From positions 496,001 through 560,000 of the forward strand of contig JAUIES010000001.1 of NCBI GenBank assembly GCA_030429705.1: DNA of 64,000 bases, written 5' to 3'. Below the pieces are notes generated by a model. That model saw only the letters and a list, made by a program, of their open reading frames with translations. It did no database searches and had not been told where the DNA came from. The position numbers and the translations under genes are program-made. Each line of letters starts with the position of its first letter. Positions within the stretch are counted from its first letter, which is position 1. The DNA is from Phycisphaerae bacterium. GTDB lineage: Bacteria; Planctomycetota; Phycisphaerae; Phycisphaerales; UBA1924. Below, piece after piece: positions 1 to 64,000 of this stretch.

Positions 1-178
1 CATCGAGCGGGGTGTTCTGCACACGATGATCGCCAAACCGCTGGGCGAGACCCTCGGTCACACGGAACACGCCGCCATTGAGCCCCACATCTTCGCCGAG
101 CAGGACGACCGACTCGTCCGCTTCCATTTCCTGCACCAACGCAAGGTTGATCGCTTGTACAAGTGTCAGATTTGCCAT
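1..178 (-). CDS. 2-oxoacid dehydrogenase E1 component, beta subunit (partial, 5' part only)
   Basis: Only the first 59 or so residues lie in the window; the gene runs off the left edge. They begin [18 protein letters not shown] and continue with VVLLGEDVG and [10 protein letters not shown], which is the usual N-terminus of transketolase-like E1 beta subunits of pyruvate or branched-chain 2-oxoacid dehydrogenases (the GEDVG stretch is strongly conserved). It starts 13 bases after the E1 alpha stop and is surely co-transcribed with it. The two subunits form the alpha2beta2 thiamine-diphosphate decarboxylase. Because the same operon encodes HMG-CoA lyase, hydratases and an acyl-CoA dehydrogenase, I infer a branched-chain 2-oxoacid substrate rather than pyruvate. 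Confidence 0.9.
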
Positions 179-191
179 GTCTGCAATCTCC

Positions 192-1331
192 TCACGCGTT
201 CTGCGTCTGCGCCTTCAGCCCCGCCTGTTCCGGATTCTGACCGATGCTGCTCGTCCGCATCGTGTCTCGTTGAATCCGCAGATCATCGTCAATTTCGGCG
301 AACATCGAGTCGAAGATCTCGCTCGTTGTTGGCTCTGCGATGCTGTTCGCTTCGTTCACAATCTCGTCGACAACCTTGCGCGCGTGTGTTTCGAGTTCGA
401 GTTGCCGCTCGTCGTTCCACGCGTCACGCGACTCAAGATACTTCCGCGTGCGGATGAGCGGGTCCTTGGCCATCCATTGCTGTAACTCTTCTTCCGACCG
501 ATATCGCCGTGCGTCGTCAGCCGTCGTGTGATCGCCGAGTCGGTAGGTCACGCCCTCGATAAAGTACGGCGTCTGATTTTCTACACAGTACTTGCGTGCA
601 TCGCGCGTGGCTTTGTACACCGCAAAGATGTCGTTGCCATCGACCATGATCCGCGGCATCTCGTATGCGATGGCCTTCTGCGCCACGGTCGGCGAAGCCA
701 TCTGCTGTTCACGAGGAACGCTGATCGCCCACTGGTTGTTCTGACAATAAAACACCACCGGCACACTCAGCGTCGAGGCAAAGTTCATGGCGCCGTGGAA
801 GTCGCCCTCGCTCGTCGCGCCATCGCCGAAGTAGGTAATCGCGCATCGATCTTTCTCGCCGCGCAACTTGAACGACCACGCGATTCCCGCAGCGTGCAAC
901 ATGTGGGTTCCGATCGGCACCGAGATCGGCGTGCACAACACGCCCTCCGGAATCTGGTTCCCTCGCTCGTCGCCCATCCAGTGCAGCAGGATGTAGTGAT
1001 ACGGCAGGCCGTGCAGATTCATCGCGATGTTTTCACGGTAACACGGCACAACCCAATCGGTCCCTTTCTTCATCGCAAAACCAGAGCCGGCTGCATTTGC
1101 CTCCTGCCCCTTGTTTTGCGGATAGGTGCCCATGCGCCCGGACCGCTGCAACTTAAAAGCGATCTCATCGAGTTGCCGACCGATCCACATCTGTTCATAC
1201 AGGTACACGACCTGTTCGTCGGACAAGATCGGTTCGCCGTCTTCGATTCCCAGCGACTCGTCAAACTGCGCATCCTCATCAAGGATCGACAGAAATTCAA
1301 TATCGGTTTCGTACACCGTGTTCTTCGGCAT
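192..1331 (-). CDS. 2-oxoacid (probably branched-chain) dehydrogenase E1 component, alpha subunit
   Basis: A 379-residue thiamine-diphosphate enzyme subunit. The TPP/Mg motif is clear: [18 protein letters not shown] begins near residue 169 and ends in QNNQWAIS near residue 200. The preceding [16 protein letters not shown] and the [13 protein letters not shown] stretches are typical of E1 alpha. An upstream in-frame start at 1352 exists, but the ATG at 1331 has GGAGGTGA just before it and gives the expected N-terminus (MPKNTVYE). It sits between the acyl-CoA dehydrogenase and E1 beta on the same strand. The E1 pair decarboxylates a 2-oxoacid and passes the acyl group to an E2 lipoyl domain, which is not seen here. 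Substrate choice is inferred from neighbours. Confidence 0.9.
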
Positions 1332-1381
1332 GGTCACCTCCAACCGGCACACGACCGGCTGTCAAAAGTATGCGAGTCCGC

Positions 1382-3358
1382 TTAGTCGTGTGCGTGCTCG
1401 ATGGTTTCTTCCATATGTTCGCGGCCCGTGCCGCCCGCAACGGCACCCGTCGTCCCGGGAAACTGCATGATGTGCGATTGATCGGGCTGAAAACCCTTCC
1501 CGCGCGCATCCGTTGGCGTGCGCTCAGGAACGACAAACTTCGCGGTCGGCATTGTCTCGTTGTACGCAAGAGCCGCAGCCGCAGCCGTCATCATCGTTGC
1601 ATCGGTGTGCTCGTACAACCTGCGAAAACTGTCCTGGATGTTTTTCTCCGCCAGGTCAAAGAGGTGCAGTGCTGCGGTGCGATCGCGGTCAAACTCCGGT
1701 CCGCTGTCGCCACGGCGCATCTGCATGTCGAGTTTGCTCAGCGTGCAGTTCCAAGCGTGAATCCACATTGCAGCATCCGCGAGTCGTGCTTGAATCGCCT
1801 GTCGCTCAACGATCGCAGCATCCAACTTCTTGCTGATCTTCTTGAACTGGTAAGTGAACTCCGAGATCAACTGGCAGACCCGACGCCCGTGCGGTATCAG
1901 ATTCTGATGCAACTTGCTGATGACCGGTGCTTTCGGGCGTATGCCCAGGAAGACCTCGGATGCGACCGGAATCGCAGCCTTCATCAGCGCGCCCGAGAAC
2001 TGCTTGTTGTCGACGGCTTCCTTCATCCCGAGCAATTTTTCAGCCAACTGCTTGCCGCCATAGGCAAAGATGAAACTTTGCATGACTTCGTTGGCGCCTT
2101 CCACAATCGTGTTGATGCGCGAGTCACGGAAGATCCGTTCGACTTCATTTTCGGTCATGTACCCTTCGCCGCCCATGATCTGCATCGCGTCATTGACGAC
2201 GCGCCAGCCCATCTCCGAGCAGTAAAGTTTACAGGTCGCTGTCTCGAGCATGATGTCTTCATCATGCCGATCGAGCATCCCCGTTGTCATATACAGCATC
2301 GCGTCCATCGAATAGCACATCGCGCTCATGTGCGCCACCTTCTGACGCACCAACTCGAAATCTGCCAATGGCCTCTGGAATTGATACCGGTTACGGCTCC
2401 ACGAGATACTGCGGTCCATCGCCCGCTTCGCCCCCCCGAGCATCCCTGCAGACAATGTGCATCGGCCGTAGTTCAAGCAGGACAGCGCCACATTCAGACC
2501 CTTGCCTTCTTTGTGCAAAAGATGCCACTTGGGAACGCGCGCATTTTCAAACCGAACCCGCGCCTGCCAGGTACCGCGAATGCCGCACTTGCTGCGGTTC
2601 TTCTGGAAGATATGGACGCCTTCCACATCCGGCGTACACACAACTGCCGAAACACGCTTGCTGCCATCAGGCATCGTCTGCTTACCCATCACGGTAAACA
2701 TGCCCGAGATTGCGCCGCTTGTTGCCCACTTCTTTTCGCCATTGATGACATAGTGCTCGCCGTCTTCAGCGAGTTCAATCGTGGTCTCCTGACCGCCCGC
2801 ATCGCAACCGACATTCGGCTCTGATAGACAAAACGCACTCAACCACTCGTTCGCCAGTTTCGGCAGCCACTCTGCCTTTTGACGATCTGAACCAAACAGC
2901 ATCAGCGCTTTACACCCGATCGATTGGTGAGCACTCACGACAACCGCAGTCGAACCGCAGTATTTGCCGATGAGTTCAAGCACGCGGTTATAACTGGTGA
3001 TGCCCATCCCGAGTCCGCCATACTCTTTCGAGATGGTCAACCCAAACACACCCAACTCGAACAATCGTTTGATGGCCCACTCGGGGAGGTGCTGTTCCTG
3101 ATCGATCAAGATCGACGGATGTTCATTCACCAAGTACTCTTCCAGTCTGGCAAGTAACTGGTCGCAAGAAGCCTGCTCTTCCGCAGCATCACCGGACATC
3201 TCTGGATACGGGTACAGCAAGTCCTGGCGCAGTCGCCCCCAGAACAGGTTCTTCATCACACCCATTGATTCAGGCTCGGGTCCGAGCAGTGTCTCGGCTT
3301 CAGCAATCATCTTGCGATCGCGTTCCGACACGCCCTTCATCGTTTTCAGATCGGCCAT
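1382..3358 (-). CDS. Acyl-CoA dehydrogenase, long VLCAD/ACAD9-like form
   Basis: A 658-residue flavoprotein, longer than the ~380-residue medium- and short-chain enzymes and like the VLCAD/ACAD9 class with an extra C-terminal helical domain (after about residue 440). N-terminal ACAD helices, LSEPNVGCDAGG near 178-189, INGEKKWATSGAISG near 205-219, QFQRPLADFELVRQKVA near 327-342, and IVEGANEVM near 418-426 are visible; Glu420 matches the catalytic base position of that class. GAGGGAG precedes the ATG. It oxidises an acyl-CoA to the 2-enoyl-CoA with FAD, passing electrons to ETF. In this operon it would be the acyl-CoA oxidation step between E1-E2 and the hydratases; chain-length preference cannot be read from sequence. 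Confidence 0.92.
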   Translation of the reverse strand: MADLKTMKGVSERDRKMIAEAETLLGPEPESMGVMKNLFWGRLRQDLLYPYPEMSGDAAEEQASCDQLLARLEEYLVNEHPSILIDQEQHLPEWAIKRLFELGVFGLTISKEYGGLGMGITSYNRVLELIGKYCGSTAVVVSAHQSIGCKALMLFGSDRQKAEWLPKLANEWLSAFCLSEPNVGCDAGGQETTIELAEDGEHYVINGEKKWATSGAISGMFTVMGKQTMPDGSKRVSAVVCTPDVEGVHIFQKNRSKCGIRGTWQARVRFENARVPKWHLLHKEGKGLNVALSCLNYGRCTLSAGMLGGAKRAMDRSISWSRNRYQFQRPLADFELVRQKVAHMSAMCYSMDAMLYMTTGMLDRHDEDIMLETATCKLYCSEMGWRVVNDAMQIMGGEGYMTENEVERIFRDSRINTIVEGANEVMQSFIFAYGGKQLAEKLLGMKEAVDNKQFSGALMKAAIPVASEVFLGIRPKAPVISKLHQNLIPHGRRVCQLISEFTYQFKKISKKLDAAIVERQAIQARLADAAMWIHAWNCTLSKLDMQMRRGDSGPEFDRDRTAALHLFDLAEKNIQDSFRRLYEHTDATMMTAAAAALAYNETMPTAKFVVPERTPTDARGKGFQPDQSHIMQFPGTTGAVAGGTGREHMEETIEHAHD

Positions 3359-3451
3359 GGTTCAATACTCCCTCAGTGGCTCGCGCCATGATTCAATCGT
3401 CGGTCAATCGTCCGTTGGTCACTGAGCGACCACTCGCAACGGACTGACCCA

Positions 3452-4336
3452 TTACTTCTTTGCCCGCGCGAAGAACGACTCGATCGCTTTCTTCGCATCG
3501 GGTGTATGACGAAGGCGAATAAGGTGCTCGCGTTCACTTTCGCAGGCGGCATCCCATCCATGCTCCAAGCCCTTCGTCACCGCATCCATCACCGCTGCAG
3601 CATGGAGCGAACTCGCGGTCTCATCCGTCATTGTTCCCATCGCCACACTGACCGCCGGAGCAGTGTCCGTACGACCGATATGCCGTAGCGGAGCACCATC
3701 GCGCTGTGGCGCAGGTTGGGCACGCACCCATGCGACCGCCGCCTCGATCAGCCCGTCTGCTGTCTCTGCGGTCGCATCAAACAGTCCTTCGCCAACCGCC
3801 ATCTCGTATCCCATCGCCTGCCCGGCGCAGGTCATGCGAATCGCTTTGACCGGGTCCATCCGAGCAGGGAGCAGATTCGTCCCGCCCCATCCAGGGCAGA
3901 TACACAATCCGGCTTCAGGGAGCCCGACCGGGAAGGGTTTTCCAGATGCGGATGGTGCCCCAATCAACCCGTCGCAGTGCATTGCAAGTTCCAAGCCGCC
4001 ACCAAGGGCCGCCCCGCCTATTGCGGCCGCTGTCGGGCAAGGCAGCGCGCTGATCAGTCCGAAGACCTTCGCACCAAACTTCAAATACGCCCGAAGTTCA
4101 GCATCACCCTTGTCCACAATTGTCTTCAGATCGGCCCCGGCTACAAAAGAACGCGGCGCAGCCGACGCCAAGACCAGCCCACCCATTTCTGAAGGCAGAT
4201 TGTTCAGAGTATGTTCGAGTCGACCGATCAGTGCTTCATCAAGCACAACCACCGGGCGATCGCCCTGTTCGAGGGTCAGAATAATCACTTGGGGCTCGGT
4301 AGCAGGCCCACGAGCCTCGAGGGGGAACGGTTCCAT
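3452..4336 (-). CDS. Enoyl-CoA hydratase/isomerase family protein with both catalytic glutamates
   Basis: A crotonase-fold protein of 294 residues. The oxyanion-hole segments are SFVAGADLK and GGAALGGGLELAM, and LPEAGLCICPGWGGT follows. Both acid/base glutamates of hydratases (the E of LELAM and the E of LPEAG) are kept, so real hydratase activity is plausible. The C-terminal part is longer than in simple hydratases and recalls the N-terminal half of FadB/FadJ, without the dehydrogenase half. The ATG at 4336 is preferred over the longer reading frame because AAGGTG lies seven bases upstream. It is the third crotonase gene of the operon. Confidence 0.85.
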   Translation of the reverse strand: MEPFPLEARGPATEPQVIILTLEQGDRPVVVLDEALIGRLEHTLNNLPSEMGGLVLASAAPRSFVAGADLKTIVDKGDAELRAYLKFGAKVFGLISALPCPTAAAIGGAALGGGLELAMHCDGLIGAPSASGKPFPVGLPEAGLCICPGWGGTNLLPARMDPVKAIRMTCAGQAMGYEMAVGEGLFDATAETADGLIEAAVAWVRAQPAPQRDGAPLRHIGRTDTAPAVSVAMGTMTDETASSLHAAAVMDAVTKGLEHGWDAACESEREHLIRLRHTPDAKKAIESFFARAKK

Positions 4337-4465
4337 ACACGCACACCTTGTTATCGTCGCGAGATCGGCATCCGACCGATCACAGGCAGCCGCCTGATTC
4401 ACACATGGTAGGTGACCAAACCCACCGATGACACCTCGCAACACCGAACCGATTGAGAACCAAAA

Positions 4466-5221
4466 TCACACCAAACGAGCACGCAAAGAAGCCTGCGCTT
4501 CCGCTGTCGCAAGTACCTCTGCGCTCAATGCTGCGCCGCGCAACAGAACACCCTCATCGAGTGAGCCATCGAGGTCATTCAAGAGCCCGCGCGTCGCTTG
4601 CAATGCTCTGGCTCCACCCTTGGAAAGTCGTTCGGCGATCGAATCGGCGAGCGCTTCAAATGACGCGCGATCGTCGGCAACATGATCGACCATACCGATC
4701 GTATGAGCCTCTGCTCCGCTCATCAGCCCGCCACTCAAAAGCACCCGCCGCGCCGGTCCGACACCAATCTTGCGAACCAGCCACGGCGCTACCACCGCGG
4801 GACAAATACCCAGATCCACTTCAGGGAAGCCCAGTTTTGCGTCGGCGTGCGTCACTGAGACATCGGCAACACAACTGAACCCACATCCCCCACCAATCGC
4901 CGCCCCGTTGACCTTTGCCAGCACGACCATGGGCAGTTTGCGAACCCGTAGCGTCAGACGGGCCAGCGATTCGAGCAGCCGCGCACCAGCCCAGTCTGCA
5001 CCATCATCAATGATCACCTGCTTGAGATCCATACCGGCGCAGAACGCCCGACCGGCACCGGTGAGAACGACGACACGAACTTCGGTCGCTGTTTCGAGTT
5101 CCCCCACCCGTTCATGCAACCCTTCAAGCAACTCAACGGACATCGCATTGCGCTGCTCTGGTCGATTGAGTGTCAGCGTCGCTATGGCGCCATCAACTGT
5201 CAACAGTGCCGAGTCATTCAT
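4466..5221 (-). CDS. Enoyl-CoA hydratase/isomerase family protein (methylglutaconyl-CoA hydratase candidate)
   Basis: A 251-residue crotonase. It shows LTLNRPEQRNAMS, FCAGMDLK and NGAAIGGGCGFSC, then LGFPEVDLGICPAVVAPWL. The second catalytic glutamate (FPEVD) is present, but the first, which normally follows GGGC, is glycine here. The ATG at 5221 overlaps the upstream gene's TGA as ATGA, a classic coupled start; a GTG three codons earlier is less likely. With HMG-CoA lyase two genes upstream, this or its neighbour is a candidate for the leucine-pathway hydratase that makes HMG-CoA. That assignment is inference. Confidence 0.82.
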   Translation of the reverse strand: MNDSALLTVDGAIATLTLNRPEQRNAMSVELLEGLHERVGELETATEVRVVVLTGAGRAFCAGMDLKQVIIDDGADWAGARLLESLARLTLRVRKLPMVVLAKVNGAAIGGGCGFSCVADVSVTHADAKLGFPEVDLGICPAVVAPWLVRKIGVGPARRVLLSGGLMSGAEAHTIGMVDHVADDRASFEALADSIAERLSKGGARALQATRGLLNDLDGSLDEGVLLRGAALSAEVLATAEAQASLRARLV

Positions 5222-5952
5222 CGTTGCCACACCTGTTCTTCAAGTCGTCGAGTTGTTTCGTCATCAAGCGCATCGAGAGACGCCTGCATCGCCCTGCTGC
5301 GCGTGGCATCTGAACATGTCGCCAGTGTTTCCAGCCAGCGCCGCGTCGACGCAACCGCCACGCCAGGTTTAGAGGCTAGATCTTTGCCTATCGCGAGAGC
5401 GCGCGTCACGACTTGCTCGCTGCCATCAACTAATTCATGAACCAACCCGATACGCTCAGCCCGCTCGGCGCTGATCAAACTTGGATCCATCAACATCGCT
5501 CGGCACGCCCCATCACCAACCGCGGCGCGAAGGAACGGCGCGGTCACCGCAGGCGATATCCCCAGCCGAAGCACCGGATAGCCAAGTTTTGCAGTTCGTT
5601 CAGCCACAACCACATCGCAGCCGCCGAGCAATGCACAGCCACCAGCAACCGCAGCGCCCTGCACACCCACAACCACCGGCACCGCACCAGTCCGCATGAT
5701 CGACACAACATCCGCCAAGCGGCGTAGTTGCTCTCGCAATGCACCAAGATCATCGCCAGCCACGCGTTCTCGCAGGTCAAAACCGGAGCAAAACACCGAC
5801 CCGGCACCCAGCAGCACAATCGCACGCACGCCAACATCAACACGCATGGCATCGGCAAGCGACGCAAGCATCGAAACCGTCAGTGCATTGCGCTTGGCCG
5901 GTCGATCGAGCGTGACAACGCGAACAGCACCCTGCGTCTCGACTCGAATCAC
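5218..5952 (-). CDS. Crotonase-family protein lacking both hydratase glutamates
   Basis: A 244-residue crotonase-fold protein. VVTLDRPAKRNALT, FCSGFDLRE and VQGAAVAGGCALLGGCDVV identify the fold and oxyanion hole. At the two hydratase glutamate positions it has alanine (GGCALL) and valine (YPVLRLG), so a standard hydratase mechanism is unlikely; an isomerase, thioesterase-like or structural role is possible. It starts with GTG overlapping the HMG-CoA lyase stop as GTGA, so it is translationally coupled. It is the first of three adjacent crotonase paralogues. Confidence 0.82.
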   Translation of the reverse strand: MIRVETQGAVRVVTLDRPAKRNALTVSMLASLADAMRVDVGVRAIVLLGAGSVFCSGFDLRERVAGDDLGALREQLRRLADVVSIMRTGAVPVVVGVQGAAVAGGCALLGGCDVVVAERTAKLGYPVLRLGISPAVTAPFLRAAVGDGACRAMLMDPSLISAERAERIGLVHELVDGSEQVVTRALAIGKDLASKPGVAVASTRRWLETLATCSDATRSRAMQASLDALDDETTRRLEEQVWQR

Positions 5953-6872
5953 GAAGCAACCCCGGCTACCGGCAGCGAAGCAGCAACGGCTGCAGCGCGC
6001 GCAAGGGCTTTGCGATCAACACCAGTTTGATATCCAGCGGCTTCAATCGCGTCGACCAACGATTCCGTCGCCACATTGCCCGGTGCACGCTTATCACCAA
6101 CCGTGGCGTATGGACATCCACCGAGCCCCCCCACAGCACTATCAAAAGATCGTACACCCAGTTCAAGCGCCCGAACCGCACACGCAATCGCCTGCCCATT
6201 CGTATCATGCAAGTGCAGCGTTAAACAGGGCTCACCGATATCCGTCTCACGACACGGCCCCAGTCGATCGTACATCGTTTGTACCAATTGCTCGATTGAA
6301 TCGGGCGTACCCGCACCGATCGTGTCGCCAAGATCGATCTCATCGACCCCAAGTGCGAGCAACCGCGCTGCGACCCGAGCGACCGCTTCAGGTGCCACTT
6401 CACCTTCGTACGGGCACGCAATCGCGCACGACACATACCCGCGCACGACCAGACCGGCTCGCCTGGCGTTATCAATCACTGGGCGAAAGCGATCCAGCGT
6501 CTCATCGACGGTCGCATTGGTATTTTTCTTGGTAAAGGTCTCACTGGCTGCTGTAAAGACCGAAATCTTGTCGATCGCGTCAACCTGCTCGTGGACACCA
6601 AATGCACGCGCCAGCCCCTGCTCATTCGGGACCAGAGCGCTGTACTGCACCCGTTCCGTTTTGAAAGCCGCGGCACCCGCGATGACCTCGGCAGCGTCGC
6701 CGAGTTGTGGCACCCATTTCGGTGATACAAAACTCGTCAACTCAACTTCATCCACCCCGGACTCAACCAGCGCTTCAATCAACCTCAGTTTGTCGGCTGT
6801 CGAAATCGCTGCCGGCTCGTTTTGCAACCCGTCACGCGGGGACACTTCGGTAATGCGTACATAGTCACTCAC
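5949..6872 (-). CDS. Hydroxymethylglutaryl-CoA lyase
   Basis: A DRE-TIM metallolyase that cleaves HMG-CoA to acetoacetate and acetyl-CoA, the last step of leucine breakdown. Visible hallmarks are EVSPRDGLQNE near the N-terminus (catalytic Arg-Asp), DTIGAG, HLHDTNG (metal-binding His) and the family signature GLGGCPYA with its active-site cysteine. The start chosen is GTG at 6872, which gives 307 residues, the usual family size; the longer frame to 6947 adds an atypical leader. It is the first gene of the catabolic operon, whose order on the transcript is lyase, three crotonases, dehydrogenase, E1 alpha, E1 beta. Confidence 0.93.
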   Translation of the reverse strand: MSDYVRITEVSPRDGLQNEPAAISTADKLRLIEALVESGVDEVELTSFVSPKWVPQLGDAAEVIAGAAAFKTERVQYSALVPNEQGLARAFGVHEQVDAIDKISVFTAASETFTKKNTNATVDETLDRFRPVIDNARRAGLVVRGYVSCAIACPYEGEVAPEAVARVAARLLALGVDEIDLGDTIGAGTPDSIEQLVQTMYDRLGPCRETDIGEPCLTLHLHDTNGQAIACAVRALELGVRSFDSAVGGLGGCPYATVGDKRAPGNVATESLVDAIEAAGYQTGVDRKALARAAAVAASLPVAGVAS

Positions 6873-7015
6873 ACCCCATCCTATGCACTGACCTTGACAC
6901 CGCTTGAGCAACCAGATGAACCCCTGTACACGATCGATCCTGCCCATCTACTGCCCTGCACACATCTTGAGAACATAGCACATCTGAGCGTCAAGCCGAC
7001 CCCACATCGTCGAGC

Positions 7016-7669
7016 TCAATCGGGCTCCGATGCCTCACCGACAGGCAGATTCACTTGTCCGGCTTGTCGACCGGGCGATCTGACCGTGACATCGCCACTC
7101 GACAAATTGAACCGTTCCTCGCCGGATGCGCGGTACAGCCTCGAATGCACACCGACATGCTCACGGCCACACTCCGGGCAAATCAGAGGCCCGGGTTCAT
7201 CAAGCAGACTCGACAGGTCATACCTGCAATACCAGCAACTGTCGACCGGTGCACTTCGCGGCAAGGCAACGATAAATGTGCCGATCACCGCCACGAAAAT
7301 CATGTACGGGTACAACAACATTTGAAATGGCAGAATGTCGATGTTGTCAAAAAATGTCACGCCTTTGGCCGCCCAAATCGGAATCTGCAGGTGCCCCCAT
7401 GCCAAAACGATGAGCACGCCCTCGCCGGCGATAACCGCCAGCACGCCGCGAATACGCCGACGCCAGCGGGCTGCAAAATACCCCACAAGCAGTGTATAGA
7501 GCGTGAAAACGATCAACCGCGCGTGCCTCCACAACGATCCTAGGTGATCTGGCGCTCTTTCCAAGCAATGCTCAACTTCACGATTCCAGAACGAGCAAGC
7601 CAATTTGTGCCCAATCGGTCCCCGTCCGAGCCCGATTCGGCCCTGGCCGGTTGTACCTCCACGCCCCAT
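7016..7669 (-). CDS. Membrane protein with a C-terminal Cys4 zinc ribbon, unknown function
   Basis: An unrecognised 217-residue protein. About three hydrophobic segments (LIVFTLYTLLVGYFAA, VLAVIAGEGVLIVLAWG, MLLYPYMIFVAVIGTFIVAL) are followed by CWYCRYDL and, about 20 residues later, CPECG, a CxxC...CxxC zinc ribbon predicted on the cytosolic side. A second protein of this window (45985-47280) has the same architecture of membrane segments plus ribbon. It is transcribed away from lptD, with about 40 bp between starts. The first 40 residues are polar and G/R-rich, so a later start is possible. Confidence 0.65.
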   Translation of the reverse strand: MGRGGTTGQGRIGLGRGPIGHKLACSFWNREVEHCLERAPDHLGSLWRHARLIVFTLYTLLVGYFAARWRRRIRGVLAVIAGEGVLIVLAWGHLQIPIWAAKGVTFFDNIDILPFQMLLYPYMIFVAVIGTFIVALPRSAPVDSCWYCRYDLSSLLDEPGPLICPECGREHVGVHSRLYRASGEERFNLSSGDVTVRSPGRQAGQVNLPVGEASEPD

Positions 7670-7708
7670 GCCGTAGCATCGTCGCTCTCAGACCCGACTC
7701 AACCCTCC

Positions 7709-10700
7709 ATGTCACGACACCCGCACCAATCTTGCTTGCTCTCACTTGTTCTCATTGCGGGGACTGCTGTCTGCAGCGGGACACCGGCTGTCGCTCAGGT
7801 CGAAAAACCACCAGCCGCAACTTTTTCCCCCTCGTTGCTCTTTGACACCCGAGACCTGCCGCTGCAGTCGATACCCGGCTCGATTCGATTTCAGGCAGAC
7901 CGTGCGTGGACCTGGCGCGAAGGCAACACGCATCGAATTGTCTTGGAAAGAGATGCGATCATCGAACTCGGCGCCTCGCAGTTTCAGGCCTCGCGGGCGG
8001 TCATCTGGCTCAGAGAGATTGGGCATGGGGGTGCCGATCGATCGTATCAGGTATTCGCGTATCTCGAAGATGTGCGCACGCCGGCTGCCGATGCGGCTGT
8101 GAGCGTCGAAGCCGACCAACTGCCCATTCGCGCCGTGATCCGGGGCATACCCAAGCTCGCTGCCGATCTTCGGCTCGCTGGTCCGCCGACGCCACAGAGC
8201 AAGCCAACGCCCGAGCGCAACACATTTGACGCGATGGAATCAGCGTCGCAAGCACTCAGCAGTGCCTTCACCAATCGACCAGACAGACCGACCTCACCGG
8301 GCGATGATGGTCCTGCGATTCCGGTGATCGATCCGGGTCAGCCGAAACCCGACCAACCAACGATCGAACCGGTTGAACCGGCCGACCCAGATCAGCCGAT
8401 CACGCCCCCGATCGAACCTGAGCGTGCTCTTAAACCTGGCGAACCACCAGCATCTCCTGTTGATGTCGCGCCTGATGTTGCCACGGATATCGCGCCGACT
8501 CGATCACCAATCTTTCGCGCGGAGGGCCTGTTCTTTGTGGCTGCAGGCGATCGAGTTGTCATGCAGTCAGGGGAGTTTGACAATGCTGTCGTTATCACAG
8601 GCGGCGTGGTCCTCCAGTATCAAAACGACGCTGAGTCACTCGAACTGACCGCCGAGCGAGGTGTGATTTTTCTCAAGCCCGGTCGCCTCACCGATCAACT
8701 CAGCGCGTTCTCCGCCGATGATGTCATCGGAGTTTATCTTGAAGGCGAAGTGCGCGCCACCAACGGGCAATACACCGTCCGAGGCCCGCGCATTTATTAT
8801 GATGTCGCTGCAGATCGCGCTCTCATTCTTGATGCCGTTTTCTGGGCTTATGAACAGCGGCTTCGCATGCCGCTCTACATGCGCGCTGATGCCATCCGCC
8901 AGGAAGCGGGCAACCAGTTCAGTGCGGAAAAAGCGTCGCTTTCGAACACCGCGTTCTTCCACCCTGACTTCACGATCGGTACGAGTTCGGTCACGATCAC
9001 ACAGACAGAAAACGACGAGGGTGAATCGAAGGTCACCATGGATGCTCGGCACATCACCATTCGAGCTGGCGATATCCCGTTCTTCTGGTGGCCACGATAC
9101 AAAGGTGACCCGGAACGAATCCCCATCCGCAACATCGGGTTCAAGGACTCCAACCGCACCGGAGCCGTCATCCAGACCAAATGGGATGCGTTCTCACTGC
9201 TCGGCATTCAACCGCTCAACGGACTCGATGCCACGCTGATCTTCGACCACTACAGCGACCGTGGGTTCGGCATCGGTGTCGATGCCTCGTGGGGCAGCGA
9301 CACCAGCGCGGGCGACCTTTATGCCTATGGCCTACCCGAAGACGACGGCACAGACATCGTCGCTCGGCGCGTCGAGATTGAACGGGACCGCGAAGCGAGA
9401 TCCATGGCCTTCTTCCGCCACCGCGAAGAACTCCCCGATGGCTGGACGGTCTTGTTTGAAGCGTCCTATGCATCAGATGAAGCGTTCATTCCCGCATTGT
9501 TTCCAGAGATCGGCCGCGAAACACGCGAACTGACCACACGCGTCTTTGCTCGTCGAAACAGCGAGAACACACAGTTTTCGCTGGAAGCAAAGGGCTCGCT
9601 CAACGACTTCATCATCCCCGAACACCAACTCCAAGCGCCCGGTTATCTCGTCGACAAACTGCCCGAACTCAAATATACCGCGATTGGAAGCGACATTCTG
9701 TCTGAGACCTTTCCCGGGTTGCTCTCGCACACCTGGGATGCAACCTATTCGCAAATGCGGTTCCGATTCAGCGAAGTGGATGCATCCACGCTCGGCTTTG
9801 ATCGCGATCATGCTGCCCAACGCGCATTTGGAACCGATGCCGATCAGTCGCTCGGCGACCTCTACCGGTCAATGGGTCTCAACGAATCCATGGTCAATCG
9901 TTTTGATACCCGCCACGAAATCAGTGCACAACTCAAAGCGGGCGAGGTGTTCATCACGCCGTTTGCCATCGGACGAGTGACTGTTTACGACGATGCCTTC
10001 ACCGGTTTCAGCCCGGCGGAATCAGATCAAGTCCGCCTGTGGGGGGGAGTCGGGACAACCCTTGCAACCTCCTTCCACAGAACCTACAGCGACACGCAGT
10101 CAACACTCCTTGATATCCATGGCATCCGTCACATCATCGAACCCAGCATCACGGTGTTCCACGCCGACACCACGATCGATCGAGTCGACCTGCCCGTCTT
10201 TGACGACGAAGTCGAGTCCATCCTTGAGGGCACCTCTGTCAACCTCAGGCTTGCCAACACTTGGCAGACCAAACGCGGCGGTCCGGGCCGATGGCGCTCT
10301 GTCGATCTTTTGCGTGCGAACATCGAATATGTCTGGCACGGCAACGATACTGGTCGCGAATCACCAATCGGTCGCTACTACGCCGCACGACCCGAACTCT
10401 CCGTGCCGGGTGAGTACTTCCGCTTTGACTCGACGCTTCAGCTGACGGAAGCACTTGCTATCGCTGGCGAGACAATCTACGACCTCGAGATCAACCAGCA
10501 AGCGCGGTCGTCGATCGGTGCACTCGTCGAACACACACCCGATTTCCTCTCGACAGCCGAACTGCGCTATATCAACAGCCAGGATGTCACCTACGGCCGA
10601 CTCGGCTTCCTGTACACCTTGACCAACAAGTACCGGATGGCGCTCAACACCACCTACAACTTCGACAAAGAAGACTTCCAGAACATCAACGCTCGTATTT

Positions 10701-10864
10701 ATCGCAAATTTACGATTGGCGAGGTCGGGCTCGGTATTCGATATGACAACATTCGCGGCGAGACTTCGTTCGGCATCACCTTTACGCCGATCGGTAATCC
10801 CGGTGGCCGAATCGGTGGACCAGTGAACAGCAGTTCAGATTTCCAAGACAGTTTTGGCAGTTGA
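7709..10864 (+). CDS. lptD: LptD-like outer-membrane LPS-assembly protein
   Basis: A large exported beta-rich protein (1051 residues from the ATG at 7709). It begins MSRHPHQSCLLSLVLIAG with a signal peptide ending near AVAQV. An OstA/LptA-like segment follows, split by a proline-rich linker (about residues 165-265), then a second OstA-like stretch and the LptD motif IPFFWWPRYKGDPER...FKDSNRTGAVIQ, and a long beta-strand-rich region that should form the barrel. LptD inserts LPS into the outer leaflet with LptE. The longer frame from 7544 would overlap the divergent gene and lacks a signal peptide at its start. The assignment rests on architecture and a few motifs, so an LptD-related protein with another cargo is possible. 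Confidence 0.72.
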   Translation: MSRHPHQSCLLSLVLIAGTAVCSGTPAVAQVEKPPAATFSPSLLFDTRDLPLQSIPGSIRFQADRAWTWREGNTHRIVLERDAIIELGASQFQASRAVIWLREIGHGGADRSYQVFAYLEDVRTPAADAAVSVEADQLPIRAVIRGIPKLAADLRLAGPPTPQSKPTPERNTFDAMESASQALSSAFTNRPDRPTSPGDDGPAIPVIDPGQPKPDQPTIEPVEPADPDQPITPPIEPERALKPGEPPASPVDVAPDVATDIAPTRSPIFRAEGLFFVAAGDRVVMQSGEFDNAVVITGGVVLQYQNDAESLELTAERGVIFLKPGRLTDQLSAFSADDVIGVYLEGEVRATNGQYTVRGPRIYYDVAADRALILDAVFWAYEQRLRMPLYMRADAIRQEAGNQFSAEKASLSNTAFFHPDFTIGTSSVTITQTENDEGESKVTMDARHITIRAGDIPFFWWPRYKGDPERIPIRNIGFKDSNRTGAVIQTKWDAFSLLGIQPLNGLDATLIFDHYSDRGFGIGVDASWGSDTSAGDLYAYGLPEDDGTDIVARRVEIERDREARSMAFFRHREELPDGWTVLFEASYASDEAFIPALFPEIGRETRELTTRVFARRNSENTQFSLEAKGSLNDFIIPEHQLQAPGYLVDKLPELKYTAIGSDILSETFPGLLSHTWDATYSQMRFRFSEVDASTLGFDRDHAAQRAFGTDADQSLGDLYRSMGLNESMVNRFDTRHEISAQLKAGEVFITPFAIGRVTVYDDAFTGFSPAESDQVRLWGGVGTTLATSFHRTYSDTQSTLLDIHGIRHIIEPSITVFHADTTIDRVDLPVFDDEVESILEGTSVNLRLANTWQTKRGGPGRWRSVDLLRANIEYVWHGNDTGRESPIGRYYAARPELSVPGEYFRFDSTLQLTEALAIAGETIYDLEINQQARSSIGALVEHTPDFLSTAELRYINSQDVTYGRLGFLYTLTNKYRMALNTTYNFDKEDFQNINARIYRKFTIGEVGLGIRYDNIRGETSFGITFTPIGNPGGRIGGPVNSSSDFQDSFGS

Positions 10865-10899
10865 CGATTTGATCGATTGACGAACCGAACGAATTGTCC

Positions 10900-11796
10900 T
10901 TATCCCCCACCATCATCATCACCGGTTGATTCACCTTCACCTGCGTCGTTTGTTGGTTCGGCTTCTCGCTCCGCTTCGTCTTGTGCCGCTCGCCGCGCTG
11001 CACGCTGTTCTCTCATCTCTTCTTCACGATATTTGCCATAGGCATACCCAACCATCACTGCCGGAATCGCGAACTTCTCGACGGCAGACTGACCAAGTTG
11101 GTTCATACTCGTGGTCTTTCCACGCTTCACATCGGCAGTCATGTCGCGCACACCGTTCTCGATGGTCTTGAACAGACTCCCCCAGATCATGTACTCGTCA
11201 TCCGTGTCAGGCAAGATCATGCGGGCACCCGGCAGGTTCGTCGGCAACATCAAATACCACCCGTCCTCTTGTTTCTGGATCAACAGACCCCATGGCTGCA
11301 GCAGCACCTGCCCGTCGTACATCACACCATAACTGTCATCAGCAATATAGATCACATCCAACTTGTCGCTGTAGAGTTCGAGCCATCCGTACGGATCGGA
11401 AAATATCCGCTTGGCAATTTCACGAAATTGCTCCCCCCCACCCGGACCGCCGCGGCCACCAGCGCCTGACGCAATCTGTTCGATCAGCGACTGCCCGCCA
11501 TCCGCCTCGATCCGCTCGCGCATCTCGGTCAACTCTTCAGGAAACTTCTCCGCGATTGTGTCGGCGAGTTCCTCCATCGAGCCCAGCATCAACCCGATCT
11601 GATTGAGGAGCGAACGCATCTGGATGTTTTCGGCGTACACCAACTCCGTCAGACGCTCAGCCTCGTCACGCTGCACCATCAGAACCGCAGACCCGATGAC
11701 ATCTTCCGGGCTCGCCCGGCTGTATTCCTGCTGGGGTCTACTACACCCCGTGCACATCACCATCAATGCGATCAGCATGAATCCAATTACGCGCAT
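10900..11796 (-). CDS. Exported lipoprotein, unknown function
   Basis: A 298-residue protein with a short positive N-terminus, a hydrophobic stretch and a lipobox-like CTGC near residue 19, so it is probably a lipid-anchored lipoprotein. The middle is helical and acidic, with a Gly-rich insertion (GAGGRGGPGGG); the end is charged (EEEMREQRAARRAAQ) and closes in an Asp/Gly tail. No domain is recognised. The ATG at 11796 follows AAGGAG; the codon before it is TTG. It converges with lptD (35 bp between the ends) and diverges from thiS. Confidence 0.65.
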   Translation of the reverse strand: MRVIGFMLIALMVMCTGCSRPQQEYSRASPEDVIGSAVLMVQRDEAERLTELVYAENIQMRSLLNQIGLMLGSMEELADTIAEKFPEELTEMRERIEADGGQSLIEQIASGAGGRGGPGGGEQFREIAKRIFSDPYGWLELYSDKLDVIYIADDSYGVMYDGQVLLQPWGLLIQKQEDGWYLMLPTNLPGARMILPDTDDEYMIWGSLFKTIENGVRDMTADVKRGKTTSMNQLGQSAVEKFAIPAVMVGYAYGKYREEEMREQRAARRAAQDEAEREAEPTNDAGEGESTGDDDGGG

Positions 11797-11874
11797 CAAG
11801 TTCTCCTTCGCCAGAACGACAGCACCCGTTCAACACCGTCCGACGAACCATGACACCATGCCCTAAACTCTAGA

Positions 11875-12075
11875 ATGCTCGTCACCGTCAATGGACAACC
11901 GACCGATGTCCCACAGGGAATCACCGTACGCGATCTGATCGAACGCCTCGGACTCGAGAAAGCGGTTTGTGCTGCCGAACTCAACAAGAACCTCGTTCCT
12001 CATCGCGAACATCGGACGCAAACACTCAACGAACACGACATCATTGAGATCGTGACACTTGTCGGCGGCGGCTGA
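11875..12075 (+). CDS. thiS: Sulfur carrier protein ThiS
   Basis: A 66-residue ubiquitin-fold protein. It has VNGQPTDVPQGITVRDLI at the start and ends in VTLVGGG; the C-terminal Gly-Gly is the site that is adenylated by ThiF and becomes the thiocarboxylate used by ThiG for thiazole synthesis. Here there is one additional glycine. No other thiamine gene is adjacent, so it stands alone. No strong ribosome-binding site precedes the ATG. It diverges from the lipoprotein gene, with 78 bp between starts. Confidence 0.9.
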   Translation: MLVTVNGQPTDVPQGITVRDLIERLGLEKAVCAAELNKNLVPHREHRTQTLNEHDIIEIVTLVGGG

Positions 12076-12114
12076 CCGCGCTGACCCTCGCACAACGACA
12101 TCCAAATCAGTTTG

Positions 12115-12786
12115 TTACTTCTTCTTCGTTTTCTTCACGGTCTTTTTCGAAGCATCCCGCTTTGCAGATGTCTTGCGAGTCACTTTCTTCACAGCAACCT
12201 TCTTTGAAGCCACTTTCTTGGTAGACTTTTTGGCCGTCTTCTTCGCTGAGGATTTCTGGGCCGGTGCTTTCATCGTCGTCTTGGCTTGTCCTGCTGCTAC
12301 AGCTCCGGTCTGGGCAGCCCGCTTTTTCTTCACCGAGTCAGGCAGCGCGGCTTCGTACTGCTCGATGAACTGATCGACCGTCATTCGGCTAATCGCCTCC
12401 CCGATCACCTCGAGCGGGACCTCGTCGATGCTCTTGAAACGCACGCAACTCTTCCCCATGTTCAGTTTCTTGCCCGCTGCTTTCCAGGCCTTGGCGAACC
12501 ACGCTGCCAACTTCGGGTCGCTATAGATGCACGACATATACACCGCCATGTGACTCTTCTGTGATGCAAGACTGACGAACGGCAATGGCTGCTTCGGATC
12601 ACAGTGGTATCCGTGTGGATAAACCGTGTGCGGCACAAAATACCCGATCATCCCATACTGAATCCCTTCCTTCACCTTCGGATCGAGGTTCTTCTTGATC
12701 ACCGCGCGAATCTGCTTGATCGCCTTCGCGCGGTCCGCTGGCAAGTTGTCGATGTACGCTTTGACCGTCGTCGCTTTATCAGCCAT
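12115..12786 (-). CDS. DUF1801 protein with a lysine/alanine-rich histone-like tail
   Basis: The first ~150 residues (VKAYIDNLPADRAKAIKQI, GIQYGMIGYFVP, KQPLPFVSLASQKSHMAVYM, GKSCVRFKSIDEVP) match the small DUF1801/YdhG-type domain. After about residue 155 the protein turns into a Lys/Ala/Ser/Thr tail (KKTAKKSTKKVASKK and similar) like bacterial histone H1-like proteins, ending KKTKKK. AAGGGAG precedes the ATG at 12786. The fusion suggests a nucleic-acid-binding tail on a domain of unknown role. It converges with thiS (39 bp between the ends). Confidence 0.8.
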   Translation of the reverse strand: MADKATTVKAYIDNLPADRAKAIKQIRAVIKKNLDPKVKEGIQYGMIGYFVPHTVYPHGYHCDPKQPLPFVSLASQKSHMAVYMSCIYSDPKLAAWFAKAWKAAGKKLNMGKSCVRFKSIDEVPLEVIGEAISRMTVDQFIEQYEAALPDSVKKKRAAQTGAVAAGQAKTTMKAPAQKSSAKKTAKKSTKKVASKKVAVKKVTRKTSAKRDASKKTVKKTKKK

Positions 12787-12843
12787 GGCTCCCTTTCCGT
12801 TTTCTACAAGCCTCTGCACTCGTGGCGCCGCACACCCGGATAT

Positions 12844-14211
12844 CTACTCATCCAATCCACTCGTAAGCCGACGCTTCGGCTCTTCCGACATTTTGAGTTC
12901 AACGATCTCTTTCGCACTCTTCGCATCCGCGGCTTCAAACTTCCGAAGCGTGGGCACCAGTCGCGCATCAATCGAACCGACAACCTCATCAAACTTCCGA
13001 GACGACTTCCCGATCAACTGCCCCAGTTCGTTGATCTTTGCAAATGCCACGGCTGCCCGTTCATGCAGTTCTTTGCCGAGCAACGACAACTCGGCAGCGT
13101 GTTCAGTGAGGCTGTGCTCGCGCCAACCGACCGCTACCGCACGCAACAGTCCGATCAGCGTGCTCGGACTCGCCAACACCACATTGTGCTCTGCCGCAAA
13201 CCCGATCAGGTCGGGCTGCCGAGCAAGTGCCGCATCAATGAAATGGTCACCCGGCACAAACATCACCACAAAATCGGGCGACCCTTCATACTGCGCCCAG
13301 TACTTCTTTGCCCCGAGTTTCTTCGCCTGATCGAGCACATGCCGTGCAAAGCGCGTCAGGTGCTCCTCGCGTTCCTTGTCGTCTTGCGCGTTGACAGCTT
13401 CCAGATACGCATAGGTGTTCGTCTTGGCATCGACAGCGATGATCCGTTCGTTCGGCAATCGCACCACCATGTCTGGCCGCAACAACCCTCCCTCGCTATC
13501 GCGTGTGCTCGACTGTTCATCGAAATCACAGTAACTCGTCATCCCGGCAAGTTCGGCGACGCGCCGCAACTGGACCTCGCCGTACTGACCGCGAATCTCC
13601 GGTCGGCTCAACGCTTTCGTCAGCCGCGCCGTCTCCGCCCGCAGCCCGTCACTGGAACCGGTCACCGTTTCGATCTTTTCCTGCAGCCTTGCGAAACTCT
13701 CGACCCGCAGTTTCTCGATCTCGGCGAGCTTATCGCGCGTCTGCCCGAGCACTTCCCCGATCGGTTTGACCAAATCACTCTGCTCTTTTTTCGCTGCATC
13801 GAAGACCGGCTTTGCCTGCTGCAAGAACTCCGCACGCGATTCCTTGAGCGCCTCACCCGACAGCGCCTTGAAGGTCTCGCGCAGCCGCGTCTCGTTTTTC
13901 TCGAGTTCCTGCTTGATGACTTCGACATTTTCAAGCCGCTCGCGCAACTGCGACAACTGCTGGCTCAACTCGAGGACGCGCGTGCCGCTTTCTTCCGCCC
14001 GACCTCGCTCGACGGCGATCTCATTTCGAAACCGCTCGGCAGCCGCTGCAGACTCCTGCACGATTTCATCAACCCGCAGCGCCGCCTGTTCTGCTCGCGC
14101 AGCCACAGACGCATGCTCGCGCACCAGCCGCCCGCGACCGACCGTCAACCACGCTGCAACACCAATCGCTGCGAGCGCCAGCACCCCAAACACCCAGGTC
14201 AATGGTTCCAT
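12844..14211 (-). CDS. rmuC: DNA recombination protein RmuC
   Basis: A 455-residue protein with one N-terminal membrane segment (WVFGVLALAAIGVAAWL), a long coiled coil (about residues 35-190), then the RmuC nuclease-like domain: RGQYGEVQLRRVAELAGM, RPDMVVRLPNERIIAVDAKTN, and SPDFVVMFVPGDHF. RmuC proteins limit inversions at short inverted repeats; the domain is related to PD-(D/E)XK nucleases (the D and K of VDAKTN fit). Length and order match the family. Confidence 0.9.
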   Translation of the reverse strand: MEPLTWVFGVLALAAIGVAAWLTVGRGRLVREHASVAARAEQAALRVDEIVQESAAAAERFRNEIAVERGRAEESGTRVLELSQQLSQLRERLENVEVIKQELEKNETRLRETFKALSGEALKESRAEFLQQAKPVFDAAKKEQSDLVKPIGEVLGQTRDKLAEIEKLRVESFARLQEKIETVTGSSDGLRAETARLTKALSRPEIRGQYGEVQLRRVAELAGMTSYCDFDEQSSTRDSEGGLLRPDMVVRLPNERIIAVDAKTNTYAYLEAVNAQDDKEREEHLTRFARHVLDQAKKLGAKKYWAQYEGSPDFVVMFVPGDHFIDAALARQPDLIGFAAEHNVVLASPSTLIGLLRAVAVGWREHSLTEHAAELSLLGKELHERAAVAFAKINELGQLIGKSSRKFDEVVGSIDARLVPTLRKFEAADAKSAKEIVELKMSEEPKRRLTSGLDE

Positions 14212-14298
14212 ACAAGGAGTCTACCACAAGCACACCGGCGATCTCGCTCAGGATTGGTGTTTGCATCGCCACTCACCATTTGAATCAATCAACGAATG

Positions 14299-14328
14299 AA
14301 AAAACCGAGACCCCCTCCGGGCCTCGGC
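14299..14328 (-). terminator. Rho-independent terminator of the cupredoxin gene
   Basis: On the minus strand a GC-rich hairpin (CCGAG...CTCGG outer stem with an inner CCC/GGG) spans 14305-14327 and is followed directly by six T residues. It lies about 40 bp after the cupredoxin stop codon. Confidence 0.75.
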
Positions 14329-14366
14329 TTCAATGTTTATCGAGATACGCGATTGTATTGCGACGA

Positions 14367-14795
14367 TCACCGACGACGACGGACCGCAATCAATCCGGCT
14401 GGTGCCAGTAGCGCGAGCGCGCCAGGCGCCGGAATGACATTCACTTGCGATCTCATCCCGATCCCGGAATGAATTTCGCAGTGATAGTCAACCAAACCCG
14501 TTTCGGTGAAGGTGTACGAAAACATCGTCCCCGCAGCCCCGGTCGGGTCACCAGACCGAAACAGCAATCCCTCACTCGGCTCACCCTGTTCACCTGAAAC
14601 GACATTGTGGAAACCGGCGACCCAAAGCCACTCTACGGTGTCACCGACATTGATCGTCAGATCAATGTCCATATTGGATTGACCTTCATACACGAAGTTG
14701 AGCCCATCGAGCGTGATGTTGTATGTATCACCCGCGCTCGCAGCCGACGCCGCTATACCCAACCCGGCCATCATCAAAATACGATTCAAACGCAT
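14367..14795 (-). CDS. Secreted plastocyanin/azurin-like cupredoxin with PEP-CTERM-like sorting tail
   Basis: A 142-residue exported protein. The signal peptide ends near SAASAG. The type I copper ligands can be placed as His63 (GFHNV), Cys106, His109 and Met114 (YHCEIHSGIGM), the plastocyanin spacing C-x2-H-x4-M. It ends in PAPGALALLAPAGLIAVRRRR, a proline-glycine motif, hydrophobic helix and arginine cluster of the PEP-CTERM type that is cut by an exosortase-like enzyme. It probably carries electrons at the cell surface. GAGAGG precedes the ATG. A terminator follows the gene. Confidence 0.8.
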   Translation of the reverse strand: MRLNRILMMAGLGIAASAASAGDTYNITLDGLNFVYEGQSNMDIDLTINVGDTVEWLWVAGFHNVVSGEQGEPSEGLLFRSGDPTGAAGTMFSYTFTETGLVDYHCEIHSGIGMRSQVNVIPAPGALALLAPAGLIAVRRRR

Positions 14796-15056
14796 CGTTC
14801 ATTCCTCTCTTTCATCATGCAGTCACAGAAACAACCCCCTGTGGACACAGTCAAATCTACAACACGATCCTGCTCCTGACGACCCACTAAACGGTGGGAA
14901 CTGCAACAACGACTCGCCGACACCCGGTCAAACCAGGTACAGGACATTGCCCGATAACCAGCTTTTCCAGTACTGGCGCGAGGGGTCGAGCTCTGCACGG
15001 GCACTCCTCTCACAGCCCATCGCCTCGCTAGGGGGTCAGTTCGAAAAGGAAAGACC

Positions 15057-15920
15057 ATGACCAAAATGCACGCCCTCGCCACGCTTGTTGCCGCGATCTC
15101 GACACCCGAATTCGCGCAGGACTGGCTCGACAACTTCACCGACGGCAGCGCCACCGATGGTTCACCTGTCTCATGGGTCGAAACACCCGCATTCGGTAGC
15201 ACCTTCGAGGTGAACGGAAGCGATCTCGTCATTACGATGAACACCGAGTCGCCTGTGCCGACTATCTCATCTACAAGAGTGATGAATTTTTTCCCTGCTG
15301 GAGCATCCGTCCGAGCACGCATGGTCGCGACCAATGGCCCCGGCCGATACACGGTTGCGTTCGCTGACAACAAAGCAGGTATCCGTGGCTATGTCGCGTC
15401 ACTCTCCACATGCGGCCCTTCGGGTGGCACACTCGAACTCTTCCGTGGCGATGTCCTCGGATTCATCGATGTACTCGGGACCATTCCCATGCCCTATGGC
15501 CCGCTCGAAGAGTTCATCGTCCAACTCGATGTCTTCGATGGTGTCGTCTCCGCACGCGCGTGGCGACCCGGAGAACCATTCCCCACCGACCCCATGATCT
15601 CGGCGCCGGATGACACTTATCCGGAGGGTGTCGCATCCATCGCCACACAGGACTTCGGCGGCGGAAACAGTTGCACCGCCCCGGGAGACCGAACCGATTC
15701 GACCACCCATGTCAGATATGCCCAGGCATCTGCAACCCCGTTGACACACTCGAGCGCAGGCGATTTCAACGCTGACGGGATTCAAGATTTTTTCGATGTG
15801 CAGGCATTCCTCGAAGCGTTCGCAGTCGGGGCCGACACTGCCGACTGGGTCGACGATGACGAGTTGAACTTCTTCGATGTCCAGGCGTTCCTCGCATCCT
15901 TCGCCGATGGATCGCCCTGA
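15057..15920 (+). CDS. Exported protein with C-terminal GC-type dockerin-like domain (variant lacking the paired cysteines)
   Basis: A 287-residue secreted protein with a short signal peptide, a beta-rich domain of unknown function (LamG-like in composition), and two C-terminal repeats: DFNADGIQDFFDVQAFLEAFA and ELNFFDVQAFLASFA, ending DGSP. This is the duplicated dockerin-like module known from Phycisphaerae proteins. Unlike the other five copies in the window it lacks both the cysteine before the first repeat and the cysteine of the final GCP. AAGGAA lies before the ATG. Confidence 0.78.
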   Translation: MTKMHALATLVAAISTPEFAQDWLDNFTDGSATDGSPVSWVETPAFGSTFEVNGSDLVITMNTESPVPTISSTRVMNFFPAGASVRARMVATNGPGRYTVAFADNKAGIRGYVASLSTCGPSGGTLELFRGDVLGFIDVLGTIPMPYGPLEEFIVQLDVFDGVVSARAWRPGEPFPTDPMISAPDDTYPEGVASIATQDFGGGNSCTAPGDRTDSTTHVRYAQASATPLTHSSAGDFNADGIQDFFDVQAFLEAFAVGADTADWVDDDELNFFDVQAFLASFADGSP

Positions 15921-16138
15921 TCCTCATCGACTGACCTGGCCAGCCACTCAATCAATGCGGGTTTGACCGCCCGACCTGCTCTCGAGACCCCTCTCAACAT
16001 GAGTCAAACGGTTCGTCTGTCACGCGCAGGCGGGCCGTTTCGCTCTTTTGTCGTGGCCGTCCGTCGCTGCATCGACTACCCGCCCTGCCTCATGTCGACC
16101 TGCCAACTTGGCACCCGGCCAAATCGAGTGCGAGCACA

Positions 16139-16166
16139 TTGGCAGCACCGGCACATCGATCATAAG
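16139..16166 (+). promoter_or_regulatory. Possible sigma70-type promoter upstream of the receiver-groESL block
   Basis: TTGGCA at 16139-16144 and CATAAG at 16161-16166 are separated by 16 bases, about 55 bp before the start of the receiver-like gene. The region around it is locally AT-rich. No CIRCE element (TTAGCACTC with its inverted partner) was found here or directly before groES. This is a weak match judged by eye. Confidence 0.3.
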
Positions 16167-16219
16167 TTTATATCGCTTATTGGCAACAAGTTACACGCCA
16201 CATCGATTCGGCACACCCT

Positions 16220-16753
16220 TTGCCAGTCTCTCAGACAGTGATAGCTGCGCGCTTCCATCCAGATTCTGCCAGCACGGGCACCGCGTCCGGGTCGCTCCTG
16301 CCGCGCCTCAATCTTCTGCTGTCCTATGCGGGTTGTCTGGATAGCCCTTGGGTTGACCGTTTGCCCAAACTGCTCGAGCCGCTCGGCGTTCATTCACTCC
16401 GGGCCCAATCCGGTGATGAAGCGTCCGAAGCCATCCGGTCGTACCCGATCCATATCGCCATCGTCGATCTCGGGCTCCCGATGCGGTGCGCTGACCAGCG
16501 CCACACGCCCGCGGGCCCGCAGATTCTTGAGTTGCTTCGGCGTTCGGACGCGCCGCCGCCGATCGTGGCGGTCAAGTCGGGTCAGACCCATCGCGATAAC
16601 GCGCGGCACCTCGCGGCTGCCCTGCGGGCCGGGGTCTTCGCGGTCGTCGATCGCCCGCACGGGCCGGGCGATCTCGAACTCATGCTTTCCGTCCTGCAAC
16701 GCTGTCTTCACCGTCATTACCAGGACCGTTGGCCCAAGGGCATCGGTCCATAA
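16220..16753 (+). CDS. Degenerate response-regulator receiver-like protein upstream of groES
   Basis: A 177-residue frame starting with TTG. Residues 40-170 read like a CheY fold: HIAIVDLGLPM has the aspartate that could be phosphorylated, AGPQILELLRRSDAPPPIVAV and GVFAVVDRPHGPGDLELML follow the order of later strands and helices. The acidic pair after strand 1 is not evident, and the conserved lysine before the late proline is arginine (DRP). No output domain is present. It ends 89 bp before groES on the same strand. Start choice is uncertain; coding is supported mainly by the receiver pattern. Confidence 0.6.
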   Translation: MPVSQTVIAARFHPDSASTGTASGSLLPRLNLLLSYAGCLDSPWVDRLPKLLEPLGVHSLRAQSGDEASEAIRSYPIHIAIVDLGLPMRCADQRHTPAGPQILELLRRSDAPPPIVAVKSGQTHRDNARHLAAALRAGVFAVVDRPHGPGDLELMLSVLQRCLHRHYQDRWPKGIGP

Positions 16754-16842
16754 CCAGTTCACATCGTCGTTCGCGGGCCGACACATCGCCCGCTTCATCA
16801 ATCAACAAGGTTTCAATAGAGAAAAGAAACAGGAGTCCAATC

Positions 16843-17157
16843 ATGGCAACCAAGACCAAGAGCCGCACCACCGTTCGTCCCCTGCACGACAAAATCCTCG
16901 TCGAGCGCGACGAAGCCCAGTCCGTCACCGAATCAGGCATCTTCCTGCCCGAGTCGAGCAAGGACCGCCCCAAGACCGGCACCATCCAGGCGGTCGGTGA
17001 TGGCAGCCTCAACACCGAAACCGGCGAGCGCATCCCCTTGTCACTCAAGAAGGGTGACCGCGTGATCTTCAACTCATACGCTGGCAGCGAGATCAAACTC
17101 GACGATCAGGAACTGCTCATCATGACCGAGGCCGATGTCCTCGCCATCATCGACTAA
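16843..17157 (+). CDS. groES: Co-chaperonin GroES
   Basis: A 104-residue GroES. VRPLHDKILVERDEAQ, the mobile-loop region TESGIFLPESSKDRPKTG and the end of the barrel (KLDDQELLIMTEADVLAIID) are clear. It caps the GroEL ring. The ATG at 16843 follows AGGAG; the longer frame is a shadow. Next come two small unknown genes and then groEL, rather than groEL directly. Confidence 0.95.
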   Translation: MATKTKSRTTVRPLHDKILVERDEAQSVTESGIFLPESSKDRPKTGTIQAVGDGSLNTETGERIPLSLKKGDRVIFNSYAGSEIKLDDQELLIMTEADVLAIID

Positions 17158-17166
17158 GAGACCACC

Positions 17167-17406
17167 ATGATCAGTGTGAACGACCTCAGCGCGTTGCTCA
17201 ACGAGATCCCTGCGAACGGCATCCTCCGGATCGCCGCCAACGGGTCCTCTGTCTACATCGCACGCAACGGGATCGAAATCACATCCAAGATCACCGAAGA
17301 CACATTCCTCGTCAAAGGCCTCATCGGCGAAACGCGAGACCAACTCGCTGTGGGTTCGGCCATCATCCGAGGCGACCGTGTCGACCTCATCCAGGTCATC
17401 CTCTGA
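17167..17406 (+). CDS. Small unknown protein between groES and groEL (first)
   Basis: A 79-residue frame beginning MISVNDLSALLNEI, nine bases after the groES stop and on the same strand. It is predicted to be a small alpha/beta protein with alternating hydrophobic strands (GILRIAANGSSVYIARNGIEI, SAIIRGDRVDLIQVIL). No signal peptide or known domain is seen. The tight spacing within a highly expressed operon supports it being real. Confidence 0.7.
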   Translation: MISVNDLSALLNEIPANGILRIAANGSSVYIARNGIEITSKITEDTFLVKGLIGETRDQLAVGSAIIRGDRVDLIQVIL

Positions 17407-17424
17407 TCAACCCGAGATACGCGC

Positions 17425-19330
<1,906 letters not shown>

Positions 19331-19444
19331 TTGATATCTATGTGCTCGGCTCAACGGCTGGGCACATACTTTACACCAGTTTATTCGTCATTGTTTTCGA
19401 CCGCTAAGAATGAACGAAGGCGAAACCCTGGAAGGTTGGAAGCC

Positions 19445-20278
19445 ATGTATGATGCACGAGTACACGAGGTTCTATTCTCGGCACCTTCAGATGTCACTGA
19501 TGAGATCGAGGCAGCACGACGCGTAGCTGACGAGTGGAATCGTACACACGGCAGATCCAAATCGTCGTTAGTGATCATCAAGCACTGGAGTACTGACTCT
19601 TATCCTGCTTCTGGCAAACCTCAAGAAGTATTGAACAATCAACTTCTTCGGAACGCTGACATTGTTGTTGCTGTATTTTGGGCTCGAGCAGGCACACCGA
19701 CCTGTGAGTCTGATAGTGGTACACTCGAAGAAATTGAGAGACAGATTGCCGCCGGTAAGCATGTAATGGTGTATTTTCTCGACAAACCAATCAATCCCTC
19801 TAAGTTGGACATGGATCAAGCCGCTCAGGTGCAAACGATCAAGACACGCTTGGGCGAGAGTGTGCTTTACGCCACAGTCGCAACCACTCAAGAATTTGAA
19901 AAGGAACTGACACGCCATATTGCCCTTTTGCTGAGTAACGCACAATCTATTGAAACAATCATCGCGAACGCATCAGCCCCCGACGCAAAGCAAATCGCGA
20001 GGAATATTTCACGCGGGGCACGAGATCTCCTTACGAGTGCGGTAACCTCGACAAGTGCGCATCTGGTCGTTGTCGCCAGTTCAAATGGCTACTGTATCTA
20101 CGCAGATAATTTGAATCTTGTGTCCGACCAGTCTCGCCGCGAGATTGCGAAAGCGAAACGAGCCCTGCAAGAACTTGTAAGCAGCGAACTGGTAGACGAC
20201 GAAAATAGCTCTGGAACATGCTTTGAGATCACCGCTCTGGGTTATGAGGTATACGACAAGCTGCCGTCACTCGTGTAG
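19445..20278 (+). CDS. DUF4062-domain protein, possible defence or stress effector
   Basis: A 277-residue protein from the ATG at 19445, which follows GGAAGG. The first 150 residues show the DUF4062 pattern: VLFSAPSDVTDEIEAARRV, DSYPASGKPQEVLNNQLL, ADIVVAVFWARAGTPT, SGTLEEIERQIAAGKHVMVYF. DUF4062 is a TIR-like Rossmann-type domain often found at the N-terminus of NACHT/TPR proteins. Residues 160-277 may hold a winged-helix-like end (LVDDENSSGTCFEITALGYEVYDKL). The gene is visibly richer in A+T than groEL and its neighbours, which suggests transfer. A palindromic repeat follows within 5 bp of its stop. Confidence 0.75.
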   Translation: MYDARVHEVLFSAPSDVTDEIEAARRVADEWNRTHGRSKSSLVIIKHWSTDSYPASGKPQEVLNNQLLRNADIVVAVFWARAGTPTCESDSGTLEEIERQIAAGKHVMVYFLDKPINPSKLDMDQAAQVQTIKTRLGESVLYATVATTQEFEKELTRHIALLLSNAQSIETIIANASAPDAKQIARNISRGARDLLTSAVTSTSAHLVVVASSNGYCIYADNLNLVSDQSRREIAKAKRALQELVSSELVDDENSSGTCFEITALGYEVYDKLPSLV

Positions 20279-20282
20279 AGAC

Positions 20283-20367
20283 GGGTGGCATGGTCTTGGC
20301 TCTGCAAGGCCATGATCGAAGTTCAATGACGCTCCGTCATGGCCATGAAGGCATGACCATCGCACCC
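20283..20367 (+). repeat. Dispersed palindromic element, copy A
   Basis: An ~85-bp element starting GGGTGGCATGGTCTTGG and ending GACCATCGCACCC, with imperfect inverted ends and an inner GGCCATG/CATGGCC pair. Copies lie at 21211, 35497, 59422 and 61778. This one fills the gap between the DUF4062 gene and the end of a dockerin gene. Confidence 0.8.
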
Positions 20368-20373
20368 AGGTCG

Positions 20374-21108
20374 TTATGGGCAACCCGCTGCAAACGCTTC
20401 GAGGTACAGCAGCACATCAAAGAAATCGAAAACAGTGTCGTCGTTGAAATCAGCCACCGGATCCATCGCCGCGTACGCGTTCAAGAATGTCTGCACATCA
20501 AAGAAATTGAGGACCTGATCATCGTTCATGTCTGCAGCACACACCGCCGTCAGCGTGATGTCGTCGAGCATGAAGTCATTGGGAAAAGTGATCCCGCTGA
20601 CATTTTTGATACTCACCACGACCGTCGAACCCGCAGCGACAAACTCGGCTACATGGTGTTCGTAACCGAGCGCGATCGTGGGTGAGTAGACGCCGCCAAT
20701 CTCTACATCGTCAGCATCAAACCGCAGCGAGTAGCCGCTCGCCCCCGACGCTGTCGCCAAAGCCCAGGCTCCGAAGCGATAGGTCACGCCCGGCGTGACG
20801 GCGACCGTTTGATACCACACACGCTTGATACCTGCCTGCGATGAATCATCACCATTCGCACTCATGGCGGCCACACCACCCGGCGTGTGCTGCCCGCTCG
20901 TCCAGGGCCCCCCCGGATCCCACGGATTCACCCACCAACTCCCTTCAATCGAGTTGCCGCCAGGCGTGTGGACATAGTCAGAGAGAATGTCTCCAACTGC
21001 GTCGGTCTCGAAGTCGCCGTTGTTGATCAGGTTCTGCGCGTTTGCAACGGCACCGCAACTCAGCCCCATACCAGCGCCAATTAGAAACGCATTCACTCGC
21101 CTGTTCAT
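20374..21108 (-). CDS. Exported carbohydrate-binding-like protein with GC-type dockerin-like domain
   Basis: A 244-residue secreted protein. After the signal peptide (ending near ANAQ) a jelly-roll-like region begins with NLINNGDFETDAVGD, the usual opening of CBM4/9-like beta sandwiches, and closes with NDFMLDDITL. The end carries CAADMNDDQVLNFFDVQTFLNAY and DFNDDTVFDFFDVLLYLEAFAAGCP, the duplicated dockerin-like module with its two cysteines. GAGGAG lies upstream; of two adjacent ATGs the second (21108) has the better spacing. The gene is bracketed by repeat copies A and B in the same orientation. Confidence 0.8.
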   Translation of the reverse strand: MNRRVNAFLIGAGMGLSCGAVANAQNLINNGDFETDAVGDILSDYVHTPGGNSIEGSWWVNPWDPGGPWTSGQHTPGGVAAMSANGDDSSQAGIKRVWYQTVAVTPGVTYRFGAWALATASGASGYSLRFDADDVEIGGVYSPTIALGYEHHVAEFVAAGSTVVVSIKNVSGITFPNDFMLDDITLTAVCAADMNDDQVLNFFDVQTFLNAYAAMDPVADFNDDTVFDFFDVLLYLEAFAAGCP

Positions 21109-21210
21109 CATGCTCTCCTCGTACCCATGGCGGCCGCAACTTCGTTGACACCAGATCACCGTACAAGAAAAGTCTGCAAAAACCAAGGATTATCCGGGCG
21201 GGTGGCAGGT

Positions 21211-21298
21211 GGTAGGCGGCATGGTCTTGGCTCTGCAAGGCCATGAACGAAGTTCAAGAGCAGCCGATCATGGCCAAGAAGACATGACTGCGCCACCC
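21211..21298 (+). repeat. Dispersed palindromic element, copy B
   Basis: GGCGGCATGGTCTTGGCTC, then CAAGGCCATGAACGAAGTTCAA, an inner GATCATGGCCAAG, ending GCGCCACCC. It is the same element and orientation as copy A and lies about 100 bp upstream of the dockerin gene start. Confidence 0.78.
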
Positions 21299-21378
21299 GG
21301 CTATGAGACTTTGCGCCTGCATTGTCGGTTCGGAGAACCGACCTACCCTCTCAAGCAATATCGGCTCGGAGAGCTGAC

Positions 21379-21744
21379 CTACGCCCTCAAGATCTTCTCC
21401 ATCTTCCTGCCGCGCGCGAGTTCTTCGATAAGTTTCTCCATGCGTCGGCAATCCCTCGTCAGCGGCGTCTCGATGTCTTCGATCCGATAGCCGCAGACCA
21501 CGCCCTTGATCTCATCCGCTTTTGGATGGAGTTTCGCCTTTTTGAAAAAGGTCTCGAAGGTCGAGCCGTCGTCGATGTGTTTCTGGAGTTGCTTGTCGGT
21601 GTACCCGGTGATCCAGCGCATCACCTCGCGCAGCTCGTCCTCGGTGCGCCCCTTCTTTTCAATCTTGTTCAGATAGAGCGGGTAGATGTCTGCGAAGACC
21701 ATCTCCGCGATCCGCTTGTCATGTTCGGGTGTGGTCGTCGGCAT
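21379..21744 (-). CDS. DUF2200 family protein
   Basis: A 121-residue protein whose whole length fits DUF2200: RIAEMVFADIYPLYLNKIEKKGR, WITGYTDKQLQKHI, FETFFKKAKLHPKADEIKG and VCGYRIEDIETPL...LIEELARGRKMEKIL. The function of the family is unknown. The ATG at 21744 gives the family length; the longer frame is not supported. It diverges from the DUF1080 gene. Confidence 0.88.
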   Translation of the reverse strand: MPTTTPEHDKRIAEMVFADIYPLYLNKIEKKGRTEDELREVMRWITGYTDKQLQKHIDDGSTFETFFKKAKLHPKADEIKGVVCGYRIEDIETPLTRDCRRMEKLIEELARGRKMEKILRA

Positions 21745-21932
21745 GGGTCTGTCTCCAACTGATGGTGCTCTCGCGTTCTGGCTGCGAATTTTGGTCCATT
21801 CTAATGGATACTCGACCCGGAAGAAACCCTCTGTTTGTCGACGGTGCATCGCTGTGCCTGTGTCTGCTATGCTGTGCAGCGACCGACGCGTGCCGATGCG
21901 CGTCCTGAGCGATTCCAACCGAGAGGATTCCC

Positions 21933-22772
21933 ATGCTGACCAAGTTCACCACCGTTGTCTGCCTTGCAGGGGCACTGCTGATCGGGAGCCACACCGCTGC
22001 TGCTCAAAACGCCGACCAACCCAGCCGATGGCGCTCGCTCTTTGACGGCGAGTCGCTCGACGGGTGGAAGAAGGTCGGTTCTGACAAGAGCAACTGGCAA
22101 GTCACCGACGGCGCGATCGTCGGCTCGGGCGACCCATCGATGCTCGTCTCGACCACCGGCCCATATAAGAACTTCCGCTACCGTGTCGAGATGAAAATCA
22201 ACGACGGCGGCAACTCCGGGCTGTACTTCCGCACCACGCCAAACCCGGGCTTCCTCGACGGGTACGAAGCCCAGGTCGACAGCACCCACAGCGACCCGAT
22301 CCGCACAGGTTCGCTCTACGGCATGTGCCATGTGTACGACCAACTCGTCAAGCCCGATGCGTGGTTCGTCTACGAAATCGGTGTCCGCGATGATATCTGG
22401 CGCGGCCGCGAAATAACGCGCATCAAGGTCACCGTCAATGGCAAAGAGATCTACGAGTACATGGACTTCGACAAGCAGTTCGGCGCTGGACACTTCGCCT
22501 TCCAGCAGCACGACCCCAAGAGCGTCGTCAGCATTCGCAAGATTGAAGTGTTGCAACTTCCCGATGCCAATGGTGCCATCCCACGCCCAGAGCCGAAACC
22601 CCTCGCCAAGCCTGAGCAGAACGAACCGGAACTCGCTCGGGGCGACTTGAATATCGAGGCACCCATCGCAAACCAGGACAATCTCGCATCGGCCCGGGCG
22701 TTTCGGAATTGGGTACTGACCGATCTTTTACCGGCATGCAAGATGCTGTACTCAGCGATTCTGGCGATGTGA
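21933..22772 (+). CDS. Exported DUF1080 protein (3-keto-disaccharide hydrolase family)
   Basis: A 279-residue secreted protein with signal peptide (ending TAAAQ). The DUF1080 jelly-roll is clear: WRSLFDGESLDGWKKVG, NWQVTDGAIVGSG, NFRYRVEMKINDGGNSGLYFRT, DGYEAQVD. Family members hydrolyse 3-keto-glycosides or bind polysaccharide and are greatly expanded in planctomycetes. The last ~45 residues leave the domain and have no recognised partner. A second DUF1080 gene is at 36886. Confidence 0.88.
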   Translation: MLTKFTTVVCLAGALLIGSHTAAAQNADQPSRWRSLFDGESLDGWKKVGSDKSNWQVTDGAIVGSGDPSMLVSTTGPYKNFRYRVEMKINDGGNSGLYFRTTPNPGFLDGYEAQVDSTHSDPIRTGSLYGMCHVYDQLVKPDAWFVYEIGVRDDIWRGREITRIKVTVNGKEIYEYMDFDKQFGAGHFAFQQHDPKSVVSIRKIEVLQLPDANGAIPRPEPKPLAKPEQNEPELARGDLNIEAPIANQDNLASARAFRNWVLTDLLPACKMLYSAILAM

Positions 22773-22787
22773 TCTCGCTACATCGAT

Positions 22788-23216
22788 TCATTCGGGCGGT
22801 TGCCAGAGCTCGACACGATTGCCTTCGCCATCGATACACCAGCCGAACGCACCGTATTCTGATCGCTCGACTTTCTCATCGACCGTGACCCCATCCGCGC
22901 GGAGCTGCGCGAGCAAGGCATCCAGATCGGCAACACGGAAGTTGAGCATCTGGGGCTGGGCGGCATCTCCTCCAACGGGGGATTCACCGACATCGGCACC
23001 AAAGTACTGGGTGTCATTCGGAAATGCAGACCAAATCTGGTATCCGGATTCGCGATCGGTGAATGGAAAGATTGCACCGAACGAGCCTCCAAAATCGTTG
23101 ACATCGAAGCCGAGGTGCGTCTGGTACCATGCTGCGAGCGACTTCGGATCGCGTGCGCGGATAAAGATACCCCCAAGCCCGATTACCTTGTGTCTGTTGG
23201 AGTTGTTGTTCGTCAT
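22788..23216 (-). CDS. VOC (glyoxalase/bleomycin-resistance) family protein
   Basis: A ~142-residue single-module VOC protein: GLGGIFIRARDPKSLAAWYQTHLGF at the start and YGAFGWCIDGEGNRVELWQPPE at the end, the usual strand-helix pattern with metal-ligand glutamate in the last strand (VELWQ). The ATG at 23216 is chosen; a GTG at 23249 overlaps the upstream gene's stop as GTGA and could be used through coupling. The substrate cannot be told. Confidence 0.82.
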   Translation of the reverse strand: MTNNNSNRHKVIGLGGIFIRARDPKSLAAWYQTHLGFDVNDFGGSFGAIFPFTDRESGYQIWSAFPNDTQYFGADVGESPVGGDAAQPQMLNFRVADLDALLAQLRADGVTVDEKVERSEYGAFGWCIDGEGNRVELWQPPE

Positions 23217-23245
23217 TGTTGAAAACCCTGGCTTGTTGCGATTGA

Positions 23246-23818
23246 TCACGGCATGGGCACATTCGCCGCCGGCCAGAGCAATGCGAAGATAAGGCCGGTT
23301 GCCAGACCATAGACGATGCCGTCGAATGCGTTGGTTGCGATCCTGCGAATCCCGTGGTTAAACCAGATGGAGTTTGGGATACTGCTCATGGTGTACGCCA
23401 TGATGCCGCAGGTACCGGTGATTTGAAACACGCGCCCGAATGATGCTCCGGGTGTCAGAGCCTCCCCAGCCACATACGCCACAAGTACCCCCACCACCAG
23501 ATAGGCTATGAACGAAAGCAGCATGTTTCTGCCCATGTTCATGTGTCCGACGATGGTCATAAATCCGCTCGGACCCTCAGCCCACTTCTTCATGAGTTCA
23601 GGGTCTTTCCGCGCAGCCGAATCGCACGCAAATGGAAAGGCGTAATCGCCCGGCGTTGCTCCCATTGATTTGAGCGAATCAATGAGCGCATCTTCGCTCG
23701 GTAGTTTGCCAAAGTCTTTCTGGTGATGCGGAAGCACCATCCAGAAGATCGCACTGATGAACCACACGACAAGAGCCGCGACTAATATGGCCAGCCACAA
23801 ATCGGTGAGGAACTCCAT
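23246..23818 (-). CDS. Multi-pass membrane protein, unknown function
   Basis: A 190-residue protein from the ATG at 23818, with AAGGAG upstream. It has about four hydrophobic helices: LWLAILVAALVVWFISAIFW, MLLSFIAYLVVGVLVAYVAG, a region near FQITGTCGIMAYTMSSI and GIVYGLATGLIFALLW. A soluble loop after the first helix carries HHQKDFGKLPSEDALIDSLK. Its stop overlaps the GTG of the VOC gene, so the two are probably co-transcribed. Confidence 0.7.
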   Translation of the reverse strand: MEFLTDLWLAILVAALVVWFISAIFWMVLPHHQKDFGKLPSEDALIDSLKSMGATPGDYAFPFACDSAARKDPELMKKWAEGPSGFMTIVGHMNMGRNMLLSFIAYLVVGVLVAYVAGEALTPGASFGRVFQITGTCGIMAYTMSSIPNSIWFNHGIRRIATNAFDGIVYGLATGLIFALLWPAANVPMP

Positions 23819-24072
23819 CATTGACTCCTTTTTTGTCTTATTGGCGGCGATGCGCCTCAAAAATAGTGTACCAGAATTGCCCCTGCTACTCGCTGCCCAA
23901 AACAGGATTCCAAGCCGACATCGATGCGTGGGTACATCCCCATGATTCTCCGTCGATAAAGCGACCGATTGATCCGTTTGGCCTGCTGTCCATTTTCGGT
24001 ATACTTGGCTCGGGCGCGGTATCACTGCCACCCCAACTCGTGGCTTGGGAACCACTTCGGAAGGAGTTGAGT

Positions 24073-24852
24073 ATGTTTCGTCCAATCATCGCAAGAGGCT
24101 TACTCGGGTACATTGCAGCCTCTGCGTCGGCGCAATCTATGAATATTGAGTGGGGATCGCCTGACTCATCCCCCCCAGCGACCTACGCGGCTGCAGGCTT
24201 GGCGGGTGTCTGGAACACATTCTCAGCGATGACGCCCGGTCAGCGCTATCCGCTCGTCGGGCTTGATGGCAGCCCTATCGCAGCCGACATTGCAAACATT
24301 GGATTTGACATCATCGAATCGGCGAACATCCTCGGTACGAGCGGCGGCGACGAGGCGTTGCTTGATGACTGCTTTACTTCGTTCAATGATCCAATCGACG
24401 GCTGTATCTTCATGCGATTCCTCGAACCAGGCGAATATCGCGTGATCATGTATGCGATCGCTCCTGATGACGACACGCTGTTGAATCGGCTGCGCATCGA
24501 TCAAAACACCGAAGGTCCGGTCATGGTTGGTGGGTCTTGGAGCGGAGCGCACCAGAACGGCGTGACCTATATGAGTCAGATTGCGACGGTCGGACTCGAC
24601 GGACGACTCGATTTCCACTCGGGGTTGCCATCAGGAAACATCCGTTCTGTTCTCAATGGTGTTCAGATCATCAAACTCGGCGACTGTTCGCCGGACCTGA
24701 ACAATGACGGCGTGCTCAATTTCTTTGATGTCTCGACCTTTCTCAACGCGTTCAGCGCGATGATGCCTGCGGGCGATTACAACACAGACACGATTTACGA
24801 TTTTTTTGATGTGTCAGCGTTTCTGAATGACTTTGCTGCCGGTTGTCCGTGA
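24073..24852 (+). CDS. Exported protein with GC-type dockerin-like domain
   Basis: A 259-residue secreted protein; AAGGAG precedes the ATG at 24073. The signal peptide is short (ends near ASAQS). The middle is beta-rich (MNIEWGSPDSSPPATYAAAGLAGVWN) and unassigned. The end has CSPDLNNDGVLNFFDVSTFLNAF and DYNTDTIYDFFDVSAFLNDFAAGCP, two calcium-loop-like repeats with both cysteines. It diverges from the membrane protein gene across 254 bp and is followed within 51 bp by a lipoprotein. Confidence 0.8.
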   Translation: MFRPIIARGLLGYIAASASAQSMNIEWGSPDSSPPATYAAAGLAGVWNTFSAMTPGQRYPLVGLDGSPIAADIANIGFDIIESANILGTSGGDEALLDDCFTSFNDPIDGCIFMRFLEPGEYRVIMYAIAPDDDTLLNRLRIDQNTEGPVMVGGSWSGAHQNGVTYMSQIATVGLDGRLDFHSGLPSGNIRSVLNGVQIIKLGDCSPDLNNDGVLNFFDVSTFLNAFSAMMPAGDYNTDTIYDFFDVSAFLNDFAAGCP

Positions 24853-24902
24853 GCATACTTACGAATGAAGTATCACCCATAAAACATATAAGGAGACCAC
24901 CA

Positions 24903-25442
24903 ATGCACATCGCCGTGCGCACATCGCTCGTCCTCGCCGCAGCAATCGCTCTGAGCGGCTGCACCTCAACCCAGCCTCGGACCCAGGATTCTTCACCAGA
25001 GCGCGACGCTTCGATGATCGGTGGGATCATGCAACTCGAAGGCACCTGGGTCATGACCGATGAGAACGGCACAGAAATGGTTGCGACGACCTACAAGCCC
25101 ACGGCTGCAGGAAGCGCTGTTCACGAAGTCATGTTCCCTGGGATGGAACACGAGATGGTCAACCTGTATCACATGGATGGGTCTGACCTGGTTGTGACCC
25201 ACGACTGTGCAGCCGGGAATCAACCACGCATGGTCGCGTCCAAGTCGACGACGGGCGTTGATGGATCACGAGTCTACTTCTTTGACTTCGACAGCGTGTC
25301 CAACTACCGGGCTGATCAGGGACACTACATGGGCAACCTGACCTTGACGATCAATGGCGATCGTTTGACGCAGACCTGGGTCAGTCTCGACTCGGAAGGG
25401 AACAAGACCGATCCGGTCGTTTTCGAGATGACTCGCCGTTAG
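24903..25442 (+). CDS. Lipoprotein of the DUF1579/lipocalin-like type (tentative)
   Basis: A 179-residue protein. The lipobox is ALSGC near residue 20. The rest is beta-rich with GIMQLEGTWVMTDENGTEMV, HEMVNLYHMDGSDLVVTHDCAAGNQPRM and GNLTLTINGDRLTQTWVSLDSEG, a pattern like small calycin-fold proteins; the family name is a guess. AAGGAG lies before the ATG at 24903. The end of the preceding dockerin gene is close, so they may be co-transcribed. Confidence 0.65.
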   Translation: MHIAVRTSLVLAAAIALSGCTSTQPRTQDSSPERDASMIGGIMQLEGTWVMTDENGTEMVATTYKPTAAGSAVHEVMFPGMEHEMVNLYHMDGSDLVVTHDCAAGNQPRMVASKSTTGVDGSRVYFFDFDSVSNYRADQGHYMGNLTLTINGDRLTQTWVSLDSEGNKTDPVVFEMTRR

Positions 25443-25533
25443 CCTCAACTGGGGCATCCGGCCACTTGTATCCTTATCGGACTTACAGTGGTCTGTGCAA
25501 GCGTAATTATTTGTGCGAAAGGGCATTTTGCTC

Positions 25534-25563
25534 TTGACCCGTCATCACACGATCAAGTATTGT
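25534..25563 (+). promoter_or_regulatory. Candidate promoter of the PEP-CTERM-like gene
   Basis: TTGACC at 25534-25539 and TATTGT at 25558-25563 are 18 bases apart, in an AT-rich 200-bp gap, about 80 bp before the ATG. The -10 region overlaps a perfect palindrome. Confidence 0.42.
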
Positions 25564-25574
25564 AACTGTTACAA
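25560..25574. promoter_or_regulatory. Perfect 15-bp palindrome overlapping the -10 box, operator candidate
   Basis: TTGTAAC-T-GTTACAA is a perfect inverted repeat of seven bases per arm. It overlaps the last bases of the -10 element and the likely start of transcription, as expected for a repressor site. The regulator is unknown. Confidence 0.5.
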
Positions 25575-25640
25575 GATTGGTGTGGTGAAGCCGATTCGTG
25601 GTCTCATCACAGAGAGAACAGACCAAAATGGAGAGAATCA

Positions 25641-26321
25641 ATGAAGCACATTTGTACTTTGATTGCAGCGTCAGCATGCCTCGCAACGGCAGCACAAGCT
25701 GGCACAACCGTGAATGTCGGGATTGATCAGTCGGACGCACCTTGGCTCGCTTTCATGAATGTCTTTGAACTGCCTGAAAACGGCGGCGGATTTGTGTTCG
25801 GCAGCCCTTGGGGTATTCCGGATCTCAACGCATCGTTCGATGACGGCGCGAACACGCTGACCATGTCACCGAACACCATCGGCGACCCAGATCCATTCTG
25901 GTATCAAGGTGGTGGCGGCCCGGGTGCTCCTGGCAACAAGAGCATGGAAGCCAACCTGTATCAGGAAGTGACCGGCGGCCTTGAAGGCACAACAGTCATG
26001 TTTAGCGGCACCGTGCTGTCAAACTCGTTCACCGACGCTCATGTCGCGAAGGTGTTCATTCGTGACTTTGCAGCTGACTACTCGTCATCGGTTGACATGT
26101 TCGCTGACATTGACGCAGCGGGCAACTTCAGCATCAGCCTCGACACGATCAACGATGCCGCTCGCCATGTGCAGTGGGGTATCCAGGTTCGCGGCGTGAA
26201 TGTCTGGGTGACCGATGTTGATCCGTTTGGCAATGTTGTTCTGCAGACAGTGCCTTCGCCGGCCGGTCTGGCGCTTCTCGGCTTGGGTGGCTTGGCTGCC
26301 CGTCGTCGTCGTACAGCGTAA
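25641..26321 (+). CDS. Exported PEP-CTERM-like sorted protein
   Basis: A 226-residue secreted protein with a signal peptide (ends AAQAG), a beta-rich Gly/Asp-containing body of unknown function (LNASFDDGANTLTMSPNTIGD, FIRDFAADYSSSVDMFADID) and the tail VPSPAGLALLGLGGLAARRRR, a PEP-CTERM-type sorting signal. A promoter/operator and a terminator frame the gene, so it is probably transcribed alone. Confidence 0.78.
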   Translation: MKHICTLIAASACLATAAQAGTTVNVGIDQSDAPWLAFMNVFELPENGGGFVFGSPWGIPDLNASFDDGANTLTMSPNTIGDPDPFWYQGGGGPGAPGNKSMEANLYQEVTGGLEGTTVMFSGTVLSNSFTDAHVAKVFIRDFAADYSSSVDMFADIDAAGNFSISLDTINDAARHVQWGIQVRGVNVWVTDVDPFGNVVLQTVPSPAGLALLGLGGLAARRRRTA

Positions 26322-26350
26322 CCACGCCATTGACATCTCTCGAATACACA

Positions 26351-26382
26351 AGACCACCGGATGTGATCCGGTGGTCTTTTTC
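26351..26382 (+). terminator. Rho-independent terminator after the PEP-CTERM-like gene
   Basis: AGACCACCGGAT, GTG loop, ATCCGGTGGTCT followed by TTTTT; a perfect 12-bp stem 29 bp after the stop codon. Confidence 0.9.
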
Positions 26383-26428
26383 GTGATGAATGGCATGCGA
26401 TATGACGGACCGCACTGGATCGTCAATG

Positions 26429-27982
26429 TCAGGGTGCGCAGCCGTCGGCGAACGCGCTGAGATAGGCCGCAACATCGAAGAAATCGTGCTCGCCGTCTGC
26501 GATTAGATCGGCTTGCTCGTCACCACCTGCGAATGCAGCGAGAAACTGAGCGACATCGAAGAAGTCGAGGTGACCAAAAGGTGCTGCAAAGTCCGCCGAG
26601 TTGCACGCCGGGTTTCCGAGTCGGCCATTCGCGTTGATGCGTTGCGCATAGAGGAAGTTGTCGAAGCCCGGTTCAGCCGAATGCCAGACAACCACGAGGC
26701 TGGTGCCCGACTCAACCATGCGAATCGCTCGGGTCGGACCGACCGGCGAGATCGGCCACACCTCTGGATCAATCGTTCCATCAGCATTGACGCGGCAGAT
26801 TGAAACACCAGAAGGGCCGCTTACAGCGATCGCCAGTTGGTCGTTCCACAGGACAGGGGCATAGTGGCTATAGATCGGATCGAGAGGGGCAATCAGGATC
26901 CCTTCGTCACCCCACATGCGATCGCCTTCAGCCGACAGTCGCTGAACGCGGAGTGTTTGATCTGACAGCACATCGTCACGCCAAAGGACCATGAGATCGC
27001 CGGTCGCGGGATCAAGTACTGCTTGTGGATCAAACTGGCGTTCGGTTCCGAGCGAGATCCGCAGACCCGCCAGATCGTGGGCGAGGAGGCCGTCCGGTGC
27101 GATTCGTTGGAGAAGCACCGGCGCGGTGGTGAATCCGTCTTCGCGTCCGAGCGTCCAGATGAAATATGCTCCGCCCACGCCGTCTGCCACAGCGACGGGA
27201 TCCGTATGGCGTGAAGCGCCGAGGATCTCTCCGGTCTTCATCGGAGAGATCGGGCCAAAGAGCATTGTTCCTTCGCCATCGATTCGAGCGACGCGGGTAG
27301 AGCGTCGGTAGGCTGTCGGCGCATCCCAGAACATGAACGCCCCCCCATCAGCATCTGGAACGGCATCAATGAAACGAAAGTTTGACCCAAAGGCGTTGTT
27401 GTAGATCTTGGATTCTGACCAGACCTGTTTACCAGCCGGATTGATTCGATCCGCGTAGATATTGTTGCTGAGCGTATAAAACTCGATAATGTCCTGATTG
27501 GGGAGTGTGAGCAGGTCTGCGAGTTGAACAGGAAGTGGGACCAGCAAGCCCGAGCCCCAAGTCGGCAGACCTGTGTGATCGAATCGAAGAAGGGCTGAGG
27601 CCGCGAGATCCGCGAAGGCTCGCGCCACGACCGCCTCATTCCCGCTGGCAACGAGTGCAGGCGCGTTAACGAAACCGCAGGTCGGATCCGGCTGAATGAT
27701 CATGCCACCCGATGTGAAACTGGCTCCCAAATGATCGAGTCTCTGGATGCGAAAATCGGATTCGCAGTATCCATCCTGCCACGCGACCCACACAGCGTCG
27801 TCCGCCGTCACGGTCAGTGTGTGTCGTTCAATGCCAGGCCCGGGTGCGGTGCCGATGAACAGCGGTTCGGCAGCGTCGGTCGGCCAGTCGGCGTGTGCTG
27901 GCGTACCGAGACCGGCACATACAATGGTTGTGATTGAAAGAGTCGCTGGTCTCAATAGACGGCCCGTTGTGCGTGCAGACAT
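26429..27982 (-). CDS. Large exported protein with GC-type dockerin-like domain (APFG subtype)
   Basis: A 517-residue secreted protein. The signal peptide ends near PAHAD. The body has repeated beta segments with Trp/Asp (DAVWVAWQDGY, GGAFMFWDAPTAY, VGGAYFIWTLGRE, GDLMVLWRDDV, TSLVVVWHSAE), which reads like a beta-propeller of about five to seven blades. It ends with CNSADFAAPFGHLDFFDVAQFLAAF and a second FFDVAAYLSAF copy closing in DGCAP. In this subtype the DxNxD calcium loop of other copies is replaced by AAPFG. Confidence 0.78.
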   Translation of the reverse strand: MSARTTGRLLRPATLSITTIVCAGLGTPAHADWPTDAAEPLFIGTAPGPGIERHTLTVTADDAVWVAWQDGYCESDFRIQRLDHLGASFTSGGMIIQPDPTCGFVNAPALVASGNEAVVARAFADLAASALLRFDHTGLPTWGSGLLVPLPVQLADLLTLPNQDIIEFYTLSNNIYADRINPAGKQVWSESKIYNNAFGSNFRFIDAVPDADGGAFMFWDAPTAYRRSTRVARIDGEGTMLFGPISPMKTGEILGASRHTDPVAVADGVGGAYFIWTLGREDGFTTAPVLLQRIAPDGLLAHDLAGLRISLGTERQFDPQAVLDPATGDLMVLWRDDVLSDQTLRVQRLSAEGDRMWGDEGILIAPLDPIYSHYAPVLWNDQLAIAVSGPSGVSICRVNADGTIDPEVWPISPVGPTRAIRMVESGTSLVVVWHSAEPGFDNFLYAQRINANGRLGNPACNSADFAAPFGHLDFFDVAQFLAAFAGGDEQADLIADGEHDFFDVAAYLSAFADGCAP

Positions 27983-28251
27983 CAGGTCTCCCTTCTTTCG
28001 TGTTGGTCAGCGATCGATACGCTTCGCGCCGAACCCGACCTGGATACCGCCAATTGTACAGCGAGTTGGACTGAGACCAACCAACTAAACAGGGGGTAGG
28101 CGTAGATGTGTCAATTTTGGCTGGGTGCCAGATTGGCCTTGTGCCGACCGCGGATCAACCACAGCGAAAAAGCTCGGATCATGCGTTCACTGGTGCCTGG
28201 GTCTTCACGCACGAAAGCAGCAAAACTGTGTTTGAATGTTAGACGCGGCTC

Positions 28252-29271
28252 TTAGGAGTCGTCCGGTTTGGGCGATGCAACACTTGTTGCGCGAACGACA
28301 ACTTCCGGGGGGGATTGTTCCGCTTCCTCTGAAGTGATCGCCAGTTTTGGTTCGGTAATGGTTGCGGTCTCGGCGTTTGGTTGTGCGGGTGTCTCGTCGC
28401 GGCCTCGTGTGCCGACTTCGAGGTACCCAAGCGCGCGGGCGATCAGTTCGCCTCGGCTTGAGGCGCCGAGTTTCCTGTGCAAACTCTTGACATGATCATG
28501 AACGGTGTGCGGGCTGCGCTCGAGTTCTTCGGCGATCTGACGGACACTCTTGCCGAGAACCAATTGTTCGATCACTTGCTGTTCACGAACGGTCAACCAC
28601 GGGATGTCGCCTTCACCGACGGTACTGAGTGCGAGCGATGCCCGGCGAGCGAGCAAGGGCAAAATTGCCTTCAGAGCGCCATGATTCTCAACCCCGCAGC
28701 GACGCGGGCCGGTCGGACCATGACCGAGCAAACCAATCTGCACCACGACATAACGAGCCGGTGAAGCGTCGTTGATTGGCACGACACCAATCGCAAGATC
28801 ACTGATGTCTGACCCCACCCAAATGGTACCGATCGGTGCAGTCCGCCACAGTTCGGTGCCACCAAGTCTGGCAGCGGATGCTGACAGGGTGTCGCCGAGT
28901 TCGAGGTTTTCGAGACGGAAGCCGAGTTCGCGCAGGCGATCAGATCGACTACGGATACCCAGTTCGATGCTGGCGCTCTCTTCAGAATCGCCTGCATTGT
29001 TGTCGGTCCAATGCGTGACCGGTGTTTTGATTGCTTCTGCTTTGGAAAGTGTTGAGCCGCAGCCTGAAGCGTCGAGCGATACAACGCGACCGGAGGGTTC
29101 GGCACGAAGAACCATGACGCACACACGACTCGGCGCGAGAAGGACGCTGATCGCCTGAGCGGCACGCGTACTCCAATCGAGTGTCGCCACGGCGGGGAGC
29201 CCGCAAAGGCGTTCGGTCGTCCCGACCACCGAATCGAGTGTCATTGCCACGGCGTTGCCTGTCTCGCCCAT
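28252..29271 (-). CDS. LuxR-type transcription regulator
   Basis: A 339-residue protein from the ATG at 29271 (AAGGAG upstream). The DNA-binding helix-turn-helix is LTVREQQVIEQLVLGKSVRQ...SPHTVHDHVKSLHRKLGA near residues 225-280. The ~220-residue N-terminal part has no receiver aspartate pattern and may be a sensing domain of its own. After the HTH comes a charged, Glu/Pro-rich tail of about 50 residues. Its targets are unknown; the nearest genes are dockerin proteins. Confidence 0.83.
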   Translation of the reverse strand: MGETGNAVAMTLDSVVGTTERLCGLPAVATLDWSTRAAQAISVLLAPSRVCVMVLRAEPSGRVVSLDASGCGSTLSKAEAIKTPVTHWTDNNAGDSEESASIELGIRSRSDRLRELGFRLENLELGDTLSASAARLGGTELWRTAPIGTIWVGSDISDLAIGVVPINDASPARYVVVQIGLLGHGPTGPRRCGVENHGALKAILPLLARRASLALSTVGEGDIPWLTVREQQVIEQLVLGKSVRQIAEELERSPHTVHDHVKSLHRKLGASSRGELIARALGYLEVGTRGRDETPAQPNAETATITEPKLAITSEEAEQSPPEVVVRATSVASPKPDDS

Positions 29272-29629
29272 CTCGGTCTCCTTCCGCCGAATATCCCCAC
29301 TCTGAATCGCAGAGCATGGTTGGGTATTCGGGTCGTGGCCCATGTCAGAACCAATTTCCACCCGTGCGTTTGCTCGCCAACCTGCCACTATGAGGTAATT
29401 GCCCATCCCTCACCGGCTTGCTGACGAGAATGCCTGCACATTCTAGCGAATCTTGGCTCGAAGGGGACACCTATCTCTGAGGTTTCGCACAAATGACTCA
29501 CCCGCCAGATTTGGGTATCCCACAACCAAGACTCACAGCACGAGTATACACCAATTATCGGGGCCTGAGCATCAAAATAGGTGGACAGGGCGAGATGGGG
29601 TATCTAAATATGGCCGTTTTGATCGGCCT
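29272..29629. other. Intergenic region between the LuxR gene start and the next gene's end
   Basis: About 360 bp without a supported gene. It should hold the luxR-type gene's promoter. A short hairpin (GGCCG...CGGCC at 29612-29628) lies directly after the stop of the dockerin gene at 29630 and may be its terminator, though its T-run is poor (ATATTTA). Confidence 0.5.
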
Positions 29630-30367
29630 TTATTCGTCACATGCCGAAGCGTGTGCGTTCAGGTAAGACGCCACATCGAAGAAATCGAAAACCCCGAAGG
29701 GTGCCGCTCGGTCGGCCACCGATTCCTGGGCACTGAACGCTGCGAGATAGGCCGCGATATCGAAGAAATCGATGACACCGAATGGAGCCGCCAGATCGGC
29801 CGAGTTGCACCTGGTGGTGTCGAGCGCGATGTTGTCAAGCGCAAACATCGTGGCAAAAGGGCCGGCCGCGAACGAGACTGCGACGCAGTGGATTTCACCC
29901 ACACCTTCAATAACTGCACTGCCCGAAACGCTGTCACCAAGACTGGCCGGCCAGGTGTTGGCAAAGGTCGGGAAGCCCTGCTCGAATGCGATCATGTTGC
30001 CATCGATATCGAATGCCTGCAGATGCATCTGGACAGACGAATGGATGGTTTCGTTGAGTGAGAAGTGAACCTCGGCTCGGGTGGCTGGAGCGGAGAGTTC
30101 GATGATGAGAAAATCGCCCATTTCGCCGATCAAAAAGGCACCTTCGCCCCATGGCCCGTCATCAGGTACACCTTCAGTCTGCGTCGCTGGCGCATCGAGT
30201 GCTTGAATCTGTGAATGGAAAGTCGCAAGGCCGGCAATGGTCACGCCGTGGATCGAGGTCCCAGTGGGCACTTCCGAGAAGGAGATCGTTTCAGTGTTGG
30301 CCGTTGCCAAGGCTGCGGATGAAAGCAGGGCTGCGAGCGCGAATGTGGTGTTGGTGGAACGGCGCAT
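29630..30367 (-). CDS. Exported protein with GC-type dockerin-like domain (APFG subtype)
   Basis: A 245-residue secreted protein. The signal peptide ends near LATANTE. The body (ISFSEVPTGTSIHGVTIAGLATFHS ... FALDNIALDT) reads as a beta sandwich with a closing DNIAL strand often seen in planctomycete adhesin-like modules. It ends in CNSADLAAPFGVIDFFDIAAYLAAFSA and RAAPFGVFDFFDVASYLNAHASACDE. It shares the APFG variant with the 26429 gene; the last cysteine is in SACDE rather than GCP. Confidence 0.8.
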   Translation of the reverse strand: MRRSTNTTFALAALLSSAALATANTETISFSEVPTGTSIHGVTIAGLATFHSQIQALDAPATQTEGVPDDGPWGEGAFLIGEMGDFLIIELSAPATRAEVHFSLNETIHSSVQMHLQAFDIDGNMIAFEQGFPTFANTWPASLGDSVSGSAVIEGVGEIHCVAVSFAAGPFATMFALDNIALDTTRCNSADLAAPFGVIDFFDIAAYLAAFSAQESVADRAAPFGVFDFFDVASYLNAHASACDE

Positions 30368-30571
30368 GAAGTTCTCCTTTGTTCGAATCCGTGGGTCAGA
30401 GCCGAAGTCCGCAGAGCCGGGACATCGTCAGGTTATCACAGTATTACCGATGATCCAAAGGCTTTGCCCCCACTCAATAGTGGGTTGTCACAGAAACAGC
30501 GGCCATGTGTGGCCAACAACACCTTTGAGCGCGCATCGGGGTACCATGCATTCTCATTACAGGAGATACCG

Positions 30572-31771
30572 ATGAAGATTCATGAATATCAGGGCCGCGA
30601 CCTACTTGCTTCCTATGGCGTGCCCGTGCCGGCAGCCTCGGTGATCGAGTCGATCGAAGACGCCGCGACAACCTACAAGCGCGTCACAAGCGAAGCCGGG
30701 ACCGATCTGGCGGTGATCAAGGCCCAGGTGCACGCGGGCGGCCGGGGCAAGGCAGGATTCGTCAAACTCGTACGAAGCCCCGAAGAAGCGACCGAGGCTG
30801 CCAAGTTCATGCTCAGCAACAAGATGGTCTCCGTCCAGACCGGTCCTGACGGACTCGAAGTCACCAAACTCCTGGTCGCAGCGGGCGTGGATATCGCGCA
30901 CGAATACTACCTCGCCATCACCACCGACCGGGCGACGCGGAAAAATGTGCTCATCGCGTCAGCCGAAGGGGGGGTCGAGATCGAGAAGGTGGCCGAGGAA
31001 AACCCCGATGCCATTATCAAAACACCCATTCACCCATTGATCGGCTTGCAACCACACCAGGCCCGCGAGGTCGCGTTCCGGCTCGGGTTCAAGGGCAAGC
31101 AGGTCGGGCAGGCTGTCAAGGCAATGATGGCGCTGTCACAGTTGTTTGTTGAGAAGGACTGTTCACTCGCTGAGATCAACCCGCTGATCGTGACGCCTTC
31201 GACCGGCGATGCGCCCGACGGGCAGGTGCTGGCAATCGATGCCAAGTTTACCTTTGACGACAACGCGACCTTCCGGCACAAGGACATCGCAGGGCTCTTT
31301 GACCCGGCGGAAGAGAACCCGGCGGAACTGCGCGCGCAGCGGTTCGGGCTCAGTTACATCGCGCTCGATGGCAACATCGGGTGCCTGGTCAATGGGGCCG
31401 GGCTGGCGATGGCGACCATGGACACGATCAAGCACTACGGGGGGGAGCCGGCCAACTTCCTCGATGTCGGCGGTTCGGCGACCGAAGAAGCCGTCACCGA
31501 GGCCTTCCGCATCATCCTCAGCGATCACGCGGTCAAGGGAATCATGGTCAACATCTTCGGCGGGATCATGGACTGCGCGGTGATCGCGCAGGGGATTGTC
31601 AACGCCGCCAAGGAGGTCGGGTTCAAGGTGCCGCTCGTGGTGCGTCTTGAGGGGAACAATGTGGAGGCCGGCCGGGCGATCTTGAAGGAGGCTTCGGCCT
31701 CACTGTCGACGCTGCAAGCGGCTGAAGATCTGGCGGATGCGGGGGAAAAGGTTGTGAAGGCTGTAGGATAG
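30572..31771 (+). CDS. sucC: Succinyl-CoA synthetase (ADP-forming) beta subunit
   Basis: A 399-residue ATP-grasp protein starting [20 protein letters not shown] after an [19 protein letters not shown] (nucleotide-binding), [16 protein letters not shown], and [15 protein letters not shown] are as expected, and the C-terminal CoA-ligase domain ([33 protein letters not shown]) is complete. It makes ATP and succinate from succinyl-CoA together with SucD. No sucD follows; an Mrr-type gene comes next instead. Two small hairpins lie in the 200-bp leader (30469-30484, 30501-30514). Confidence 0.95.
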
Positions 31772-31801
31772 AGTTAAGCAGAATCTTGTACACTACTGGT
31801 C

Positions 31802-32647
31802 ATGCCCATTCCTGTTCAATCAAGAATCACTGATGCTTTGCTCATTGAAATGCTCGATGCGGGCGGATCGTGCAGGCCGCGAGATATTTACGACCGCGTC
31901 GCCGCGCACTTTCCCGACATGACTCCGGAAGAGCGAGCGGACGAACTCGACAACTGGGGAACTAATCGATTTAATAACAAGGTGCAGTGGTCTCGCCAGT
32001 CGCTTGTTATGGAAGAATTGATTGATGGTTCAGTCAGAGGTGTGTGGACTTTCACCGCCGCGGGCCGCTCAACTGCTGAACGGTTGAGAGGAAGCGAGGC
32101 TGAACTTACCACAAACGCTGAGCCCCATCAGCCGACCATTCTGGACCTACTCGAACAACACAACACGGAGTTGCGTGAAGCGATCGAAGAGCGTTTGCGT
32201 GCGCTTGATCCGTTCCAGTTCGAAGAGCTGGCGGGACGACTGCTGAGGGCGATGGGATTTCGTGATGTGGAAGTCACACAGAAATCCGCAGACGGAGGAA
32301 TCGACGGCCACGGAAAGCTTCGCGTGGGAATTGTAAATGTGAAAGCCGCATTCCAATGCAAGAGATGGCGAGACTCCGTCCATCGTCCAGCAATCGATCA
32401 ATTTCGCGGAGCGACACAGGGTCGATTCGATCAGGCAATATTAATGACGACTGCTCGGTTTAGCGAGAACGCCATCGCAGAGTCTATCCGAGCAGGTGTC
32501 ATTCCCATTATCTTGGTCGATGGACCCCGAATGATCGAACTGATGATCGACAACGACATCGGAACTTCCCGTAAGCCGCTCGCGATTGCCCAACTCGACG
32601 AGAGTTTCTTTGCTGAGCTCGGTGACGGTCTTGAAATAGACGAATAA
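31802..32647 (+). CDS. Mrr-type restriction endonuclease
   Basis: A 281-residue protein 30 bp after sucC. Residues 5-95 form the winged-helix Mrr N-terminal domain (ITDALLIEMLDAGGSCRPRDIYDRVAAHF). The catalytic domain has FEELAGRLLRAMGF near 140-153, DGGIDGHG with Asp168, and AFQCKRW with Gln185 and Lys187, the PD-(D/E)XK core of Mrr, followed by IDQFRGA and ILMTTARFSENA. Mrr enzymes cut modified DNA. No methyltransferase is adjacent, which fits a modification-dependent nuclease. Confidence 0.9.
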   Translation: MPIPVQSRITDALLIEMLDAGGSCRPRDIYDRVAAHFPDMTPEERADELDNWGTNRFNNKVQWSRQSLVMEELIDGSVRGVWTFTAAGRSTAERLRGSEAELTTNAEPHQPTILDLLEQHNTELREAIEERLRALDPFQFEELAGRLLRAMGFRDVEVTQKSADGGIDGHGKLRVGIVNVKAAFQCKRWRDSVHRPAIDQFRGATQGRFDQAILMTTARFSENAIAESIRAGVIPIILVDGPRMIELMIDNDIGTSRKPLAIAQLDESFFAELGDGLEIDE

Positions 32648-33238
32648 CACGGCAGATGGCCCTTGTGAAATCACCCTGTGGGGCATGCACAGCGAGTCTT
32701 TGAGTCGTGCGTGGTTGACGGTCGGGCTGTCATGACGCCGCGATCTCTTCCATGACCTGCCAGCGTCTTGGCCCGTCCCCGTGGCCGACTCGAAAACGCG
32801 CTGGCTTTGGCACACAAGAGATGAAGAGCACCGATGTCGAAGACGACATCAGTGGCACGGGTCAGAGAGTACGGGGCGGCTCCGGTGCCACCCCGCCGAT
32901 CCCGATCGATCGGGTGTCGTTCTGCATGGCTTGAGCCGCGAGGACTTCATTCGTGCCGCTGAACTGTCCGCGGCTCGGTGGGACGGCGTGCGACCAACGC
33001 ACTGACCTGAAGACAGGTCAGTGGCACGGGTCAGGGGCATCCGGCCCTCGGGAAGGTCTGCTTTTCGGATGGGGTAGGGGAGCTACCGACGCAGCCTCCC
33101 ACGATTGCACCGAAGTCGTCATCGACCGGCGGTCGCCCGGGGAGAAGAAATGGGAAGCGGCTGAAGGCTATGGTGTTCTCGTACCGCTCATTGCCTGCTG
33201 ACCACCCACACTTGCGCGAGAAACGATCGGCGAACGCC
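32648..33238. other. 591-bp region without a recognised gene, containing short repeats
   Basis: No frame here has support. It holds a perfect 10-bp inverted repeat with a 4-base loop (CACTGACCTG/CAGGTCAGTG, 33000-33023) and a 16-bp direct repeat, CAGTGGCACGGGTCAG, at 32850-32865 and 33019-33034. It may be the remains of a mobile element or a decayed gene between the Mrr and GrpB genes. Confidence 0.5.
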
Positions 33239-33724
33239 ATGGAACCGTTGTTCACTTTGAATCCCGGCGACTCACAGACGATGCGCGATGAACGCGATCG
33301 GGTGGACAGCCTCTTGCGGCAACTCCTGCCGTGCGCACACATTTCGGAAGTTGGCAGCAGCGCGGTCGACGGCGTTCTTGGCAAACACGACATCGACTTC
33401 GCGGTCCTCGTCGCCGAAGAACGGTTTGTCGAAACTCGAGCGATCCTCGACGGGGCTTTTGAGCGGAATCAGCAGCAATACAGTTCCGATGACTATCAAG
33501 GCTACACCGCGTCAAGCACCTGGGATGTGGCGATTCAATTAACCGTGCGTGGCGGGCCACACGATGACTTCCATGCGTTTCTTGACGCACTGAAAGCCAG
33601 TCCCGCGTTGCGTGATTCCTACAACGCTCTGAAGCGCCGATGGAATGGCAAGCCGATGCAGGCCTATCGAGATGCAAAGGCTCAGTTCATCGAAGCCGCC
33701 CTTCAAGAACGCGGGCACCCATAG
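33239..33724 (+). CDS. GrpB-like nucleotidyltransferase-fold protein
   Basis: A ~161-residue protein. VGSSAVDGVLGKHDIDFAVLV is the nucleotidyltransferase-like motif of GrpB/UPF0157 proteins, followed by WDVAIQLTVRGGPHDDFHAFLDAL and YNALKRRW. The reaction is not known for most members; they resemble minimal nucleotidyltransferases. The ATG at 33239 begins the domain without a clear ribosome site, and a longer frame to 33170 cannot be excluded. Confidence 0.78.
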   Translation: MEPLFTLNPGDSQTMRDERDRVDSLLRQLLPCAHISEVGSSAVDGVLGKHDIDFAVLVAEERFVETRAILDGAFERNQQQYSSDDYQGYTASSTWDVAIQLTVRGGPHDDFHAFLDALKASPALRDSYNALKRRWNGKPMQAYRDAKAQFIEAALQERGHP

Positions 33725-33783
33725 CGGACCATGGCTAGTCCCCCGCTTGCGCTGCGGGTTTGGGTCAGTTCAACAAGGATCGC

Positions 33784-34587
33784 TCACGGCTGCGCGGTCG
33801 CGCTCGGCGGCGACTCGGCATGGTGGTTGACCACAGCGCCGACGAGGGCGCGCACCGGATGGAACGAGGAGAGGTGTAGAGCCTCGATCGATGTTGCGAT
33901 ATCGGCATCGAGTCGATCGCGATCAGTCATGTACGCGCGGATCTCGGGCTCGGTCAGATAGAACGCCCACACATGGGGAGGATGGTTCGCCGCGACATTG
34001 GCTTCACTGGCCCATTTCTGATGGACCAACGCCTCGCCGTAGCCGAGCCGAATGGTCAGCATGTCGGTGAGCCGCTCATAAGTCCGAACCCACGCATACT
34101 CCTCGGCTGTTGGCTCGTGCATCATGGCCTGATAGTGTCGGCCGAGTGAGATGAGATCGCGTGCGCTCAGCTCGGCGTAATGGGCGGCATGCATCATCTC
34201 GTGTGCGAGCAGGCCGGTGATGATGTCGTCGAGGTCCTCGTGCTGATCAAGGAAGATGTCTTTGCTCAGGACTATCTTGGCCCCCGACACACTTGCCAGC
34301 CCCGAGACCGCGGGGCTGGTCTGCCCGAGCCCGCCGAGATCGGTGACCTTGACTTCGACAACCAGATCATCCATGCCGTAGTCGGCGCGAATCTGCTCGA
34401 GCGACCGCTCGACACGCCACAGCTTCCGGCGGATGACTCTCTCCTCGTCTTGAGCGTTGGTCCGCACATCGAGAAGCGTGTCGCCGCGCTGCGTGCGCAG
34501 GCAGCCGGACATCGGCCATAGACACATGCAAAGCAACACGAGCGGCCATGCTCGATACCAGAAATCGTTGATCGATGGTGTGGGCAT
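33784..34587 (-). CDS. Lipoprotein with a gluzincin-type zinc metallopeptidase motif
   Basis: A 267-residue protein from the ATG at 34587, which has GAGGTG upstream. The N-terminus has a hydrophobic stretch and lipobox (PMSGC, Cys29). LLAHEMMHAAHY gives HExxH at residues 129-133 and YERLTDML gives ExxxD at 171-175, the zinc ligand set of M48-like gluzincins. It is a candidate cell-envelope peptidase with no closer family assigned. The downstream neighbour is the GrpB-like gene (convergent). Confidence 0.65.
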   Translation of the reverse strand: MPTPSINDFWYRAWPLVLLCMCLWPMSGCLRTQRGDTLLDVRTNAQDEERVIRRKLWRVERSLEQIRADYGMDDLVVEVKVTDLGGLGQTSPAVSGLASVSGAKIVLSKDIFLDQHEDLDDIITGLLAHEMMHAAHYAELSARDLISLGRHYQAMMHEPTAEEYAWVRTYERLTDMLTIRLGYGEALVHQKWASEANVAANHPPHVWAFYLTEPEIRAYMTDRDRLDADIATSIEALHLSSFHPVRALVGAVVNHHAESPPSATAQP

Positions 34588-34836
34588 GCACCTCATCATA
34601 ACGGAAGACTCAATCACTTGTGTCATGTCCGAAGCTGGTGCAATGGCCAGAACAGCGGGTGACACGATGGTCCATCGCTGACTCGAGTGAAACTGAAGGT
34701 GATTGACGCCGTATAACATCATCGACTGGCGATACCATTGAGTACCGGAGCGCTCCGCGAGCGATCACGACACGCCTACATCTAAGACCCGGTATCCTGA
34801 ACCCGCGCTCCCAACAGGAGCCGATGGACTGCCTGC

Positions 34837-35460
34837 ATGCCAAGACCTGCCCTCAACATCACACAAAACACAGATGGGCTGACGATCTTCCTACCTGCAC
34901 CGGGATTCCGTGGCTCGAAATCTGAGATTCAATTTGGTCTCGCCTTCATTGGCGTGGTGGGTTTCATCACCGCTGTGTTTGCACTCGTGCTTAGCGGGAA
35001 TGGGATGGAGGACTCGAGCTTTGGTTTGATGGCGGTTGGCGTGCTCGGCCTGTTCTGGCTCGGAGCGGCCGCGTCGGTCGCCAACGCGTGGATTCGGAGT
35101 CGGCGGCGCGCGATTATCGATGTCGTCGATGACGCGCTGCTGATCACCATGTCCATGCCGTTTTCGAAGAACACGATCCAGATCGAGCGGGCCAACATCA
35201 AAGCCCTCGGCATGGGCCCCAGCGGCGTGGTCGTCGACAATGTGCCCGTCATGGCTTTGCGGCTCGACCTGCGGAAAACCGTGCCCATCGGGAAGAAGAA
35301 CAAACGCGTTCTCAAACTCTTCCGCGAACGCAGCAATGACGAGCTCGAACAAATCGCCGAGGCATTGCGTGAGGCGCTTGATGTTCAGACCAAGTCGGAC
35401 CCGAAATGGGCTGCGGACGCAGCCTCGTCATCTCAACCATCATCTCGTCATGCTCACTAA
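34837..35460 (+). CDS. Membrane protein of unknown function
   Basis: A 207-residue protein with two adjacent hydrophobic helices (IQFGLAFIGVVGFITAVFALVL and FGLMAVGVLGLFWLGAAASVANAW, about residues 30-85) followed by a soluble beta-rich domain like small PH-type modules (IIDVVDDALLITM...IERANIKALGMG). The tail is Ser/Ala-rich. No domain is firmly recognised. Promoter-proximal sequence is unremarkable. Confidence 0.65.
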   Translation: MPRPALNITQNTDGLTIFLPAPGFRGSKSEIQFGLAFIGVVGFITAVFALVLSGNGMEDSSFGLMAVGVLGLFWLGAAASVANAWIRSRRRAIIDVVDDALLITMSMPFSKNTIQIERANIKALGMGPSGVVVDNVPVMALRLDLRKTVPIGKKNKRVLKLFRERSNDELEQIAEALREALDVQTKSDPKWAADAASSSQPSSRHAH

Positions 35461-35496
35461 ACGATCGACCCTCGATCGCGACTTCGATTCGTTGGC

Positions 35497-35567
35497 GGGT
35501 GGCATGGATCGGTGCCGGGCCAAGATTGGACCTCAATGACGCTTCGCTGTGGCCACCAGACATGACC
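35497..35567 (+). repeat. Dispersed palindromic element, copy E (divergent, partial)
   Basis: GGGTGGCATGGATCGGTGC..., CTCAATGACGCTTCGCTGTGGCCA...CATGACC matches copy A in the left end and in the AATGACGC centre, but the right inverted end is not kept. It lies between the membrane protein and YqaE genes. Confidence 0.55.
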
Positions 35568-35738
35568 AGATCAAGCCAACACTCGGCCAACTCGGCGCAC
35601 CTGCGTTGAACATGTCCAGATCTGTTATGATGGACCCCGGCTTCCATATTTGGACTGGGAACGCCGGATGAACGCCTTCGTGAACTGACTCAGAATCAAG
35701 GAGACCAGAAGTCTGATATTCAAACAAACAAACTGCTC

Positions 35739-35882
35739 ATGGTGATCATCGCGATTCTGCTGCCGCCGCTGGCGGTTGGGCTCAAGGCCGGCATCGGCGG
35801 CACCTTCGTACTGAACATCATCTTGTGGTTCCTGTTCTATGTGCCGGGGCTGATTCATGCGTTGTATGTGATTCTCAAATAG
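35739..35882 (+). CDS. YqaE/Pmp3 family small membrane protein
   Basis: A 47-residue peptide, MVIIAILLPPLAVGLKAGIG ... VLNIILWFLFYVPGLIHALYVILK. The LPPLAV turn, the central glycines and the PGxIHALYV end are the Pmp3/YqaE/UPF0057 signature of two-helix membrane peptides linked to membrane potential and stress in other organisms. Family members usually have about ten more N-terminal residues; the upstream in-frame bases read SDIQTNKLL, which fits, but no ATG, GTG or TTG opens them. The ribosome-binding-like AAGGAG (35698-35703) is 36 bases before the ATG. Confidence 0.82.
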   Translation: MVIIAILLPPLAVGLKAGIGGTFVLNIILWFLFYVPGLIHALYVILK

Positions 35883-35920
35883 AATCTGCGACACAGCAGA
35901 CATGCCGCCGCGCGGCTTGT

Positions 35921-36541
35921 CTATGGGCAACCCGCGCTGAAGTCGTCGAGAAACGCAGCCACATCAAAGAAATCGAAGACGCTATCGGTGTTCCAGTCGG
36001 CGATCGGTTCGTGTGATGCGAACGCGTTGAGGAATGCAGCGGCATCGAAAAAGTCGAGGATGCCATCGGCTGTCAGATCGACCGCGCACGGACCGGCCGG
36101 GACGATGGAGCCGCTGTCGATGAAGCCCTCGTAGATGATGCCGACTTCGACCTGGTAGCGGCTGCGGGTGGTGTCGATGGTTGAGGGCTGCGTTGATGAC
36201 AAGGGCTCGAGCAGGAACAGGGTGACATCGAGCCCTCGGTCGTGGAGGTTTCCATCGAATGTGAACTCGATCTGATTGAGTTCGATGGTGATGATGAGTT
36301 CTTCGAGATCGGACCAGTAGTACGGGATGTACACTTCGGAGAACACGCCGGTGCCGTTCTCGAAATCACCCTCTTCATAAGTCCACGTAAAGGTGCCGGT
36401 CATCTGCCGAGTCGGCGTGAAGAAGACATTTTCAAGTGTGTATGTGACGACGCGGGTCTGGGCGTGCGCGGTCATTGCACAACACAAAAGCATGACGGCT
36501 GCGCACACGAGGCGACAACCTGTTGTTTTCTGCTTGAACAT
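35921..36541 (-). CDS. Exported protein with GC-type dockerin-like domain
   Basis: A 206-residue secreted protein. The signal peptide ends near MTAHAQ, and the ATG at 36541 has AAAGG upstream. The short body (VVTYTLENVFFTPTRQMTGTF ... YSW-like beta strands) is unassigned, though this lead is common in exported planctomycete proteins with a DUF-type beta fold. It ends CAVDLTADGILDFFDAAAFLNAF and WNTDSVFDFFDVAAFLDDFSAGCP. Both cysteines are kept. Confidence 0.8.
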   Translation of the reverse strand: MFKQKTTGCRLVCAAVMLLCCAMTAHAQTRVVTYTLENVFFTPTRQMTGTFTWTYEEGDFENGTGVFSEVYIPYYWSDLEELIITIELNQIEFTFDGNLHDRGLDVTLFLLEPLSSTQPSTIDTTRSRYQVEVGIIYEGFIDSGSIVPAGPCAVDLTADGILDFFDAAAFLNAFASHEPIADWNTDSVFDFFDVAAFLDDFSAGCP

Positions 36542-36885
36542 GAGCGACCTTTCTCGGACGGTGGGTATGACTCGTCGCAACGATCGTTTGTTGCTTGATG
36601 ATTGTGGATACGGGTGCAATTGTCGTGCCATTGATTGGCTGGCTGTTTGTATGTGGCCACAGCGTGATTTGTTCGGATGCGGGCGGATTGGATGGGAGCG
36701 GATGTGGTTGCCCAGGGCCGAGGCGGCGATGCGGGCCGGCCAAGGTTGGCCAATTGCTCAGGCGGGTAAGCGTGCGTTGAGTCGATTTCGAGTACGATGC
36801 ATTCCGGTCGCTGATCGGTGCGCGCGTTGTGTGAGTTCGCGTGCTGTTCAGCGATTCGTCGACCAATCAACTGAAGGACCACACG
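36542..36885. other. Intergenic region between two divergent exported-protein genes
   Basis: About 345 bp upstream of both a dockerin gene and a DUF1080 gene. No frame here is supported; it should hold both promoters, but none stands out by eye. Confidence 0.5.
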
Positions 36886-37659
36886 ATGACAGCGAACCAC
36901 TCCCAAGATTTGACGCGGCGTGCCTTTCTTGGTTCGACGGCGGCAGCGGCGTGCGTCGGTGCGGCTTCCGCTCGACAGCCGGATGAGACAACCGCGAACG
37001 AGACAGCATCGAAGAAGCCAACGCCGAAGTTGCCCCGGGCTTTCATTGATGGCACTGGCGATGGGTGGAAAGCACTCGGTGAAGCGGACTTGGTCAATGT
37101 GAACTGCCATGACGACACCTGGTCATGGCGCGACGGCGTGCTGTATTGCACGGGTCAGCCGGTGGGTGTTTATCGATCGATCAAGCAATATACGAACTTT
37201 GAGATGGTGTGCGAGTGGTGCCACCGCAGGCCTGCGGGCAACTCCGGCATCTTTGTGTGGGCCACGCCCGATTCGATCAACGGGCTCGCCGCAGCCGGAA
37301 AGCCGGGCTTGCCCAAGGGGATCGAATGTCAGGTGCTCGACCTTGCCTATGGCGGGGACAACCCGGCGGACTGGTACACCTCGCACGGTGATGTGTTCCC
37401 GGTGGGCGTGATAATGAAACCGTTTCCCCCCCTATCGCCGAACGGCGTGCGGAGTTTTCCCAGCAAGAACCTGACCAAGGCGCACAACAACTGGAATCAC
37501 TATTACATTCGCGCCATCAATGGCGAGGTGCGGCTATGGGTCAATGGGGAAGAAGTCTCGGGCGGCAACGGATGCGAGCCCCGCTCGGGCTACCTTGCGC
37601 TTGAGTCAGAAGGCTCGCCGATCGAGTTTCGCGGGCTGCGGATTCGAGAACTGCCGTAG
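36886..37659 (+). CDS. Tat-exported DUF1080 protein
   Basis: A 257-residue protein from the ATG at 36886 (AAGGA upstream). The N-terminus has the twin-arginine motif DLTRRAFLGSTAAAA, so it should use the Tat route in folded form. The DUF1080 domain follows: DGWKALGEADLVNVN, NFEMVCEWCHR, GNSGIFVWAT, KGIECQVLDL, and the last strands end IEFRGLRIREL. It probably acts on or binds a keto-sugar or polysaccharide at the envelope. The gene is convergent with the sulfatase. Confidence 0.9.
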   Translation: MTANHSQDLTRRAFLGSTAAAACVGAASARQPDETTANETASKKPTPKLPRAFIDGTGDGWKALGEADLVNVNCHDDTWSWRDGVLYCTGQPVGVYRSIKQYTNFEMVCEWCHRRPAGNSGIFVWATPDSINGLAAAGKPGLPKGIECQVLDLAYGGDNPADWYTSHGDVFPVGVIMKPFPPLSPNGVRSFPSKNLTKAHNNWNHYYIRAINGEVRLWVNGEEVSGGNGCEPRSGYLALESEGSPIEFRGLRIRELP

Positions 37660-37712
37660 ATCACCTCGCCGGATAGGCCTGGGTAAACGCAGGATTGACG
37701 ACGGACCTTTCG

Positions 37713-37735
37713 CGAGAATCAGCGTTTGATTCTCG
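37713..37735. other. Perfect 9-bp inverted repeat over the sulfatase stop codon
   Basis: CGAGAATCA, loop GCGTT, TGATTCTCG. It spans the TGA of the sulfatase gene (minus strand) and has no T-run, so terminator activity is doubtful. It lies in the 59-bp gap between convergent genes. Confidence 0.4.
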
Positions 37736-39473
37736 ATATGACCAGATGTTCCGGGCTGATGTCTTGACCGTTTGATGTGACGCTGATACGGAGATCATGG
37801 GGTCCTGCTGGCAGGTTGAGCGGCTCAAGTGCGACTTGCCGCGTTGGTCCTTGTGCGTTGGCCGAGATTGTTGTTTCTCCAAAACTCAGCGTCACTTGTG
37901 GCGAGTTGACTGATTGACGGAAGAGGACGCTCGCCTCAAAATGACCGGGATTGTCCACAACGACGAGCCATGTTCCGGCATTCCCCCAACCTGAACCACT
38001 GCTGCGTTTCCAATCCTGTCGGGTGAGTACTGTCGTCGGCTCTGTCTCTGAGCCGACGAGGATTCGCGGCGGCGTACCCCAGCCCGGGCTCCTACGGACA
38101 TCTTCAAACCAGGCATCATGGGCTTTGAGTAGGGCAGTCACTACATCTGGTTTTGCGGCTGCCAGGTTGTGCTCTTCGGCGGGGTCCTTGATGAGGTCGT
38201 AAAGTTCGAGTTCAAGAGGTGAATCTGCGGGGAGTGATTCGCGACCAAAGCCAGACGCTCGGAGCAGTTTGTATCGTTGTTCGATGACTGCAAACTGATG
38301 GCGAGCAATTCGCTCATCGCCGCGATGCCCTTGTATAAACAGTTGTCGATCGGTTTGTGCTTCAGATGGCGAGTCTGATGTCAAACTTGCGAGGATGCTG
38401 ACGCCATCGAGAGGCGGCCCAGTCTCGTGCTTCGATTGCGTCGCTTCAATGATGGTCGGGAGAATATCGACATGTGCAGCGATTGCGTGAACGGATCGAC
38501 CGGGTTTGATGTGACCAGGCCAGCGCACGAAAAGAGGCGATCGAATTCCACCTTCGTAGACCATGGCTTTGCGGCCGCGCAGGTTCTGATTGAACCGGAC
38601 ACCCGCGGGACCATTGTCGTGCATATAAATTACGATTGTGTTTTCAGATATCTGAAGTGAATCGAGGGTTTGCATGAGTCGCCCAACATTCGAGTCGATG
38701 TTGTCGATCATCGCGAAAACGCGTGCAATTTCATCGTACTGTTTGGGCTCACTCGACACAGTTGACAGGTCACTCTCGCGGTATTTGTCGTAGAGTTTTT
38801 CTGGCACATCGTGTAATGGCCCGTGCGGCGTGTTGGTGGCGAGGTACGCGAAGAATGGCTTGCCGGCAGCCGCTGCATCCGTCATGAACTCAATCACTTC
38901 GTCCGTATAGACATCCATGCAATAGCCACTTGTGCGAACCAGTTCACCATTTCTAAACAACAATGGATCTGTGTAGCGTCGATCGTTTCCGATGGGATCG
39001 CTGGGCTGAGCAATCCCTCCCCCCCTGTGCATCAAAACATGGTCAAACCCCTGGTCCATGGGTCGCAGAGGCGCGCAGTCTCCCAAGTGCCATTTACCAA
39101 AGAGCCCGGTGGTGTACCCGTTGTCACGAAGTACTTCTGCGATGGTCACTTCACGGGGGTCCATCATGGCGCGGCCGATCCATGTGTCGATCGCTCGTGT
39201 TCTCTCCGCCCACCGACCGGTCATCAAAGCAGCACGAGTCGGCGTACAGACCGGGCTGACATACATGCGACTCAAACTGACCCCCTCGTTTGCGAGGCGA
39301 TCGATATTTGGCGTCTCGAGGATTGGACTCCCGCCAATTGACAAATCTCCGATTCCCTGATCGTCTGTCATGACGAGCAAAATATTTGGCTGCTCGTTCG
39401 CGAATGTGGTCATGCTGAACCAGACCATGAATAGCGCAGCGGTGAAACAACCGACCTTTCTGTCTGTTCGCAT
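37719..39473 (-). CDS. Exported sulfatase (formylglycine type)
   Basis: A 584-residue arylsulfatase-family enzyme with a signal peptide (ends near TTFAN). PNILLVMTDDQGIGD gives the metal-binding Asp pair near residue 37; CTPTRAALMTGRW with Cys76 is the C-x-P-x-R signature whose cysteine becomes formylglycine. YTTGLFGKWHLG and YMHDNGP carry further metal and substrate residues. A beta-sandwich end of about 100 residues follows. It removes sulfate esters, probably from marine polysaccharides. It converges with the DUF1080 gene. Confidence 0.93.
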   Translation of the reverse strand: MRTDRKVGCFTAALFMVWFSMTTFANEQPNILLVMTDDQGIGDLSIGGSPILETPNIDRLANEGVSLSRMYVSPVCTPTRAALMTGRWAERTRAIDTWIGRAMMDPREVTIAEVLRDNGYTTGLFGKWHLGDCAPLRPMDQGFDHVLMHRGGGIAQPSDPIGNDRRYTDPLLFRNGELVRTSGYCMDVYTDEVIEFMTDAAAAGKPFFAYLATNTPHGPLHDVPEKLYDKYRESDLSTVSSEPKQYDEIARVFAMIDNIDSNVGRLMQTLDSLQISENTIVIYMHDNGPAGVRFNQNLRGRKAMVYEGGIRSPLFVRWPGHIKPGRSVHAIAAHVDILPTIIEATQSKHETGPPLDGVSILASLTSDSPSEAQTDRQLFIQGHRGDERIARHQFAVIEQRYKLLRASGFGRESLPADSPLELELYDLIKDPAEEHNLAAAKPDVVTALLKAHDAWFEDVRRSPGWGTPPRILVGSETEPTTVLTRQDWKRSSGSGWGNAGTWLVVVDNPGHFEASVLFRQSVNSPQVTLSFGETTISANAQGPTRQVALEPLNLPAGPHDLRISVTSNGQDISPEHLVISRIKR

Positions 39474-39614
39474 GCTCGGAGTATACAGACCATTTCTGAA
39501 ATCAGAGATTCGACTGAGCTTGATGTGTGTGCATTATCGGTGTTGCTTGTATGCTGCTTTTGGACCATGTCGTTGTTGAACGACGAGGGATTGGACTGAT
39601 GAAAGGACTATGCC

Positions 39615-40808
39615 ATGTTGACGGCAACGAAGGATCTTGTTCTCCCAGCAACCACGACTGGTTCGTGGCCTCGCCCGCGATGGTTTGAGATGAGCATGTG
39701 GGGCAAGCCGCTCGATACCTGCATGATGGATGTGCGGTTTCGCGAGCAGTTTCAGGACGCACTGTCGGTCGTGGTGAGCGATCAAGCGCGGGCAGGGCTC
39801 GATATCGTCACGCATGGCGACTTTCATCTTGATGAAGACATGGCTGGGCGATCGTGGCATCACTATCCGCTCCAACGATGGGCCGGGCTCGAAGGCGATC
39901 AGTTGCAGTCTGAACAAACGCGTTCGCCCTGGCTGAAGTACCCCCCCGGCACGCTCCTCAACGAAATTTACACCGGGTGGCGCTGGCCTTTCGTGACCGA
40001 CACGATCGAGCATCGTTCGCTCGGGTATGACAAGTTATGGCGCATGGCACAAGGGCGGACTGAGCAACCGCTCAAGTTTGGCACTTGTTGTTCGCAGGTG
40101 ATGGGGCTGTTCCTCGATATTCATACGAAGAAATACACCGATCAACGGGAAGTGTATTGGGATATGGCGGTCGCGATGAACAAGGAGTTACTCGCGCTGC
40201 GCGACGCGGGCTGCCGTTGCATTCAGATCGAAGAGCCCTGTTTGCACTTCATGGCCAACACCTACGGCGCCGATGATGACATGGTGCAGTTCCTGCTCAA
40301 GTGCTACAACCGCGAGGTGGAAGGGCTCGACGACTGCGAGATCTGGATCCACACCTGCTGGGGTAATCCGAACATGCAACGGGTCATCGACGATGACAGT
40401 TATGCTGCATCGTTTGAGATGTACATGGAACAGGCGCGCGGCGATGTGTGGACCATCGAAACCAAGGACCGAAACTTCCGCGAGATCGAACTGTTCGGCC
40501 GATACAAAGGCAAGTTGCCAAAGAAAGTGTGCATCGGCGCGTCGAGCCATCGGTCGCTGCAGGCGGACCGGGCTGAGGATGTTGCTGCGGACATTCGCCG
40601 AGCGCTCGAATACATCCCGGCGGAATCGCTGATCGTGTCCACAGATTGTGGCTTCGGGCGACAGGGATGCGCGCGCGAAATCGCGTTTTTCAAATCTGCA
40701 GCGATCGCACAAGGGTGCAACATTGTGCGCGCCGAACTGGGGCTTCCGACGACTGATATTCGTTCTGCCGATCCGCAGTTTCAGACGGATATTGTGCCCA
40801 AAGCGTAG
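39615..40808 (+). CDS. MetE-like (cobalamin-independent methionine synthase family) protein
   Basis: A 397-residue single-barrel relative of the MetE C-terminal half. TTTGSWPRP near the start, RCIQIEEPCL near 195, IHTCWGN near 240 and STDCGFGRQ near 345 supply the zinc-ligand His and Cys and the folate/substrate regions. Full MetE has a second barrel that is absent, so it is a MetE-homologue that moves a methyl group between unknown partners. It diverges from the sulfatase across 140 bp. Confidence 0.85.
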   Translation: MLTATKDLVLPATTTGSWPRPRWFEMSMWGKPLDTCMMDVRFREQFQDALSVVVSDQARAGLDIVTHGDFHLDEDMAGRSWHHYPLQRWAGLEGDQLQSEQTRSPWLKYPPGTLLNEIYTGWRWPFVTDTIEHRSLGYDKLWRMAQGRTEQPLKFGTCCSQVMGLFLDIHTKKYTDQREVYWDMAVAMNKELLALRDAGCRCIQIEEPCLHFMANTYGADDDMVQFLLKCYNREVEGLDDCEIWIHTCWGNPNMQRVIDDDSYAASFEMYMEQARGDVWTIETKDRNFREIELFGRYKGKLPKKVCIGASSHRSLQADRAEDVAADIRRALEYIPAESLIVSTDCGFGRQGCAREIAFFKSAAIAQGCNIVRAELGLPTTDIRSADPQFQTDIVPKA

Positions 40809-40815
40809 TCGCGAC

Positions 40816-42801
40816 TCACTCTGATTTGCGCAGCCACTCCGTCTCAAGTTCGCCAAGTTCGGTGTTGAGAGCATCACGTTCTTCGGTCAACTTGTTCGCT
40901 CGGTCGATGTCCTTCCAGACATCGGGGTCATCGAGTTCGGTGTCGACAGTGCGAATCTGCGTACCAAGTTCATTCATGCGGTCTTCGATTTGTTCGATGC
41001 GCATCCATGAGAACCGGTTTTTTTCACGATTACCCGAAGTGCCCGAAGTTTCGGTCGCGGCTGATGATCGCGGCTCACTGTTCGCTGCACGATTCGTTGG
41101 CAGTTTCTGATTATTTGTTGATGGGGCTGCAGACCTGCGCACCTGTTGATCGTGCCACTCTTTATAGGTACCAGCGAAGACTGACGAACCGCCATTGCCA
41201 TCGAGGATGATGAGGTTGTCGCATGTGGCATCGAGGAAGGCTCGGTCATGGCTGATGACGATGAGGGTGCCTTCGTAACCGCCGCCGTTGTCGGGGAGCG
41301 CCAGGGCTTCTTCAAGTCGTTCGGCACTTGGAATGTCGAGGTGGTTGGTGGGTTCGTCGAGAATGAGAACATTTTTGGCGCTGGCCATCAGACCGGCGAG
41401 GACAACGCGACTTCGCTCCCCCCCAGAAAGCACGCCCATCGGCTTGTCCTGTTCTCGACCACTGAACAGGAACGCACCCGCGAGATTGCGAGCAGCCTGC
41501 TCGCTGAGCGTTTGACCGGGGCACTCTTCCCGGACAATGCGCTGGAGGTGCTGGTAGACCTGTCGCTCGGGGTCGATGCCTTCGTGAACCTGAGCGTAGT
41601 AGCCGATGGCGAGTTTGGTGCCAAGGCGTGTGGTGCCGGTGTCAGATTCGATCTCGCCGAGGAGCGTTTTGACCAGTGTTGTTTTGCCAGCACCATTGGG
41701 GCCGATGATCCCCCACCGCTCGCCGCGTGTGATGGTGAGCGAGAGGTCTTCAAACAGCAGTTTGCGCGCCCCTGTTTCTTCGTCGTCGTACCATTTGCTG
41801 AGATCACGAGCGGTGATCACCTGTTCGCCAGTGCGATCGGCCTTTGGCAGTTCGAGCGTGAGCGCCTTGAGTTCAACGGGTCGCTCGAGGCTCTCGTCGC
41901 GCTTCATGCGGTCGAGGCGCAGTTCGCGTCCGCGTGCCTGTTTGGCCCGTTGACCGGCTTTGTACTTGCGGATGTAGGCTTCTTCGCGTTTGAAGACCGT
42001 CTGCTGATTCTCGTACGCCCGATGCATCGCCGTGCGGCGCTCAGCACGCAGTTTGCGAAACGCAGCATAGTTGCCCGGGTACTCGATGAGACGAGCGTTC
42101 TCGGTCTCGATAATGCGATCGACGACATTGTCGAGAAGATAGCGATCGTGGCTGACAAGGATCACCGCACCTCGAAACTCGGTCCGGAGGAACCTCTCCA
42201 GCCATTCGCGCCCGGCAATATCAAGGTGGTTGGTTGGTTCGTCGAGGAGCAGCACACCAGGTTCTTCGAGGAGAGCGCGTGCGAGCGCGAGTCTTGAGCG
42301 TTGGCCGCCGCTGAGGACTTCGAGTGGCAGGTCAAACTGGTCATCGGTAAAGCCGAGGCCGTGGAGAACTTCGTCGATCTTGTGATCAACCTGCACCCCC
42401 CCAGCCGCGTCGATTTTTCGCTCCAGATCTTCCTGCTGTCGCATGAGCCTGAGCAAATCATCGCCGCTGGCTTCACCCATCTGGTCAAAGACCGCGTGAA
42501 GTTCGTCGTGGAGAGCGTGGACCTCGGCAAAGGCAGCCTCGGCTTCCCCCTTGAGTGTTTGCCCGGGCTCCATATCAGGATCCTGAGCGAGAAATGCGAC
42601 GCGGACGCCTTTTTGGATGACCACGGTGCCATCGTCCTGAGTCAGTCGGCCTCCGATGATCTTGAGCAGCGTGCTCTTGCCGGCACCGTTTCGGCCGACC
42701 ATGCCGATGCGTTCGTCGGCTTCGACGGAGAGCGAAACGCCGTCGAGGACGATGTCATTGCCGAAGGCATGGCTGATATTGGTAGCGGTCAAGACTGGCA
42801 C
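40816..42801 (-). CDS. ABC-F family ATPase (ribosome-associated)
   Basis: A 661-residue soluble protein with two ABC domains and no membrane segment. The first has GRNGAGKST near 36 and LSGGQRSRLALARAL with LLLDEPTNHLDI; the second has GPNGAGKTT and LSGGERSRVVLAGL with LDEPTNHLDI. The linker is basic (KYKAGQRAKQARGRELRLD). The C-terminal end is a coiled coil after a Ser/Thr/Asn-rich stretch, like Uup. ABC-F proteins bind the ribosomal E site and adjust translation. Which subgroup this is cannot be told. Confidence 0.9.
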   Translation of the reverse strand: MPVLTATNISHAFGNDIVLDGVSLSVEADERIGMVGRNGAGKSTLLKIIGGRLTQDDGTVVIQKGVRVAFLAQDPDMEPGQTLKGEAEAAFAEVHALHDELHAVFDQMGEASGDDLLRLMRQQEDLERKIDAAGGVQVDHKIDEVLHGLGFTDDQFDLPLEVLSGGQRSRLALARALLEEPGVLLLDEPTNHLDIAGREWLERFLRTEFRGAVILVSHDRYLLDNVVDRIIETENARLIEYPGNYAAFRKLRAERRTAMHRAYENQQTVFKREEAYIRKYKAGQRAKQARGRELRLDRMKRDESLERPVELKALTLELPKADRTGEQVITARDLSKWYDDEETGARKLLFEDLSLTITRGERWGIIGPNGAGKTTLVKTLLGEIESDTGTTRLGTKLAIGYYAQVHEGIDPERQVYQHLQRIVREECPGQTLSEQAARNLAGAFLFSGREQDKPMGVLSGGERSRVVLAGLMASAKNVLILDEPTNHLDIPSAERLEEALALPDNGGGYEGTLIVISHDRAFLDATCDNLIILDGNGGSSVFAGTYKEWHDQQVRRSAAPSTNNQKLPTNRAANSEPRSSAATETSGTSGNREKNRFSWMRIEQIEDRMNELGTQIRTVDTELDDPDVWKDIDRANKLTEERDALNTELGELETEWLRKSE

Positions 42802-42896
42802 GGACGATGGTAGACGAGTGAACGCGATGTTTGATAGAGCGATGCGTTCATTTCCGGCGTGCTGAAGGTCTCTCGATCGGTGTCTAGACTCCGCTC

Positions 42897-43313
42897 ATGC
42901 TGTCTCCCTCCGCCATTCTTGAAACGATTTTGTATGGCCGCGATGTGCCGTCGATGGTCGGCTTTTATCGCGATGCACTCGGGCTACGACTTCTCGCCGA
43001 CTGGAATGACTTCGGCGCTGTCTTTCGCTTGGCACCCGGCGCGGTCTTGGTGATTTTCAACCCTGACAAATCGAGTGCAGCCGGGCGCGATGTACCAAGT
43101 CACGGATGCACGGGCCCTGGGCATGTCGCGCTTTCGATCGAGGACGCAGCCTACGACGAATGGGTGTTACAGTTGCAGTCGGCTGGGGTGGAGATCGAAC
43201 AAGAGCAACCGTGGGTCGCGCACGACGGATGGCGACCGGGACGGTCGATCTATGTCCGCGATCCGGCTGGAAACTCGGTCGAGTTGATTACCGCGGATAT
43301 TTGGCCGGAATAA
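42897..43313 (+). CDS. VOC (glyoxalase-like) family protein
   Basis: A 138-residue protein. ILYGRDVPSMVGFYRDALGLRLL starts the first betaalphabetabetabeta module, GPGHVALSIEDAAYDEWV starts the second, and SIYVRDPAGNSVELI ends it with the metal-ligand Glu. The metal-binding His of GHVAL is kept. It diverges from the ABC-F gene and is followed closely by the sigma factor. Confidence 0.85.
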   Translation: MLSPSAILETILYGRDVPSMVGFYRDALGLRLLADWNDFGAVFRLAPGAVLVIFNPDKSSAAGRDVPSHGCTGPGHVALSIEDAAYDEWVLQLQSAGVEIEQEQPWVAHDGWRPGRSIYVRDPAGNSVELITADIWPE

Positions 43314-43388
43314 TTGGCCTGCGATTGCGGTCTGTTTATGCACAAGGTCTGCCATTCGGCAGATGATGCCGAACAGTTTGCATGCGCT

Positions 43389-43937
43389 ATGACTACAACG
43401 GTCCGTCTAAATCCTGTCTGCTGGCTCGAAGAACACGGCGATGCCATGTTTCGGTACGCCTATCTGCGTCTTCGCGATCGAGCGGCAGCGGAGGATGCTG
43501 TGCAGGAATCGCTCCTGGCAGCGCTCAAGGCCAGCGACGGCTACGAGGGGCGATCGAACGAACGGACCTGGTTGATTGGCATTCTTCGGCACAAAGTGCT
43601 CGACACCATCCGAACGCGAGCACGAAATCGAAGCACAGGTGATATTGGGTTGGAGATGGCGGAGCCGATCGTCCGTGGTGTTCGCCGTGATGACCAATGG
43701 CCGACCGGGCTCGACGGGTCCGAGAACGCTGAATTGGTGTCGATTGTGCGCGAAGAGCTTGCCGGTTTGGGTTCGCCAGCGCGAGAAGCGTTGATTCTGC
43801 GGGTGGTCGAAAAACTTGATTCGCAAACGGTGTGTGATATTTTGGCGTTGACACCGACCAATCTATGGACAATCGTTCATCGTGGGCGTCTGAAACTGCG
43901 CGACCGGGTGAGCGAACGACTCAAGGATCGTGAGTGA
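43389..43937 (+). CDS. ECF-family RNA polymerase sigma factor
   Basis: A 182-residue sigma70-family factor with regions 2 and 4 only. AMFRYAYLRLRDRAAAEDAVQESLLAAL is region 2, SNERTWLIGILRHKVLDTI region 2.4, and LGSPAREALILRVVEKLDSQTVCDILALTPTNLWTIVHRGRLKLRD region 4 with its HTH. The ATG at 43389 gives the usual length. The next gene, a small zinc-binding protein, overlaps or abuts it and may be its anti-sigma factor. Confidence 0.9.
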   Translation: MTTTVRLNPVCWLEEHGDAMFRYAYLRLRDRAAAEDAVQESLLAALKASDGYEGRSNERTWLIGILRHKVLDTIRTRARNRSTGDIGLEMAEPIVRGVRRDDQWPTGLDGSENAELVSIVREELAGLGSPAREALILRVVEKLDSQTVCDILALTPTNLWTIVHRGRLKLRDRVSERLKDRE

Positions 43938-43960
43938 GCCGGCGAAGGACCGAAACTGGC

Positions 43961-44251
43961 ATGATGCAATGGCTGCGGATCATCTGGTATGTGTTGACGC
44001 TTCGGTGTAACGAAGCCGAGCGATGCCGATGCGCTCCTGATCAAGATGCGCTCGCTCGGCACCAGGTTATCGCCGAGCGACTGCACCGCATCTTGTGTCG
44101 GTCGTGCCGACGAGCGAAGCGCAAACTCGAAATCGTTGATTGTGCATTGTCACAACTGGGGTCCGAGGCCGAACTCGACTCCGGTCTAGGCCTTTCCGTT
44201 GAAGCCCGCGATCGCATGCAGCGGGCGCTCGTTGACGCAGATTCCGAATAA
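43961..44251 (+). CDS. Small ZAS-like zinc-binding protein, probable anti-sigma partner
   Basis: A ~96-residue protein directly downstream of the sigma gene. LTLRCNEAE near the start and LHRILCRSCRRAKRK near residue 45 give a Cys ... His-x3-Cys-x2-Cys arrangement like the zinc-binding anti-sigma (ZAS/HC2) domain. There is no membrane segment and no C-terminal sensor domain. Start is uncertain: a GTG at 43934 overlaps the sigma stop and the ATG at 43961 gives the shorter form. Confidence 0.6.
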   Translation: MMQWLRIIWYVLTLRCNEAERCRCAPDQDALARHQVIAERLHRILCRSCRRAKRKLEIVDCALSQLGSEAELDSGLGLSVEARDRMQRALVDADSE

Positions 44252-44355
44252 AAACTCGGATCTTTGTGCAAGGTGCCCTCCCGGGCATCGACACACCTGT
44301 GGGCGTTCGTTGGAGCGGATGCCCACGGTTTGCTTTCAAGTACTGGAGGATAGAA

Positions 44356-45144
44356 ATGCGATCAACATTCTTGGCAGGTGTGACCCTGAGTGCCGGTCTG
44401 GCAATGTCGGCGGCTGCGAGCAACATCGATGTGACCGTCGAGAACATGCTCTCGAGCGGTGGGTTTTCATTTACCCCCGTGTGGATGGCGCTGCACGACG
44501 GCTCATTCAACACCTTTGACAACGGCACGATGGCATCAGGTTGGGACGGGCTGACCGAAATCGCGGAAGGCGGCGACACCGGGCCGCTCTCAGATCGCTT
44601 CTCGACCAGTCAACCCGCCGGGATGCAAACAACGCTCGTGCAAGGTGATGGCGCTCCCGTGTTCAGCCCGGGCGAGATGCAGAGTACGAATATCGCTGCC
44701 GGCGATGCGACCGTCAACCGATACTTCAGTTTCGCATCGATGGTCGTGCCGTCAAATGACTTGTTCTTTGGCAATGACAACGGCATGGCGTATGAAGTCT
44801 TCGATGCGGCTGGTAACTTCAACGGCCCGATCGTCATCGAGATCTACGGTTCGAGCGTGTACGATGCGGGTACCGAAGTCAACGACGCGTTCGGGGGGGC
44901 AGCCTTCAGCGCCAATGGTGGCAATAGCGTCGACGAGGCTGTCGTCATTCGCTCGCTGTTCACAGATGGCGGTGACGCTGGCTACCTCGCGTCGTTCGTC
45001 GGAACGGGAACCGCTGATGGCGGCTCCATTGCCGCGGACTTTGGTGCTGCTGACCTCATCGCCCGTATTACGATCGTCCCCGCTCCGGGCACACTTATGA
45101 TGGGCATGGTCGGACTCGGCGGCCTTGCTCGCCGTCGACGCTAA
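44356..45144 (+). CDS. Exported spondin-domain protein with PEP-CTERM-like tail
   Basis: A 262-residue secreted protein; TGGAGGA precedes the ATG at 44356. The signal peptide ends near SAAAS. The body fits the spondin_N-type domain: VTVENMLSSGGFSFTPVWMALHDG, SNDLFFGNDNGMAYEVFD, IEIYGSSVYDAGTEVND. The tail VPAPGTLMMGMVGLGGLARRRR is a PEP-CTERM-type sorting signal. It probably sits on the cell surface or in the matrix. A terminator follows. Confidence 0.82.
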   Translation: MRSTFLAGVTLSAGLAMSAAASNIDVTVENMLSSGGFSFTPVWMALHDGSFNTFDNGTMASGWDGLTEIAEGGDTGPLSDRFSTSQPAGMQTTLVQGDGAPVFSPGEMQSTNIAAGDATVNRYFSFASMVVPSNDLFFGNDNGMAYEVFDAAGNFNGPIVIEIYGSSVYDAGTEVNDAFGGAAFSANGGNSVDEAVVIRSLFTDGGDAGYLASFVGTGTADGGSIAADFGAADLIARITIVPAPGTLMMGMVGLGGLARRRR

Positions 45145-45176
45145 ATCGATATCTTCTCACTCCAATGGAGAACGCG

Positions 45177-45212
45177 AGCCCGGCACACCCATGCCGGGCT
45201 TGTGTCGTTTTT
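45177..45212 (+). terminator. Rho-independent terminator after the spondin gene
   Basis: AGCCCGGCA, loop, TGCCGGGCT then TGTGTCGTTTTT. It lies 32 bp after the stop codon, between convergent genes. Confidence 0.8.
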
Positions 45213-45230
45213 GGGCATGACTGTACCTCA

Positions 45231-45962
45231 TCAGTCGAGGTCCGCACCTTGCTCGCGGTAGAACGGCCCGAGCGTCAGACGCGATGCATGATCCATCTTC
45301 TTGACCATGGCCCGCGACCAACCAGTGGCCGAGGCACCGCGTTTGGCGAGGTAGGCAGCGTACGCCGCGTCGTACGCGTCAATTTGTGCAAAGACCTCCT
45401 CGTCTGTTGGGTAGGTATCTTCGAACAGCACGCCAGGCGTTGGCAATCGCGGTCGTTCGTCAGGCGATTCTGCAGGTTTTCCAACACACAACCCGAAGAT
45501 CGGGTACACGCCGATCGGTAATCGCAGGACTTCTGCTACGCGAGCGAGATCATTGCGAATGCCGCCGATGTAGCAGATGCCATAGCCGAGTGATTCAAAC
45601 GCGATCACCATGTTCTGCGCAAACAGCGTGGCATCGATGACTGAAATCAGGAAGCCTTCGAGTTGTTGCCTGTACTTTTGGCCTGCGCATTCGCACAACA
45701 GTCTGTGTCGACGGGCATCGCCACAGATCACGAAGAACGCGGGTGCGTCAGCAACTTTCTGCTGCGGGCCGGCAAGGTCCGCGATCACGCGGCGGCTATC
45801 GGGGTTGGTGACACGAATGGCGCAGTAGGCCTGAACGGCACTACTGGTCGATGCCATCTGTCCGGCGCGCGTGGCGACTTCGATGTGATCGTCCGGAATC
45901 GGGTCGTCCGTAAACTTGCGAATCGACCGGTGCGCGAGCAATGTGTGAATCATGTCGTTCAT
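45231..45962 (-). CDS. Nitroreductase (NfsA/FRP-like, NADPH-dependent)
   Basis: A 243-residue FMN oxidoreductase. LLAHRSIRKFTDDPIPDD near the start binds FMN phosphate, ESLGYGICYIGGIRND near residue 125 and FGLCVGKPAESPDERPRLP near 155 are typical of the NfsA branch. The basic C-terminal region binds NADPH in relatives. It reduces nitro- or quinone compounds. The start gene spacing is short to the next minus-strand gene (membrane protein with zinc ribbon). Confidence 0.88.
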   Translation of the reverse strand: MNDMIHTLLAHRSIRKFTDDPIPDDHIEVATRAGQMASTSSAVQAYCAIRVTNPDSRRVIADLAGPQQKVADAPAFFVICGDARRHRLLCECAGQKYRQQLEGFLISVIDATLFAQNMVIAFESLGYGICYIGGIRNDLARVAEVLRLPIGVYPIFGLCVGKPAESPDERPRLPTPGVLFEDTYPTDEEVFAQIDAYDAAYAAYLAKRGASATGWSRAMVKKMDHASRLTLGPFYREQGADLD

Positions 45963-45984
45963 GACCGAGCGTAGTCGAGCCTAC

Positions 45985-47280
45985 TTAGTCGCGCTTTTCA
46001 ACCGTGTGTTCGAGGACGACATGTTCGACCCAGGGCAGACCGAACGGGATGATGGGTTCGCCGGCTTCGTCCCAGGCAGCACCCCATGACAGTTGCGTCG
46101 CTGCGCCGTAACAGATCCATGCTTCAGCGGTCACGCGAATCTGAACTTGCGCCCGCCTTGCGATCGTAAATGTTGGGACAGACTCTTCGGGTTTGCGTGA
46201 TTGGGTCCATTCGTCAAATCGATAGACGGACGAATAACGCGGCAAAAGCGTGTTGGCGACGGGTTGATTGTCAGCGGTAAACCCCCGGAAGACAATGCGC
46301 ACTTCGGTCGGGCCGAAAGGAGTTGATCGATTGACTGCGACGGCACGAATTTCGACGAACCCTTCGAGATCGGGCACAGGCTCTTCGCGCAATCGAAGGC
46401 TGACCATTTCACGGTAATAGCGTGCGGTCAGCGCCGCGTCGAGGCCACCTGCCGCGAATTGGCCGTCGAGCCACGCTGCGCTGCGTCCGTCCAATCGTCC
46501 TGATTCAAGCCTCGTATCCAGCAAGCGACGAATCAGATCGCTGGTCTGCTCTTCGGTCAGTGTTCGCTTGGTCAACTCGGCCCAGGCGCCGGGTGTCGAA
46601 CCACCCACACCCGCGACTTGCTCGATCAAAACACCGGTTGGTACAAATCGACTGATACTTCCAGCCAGGAGAGGGCTGAGAGAAAGCGAAAGCGCGAGCA
46701 CCATGAGAACAGCGCCCACAGCAACAAAAGTAGACGACCGTCTGGGCTCGCCGGCAATCGTACCAACCTGAGCCGACCAGACAGACCCGCACTCAGGACA
46801 GTTCTTCCCCCCTTCTTCGCTGAACGGGTAACCACAGGTTTCGCAGTGCAGTGCGGATCCGATGCGTCTCTGCAAGCCGTAACCGAAATACGCACACCCG
46901 AGTGGAATCAGCCCACCCCAGGCAAACTGCAACAGCCCCAGGGCTCGCAAACCCCAGGCCGCAACCGCCAGGACAACACCAAGAACAAACCAGATGGAAA
47001 GTACGATCAACCAGCGCAGGTTGTCAGCGATGCCGCGACGACGAGCAACACGACGAACAATGACATGGACAAGCAATGCCAGCACGCCAAAGCTGACGGC
47101 GAAGACGATCGTCCGCACACTGAAAAAACCGAGTAAAACACCACGGAGTGAAGCGCCGCTGTTCGACCCGGCAATGACAACCGCCATGATGCCGAAGACT
47201 GCCCAGATCAGGGCAATTAAAATGACCAAAGCCACAAGTGTGGTCTTTGACGCAATGACTGCGGACCCGCGCCCCGGCAA
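45985..47280 (-). CDS. Multi-pass membrane protein with Cys4 zinc ribbon, unknown function
   Basis: A 431-residue protein. Four or five hydrophobic helices (about residues 12-150) precede LHCETCGYPFSEEGGKNCPECG, a CxxC...CxxC zinc ribbon; another helix (VAVGAVLMVLALSLSLSPLLAG) and a soluble end of about 220 residues follow. The order membrane, ribbon, membrane, domain resembles the protein at 7016. Its TTG start is three bases after the S1 gene's stop, so they are co-transcribed. Confidence 0.65.
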   Translation of the reverse strand: MPGRGSAVIASKTTLVALVILIALIWAVFGIMAVVIAGSNSGASLRGVLLGFFSVRTIVFAVSFGVLALLVHVIVRRVARRRGIADNLRWLIVLSIWFVLGVVLAVAAWGLRALGLLQFAWGGLIPLGCAYFGYGLQRRIGSALHCETCGYPFSEEGGKNCPECGSVWSAQVGTIAGEPRRSSTFVAVGAVLMVLALSLSLSPLLAGSISRFVPTGVLIEQVAGVGGSTPGAWAELTKRTLTEEQTSDLIRRLLDTRLESGRLDGRSAAWLDGQFAAGGLDAALTARYYREMVSLRLREEPVPDLEGFVEIRAVAVNRSTPFGPTEVRIVFRGFTADNQPVANTLLPRYSSVYRFDEWTQSRKPEESVPTFTIARRAQVQIRVTAEAWICYGAATQLSWGAAWDEAGEPIIPFGLPWVEHVVLEHTVEKRD

Positions 47281-47283
47281 GCG

Positions 47284-48630
47284 TTAGCCCAAACCGCCCC
47301 GTTGCGGGCCGCCAGCAGCCTTGTACTTCTCACGCAAACGACGGAGTGCGGGGGTCTCCTTGAGGATTTCCTCGGCAGATCGCCCGTCACGATCACCTCG
47401 CCCTTTGCCGCGTCCCCCACCGCCTGTGTTGGCTGGCGGTTCTTTGGTCGCTTTGAGGCTGAGCGAAATTTTCCGCCCGTTTTCGTCGATTCGGAGAATC
47501 TTGACGGAGATCACCTCGTCTTGACGGACAACATCATCAACCTTTGCAACACGCTTCCAGTCAAGTTCTGAGATATGCACCAATCCCTCGACCCCAGGTG
47601 CGATCTCGACGAACGCGCCAAAGTCCATGATCTTGGTGACCTTGCCAGTCACCTCAGCCCCTTCGGCGATCGAGCCTGCGGCTTCGGCAAATGGGTCGGC
47701 CTGGAGTTGTTTCATGCCCAGACTGATTCGCCCGGCATCCCAGTCGAGTTTGAGGACTTGCACACGAACATGCTGCCCTTCCTTGATGACACGCTCGATC
47801 TGCTTCTCGCCGTGCCCGATGCGTTCGTGTGTCAGGTCAGACATATGCACCAAGCCATCGACACCGCCGAGATCGATGAACGCACCGAACGGCATGATCT
47901 TGCGCACCGTGCCTTCGACGACATCGCCCTCGGCGAGCGACTCCTGCAGTTTCTCAGCCTTGGCTTTGCGCTCTTCGGCGAGCACCTCACGGCGGCTCAT
48001 CACGATGTTGCCTCGGCCGCGACGATCGACACGCTGTACGCGGCAGGTCATTTTCTCGCCAACAAACACAGACAAGTCTTTGATATGGTCAAACGAAACT
48101 TGCCCGGCAGGCATGAATGCAGCATGACCAGCAACATCGAGTTCAAGGCCACCCTTGTTCACACCGGTCACGCGAGCCTCAACCGTCTGACCCGGTTGAA
48201 GCATTTCCCAATCCGCTTTTTGGACAGCACCCGGGCGGTTGCAGATGTACACGCCTTCGTTGTCATCGCGCTTCGCGACCACAACCTCAAGTTCGCCACC
48301 AACGACCGGCAGGTCTTCATCATTTTTCCATGCCTGGCGCTCAACCACGCCGAGTTCCTTCGGCCCGAACTCAACGAAAATATCGGTGGGTCCAACGGAA
48401 ACCACGATGCCCTTGCGATGCTCTCGACCGGCTTGGACGACGCGCGGCCCTCGAATGGGCTTCTGGCTCTCGCCACCCGTCGCGGCATCGAGTTCGCTCA
48501 TGGCGGCTTCGATTTCGGCATTGATCTCGTCGCTGAGGGCAGCAGCGGGCGCGTGTGCCTGCGTGGGTGTGTTGTTGTCTGGTGTGCCCGTATCTTTGTG
48601 TTCGCCGTCGGTTGTCATGCTGTCCGCCAT
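47284..48630 (-). CDS. S1-domain RNA-binding protein (ribosomal protein S1-like)
   Basis: A 448-residue protein with four S1 domains in a row: [18 protein letters not shown] (near 70), [19 protein letters not shown] (near 150), [19 protein letters not shown] (near 235), [20 protein letters not shown] (near 320). A Gln/Asp/Thr-rich N-terminal segment comes first and a Gly/Arg-rich, charged end last. Ribosomal S1 helps load mRNAs on the ribosome; this four-domain form could be that or a relative. Confidence 0.87.
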
Positions 48631-48741
48631 CGCTCGCCGTGTGTAAATTGCCGGGACTCAGCGTCCCGATCTCTCTCCAGTGTATCCGATCTGTGCGTCA
48701 CCCTCGCATGGCTTGATTGATGCGTGGGCAGCATCGTGTGT

Positions 48742-49839
48742 TCAATGGGCCGAATTCATGGTCTTACCGGACTGAATAAAGTCTTGAATGGAGGCCACAA
48801 TCCGCTCGGCAGTTCGTACATTGACGAACCCAGCCATGGCATCGATCTCAGGACGACGCCCTTGGCGAACCGCACCGATGAACTCCTCGATTTCCATCTT
48901 CAAGGGCTCAGCGTCATCGATGACCAATGGATCAATGTTGACCAACTCCGACCAATCGAGGTTCGTGAGGTCTTCGCCGCGACGCAACTGGTCGGCGACC
49001 TCCTGCATCTGCAGTTCATTGGCAGTGCGGCGAATGACCGTGCCTTTCTTGGTGGCATAGTCAATTTTGATGTACCCATTCTCACCCGAAATCCGCGTGA
49101 CGCGTTCGGTCTTGAGTGCGAGTCGGCTGGCGGTGATGTTGGCAACACACTTGCCTTGATCGTTCGGCAGATTGAATGTGAGACGAGCGTTGCACAAGTC
49201 TTCATGCTCTGTGACGACTGCAACACCGGCTGCGTCGACCGAGTCCGGCTCACGCCCCCCCATCAGCATCAACACGACATCAAGGTCGTGGATCATCATG
49301 TCCATCACGACACCGATGTCGACTGACCGAAAGGTCATCGGGCTGACACGGTGCACTTCGATGAAACGAGGTACGACTTGAAAGCCGCCCTCGGTTGCTC
49401 GCTGCATGGCGCGCATGACGGGGTTGAAGCGTTCGATATGCCCGACCATCAAACACGCGCCGCTGGACTCGGCGACATCTTTCAAACGCTCGGCGGTTTC
49501 TGCATCGGGCGCAAGCGGCTTTTCGATGAGACACGCCACACCGGCCTTAAGAAAGGGCACGGCACTCTTTTCATGACTGGTCGTCGGGACAGCAATGCTC
49601 ACCGCATCGACACCGGCTTCGAGGAGCGCTGCTTCTGTCTCAAACGCCACGGTGCCGTGACGCTCGGCAATCTCCTGAGCGCGTTCAAAATTCTGATCGA
49701 CAACGCCGACCATCTCGATGCCCGGCATTTCAGCGTAGACGCGTGCGTGGTGCTGACCCATGCGTCCGACACCGACCGCACCACAACGAAGCCGTGGCGC
49801 ATCGGATTGTCCATCGCCGTTCATCGCATTATTCGTCAT
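48742..49839 (-). CDS. Gfo/Idh/MocA family NAD(P)-dependent oxidoreductase
   Basis: A 365-residue sugar-type oxidoreductase. RCGAVGVGRMGQHHARVYAEM is the Rossmann GxGxxG; EKPLA near residue 115 has the catalytic lysine; HIERFNPVMRAM near 145 and DMMIHDLDVVLML near 200 complete the site. The GHIERFNP motif is typical of GnnA/WlbA-like UDP-sugar oxidoreductases, so a role in lipid A or surface-sugar synthesis is possible; not proven. Confidence 0.88.
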   Translation of the reverse strand: MTNNAMNGDGQSDAPRLRCGAVGVGRMGQHHARVYAEMPGIEMVGVVDQNFERAQEIAERHGTVAFETEAALLEAGVDAVSIAVPTTSHEKSAVPFLKAGVACLIEKPLAPDAETAERLKDVAESSGACLMVGHIERFNPVMRAMQRATEGGFQVVPRFIEVHRVSPMTFRSVDIGVVMDMMIHDLDVVLMLMGGREPDSVDAAGVAVVTEHEDLCNARLTFNLPNDQGKCVANITASRLALKTERVTRISGENGYIKIDYATKKGTVIRRTANELQMQEVADQLRRGEDLTNLDWSELVNIDPLVIDDAEPLKMEIEEFIGAVRQGRRPEIDAMAGFVNVRTAERIVASIQDFIQSGKTMNSAH

Positions 49840-49874
49840 AGAGATCCTGCACGCCCGTCGGGCGGTTCTTCCAC

Positions 49875-50207
49875 TCAGCCAAGTGTTCGATCAAGAGCAG
49901 CTGACAGATCATCAGCATCGCGAAGCCCGGTAAACCGCTCAACGATTTCGCCGTCCTTGAACACCATGATGGTCGGTATCGCCTGGACCTGGAGCTTCAT
50001 GGACAAATCGCGATTCGATTCAATATCGATCTTCCCAACTTTGGCTCGTCCTTCATAGGCATCAGCGACTTGAGCGACGATCGGTCCGAGCCGTTTGCAT
50101 GGCATGCACCACTCGGCCCAGAAATCGACCATCACCGGAATACTCGAATCGATGACATCCGCTTGAAAGTTATCTTCGGTGAACTCAAGCACATTCCCGT
50201 CTGCCAT
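49875..50207 (-). CDS. Thioredoxin with variant active site WCMPC
   Basis: A 110-residue thioredoxin-fold protein. VMVDFWAEWCMPCKRLGPIV carries the redox Cys34 and Cys37, with Met in place of the usual Gly in the CGPC motif; IPTIMVF gives the cis-proline. AAGGAG lies upstream of the ATG at 50207. It follows the Gfo/Idh gene upstream on the strand in the folP direction and may be part of the same transcript. Confidence 0.9.
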   Translation of the reverse strand: MADGNVLEFTEDNFQADVIDSSIPVMVDFWAEWCMPCKRLGPIVAQVADAYEGRAKVGKIDIESNRDLSMKLQVQAIPTIMVFKDGEIVERFTGLRDADDLSAALDRTLG

Positions 50208-50300
50208 GCCTGCTCCTTGCTGGGCTCTCACGCCCCAGATTCATTCTATTGCTCGCGTGCCCGATCGAACGAAGATCGAATGGGTCGCGAGCCAATCCTA

Positions 50301-51206
50301 TCACACCCAGTTGTCAGAGCCCACCTCGCCTCGGATCGCAGCCGCCGATTGAAGGGCAACACGCTGCAACGCGACATCGTGAACCCGAAAAACACGGGCA
50401 CCACGCAAATAGTGGCACACGGAAAACGCCGCGGAAGCCGATTTTCTTTCATCCGGGTCAGAATCACGCTCGAACGCCACGCGCCCCACAAAACTCTTGC
50501 GGCTGGCTGCACTCAAAACCCCAGCTCCGAGCCCTAAAAACGCTTTTGTCCCGCGAATGAGATCCAGATTTTGTTCAACTGTTTTGCCGAATCCCAACCC
50601 GGGATCAACAAGGATGGCATCACGCTCGATGCCCGTTTCCATGGCTCGTTGAACACGCCCGACGAGATCGTCACGGACCTGCGCCACTACATCATGATAA
50701 ACGGGAGGGGTTTCGTACTGGTCGGCGTAGGAATCGGCACCCGGAGGCCGAAGGCGATGCATGATCACCACCCCGAGCCCATGCTCCGCGATGACCGCAA
50801 ACAGGCCAGGGTCTTCTTCACCGCCCGACACATCGTTCACAATGGTGGCCCCGTCGCCGTCGGCAGCCGCGATCGCCGCCAACACAACTTGCGACCGGGT
50901 TGTATCGATACTGATCGGGAGTGTGATGCCTGATGATCGGATGGCTTCGATCGCGGGGATCACCCGCCTGATCTGTTCGTTAACAGTTACGCGCTGCGCT
51001 CCGGGGCGTGTGGACTCGCCGCCGAGATCGAGCAAATCGGCACCGTCGGCGACTGCTTTTTGCGCGGCTTCAACCACGCGCTGCTGCGTGTCGAGCATCC
51101 CGCCATCGGAAAAACTGTCAGGCGTGAGATTCATGATCGCCATGAGGCGAGGTCGATCGAGCGTGATCGCTCTGTGCCCTCCAAATCGCCAGACTGCATT
51201 CGTCAT
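50301..51206 (-). CDS. folP: Dihydropteroate synthase
   Basis: A 301-residue TIM-barrel. IMNLTPDSFSDGG near residue 25 and DLLDLGGESTRPGA near 57 are the pterin- and pABA-binding signatures; LVDPGLGFGKT near 215, SAASRKSFVGRV near 250 and FRVHDV near the end are all intact. It joins dihydropterin pyrophosphate with p-aminobenzoate in folate synthesis. Confidence 0.94.
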   Translation of the reverse strand: MTNAVWRFGGHRAITLDRPRLMAIMNLTPDSFSDGGMLDTQQRVVEAAQKAVADGADLLDLGGESTRPGAQRVTVNEQIRRVIPAIEAIRSSGITLPISIDTTRSQVVLAAIAAADGDGATIVNDVSGGEEDPGLFAVIAEHGLGVVIMHRLRPPGADSYADQYETPPVYHDVVAQVRDDLVGRVQRAMETGIERDAILVDPGLGFGKTVEQNLDLIRGTKAFLGLGAGVLSAASRKSFVGRVAFERDSDPDERKSASAAFSVCHYLRGARVFRVHDVALQRVALQSAAAIRGEVGSDNWV

Positions 51207-51224
51207 CGGATGACTCGCTCAGCA

Positions 51225-51260
51225 TAAGAAAAGCCGCTGCGCGAAATGCGCAGCGGCTTG
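51225..51260 (-). terminator. Rho-independent terminator after the exported poly-Met protein gene
   Basis: A 12-bp perfect stem (AAGCCGCTGCGC/GCGCAGCGGCTT) at 51231-51259 followed, on the minus strand, by TTTTCTTA. It lies about 30 bp after the stop of the 51292 gene and just before folP. Confidence 0.8.
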
Positions 51261-51291
51261 AGCGTATCACATTCACCCAACCGTCGACGGA

Positions 51292-53022
51292 TCAGAACCG
51301 AACGCCTTCTTCGCCATCGAACGAATCGGCTTGCATGGTCTGACTGAACTCAACCATCCACTCCATGACCTGACTGGGCACATGGATGCGGTTGACCAGT
51401 CCGCCGTCGCCTATTGAGGCACCAACGCCAATCGGGGGCATGGCATCCATGCGATCAAAGCCGGGCAAAGCGCCGAACATGGCAGCCATCGGACCGACGG
51501 TGTTCATGACCTGATCGATCGAAAGATAGAACTCCATGATGCGGCTGTCAGGCAAACGACCGGCAACCGTCTTCACAGACTCATTTGTGCCAAGACCGCC
51601 GCCATTGCGTGCCGCATTGATGGCTTTCTCCATGAGAGGCGTGTTCTGACTCAGTGTTTGCACGACCACGCCATCGACCGATGCGATGTATCCGTTCGGG
51701 CCGCCGTTCGGGCCGAACAGCATCGGCATCACCATTTGTGCAGCACCGACGGCTCCGCCGTCACCAGAACCATCCGGCTGCATGGACAACGCGTAACTGG
51801 CGACATCGACCCCGCTGATTGAGGTCGAACCTGCATCGAAGGTCGTCGAGTACTTCATGCCCTGAGCGGACTGACCGTTCATGGCGTTGAGCGCACCCTT
51901 CATCGTTTCGACAACGCCCGCACCATCTTTGGTCATGGTGACGGTCACCATGTTGCTGAAGATACCCGCACCCATCATCGGGACGCTGCCCATCGCGCCA
52001 GCGACACCGGTCGCGTTCTTCATCATTTCGAGGTAGTTGATACCGCCGGGGGCGCCTTCAGCTGCTGCTGCAGCCTGACCGAGTTCGGCGAGGATGGAAC
52101 TGATACCCGGGTTGCCGGTGTCGAACGCATAGGCGAACAGGAACTCTGAACTGGGCAACTTGTTGAGCATGTCAGCGGTGTTGCCTTTGCTCGCCAGACG
52201 CTTGGCTGAGGCTGACCCTTCCTTGAACTGCAGGCCGGTATCGAAACTGACACCTTCCGGGCTCATCTGGATCCCGAACAGACCTGCCTGACCGTCCTCG
52301 GCGAGTGAATCCATGAGGCCGGTCACCATTTCAAGCATCGGACCGGCCTGCTGCGCCTGTGGACCCATCATCATCATCATCATGCCCATCTGGTCCTTCA
52401 TCTGCGTCGCACCCTGGCGGATGAACGGCGAAAGGATCTCCAGATTGGCGATCATGGTGATGTCATTGCCTTCAAGGACCTGTTCGCCGGAAGGACCGAC
52501 GCGACGCATGTGACCATTGACATGCCCGCCGTCACCCTTGAACTCCTGGACGAGTTCGGGCATCGGACTCACGGCTGCAAAACCCCCCCCGACATCTTTC
52601 AGGTAGACATTGTTCCCGCCCATGTTCGCTTCGTAGACCGGGCCGGACCCAAGGGCACCAACGCCTTCACGCAGTTGCCCGAAGTCAGAAACAGGGAGGA
52701 GCATCACCATGGGCGGGCTATCAGGACCGGTGTCTTCACTCATATAAACGACGGCTGCTGCCGAACCTGCGCCGTTCATACCAGGCATGTCGATGAATGT
52801 CTGGACCATCGCCAGACCCATGTTCATCTGCAGCTGCTGATCGGCCGGGATGACCGACTCACCGAAGTTCTTCATGTCGTCAATAAATCCCTGCACATTG
52901 GGAATGACGACCGTGATCGCTGCATCATCCGGAACGCGGTCAAGCGACGCAGGAGGGCCGGCGAATGCCAAGGTTGTCATCGCCATGCCGCATGAAGCAG
53001 CTATCCAAGTACATTGTTTCAT
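51292..53022 (-). CDS. Exported Met/Gly-rich protein of unknown function
   Basis: A 576-residue secreted protein; the ATG at 53022 has AAAGGA upstream and a signal peptide ends near LAFAG. It starts with VPDDAAITVVIPNVQGFIDDM, which recalls DUF3352-type envelope proteins, and alternates helix with strands to IHVPSQVMEWMVEF. It contains a run of six methionines (about residue 208) and is Met-rich throughout. No firm family is assigned. Confidence 0.65.
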   Translation of the reverse strand: MKQCTWIAASCGMAMTTLAFAGPPASLDRVPDDAAITVVIPNVQGFIDDMKNFGESVIPADQQLQMNMGLAMVQTFIDMPGMNGAGSAAAVVYMSEDTGPDSPPMVMLLPVSDFGQLREGVGALGSGPVYEANMGGNNVYLKDVGGGFAAVSPMPELVQEFKGDGGHVNGHMRRVGPSGEQVLEGNDITMIANLEILSPFIRQGATQMKDQMGMMMMMMGPQAQQAGPMLEMVTGLMDSLAEDGQAGLFGIQMSPEGVSFDTGLQFKEGSASAKRLASKGNTADMLNKLPSSEFLFAYAFDTGNPGISSILAELGQAAAAAEGAPGGINYLEMMKNATGVAGAMGSVPMMGAGIFSNMVTVTMTKDGAGVVETMKGALNAMNGQSAQGMKYSTTFDAGSTSISGVDVASYALSMQPDGSGDGGAVGAAQMVMPMLFGPNGGPNGYIASVDGVVVQTLSQNTPLMEKAINAARNGGGLGTNESVKTVAGRLPDSRIMEFYLSIDQVMNTVGPMAAMFGALPGFDRMDAMPPIGVGASIGDGGLVNRIHVPSQVMEWMVEFSQTMQADSFDGEEGVRF

Positions 53023-53185
53023 CTGATGTGTCCTTTCGTGGTTGTCTCGTTCGTCCCCGCCGAGTGCGCAGAATCCTCGATCTCTCATTGGGAATCGGGG
53101 ACTCTGCTCTTGCACAACGCCAGTGTTGGCAGATTATTCTAGGTCGGCATTCGAAAGTCGCAGACTGTCAGCAAGGAGCGGTTGT

Positions 53186-56008
53186 TCAGGCGAAACGCTT
53201 CGAGTTGATATCAGAACCACCCTCTTTTGGGTGGTCTTCTACACCGACGACTTCTTCTTCATATTCGTCGGTCTCTTCTTCGTACTCGTCAGATTCCTCG
53301 TCGTCGAGCTCGTCGTCTTCGTATTCGTCGACGGCTTCTTCATCCTCATCAAATTCCAGTTCGTCCTCGTCGTCGAAATCGGCATCCTGGATATCTGATT
53401 CTTCAACAGCTTCTGAATCGGTTTCGGTTTCGGGGAACAGTGAGCCTTGGGCGTCCTGTTCGAGTTCACCGGCCATGCGTTTGATCTCGGTCCACTCTTC
53501 CGGCGATATCAAAACCTCGCGAGCGACGGAGCCTTTGTGCTCACCGATGATGCCGGCGATCCCCATCAGATCGATCAGTCGACTGGCGCGGGTGTAGCCG
53601 ATCGCGAGTCGTCGCTGCAACAGACTCACGCTGCCGCGTTTGGTTTCGAGCACGATCTCGACCGCGCGATCGAACATCGGGTCTTCCTGCGCAGCTGCAA
53701 GACTCGCCGATGAGTTGTTTTCACTGGCTGCAAGTCGTTCTTCGTCAGAACCGGCACTGCGAATCTGCACAAGCGATCGTTCAAAACTGGGCGAAGCGAT
53801 GCTTTTCATAAATCGAACGACGCGGCGGATCTCAAGATCATCAACCAGTGTGCCCTGAGCGCGACTCAACTTGTGACTGTGCGGACTGAGGAACAGCATG
53901 TCGCCTTGCCCGAGCAGGAGTTCGCCGCCGCGTTGATCAAGGACGACGCGGCTGTCAATATTACTGGCAACCTTGAAGGTGATGCGACATGGCATATTGC
54001 CTTTGATGAGTCCGGTGACGACATTTGCCTGCGGGCGCTGGGTTGCGAGGATGAGGTGAATACCGACCGCGCGGGCCTTTTGAGCGATGCGAATGATTGA
54101 ACTCTCAACCTCCTTATTGGTCATCATCAGGTCGGCGAGTTCATCGATGATGAACACCATGTAAGGCAGTTTCCGCGGGATGCGAGCAGCCTCTTCGTCA
54201 GACTCAACGCCGAAGCGCTCCTTGAGTTCTTCCCAGTCGAGGCTGTTGTAACTCGATATGTCGCGACACCCGGCTTCGACAAGCAGCTCATACCGCTCAT
54301 CCATCTTGGTGCACGCCCATTCGAGAATCGCAGTCGCTTTAGCCATCTCCGTCACAACCGGACACATCAGGTGGGGGATATCCCGGAACTGGCTCATTTC
54401 GACCATTTTCGGGTCGACAAGCACGAGTTTGAGTTCGTTGGGCTTCTTGGTGTACAGGAAACTCATGATGATCGTGTTCATGCACACACTCTTGCCAGAG
54501 CCCGTGGTGCCTGCGATCAACATGTGCGGCATCTTGGTCAGGTCGGCAATCAAAGGCTCACCAGATGCGTCTTTACCCAGGAACATGGGCAGATTCATCT
54601 TCGCAAACCGCTCACGATTGCTCATCAGTTCTTTGAGCCTCACCTTTTCCTTGGCAGCGTTGGGCACTTCGATGCCGACGGTGTCGCGGCCCTCAATATT
54701 GGCGACGATGCGGATGTTGACCGCTTTGAGTGAACGAGCGAGATCGCTCGATATCGCATTCAACTGGGCGACCTTGGTACCCGGCGCCAGGCGGACATGA
54801 AACAGCGTGATGACCGGCCCGGTCTCGACATCGACGACCTCGCCATTGATCCTGTATTCTTCCAGCGCCTCGACCAACCCCTCAGCCTGCTCGCGGACCT
54901 GGGTCTCGAGGACTTCGTCAAACCCTTCATCTGGTTCTTCGAGCAGGTCAAGACCGGGGAACTGATAGCCTTCGAGTTCCACCGCGTTCTGAATGTCGTC
55001 AAGATCTTCCTGCGTCGCGATTGACTTGTCCGCCCCGCTGAAGCGTACATTGAGGGCTTCCATTTTCTGAGCCAACTTATCACGATCAAAGACCTGCGGA
55101 GCGCCCGGCAAAGCCTCCTCGTCTTCTTCCAAGTCCGCCTCGATCTCGTCGTCAGCCTCGACGATTTCTGATTCGTCATCTTCGATTTCTTCCTCGATCG
55201 TTTTCTGTGGCACGGGGACCACACGCCGGCGAGGCTTGGGTTCGACGACAACTTCGACTGGTTCATCGAGGTCGTTAATCTGGACGAGTTCAGTCCTGAC
55301 GCGCCGGCCACGGATCGCGCGCAAAACGCGAGCCATGAATCCGCGTGAGGTCGTCCTGGTCATCCCCCCCGCTGCTTCGCGCGTACGCAGGGCGGCATCC
55401 TGGGCTGCGAGCGCCGCTGCCCGTGTACCTGCAGCTGCAGGCACAATGGCTCGCCACAGGTAACGAGGTAGTGCCAGTACAAGTTGGTCGGCAGCAAGAA
55501 TGAGCCCGATGCTCGCTCCGAGCATAAGCCAGAGCACCGCACCCCAGAAATGGAATCGCGGCAGCATCAGCCCTTCTGCCAACATGAACCCGAGCGTCCC
55601 GCCCGCGAGCCCCGGCATCGGACCCCTGGTTGGACTGATGACACCGAGCAACCCAGAAATCATCACCACCAGAACCATAACACCGAGTCCACGCACGAGT
55701 GGGTGTTCAATGCGTTTGCGCCAGCCTGTCCAGATCAACCCGACAAGGCCGAAGGTCATGGGAATCGCGATCGCCCAGCCAAAAAATCGAAGCAGCGTGT
55801 ACGCGGTGGCTGCCCCGACCGGTCCGCCCCAGTTCTGTGTTGTTTCATTGGCCGGCCAGACCGCGTGCCCGGGTCGGTCGGCAACGTTGAAACTGAGCAA
55901 ACTCAATGACAGAAAGACCCAGGCTGCTGCGAGCCCGAGCCAGATCGCCACGCGCACCGCGCGTCCGTCTGTCGCTTCCTCTGTCTTCTTTTTTGTTGTG
56001 CGTGCCAT
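53186..56008 (-). CDS. ftsK: DNA translocase FtsK/SpoIIIE
   Basis: A 940-residue motor. The N-terminal 180 residues hold about four to five membrane helices; a Glu/Asp-rich linker follows (around 270-300), then FDRDKLAQKM and the alpha/beta motor with Walker A TTGSGKS near residue 500, LVLVDPKMVEMS near 530, ATQRPQANVVTG near 670. The gamma winged helix (FDRAVEIVLETKRGSVSLLQRRL...) lies near 775-835. Uniquely it adds a ~75-residue acidic tail (E/D/Y repeats) with a short basic end. FtsK moves chromosome ends at division. Confidence 0.94.
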   Translation of the reverse strand: MARTTKKKTEEATDGRAVRVAIWLGLAAAWVFLSLSLLSFNVADRPGHAVWPANETTQNWGGPVGAATAYTLLRFFGWAIAIPMTFGLVGLIWTGWRKRIEHPLVRGLGVMVLVVMISGLLGVISPTRGPMPGLAGGTLGFMLAEGLMLPRFHFWGAVLWLMLGASIGLILAADQLVLALPRYLWRAIVPAAAGTRAAALAAQDAALRTREAAGGMTRTTSRGFMARVLRAIRGRRVRTELVQINDLDEPVEVVVEPKPRRRVVPVPQKTIEEEIEDDESEIVEADDEIEADLEEDEEALPGAPQVFDRDKLAQKMEALNVRFSGADKSIATQEDLDDIQNAVELEGYQFPGLDLLEEPDEGFDEVLETQVREQAEGLVEALEEYRINGEVVDVETGPVITLFHVRLAPGTKVAQLNAISSDLARSLKAVNIRIVANIEGRDTVGIEVPNAAKEKVRLKELMSNRERFAKMNLPMFLGKDASGEPLIADLTKMPHMLIAGTTGSGKSVCMNTIIMSFLYTKKPNELKLVLVDPKMVEMSQFRDIPHLMCPVVTEMAKATAILEWACTKMDERYELLVEAGCRDISSYNSLDWEELKERFGVESDEEAARIPRKLPYMVFIIDELADLMMTNKEVESSIIRIAQKARAVGIHLILATQRPQANVVTGLIKGNMPCRITFKVASNIDSRVVLDQRGGELLLGQGDMLFLSPHSHKLSRAQGTLVDDLEIRRVVRFMKSIASPSFERSLVQIRSAGSDEERLAASENNSSASLAAAQEDPMFDRAVEIVLETKRGSVSLLQRRLAIGYTRASRLIDLMGIAGIIGEHKGSVAREVLISPEEWTEIKRMAGELEQDAQGSLFPETETDSEAVEESDIQDADFDDEDELEFDEDEEAVDEYEDDELDDEESDEYEEETDEYEEEVVGVEDHPKEGGSDINSKRFA

Positions 56009-56090
56009 CGGTCCTTCTCACTCTCACGCAGGTGCCGCTTGAATCGGGCACGCTTGGGGAATCCATTCCCGCTCTATGAGCGTATCCACA

Positions 56091-57722
56091 TCATCCTGTC
56101 TTTGCAGCAATGTCATTCGCTGATCCCGATGTCCACACACCGGCGACCGCACGGTGAATCATGAGCGGATTGCTGTCTTGCAAGGCTTCGGGCAGCAGTT
56201 CGGCAGGTGCATTTTGATAGCACACCGGCCGACACCATCGTTCCATCGCCATGATGCCCTGAGCCGTCGAATTGGGCGCCGTGGTCGCGGGAAACGGACC
56301 GCCATGGACCATGGCTGCATTGACTTCGACCCCGGTTGGAACGCCGTTATAGACAACCCGTCCGACGCGCTGACTGACAATCGCCTGCAACGGGCCCACC
56401 ATGGCGCCGTCATAACTTCCGGCAAAGATCGAACCCGACAGACTGCCGGGGATGGTCTGTGCACACGCCATCAATTCGGCTTTGTCCTGACACACGACCA
56501 AAACAGTGCTCGGGCCAAAGACTTCTTCTGAGAGCAGGTGATCCGAGAGGTAGCGTTCGCCGCTCGTACGAAGCAGCACCGGGCTCACACTCGCGGGACC
56601 GCTCTCTGTTGCGGTGCCCATCGCACCGGCACGCACCTCGACCCCATCGACCGCTCGCAGCCGATCGAGCCCTTGCACGAAACTCAGTTGCAAGCGCTTG
56701 GCGAGCATGTACCCGGGTTCGGATTTCTCAAAGGATCCAGCAAGCGACCGTTCAAACTCGTCGGCGTGCCCGCTGCGAATGATAAAAATCAGACCCGGAC
56801 AGGTACACATCTGACCCATCGCGTTGGCAACCGATGATGCAAGTCGCTCGGCAATATCCGCACCCTTCTTCTCAAGCGCGTGCGGCAGCACAAACACAGG
56901 ATTCACCGAACCCATCTCAGCAAAGACCGGGATCGGCATCGCTCGATCGCGTGCAAGGCGTTCGATCGCTGTACCCCCGCCCAGTGAGCCGGTAAACCCG
57001 ACCGCACGGACGCGTTCATCTTGCACGAGTTGCTGCCCGATGGTTCGCTCGCGGTCGCCGCCCGCGTGGAGAAAACTGAACGCCCCCGCAGGCAAACCAG
57101 CCGCCTCGATTGCTTCAGTCACCGCCCAGGCGACGAGTTCGCCGGTGCCGGGGTGGAGCGGATGACCCTTGACAATGACCGGGCACCCGGCGGCCAGAGC
57201 CGAAGCCGTATCCCCCCCAGCCGTGCTGTACGCGATCGGGAAATTGCTCGCGCCGAACATGGCGATCGGACCAAGCGGCACAATCATGCGACGCAGGTCC
57301 GGCTTCGGGTTCGGCCTGCGGGATCGATCGCCCGGCTCGATACATGCTCGCACCCACGAGCCATCACGCACGACTTCAGCAAACATGCGAAGCACGCCAA
57401 CCGCGCGTTCACGCTCTGCCAGGACGCGCGTCGTCGAAAGCCCGGTTTCAGCGTTCATGACTTCAACCAGATCCTTGCCAAGCCCGGCAAGACGATCAGC
57501 GATGCCATCAAGGGCGGCTGCCCGCGTCGCGCTGTCGATGGACTGCATGCGTTCAAAAGCGTCCCAGGCGCTCGCACAGGCTGCTTCGACTTCAGCGTCT
57601 GTCGCTGCCAGGTAGGGCTGCGACAGCGCTTTTCCCTTGATCGGATCGTGCCCGAAAAAGGGTTCTCCCGCACCCTGCGCCGGTTTGCCTGCCACGATTG
57701 AAACGCCACGAATCTCGGCCAT
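56091..57722 (-). CDS. Aldehyde dehydrogenase, alpha-ketoglutarate semialdehyde (2,5-dioxopentanoate) type
   Basis: A 543-residue ALDH-like enzyme. IVPLGPIAMFGASNFPIAYSTAGGD near residue 140 binds the cofactor, PVFAEMGSVNPVFVLP near 265 has the catalytic Glu, and NAMGQMCTCPGLIFI near 305 has the nucleophile Cys in the TCPG form that marks ketoglutarate semialdehyde dehydrogenases. It oxidises 2,5-dioxopentanoate, formed in pentose, uronate or hydroxyproline breakdown, to 2-oxoglutarate. The ATG at 57722 has AGAGGA upstream. The enzyme stands alone. Confidence 0.87.
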   Translation of the reverse strand: MAEIRGVSIVAGKPAQGAGEPFFGHDPIKGKALSQPYLAATDAEVEAACASAWDAFERMQSIDSATRAAALDGIADRLAGLGKDLVEVMNAETGLSTTRVLAERERAVGVLRMFAEVVRDGSWVRACIEPGDRSRRPNPKPDLRRMIVPLGPIAMFGASNFPIAYSTAGGDTASALAAGCPVIVKGHPLHPGTGELVAWAVTEAIEAAGLPAGAFSFLHAGGDRERTIGQQLVQDERVRAVGFTGSLGGGTAIERLARDRAMPIPVFAEMGSVNPVFVLPHALEKKGADIAERLASSVANAMGQMCTCPGLIFIIRSGHADEFERSLAGSFEKSEPGYMLAKRLQLSFVQGLDRLRAVDGVEVRAGAMGTATESGPASVSPVLLRTSGERYLSDHLLSEEVFGPSTVLVVCQDKAELMACAQTIPGSLSGSIFAGSYDGAMVGPLQAIVSQRVGRVVYNGVPTGVEVNAAMVHGGPFPATTAPNSTAQGIMAMERWCRPVCYQNAPAELLPEALQDSNPLMIHRAVAGVWTSGSANDIAAKTG

Positions 57723-57849
57723 TGCGTCCTCTTTCTCAACGGGCGACACGCGGCCGCCTCTGGGTATACATCGGATCATCCACGAACTTGCCCCGAATCA
57801 TGGGGCGCCTCGCTCGCCTGATTGGGTGCAGTTCGGTATGCTCATTGCC

Positions 57850-59367
57850 ATGATTGCACGCGTCCAGAGTTTCCTGCTCACCGGCATCGATGCTGACCCA
57901 TGTGAACTCGAGGTCGACTTTGACCCCACAGACATGGACAAGCAGCTGCTCGTTGGGTTGCCCGATGCTGCGGTGAAGGAATCGCTCGAACGCGTGCGCT
58001 CTGCACTGATGAACTCAGGATATGCCTTCCCGGTCGGTCGCACGCTGATCAATCTCGCCCCAGCCGATGTTCGCAAGGAGGGGCCGTCGTACGACCTGCC
58101 CATTGCGGTCGGATTGTTGATCGCTTCGGGCGTGATCCGGGGCGGCTCGCTCGACCCGCGCCGACTCATGTTCGCGGGCGAACTGGCGCTCGATGGACGG
58201 GTTCGGCCGATCCGCGGCGCGATTGCCATGGCGATCCTGGCCAAGGCTGAGGGGATGCGGGCGATCATCTTGCCAGCAGCCAATGCAGCCGAAGCAGCGG
58301 TCGTGCGCGGGATTGATGTCTTTGGCGTGCGCACGCTGACAGAAGTCGTCGGGCTCATGTCGGGTGAACTCGACGCTGAACCCGAGCAAGCACCCGATAT
58401 CGAGTCGATGCTGAGTCGCGCTACACCAGAAATCGATTTCGCCGATGTACGCGGCCAAGAGACCGTCAAACGCGCCATCGTGGTCGCTGCTGCTGGCTCG
58501 CACAATCTGGTCATGCTCGGGCCGGCGGGGACCGGCAAGACGATGATGGCCAAAGCCCTCCCCGGCGTGCTGCCCTCACTCACGCCCGATGAAGCGCTCG
58601 AAATCACGCGGATCTATTCGGCTGCCGGGTTGATGTCGTCCGGGCAGGGATTGATCACAACGCGCCCCGTGCGCACGCCACACCACACCGCATCGAGCCC
58701 GGCCATCGTCGGCGGGGGGGCGGTGCCCAAAGCCGGGGAGATCTCGCTGGCTCACTTCGGCGTCCTCTTCCTCGATGAACTGCCCGAGTTCCCGCGCCCC
58801 GTCCTCGAAACACTGCGTCAACCGCTCGAAGACCATGTCGTCACCATCGCGCGGGCCAGCGGGACGATTCAGTTCCCGGCCTCGTTCATGCTGGTGGCCG
58901 CGATGAACCCGACGCCCAAGGGTGATATTGCGCCCGGCGAGGTTGGCAAACGCGACATGGAGCGGTATCTGTCGCGTATCTCCGGGCCGCTGCTGGATCG
59001 GATTGATATTCATGTTGAAGCACCGGCGGTGCCGTTCAAGCAACTGCGGACCGCACCGATCGGGACGAGTACCGCCGACATGCGCGAGCAGGTGGCGGCG
59101 GCCCGGAGAGTGCAAGCCGCCCGTCAAGGGTTGATTGCGCCAAATGCCCGGCTTTCTGGCCGACAACTCGACAAGTTCGCCCCCCTCGACACCGAGGCCG
59201 AGTCACTCCTCGGTGCGGCCATGACCCAACTGGGGTTGTCAGCCCGCGCCTACGACAAGATCCGCCGCACCAGCCGCACGATTGCTGACCTCGCGGGCGA
59301 AGAAGCGATTACGACGGGGCATATCTCGGAAGCGATCAGTTACAGGTTGCTCGATCGGAAGGTTTGA
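57850..59367 (+). CDS. YifB/ComM-family Mg-chelatase-like ATPase
   Basis: A 505-residue AAA+ protein from the ATG at 57850 (the MIARVQSFLLTGIDA opening is usual for the family; an ATG at 57838 is also possible). N-terminal domain with LVGLPDAAVKESLERVRSA, then GPAGTGKTMMAKALPGVLPSL (Walker A near 225), FLDELPEF (Walker B), and AAMNPTPKGD, and the C-terminal Mg_chelatase_C with SARAYDKIRRTSRTIADLAG. ComM drives branch migration in natural transformation. Confidence 0.92.
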   Translation: MIARVQSFLLTGIDADPCELEVDFDPTDMDKQLLVGLPDAAVKESLERVRSALMNSGYAFPVGRTLINLAPADVRKEGPSYDLPIAVGLLIASGVIRGGSLDPRRLMFAGELALDGRVRPIRGAIAMAILAKAEGMRAIILPAANAAEAAVVRGIDVFGVRTLTEVVGLMSGELDAEPEQAPDIESMLSRATPEIDFADVRGQETVKRAIVVAAAGSHNLVMLGPAGTGKTMMAKALPGVLPSLTPDEALEITRIYSAAGLMSSGQGLITTRPVRTPHHTASSPAIVGGGAVPKAGEISLAHFGVLFLDELPEFPRPVLETLRQPLEDHVVTIARASGTIQFPASFMLVAAMNPTPKGDIAPGEVGKRDMERYLSRISGPLLDRIDIHVEAPAVPFKQLRTAPIGTSTADMREQVAAARRVQAARQGLIAPNARLSGRQLDKFAPLDTEAESLLGAAMTQLGLSARAYDKIRRTSRTIADLAGEEAITTGHISEAISYRLLDRKV

Positions 59368-59421
59368 ACGCGGAGATGCGGAGATCACGCGGAGGGGCGG
59401 AGAGGCACGAATGAGCCGGAT

Positions 59422-59506
59422 GGGTAGCATGGTCATGTCTTCATGGCCATGACGGGGCGGCATTGAACTTCGACCATGGCCCTGCAGAGCCAAGACCATG
59501 CCACCC
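59422..59506 (-). repeat. Dispersed palindromic element, copy C (reverse orientation)
   Basis: Plus strand starts GGGTAGCATGGTCATGTC and ends GAGCCAAGACCATGCCACCC; read on the minus strand it matches copies A and B over its length. It lies between the ComM and S74 genes. Confidence 0.8.
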
Positions 59507-59587
59507 ACTTAAGAAACACCGATCGCCAATGAGGTAGAAACCACTCAAGTCCCGCGATTGCGAGCACAATTTTAACGGTCATCTCAT

Positions 59588-60952
59588 CTAATTGTCCTCA
59601 GGCAGCAACTGTACCATAAGCGCTTCAAGCCGTTTCAATCTCATTTCCAGAATGGCGTTCTTCGCGTGCAGTTCTTTGTTGTCCGTAACAAGGACTTCAA
59701 TCTGACGATTTTTTTCTTCGCGAAGGTCGCGCATCGCTTCGACCGTGAGCGCTTCAAACCCCATGAACGAGAGTGTCTTGTAGCCATTCTCGCTCTCGCT
59801 GACCCAGTCTGGGAACACCTTTTCGACATCCTGGGCGATCATGCCAATACGCTCGCCGGGCAGTTCATGGATCGGGTCGGGGTCGATGAACTCGAACGAA
59901 ACACCGCGCAGCGACATGAGGCGGTCCAGCGATCCATCGAGCGCGACAATGTTTTTCTTGAGTCTGCGGTCGGAGAAGACCGACCACGGCCCGCCGCCGG
60001 TCTTGCACGCGGTCCCGTTCACGGTCAAACGGTGCTGGAGGAGGAAGCCCGCTGTGTTGATGCCAACATTGTTGTCCGTGATCCAAAGCATGGGTTGGCC
60101 GTCCTGGTTGGTTAGGAAGGTGTATCCGTCGTTGGGTCCGGTTGCGCGCAGGCCGAGTGTTGCGTCGATCTGCCCGTCCGTTGTGTTGCGGAGAAGCACG
60201 GCGGCATCGTTGGAGTCCCGCTCAAACAGCACCGCGTCGCCGCGCGTGTGCAGCACGCGCTCCGGGTTTTCGGTGCCGATGCCAACATCCCCGTCATCAT
60301 TGATGACCATGCGATTCTGATTCCCGTCCGTACGAAACTGAAAGCCGTTGGGCAGTGTTGGGTTGTTGTAGAGAATGCCGCCGCTGGTGCTGCTTGAAGG
60401 ACCGCCAAAGAAAATCCCACGCTCAAAGTTGTCTGGTGAGAGCAGACTCAGATAGGCGTGGTCGTCGCGTTCCAGGGTCGCCAGAGAAACTTCCTTCCCC
60501 ACGGTGCCCGACGGGCCGTCGGCAACATGGAGCAAGCTGGTTGGTGCGGTCGTGCCGATGCCGATCTTCTCATTGTCATCAACAAAAATGCCTCGAGTCT
60601 GAATCGAGTACGGCGTGCGGGTGATCTCCTGACGCGGCGTCAGTATCACGCCCTCGACTTCGATCTGAAGCCATCGCCGATCGTTGTTGAACGCCGCCAC
60701 TCCGAAATCGAGTTCGACACTGAACAGCCCATCGACAAGCTCTACATCGCTGATGTATATCGCGCTTCCGATCGCCGACCCATTCGAACGCGCATCCCAA
60801 AGAATGAACTCAAACTCACGCAACCCATTGACCGGGTCACCGTTGTTTTTGAGCTCACCCTGATAGGTAAAAGCGGAGTTAGATTGAGCGAACACCGGAG
60901 CAGTACAAACCATGCCCATGCAAAGAACGACGACAAATACGAGAGCTTTCAT
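59588..60952 (-). CDS. Exported protein with S74 tail-fibre chaperone domain
   Basis: A 454-residue secreted protein (signal peptide ends near PVFAQ). The first 130 residues are beta-rich with FTYQGELKNNGDPVNGLREFEF and PRQEITRTPYS, a common lead in such bacterial exported proteins. Repeated GIGTTAPTSLLHV/VGIGTENPERVLHT collar-like strands follow. The C-terminal ~120 residues are the S74 intramolecular chaperone: SDRRLKKNI carries the Ser-Asp dyad for self-cleavage, and EVLVTDNKELHAKNAILEMRLKRLEALM is the coiled coil. It forms a self-cleaved trimer on the surface. Confidence 0.85.
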   Translation of the reverse strand: MKALVFVVVLCMGMVCTAPVFAQSNSAFTYQGELKNNGDPVNGLREFEFILWDARSNGSAIGSAIYISDVELVDGLFSVELDFGVAAFNNDRRWLQIEVEGVILTPRQEITRTPYSIQTRGIFVDDNEKIGIGTTAPTSLLHVADGPSGTVGKEVSLATLERDDHAYLSLLSPDNFERGIFFGGPSSSTSGGILYNNPTLPNGFQFRTDGNQNRMVINDDGDVGIGTENPERVLHTRGDAVLFERDSNDAAVLLRNTTDGQIDATLGLRATGPNDGYTFLTNQDGQPMLWITDNNVGINTAGFLLQHRLTVNGTACKTGGGPWSVFSDRRLKKNIVALDGSLDRLMSLRGVSFEFIDPDPIHELPGERIGMIAQDVEKVFPDWVSESENGYKTLSFMGFEALTVEAMRDLREEKNRQIEVLVTDNKELHAKNAILEMRLKRLEALMVQLLPEDN

Positions 60953-61380
60953 AAGGGGTCCTCTCCTCTTTTGTTCCTAAACGGTTCGTTGGCCTGTCCA
61001 TTATTGATATAAGCGACACTGATGCAAGCGAAAACCCGATCCGTTCTAACTCCTCTTTCATTGCATGGACACCGTTCCCAAACCCACTCCTGGCTAACGA
61101 ACAGGCCAATGCCGGGTGCTTCTGACCTTTGGCGGGATGTACCCATGATCGACGAGTCACTCGGATGCTGTTGTATGTGCAATACATATCACGGTTCGTG
61201 TGTCGGCTCGTTGTGTTCGGTTTGCCGGCGGTATGGCGTGGGGCCCGAATGCGGTGGGGCAGCGTTGCGATTGCCTCGGTAAGAAGCCCCCAAAGCAGGT
61301 GCGTTCCGAGAAGATCAGCACTTGAAGGGGCCGGAGGCGGGTTCGGTGCAGTTGCCCGCGTGTGCGAAGGTCCGGATGCG
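60953..61380. other. Intergenic region upstream of the S74 gene and the heptad array
   Basis: About 430 bp with no supported gene. It holds the S74 gene's promoter. A loose inverted repeat, GTTGGCCTGTCC near 60985 and GAACAGGCCAATG near 61100, is visible but imperfect. Confidence 0.5.
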
Positions 61381-61788
61381 TTGAATTCTATTCCAAAAGA
61401 GGCGTCTGATGCTCTGCGCGATGCGTGTGAAACGATTTCGCATGCGTATGAAACGATTTCGCATGCGTGTGAAACTCTTTTTGACGCATCAAAAACGCTG
61501 CGCGATGCATGTGAAACGATGTGGGGCGCACCAACAACTCTTTCGCATGCGTCTCATACGCTGCGCGACGCATCAAAAACTCTTTCGAACGCATCAACAA
61601 TGGTTGCACACGCACCAAAAACGATGCGCGACGCATCATCTATTGTATTGCATGCGTCAAAAATGCTGCGCGACACGCCACATGCTCGGCGTGCTGCGTG
61701 TCGGACGAGCCCGTACGCATGTTCATCGACATATCAGGCATCGACCATCCCTGCCACGCCGCACGCGGCAATGGGCCGGGTGCCGTGA
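61381..61788 (+). CDS. Heptapeptide-repeat ORF (possible coiled-coil protein)
   Basis: A 135-codon frame from a TTG at 61381 with AAGG ten bases upstream; a start further up is possible. It consists mostly of 14 seven-residue units whose pattern is x-T-(I/L/M/V)-x-x-A-x, for example ETISHAC, KTLRDAS, KTMRDAS. Hydrophobic and Ala positions alternate by 3 and 4, as in a coiled coil. It ends inside repeat copy D. No signal peptide is seen. Frames on the other strand are also open because the period is a multiple of three, so coding is inferred only from the codon-like substitutions. Confidence 0.4.
   Translation: MNSIPKEASDALRDACETISHAYETISHACETLFDASKTLRDACETMWGAPTTLSHASHTLRDASKTLSNASTMVAHAPKTMRDASSIVLHASKMLRDTPHARRAACRTSPYACSSTYQASTIPATPHAAMGRVP
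61387..61680. repeat. 21-bp degenerate tandem array, 14 units
   Basis: Exactly 21 bases per unit with no insertions or deletions from 61387 to 61680. The best-kept bases of a unit are ACG-N-TG-CGCGA-Y-GCR-T-Y; the first unit (61387) is the most degenerate. Units contain GATGCGT/GACGCAT half-palindromes. Copies differ from each other by several bases each, so the array is old or diverged under selection. Confidence 0.9.
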
Positions 61789-61859
61789 TCATGGCCTCAT
61801 GGACATGACCGGGCAGCATTGGTCGACCATGGCCTTGCAGAGCCAAGACCATGCCACCC
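61778..61859 (-). repeat. Dispersed palindromic element, copy D (reverse orientation)
   Basis: Plus strand starts GGGTGCCGTGATCATGGCC and ends AGCCAAGACCATGCCACCC. Read in reverse it matches copies A-C. It lies directly after the tandem array and overlaps the end of its frame. Confidence 0.78.
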
Positions 61860-62018
61860 GTCTGATCTATCGATTTCGAACGAGCGGGAATATTCCGTGG
61901 ACTGAGGATCTTGGTACGCTGCGTCGGTTGACAGGCCGCAGCGTAAATCGAATAAGTGCGGGAATCGGCCCGCGTTGAACTCAAAACGAACACAGGGCAC
62001 TCGCCCAAGGAGTCAACA

Positions 62019-62777
62019 TTGTCTGAACAACTCAGCAAGATCACCGCTGACCAGTGCTCAGCACCACCAGCGAAATACGACGATCTCAAGGCACTGTTCC
62101 TCAACTGCACGCTCAACCGCACGCCGGTGCTGTCGCATACCGAGAAACTCATCGGGGTCGCTCAGCGTGTTTTTGAAGCCAATGGCGTGACGACGAAAGT
62201 CATTCGACCGGTCGATTACGAACTCGCTGCCGGGCTGGGCAAAAACATGGCGGAGACTCCTGAATGGGATCGAGACGATTGGCCCAAGTTGCAGGCTGAG
62301 GTCGATGCCTGCGACATTCTCGTGCTGTGTACATCGGTATGGCTTGGCGAAAAGTCGAGCGTGTGCAACCGCGTGCTTGAACGCATGTACGGCTACACCC
62401 ACGATTTCAACGAGAAAGGTCAGTACCGCGACTACGGCAAAGTCGGCGCGACGCTGATCACGGGCAACGAAGACGGCGTGAAGCACTGCGCGATGAACAT
62501 CCTGTTCTCGCTCAGTCATATCGGATACACCGTGCCGCCGCAGGCCGACGCGGGCTGGATGGGTGAAGCCGGCCCGGGTCCGTCCTACGCCGACCCCGGC
62601 TCGGGTGGTCCTGAGAACGACTTCACCAATCGCAACACGACCTTCCTCGCGTGGAACTGCATGCACCTGGCCCGCATGCTCAAGGATCAGGGCGGTATAC
62701 CCGGCCACGGCAATCAGCCGGACGCGTGGGAGGCGGGCTGCTGCTCGACGAACGCAAGCCCTGAGCACAAGCGGTAG
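62019..62777 (+). CDS. Flavodoxin-fold NAD(P)H-dependent FMN reductase-like protein
   Basis: A 252-residue protein from a TTG at 62019, preceded by AAGGAG at a good distance; no ATG fits and the longer frame to 61956 lacks a ribosome site. LFLNCTLNRTPVLSHTEKLI near residue 25 and ILVLCTSVWLGEKSSVCNRVLERM near 105 are FMN-phosphate and isoalloxazine-loop regions of the flavodoxin-like reductases, and GATLITGNEDGVKHCAMNIL the later strand. Substrate is unknown. Confidence 0.8.
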   Translation: MSEQLSKITADQCSAPPAKYDDLKALFLNCTLNRTPVLSHTEKLIGVAQRVFEANGVTTKVIRPVDYELAAGLGKNMAETPEWDRDDWPKLQAEVDACDILVLCTSVWLGEKSSVCNRVLERMYGYTHDFNEKGQYRDYGKVGATLITGNEDGVKHCAMNILFSLSHIGYTVPPQADAGWMGEAGPGPSYADPGSGGPENDFTNRNTTFLAWNCMHLARMLKDQGGIPGHGNQPDAWEAGCCSTNASPEHKR

Positions 62778-62866
62778 TCACCGCCGGGTCAACAGCCAAA
62801 CCGAGTTCGATTCACCGATGCCGGATTGTTCTCGCACATCATCTCGAATGGCGCATACGCTCGCCC

Positions 62867-63757
62867 ATGACGGTGCCGCGTTACGACATCCTTGCGATCG
62901 ACCTCGATGGCACGCTGCTTGGAGCGGATGGGCAAGTCTCGCCCGGCAACCGGGCTGCGGTTGAGCGGGCTCGGCGGGCGGGGATGCTGGTGCTGCCGTG
63001 TACCGGGCGCGGGCTCGTCGAGTGTCAGGAAGTGCTGGCGCAGTTCGACCACACCGGGCCGGTGGTTGTTGCCGGGGGGGCGATGATTTGTGACGGCTCG
63101 ACGGGTCAAACGCTACACCGGTTTGGGGTGAATCGACACATCGTCGCGGCCTCGACCGCGTTCATCCACGATGCCGGGCACGCGGCTCTGGTACTCAAAG
63201 ACCGCACCGAAACCGGACACGACTATCTCGTCGTCACCAGCGAGAGCGATCATCCCGTCGACCCGGTGTCGCTGTGGTGGTTCGAGGAGTTCAACCTGAC
63301 CACCCGGTTTGTGCGCTCGCTCGAAGACGACGAGCACCCCGACTCGACCGTGCGTGTGGGGCTGGTTGCCGATAGTCGTGATTCGGTGCCACTGGTTGAC
63401 CGCATGAAGGCGGAACTGGGACCGGAGGTCCTGCTGCATTCTTTCCCAGCCCTTATCGCCGACGAGCACAGCAAGTCGGGTGACCGTGAGGTCCACATAC
63501 TCGAAGTCTTCGACAAGCAAGCGCACAAATGGGGCGCGATCGAGTGGGTGGCTCAGCGGCAGGCACTGCTCGGGACACGCGTCGCGGCGATCGGAGACCA
63601 TGTCAACGACCTCACCATGCTTGAGCGGTCCGCCCTGGGCATTGCCATGGGAAACGCTGTTCCAGAAGCAATGGAAGTATCTGATGTGACCACACGCCGT
63701 AACATCGACGATGGCGTGGCGCACGCCATCGATCAGATCCTCGATGGCGTGTGGTAA
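62867..63757 (+). CDS. HAD superfamily phosphatase, Cof type
   Basis: A 296-residue hydrolase. ILAIDLDGTLLGADG has the nucleophile and acid Asp pair (Asp12, Asp14), AVERARRAGMLVLPCTGR the Thr/Ser motif, KWGAIEWVA the Lys, and VAAIGDHVNDLTMLERSALGIAMGNA the metal-binding end. The C2B-type cap lies between. Cof-type enzymes remove phosphate from sugars or nucleotides. Its stop is 13 bp before rsmA. Confidence 0.9.
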   Translation: MTVPRYDILAIDLDGTLLGADGQVSPGNRAAVERARRAGMLVLPCTGRGLVECQEVLAQFDHTGPVVVAGGAMICDGSTGQTLHRFGVNRHIVAASTAFIHDAGHAALVLKDRTETGHDYLVVTSESDHPVDPVSLWWFEEFNLTTRFVRSLEDDEHPDSTVRVGLVADSRDSVPLVDRMKAELGPEVLLHSFPALIADEHSKSGDREVHILEVFDKQAHKWGAIEWVAQRQALLGTRVAAIGDHVNDLTMLERSALGIAMGNAVPEAMEVSDVTTRRNIDDGVAHAIDQILDGVW

Positions 63758-63770
63758 TGGAGTGTGGTCT

Positions 63771-64000
63771 GTGCAGACACTGAGCGAGATACGAACGCTG
63801 CTCAACGAGCGAGGGCTTCGGCCGAGGCGTTCACTCGGGCAGAACTTTCTGGTTGACCACAACCTGCTCAAACAACTGGTCGACGCATCGGGTGCCGGCG
63901 ACAACGACCTGGTGCTCGAGGTCGGGCCGGGGACCGGAACCATGACCGAGGAGATCCTCGATCGTGGGTGCCGCGTCATAGCCTGCGAACTCGATACCGA
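63771..64000 (+). CDS. rsmA: 16S rRNA dimethyladenosine transferase RsmA/KsgA (partial, 5' part)
   Basis: The first 76 residues are in the window. From the GTG at 63771 (GGAG eight bases upstream) they read VQTLSEIRTLLNERGL, RRSLGQNFLVDHNLL, and LVLEVGPGTGTMTEEIL, the SAM-binding Rossmann motif, then VIACELDT. The LGQNFL stretch near residue 22 is the RsmA/KsgA signature. It dimethylates two adenines in helix 45 of 16S rRNA. The gene continues past the right edge. Confidence 0.93.
   Translation, partial: MQTLSEIRTLLNERGLRPRRSLGQNFLVDHNLLKQLVDASGAGDNDLVLEVGPGTGTMTEEILDRGCRVIACELDT

What the first reader, a model, noticed from the sequence alone, without database searches (positions are those of the whole stretch)
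61387..61680. A phased 21-bp tandem array whose variation looks like coding for a heptapeptide coiled coil
Fourteen units of exactly 21 bases run without any indel. In the plus frame starting at 61387 the third positions vary most (ACG/ACT, GAC/GAT, GCA/GCG, TCA/TCT), the third codon always encodes I, L, M or V (one unit has P), and the sixth codon is nearly always Ala. This gives x-T-hydrophobic-x-x-A-x, an a/d heptad. Such patterns suggest selection on protein, although no start with a strong ribosome site or a signal peptide is evident and other frames are open too. It may be a new repeat protein or a DNA-level repeat that is read by a binding protein (units carry GATGCGT/GACGCAT).
Basis: partly seen in the sequence, partly recalled or inferred. 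Interest (0 to 1): 0.75.

Follow-up and report, generated by a model that had tools for sequence, protein, structure and literature searches.

The report
Non-coding 21-bp palindromic intergenic array
The tandem array is real but shows no sign of encoding a repeat protein: it belongs to a set of short DNA arrays scattered between the genes of this bacterium, all with units of exactly 21 bases (two turns of the double helix) but with different sequences, whose purpose is unknown and may be to dock a protein along one face of the DNA.

Summary
The array is real: 14 ungapped 21-bp units at 61387-61680, fading out by about 61743. Its variation is not protein-like. Over 14 arrays of this kind no frame shows an excess of synonymous change (Fisher p 0.995; four pooled pairs 0.84); antisense does nearly as well because the unit is nearly palindromic. 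A paralogue on another contig shares its leader. Sampling a quarter of the genome, plus relatives, shows a class: arrays of exactly 21 bp with unrelated units in five genomes and one named record of Phycisphaerales-like planctomycetes; only the arrays of this genome, G232 and G164 look clearly intergenic. Four types were found at two loci each. In one pair identity falls steadily from the leader outward; in the window's pair only slightly. Units are more palindromic than real 21-mers (9 of 14 arrays; p 3.5e-8, one per type). Inferred function: leader-anchored dyad sites, phased at two helical turns, docking a dimeric DNA-binding protein. A drifting or mobile 21-bp satellite is almost as likely.

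The parts
61288..61386 (+). leader shared with the paralogous array on contig C7; no gap in the alignment
   Evidence: MAFFT and BLAST against L011 minus strand
61298..61316 (+). leader block 1, identical in both paralogues (19 of 19)
   Evidence: alignment
61364..61408 (+). leader block 2 running into the first unit; 2 of 45 bases differ between paralogues
   Evidence: alignment
61387..61680 (+). 14 ungapped 21-bp units; the first (61387-61407) is a boundary unit; palindromic core AYGCRT in 10 of the 13 others
61681..61743 (+). three degenerate units where the array fades out
60953..61955 (.). intergenic region (by ORF list) that holds leader and array, between a Peptidase_S74 gene (minus) and an FMN reductase gene (plus)

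Best explanation
The feature is a non-coding DNA element: a leader of about 100 bp followed by a tandem array of 21-bp units. It belongs to a class of such elements dispersed through intergenic regions of this genome, with like arrays in some relatives. What recurs across the class is the exact period of 21 bp (two turns of B-DNA) and, in most arrays, the dyad symmetry of the unit, not the unit's sequence (shown). Inferred: each unit presents a dyad-symmetric, often degenerate, site on the same face of the helix; a dimeric DNA-binding protein nucleates at the leader and the proximal units and fills the array cooperatively, acting locally on chromosome architecture or neighbouring promoters. 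Indels are not seen because one base would turn a site about 34 degrees off the line. The coding-like look of this array arises because the variable Y and R of AYGCRT happen to fall on wobble positions of one frame on each strand.
For: Paralogue with shared leader at G000:C7:536879-537419. More arrays of exactly 21 bp in the same genome: C4:205.9k and C4:1325.1k; L059, L064, L074, L075, L098; C5:354.1k. In relatives: G232, G012 and G326, G164, and the named Phycisphaeraceae record L161. Palindromy above real 21-mers of the same genome (for A5, of a genome of the same genus): 9 of 14 arrays at p 0.02 or less; Fisher 3.5e-8 for one array per type, ten arrays; 7 of 14 at p below 0.02 by column permutation. 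439 parsimony substitutions and no indel inside the ungapped arrays; beside 10 arrays checked no off-phase stretch scores as high as the weakest unit. In the 23 of 27 type I units that keep A-GC-T, AYGCRT is never ACGCGT (10 C/A, 9 T/G, 4 T/A; p 0.0016); the boundary unit of the paralogue, not among the 27, does have it. Identity between paired arrays is highest at the leader. No coding signal.
Against: No binding protein, transcript or phenotype is known. Changes are not more unevenly spread over the 21 columns than random (Fisher p 0.42; weak clustering of conserved columns, p 0.03), so selection on a core is not shown. Five arrays (A3, A4, A5, A8, A13), all among the seven more uniform ones, are not significantly palindromic. 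Arrays are not conserved between species by sequence: none at E 0.001 in 162 other family genomes, one weak hit in 300 other genomes of the order sample, none in 198 others of the phylum sample. Like arrays are scarce farther out: one locus in 1.26 Mb around ftsK of 80 named records, none in 200 kb of G467 or in 100 kb each of G065 and G161. The absence of indels is partly built in, because arrays were found at a fixed lag.
Confidence: 0.42

Rival explanations
1. A neutral or mobile satellite. A copying process with a natural step near 21 bp (slippage or template switching over two helical turns) makes the arrays, they spread now and then with their leader, and the units then drift. The period reflects the mechanism, not a function.
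For: Arrays come and go between species. They fade at the outer end. Lag 42 or 63 exceeds lag 21 in the five arrays measured, a sign of multi-unit duplication. Substitutions are spread over columns as if random (p 0.42). Five of the seven more uniform arrays are not palindromic. An inverted terminal unit in the array at C4:205.9k points to template switching. Satellite families scattered over one genome are known in bacteria (PMC6749651).
Against: Units diverged to about 55% mean identity in the oldest arrays would be expected to have gathered indels. Palindromy in all seven more diverged arrays is unexplained. The same period in unrelated sequences across genera asks for an unusually exact copying step.
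Confidence: 0.4
2. A gene for a heptad-repeat (coiled-coil-like) protein, read in the plus frame at 61387, perhaps from the TTG at 61381 to the stop at 61786-61788.
For: Frame open over 219 codons. Codon 3 hydrophobic in 13 of 14 and codon 6 Ala in 13 of 14. Types II and IV also read as heptads with hydrophobic positions. The same frame is open in the paralogue.
Against: No synonymous excess in any of 14 arrays or four pooled pairs. The antisense frame does nearly as well. The paralogous frame has a different end and lies antisense over parts of two genes. A stop lies inside the L074 array in its partner's heptad frame. Leader changes fall in blocks, not at wobble positions (by eye). No Pfam match.
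Confidence: 0.08
3. A structured RNA transcribed from the plus strand, with units pairing into long hairpins.
For: The plus strand of 61280-61720 folds better than shuffles (z -4.19; minus strand z -1.95).
Against: A palindromic tandem array is expected to fold well in any case, and each unit can pair with many others. No Rfam match in 58000-64000. No covariation test was made.
Confidence: 0.08

Closest known systems
Prokaryotic satellites (Subirana and Messeguer 2019, PMC6749651; abstract and passages read)
   Same: Tandem arrays, species-specific, mostly short; families scattered over one genome exist, such as a 14-nt family in Chloroflexus aurantiacus.
   Different: That survey reports dispersed non-coding families with long repeats (over 30 nt) only in Leptospira interrogans and Methanocella conradii, and reads multiples of 3 as a hint of coding; here several unrelated units share one period of 21 bp, show no coding signal, are mostly palindromic and have leaders.
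TAACTGA intergenic direct repeats of Beggiatoaceae, Cyanobacteria and Bacteroidetes (PMC4679880; abstract and section list seen)
   Same: Many intergenic tandem arrays per genome, proposed as binding sites of a regulator.
   Different: One fixed heptamer, mostly a few nucleotides upstream of start codons; here 21 bp, sequences differ from array to array.
REP elements, GTAG and CGTC superfamilies (PMC3733652; start of abstract and passages seen)
   Same: Palindromic, dispersed, also reported in Planctomycetes.
   Different: Single, paired or clustered stem-loops, not ungapped arrays with a constant short period.
Iterons and plasmid centromere repeats (recalled, no call)
   Same: Direct repeats of about 20 bp, helically phased, read by a DNA-binding protein.
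   Different: Here several chromosomal loci per genome; no rep or par gene was seen in the ORF list beside the window array (no dedicated search).
CRISPR arrays (recalled, no call)
   Same: Leader followed by an array, best conserved near the leader.
   Different: No spacers; units abut and diverge; no cas genes noticed beside the window array (no dedicated search).

Membership tests
protein-coding heptad repeat | excess of synonymous change in one frame | tested here: not met
   14 arrays, Fisher p 0.995; this array p 0.41; pooled pairs p 0.84
protein-coding heptad repeat | homologous frame intact in paralogues | tested here: inconclusive
   open in A1, A2, A3, A4; interrupted inside L074, the partner of L059
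protein-coding heptad repeat | transcript and translation | not testable with these tools
   no expression data held
dispersed non-coding satellite | tandem repeats of one family at several loci | tested here: met
   A1/A2, A3/A4, A6/A7, A8/A16; A9 found no second copy at E 0.01, A10 being a weak relative
phased DNA-binding-site array | constant spacing of whole helical turns | tested here: met
   21 bp in every array studied (the scan covered lags 8-74, the class is then defined by 21); no off-phase continuation beside 10 arrays
phased DNA-binding-site array | dyad-symmetric sites | tested here: met
   9 of 14 arrays at p 0.02 or less, Fisher 3.5e-8 for one per type; five arrays not symmetric
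phased DNA-binding-site array | site more conserved than spacer | tested here: inconclusive
   over-dispersion p 0.42, neighbour correlation p 0.03
phased DNA-binding-site array | a protein binds it | not testable with these tools
   no binding data
CRISPR array | constant repeats separated by unique spacers | tested here: not met
   units abut without spacers and diverge
Rfam RNA families | covariance-model match | tested here: not met
   0 matches in 58000-64000 at gathering scores

The most novel reading that the evidence does not exclude
An undescribed class of chromosomal element in Phycisphaerales: a leader plus 7-20 palindromic sites at exactly two helical turns, present at perhaps 20 or so places in this genome (six in a quarter of it) in several sequence types. 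Four types (I to IV) were found at two loci each, with weak evidence for a fifth pair. Each type would be read by its own dimeric protein that nucleates at the leader and spreads, and the paired loci could be bridged in space, giving a chromosome-folding or co-regulation code in which helical phase is selected and sequence is free to drift.
Probability: 0.25. Interest if true: 0.85.

Novelty: new variant of a known kind. Interest (0 to 1): 0.6.

Why it matters
Bacterial intergenic tandem repeats are usually explained as slippage products or as coding. A class in which unrelated sequences in several genera share one exact period of two helical turns, mostly with dyad symmetry and with leaders shared between paired loci, would point either to a selected protein-docking architecture or to a copying process with a helix-set step. 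Either would be a specific, testable addition to what shapes intergenic DNA in planctomycetes. It also warns that 'third positions vary, so it codes' fails for palindromic repeats whose period is a multiple of three.

Tried and rejected
Coding: tested per array and pooled, six frames, against column shuffles; no signal. Without correction for six frames, type I alone looks suggestive (17 of 400 shuffles reach it); with correction it does not (p 0.29).

RNA: plus-strand fold z -4.19; not pursued, since palindromic arrays should fold in any case; no Rfam family.

Conserved core by substitution counts: not significant (p 0.42). I therefore do not claim that selection on a core is shown.

Outward decay inside single arrays: strong at first, but that run included units past the end; trimmed, it is modest (Fisher 0.0003 over eight arrays; 0.0007 for A1, A3, A6, A8; 0.045 for the other four). 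A7 and A4 show no trend.

A motif common to all leaders: AAGGTCCG recurs in types I and III, but it is common in the genome. Terminal inverted repeats: exact matches of 11 or more beside 2 of 10 arrays, with different sequences; rejected. Association with Peptidase_S74 genes: two arrays (window, L075), but none was seen in the ORF list around the third locus looked at (by eye).

Short array in G189 (L013): unit of about 20 bp (20, 20, 20, 19), similar words; not counted as a member. Protein-level scan of named genomes with the array translation: 122 pattern matches, none confirmed. BLAST hits in G172, G216 and G050 were not arrays; the short hit in G298 was not looked at. L094, L097, L100 and L190 are microsatellite or heptamer-based repeats, L067 a lysine-rich coding repeat by its translation, L143 and L164 lie in open frames that look like genes; all left out of the class. 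The second array in L161 (13063-13209), the weak one in L096 (5482-5870) and the one in G164 were seen but not put into the 14-array tests. A16 was found after those tests and used only. The 14 arrays were cut to the units that looked clear to me. Coiled-coil or structure prediction was not run.

Full report
What is there. At window 61387-61680 lie 14 units of exactly 21 bp without an indel, then three degenerate units to about 61743. Mean pairwise identity of the 13 units from 61408 on is 0.57. Identity at lag 21 is 0.54 and at lags 42 and 63 0.58, against 0.31 for the best unrelated lag. The array sits in a 1-kb intergenic region between a Peptidase_S74 gene and an FMN reductase gene. The window is contig C4 of a 3.49-Mb genome in 8 contigs. 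The 80 FtsK relatives kept of 175 are 49-78% identical in their best segment and mostly labelled Phycisphaerales, Phycisphaeraceae or Planctomycetota, the first listed being labelled Cyanobacteria, so the genome is taken to be a Phycisphaerales-like planctomycete (inference).

It has relatives in the same genome. A paralogous array (A2) lies on contig C7 (L011, minus strand), 74-75% identical. The two share not only the units but an upstream leader in two blocks: 19 of 19 bases identical at 61298-61316, and 45 bases with two differences at 61364-61408, with 47 poorly conserved bases between, without a gap in the alignment. Two further arrays with another unit (A3, A4) lie at C4:205.9k and C4:1325.1k. 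A sample of 40 stretches of 20 kb from this genome together with the window (864 kb) gave 12 rows in a scan for clean periodic arrays at lags 8-74. Eight rows have period 21 or a multiple; two of these are L067, a lysine-rich coding repeat by its translation, and L100, a heptamer array, which leaves six: the window, L059 (A6), L064 (A10), L074 (A7), L075 (A8) and L098 (A9). Of the other four rows one is a GA microsatellite (L097) and three (30, 30 and 54 bp) lie in open frames and were not studied. The L075 type has a second copy on contig C5 (A16) with an almost identical leader. By ORF lists, without a gene caller, the arrays of this genome lie between genes.

It is not confined to this genome, though its sequence is. 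In relatives sampled in the same way (400 kb from four genomes) 3 of 10 rows are 21-bp arrays, two in G012 and one in G326; there is none in 100 kb each of G065 and G161. G164 gave one in 200 kb; G467, of the same class but another family, gave none in 200 kb. G232 has one between glmS and a pilin-like gene (gene names from the translations, recalled). In 1.26 Mb around ftsK of the 80 named records there are 28 rows, five with 21 or a multiple; two, both at one locus in L161, are clear arrays, L143 and L164 look like genes, and L190 is heptamer-based. For G012, G326 and L161 the arrays overlap the start of, or lie within, long open frames, so their being intergenic is not established. By sequence the array has no homologue at E 0.001 in the 162 other genomes of the family (queried with A2 at E up to 1; 151 of those genomes gave only short hits, best 0.0017), one weak hit in 300 other genomes of the order sample (G189, a 20-bp repeat), and none in 198 others of the phylum sample.

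It does not look like a gene. For 14 arrays I compared synonymous and other differences between units in six frames, with columns shuffled as control. The lowest p of any array is 0.34 and the combined p is 0.995. Pooling the pairs gives 0.84. Entropy does not follow codon position (combined p 0.93). The plus frame of this array (0.32) is matched by its antisense (0.30), because AYGCRT is its own reverse complement and puts Y and R on wobble positions on both strands. In A2 the same frame is part of a 669-codon open frame that begins antisense inside hsdM and ends antisense in the last part of a beta-lactamase-family gene. In L074 the frame that reads FHRAMEP-like heptads in its partner L059 meets a stop inside the array.

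It looks like a DNA-level repeat. Units are significantly palindromic in 9 of 14 arrays against real 21-mers of the same genome given the same noise (A5, of G232, was set against G012 of the same genus); combined p is 8.9e-11, or 3.5e-8 with one array per type. A column-permutation test gives 7 of 14 at p below 0.02. All seven arrays with mean identity of 0.67 or less are palindromic; of the seven more uniform ones (0.68 or more) A3, A4, A5, A8 and A13 are not. Within the ungapped arrays 439 substitutions are needed by parsimony, and beside 10 arrays examined no off-phase stretch reaches the score of the weakest unit. In type I, ACGCGT is not seen although both its letters are common (10 C/A, 9 T/G, 4 T/A, 0 C/G; p 0.0016; 4 of 27 units without the A-GC-T frame were dropped); the boundary unit of A2, outside the 27, has it. 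Against a strongly selected core: substitutions are spread over columns no more unevenly than random (p 0.42), with only weak clustering of conserved columns (p 0.03).

Leaders and polarity. For the A8/A16 pair, identity per 21 bp is 0.86-1.0 over the five windows before the array and then runs 0.90, 1.0, 0.90, 0.76, 0.71, 0.76, 0.62, 0.48, 0.43, 0.52, 0.33 along it. For A1/A2 it is 0.95 just before the array, 0.95, 0.86, 0.48, 0.90 in the first four units, 0.57-0.81 in the next ten, and 0.19 after that, so the fall is slight. Unit quality within arrays also tends to fall outward once end units are trimmed (Fisher 0.0003 over eight arrays; 0.0007 and 0.045 for the two halves of the pairs; A7 and A4 show no trend). 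The array at C4:205.9k carries one inverted unit at its leader end, matching the far end of its partner over 28 bases.

How it most likely works. Shown: dispersed, leader-sharing arrays of strictly 21 bp, without coding signal, mostly palindromic. Inferred: 21 bp is two helical turns, so the dyads of all units face one side of the DNA, and a dimeric protein could nucleate at the leader and cover the array. I give this 0.42. A satellite made by a helix-set copying step and then drifting is almost as likely (0.40), because nothing here shows binding and the column test is negative.

Comparison. The survey of prokaryotic satellites (PMC6749651, abstract and passages read) reports dispersed non-coding families with long repeats as rare, mentions a scattered 14-nt family in Chloroflexus, and reads periods that are multiples of three as a hint of coding; the present class goes against that hint. 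TAACTGA arrays (PMC4679880, abstract and section list seen) are the nearest published intergenic tandem arrays with a proposed binding role that I saw, but have one fixed heptamer. In the listed results of my literature searches (most of them only the top 10-20 of more papers) I saw no paper on 21-bp arrays in Phycisphaerales; the library holds open-licence papers only.

Noticed in passing
window 59420-59510 and 61777-61864; L074 13186-13267: A dispersed REP-like element of about 90 bp with inverted ATGGTCATG-type and CCATGGCC / AAGACCATGCCACC words; one copy lies just past the outer end of the array (BLAST between 61777-61864 and L074; the copy at 59420 by eye).
   Followed up: partly
L035 2880-2907 and L047 2623-2650: The first unit of the array at C4:205.9k is inverted relative to the rest and matches the far end of its partner array (96% over 28 bases), as if made by template switching.
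   Followed up: partly
L013 1465-1555 (genome G189): Short array of about four units of 20 bp (one of 19) with the words GTGAAACGATTT and GCATGC, similar to type I units but not in 21-bp phase.
   Followed up: partly
L100 7790-7872, L094 1566-1705, L190 5150-5345, L035 2698-2729: Heptamer-based tandem repeats (words such as GCAGACG, CAATGCC, GATTGCCG) in the same or related genomes.
   Followed up: no
window 60952 and L075 4058-5512: Two of the 21-bp arrays lie some 400 bp upstream of genes with a Peptidase_S74 (endosialidase chaperone) domain; none was seen beside the third array looked at (L228).
   Followed up: partly
L097 9263-9409: A 140-bp GA-rich microsatellite in this otherwise GC-rich genome.
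   Followed up: no
e.g. L228 around 3450-3560, L059 8440-8580: Another frequent inverted repeat with words such as GGTGGCAC and CGAAGACGG, probably a second REP family (by eye).
   Followed up: no
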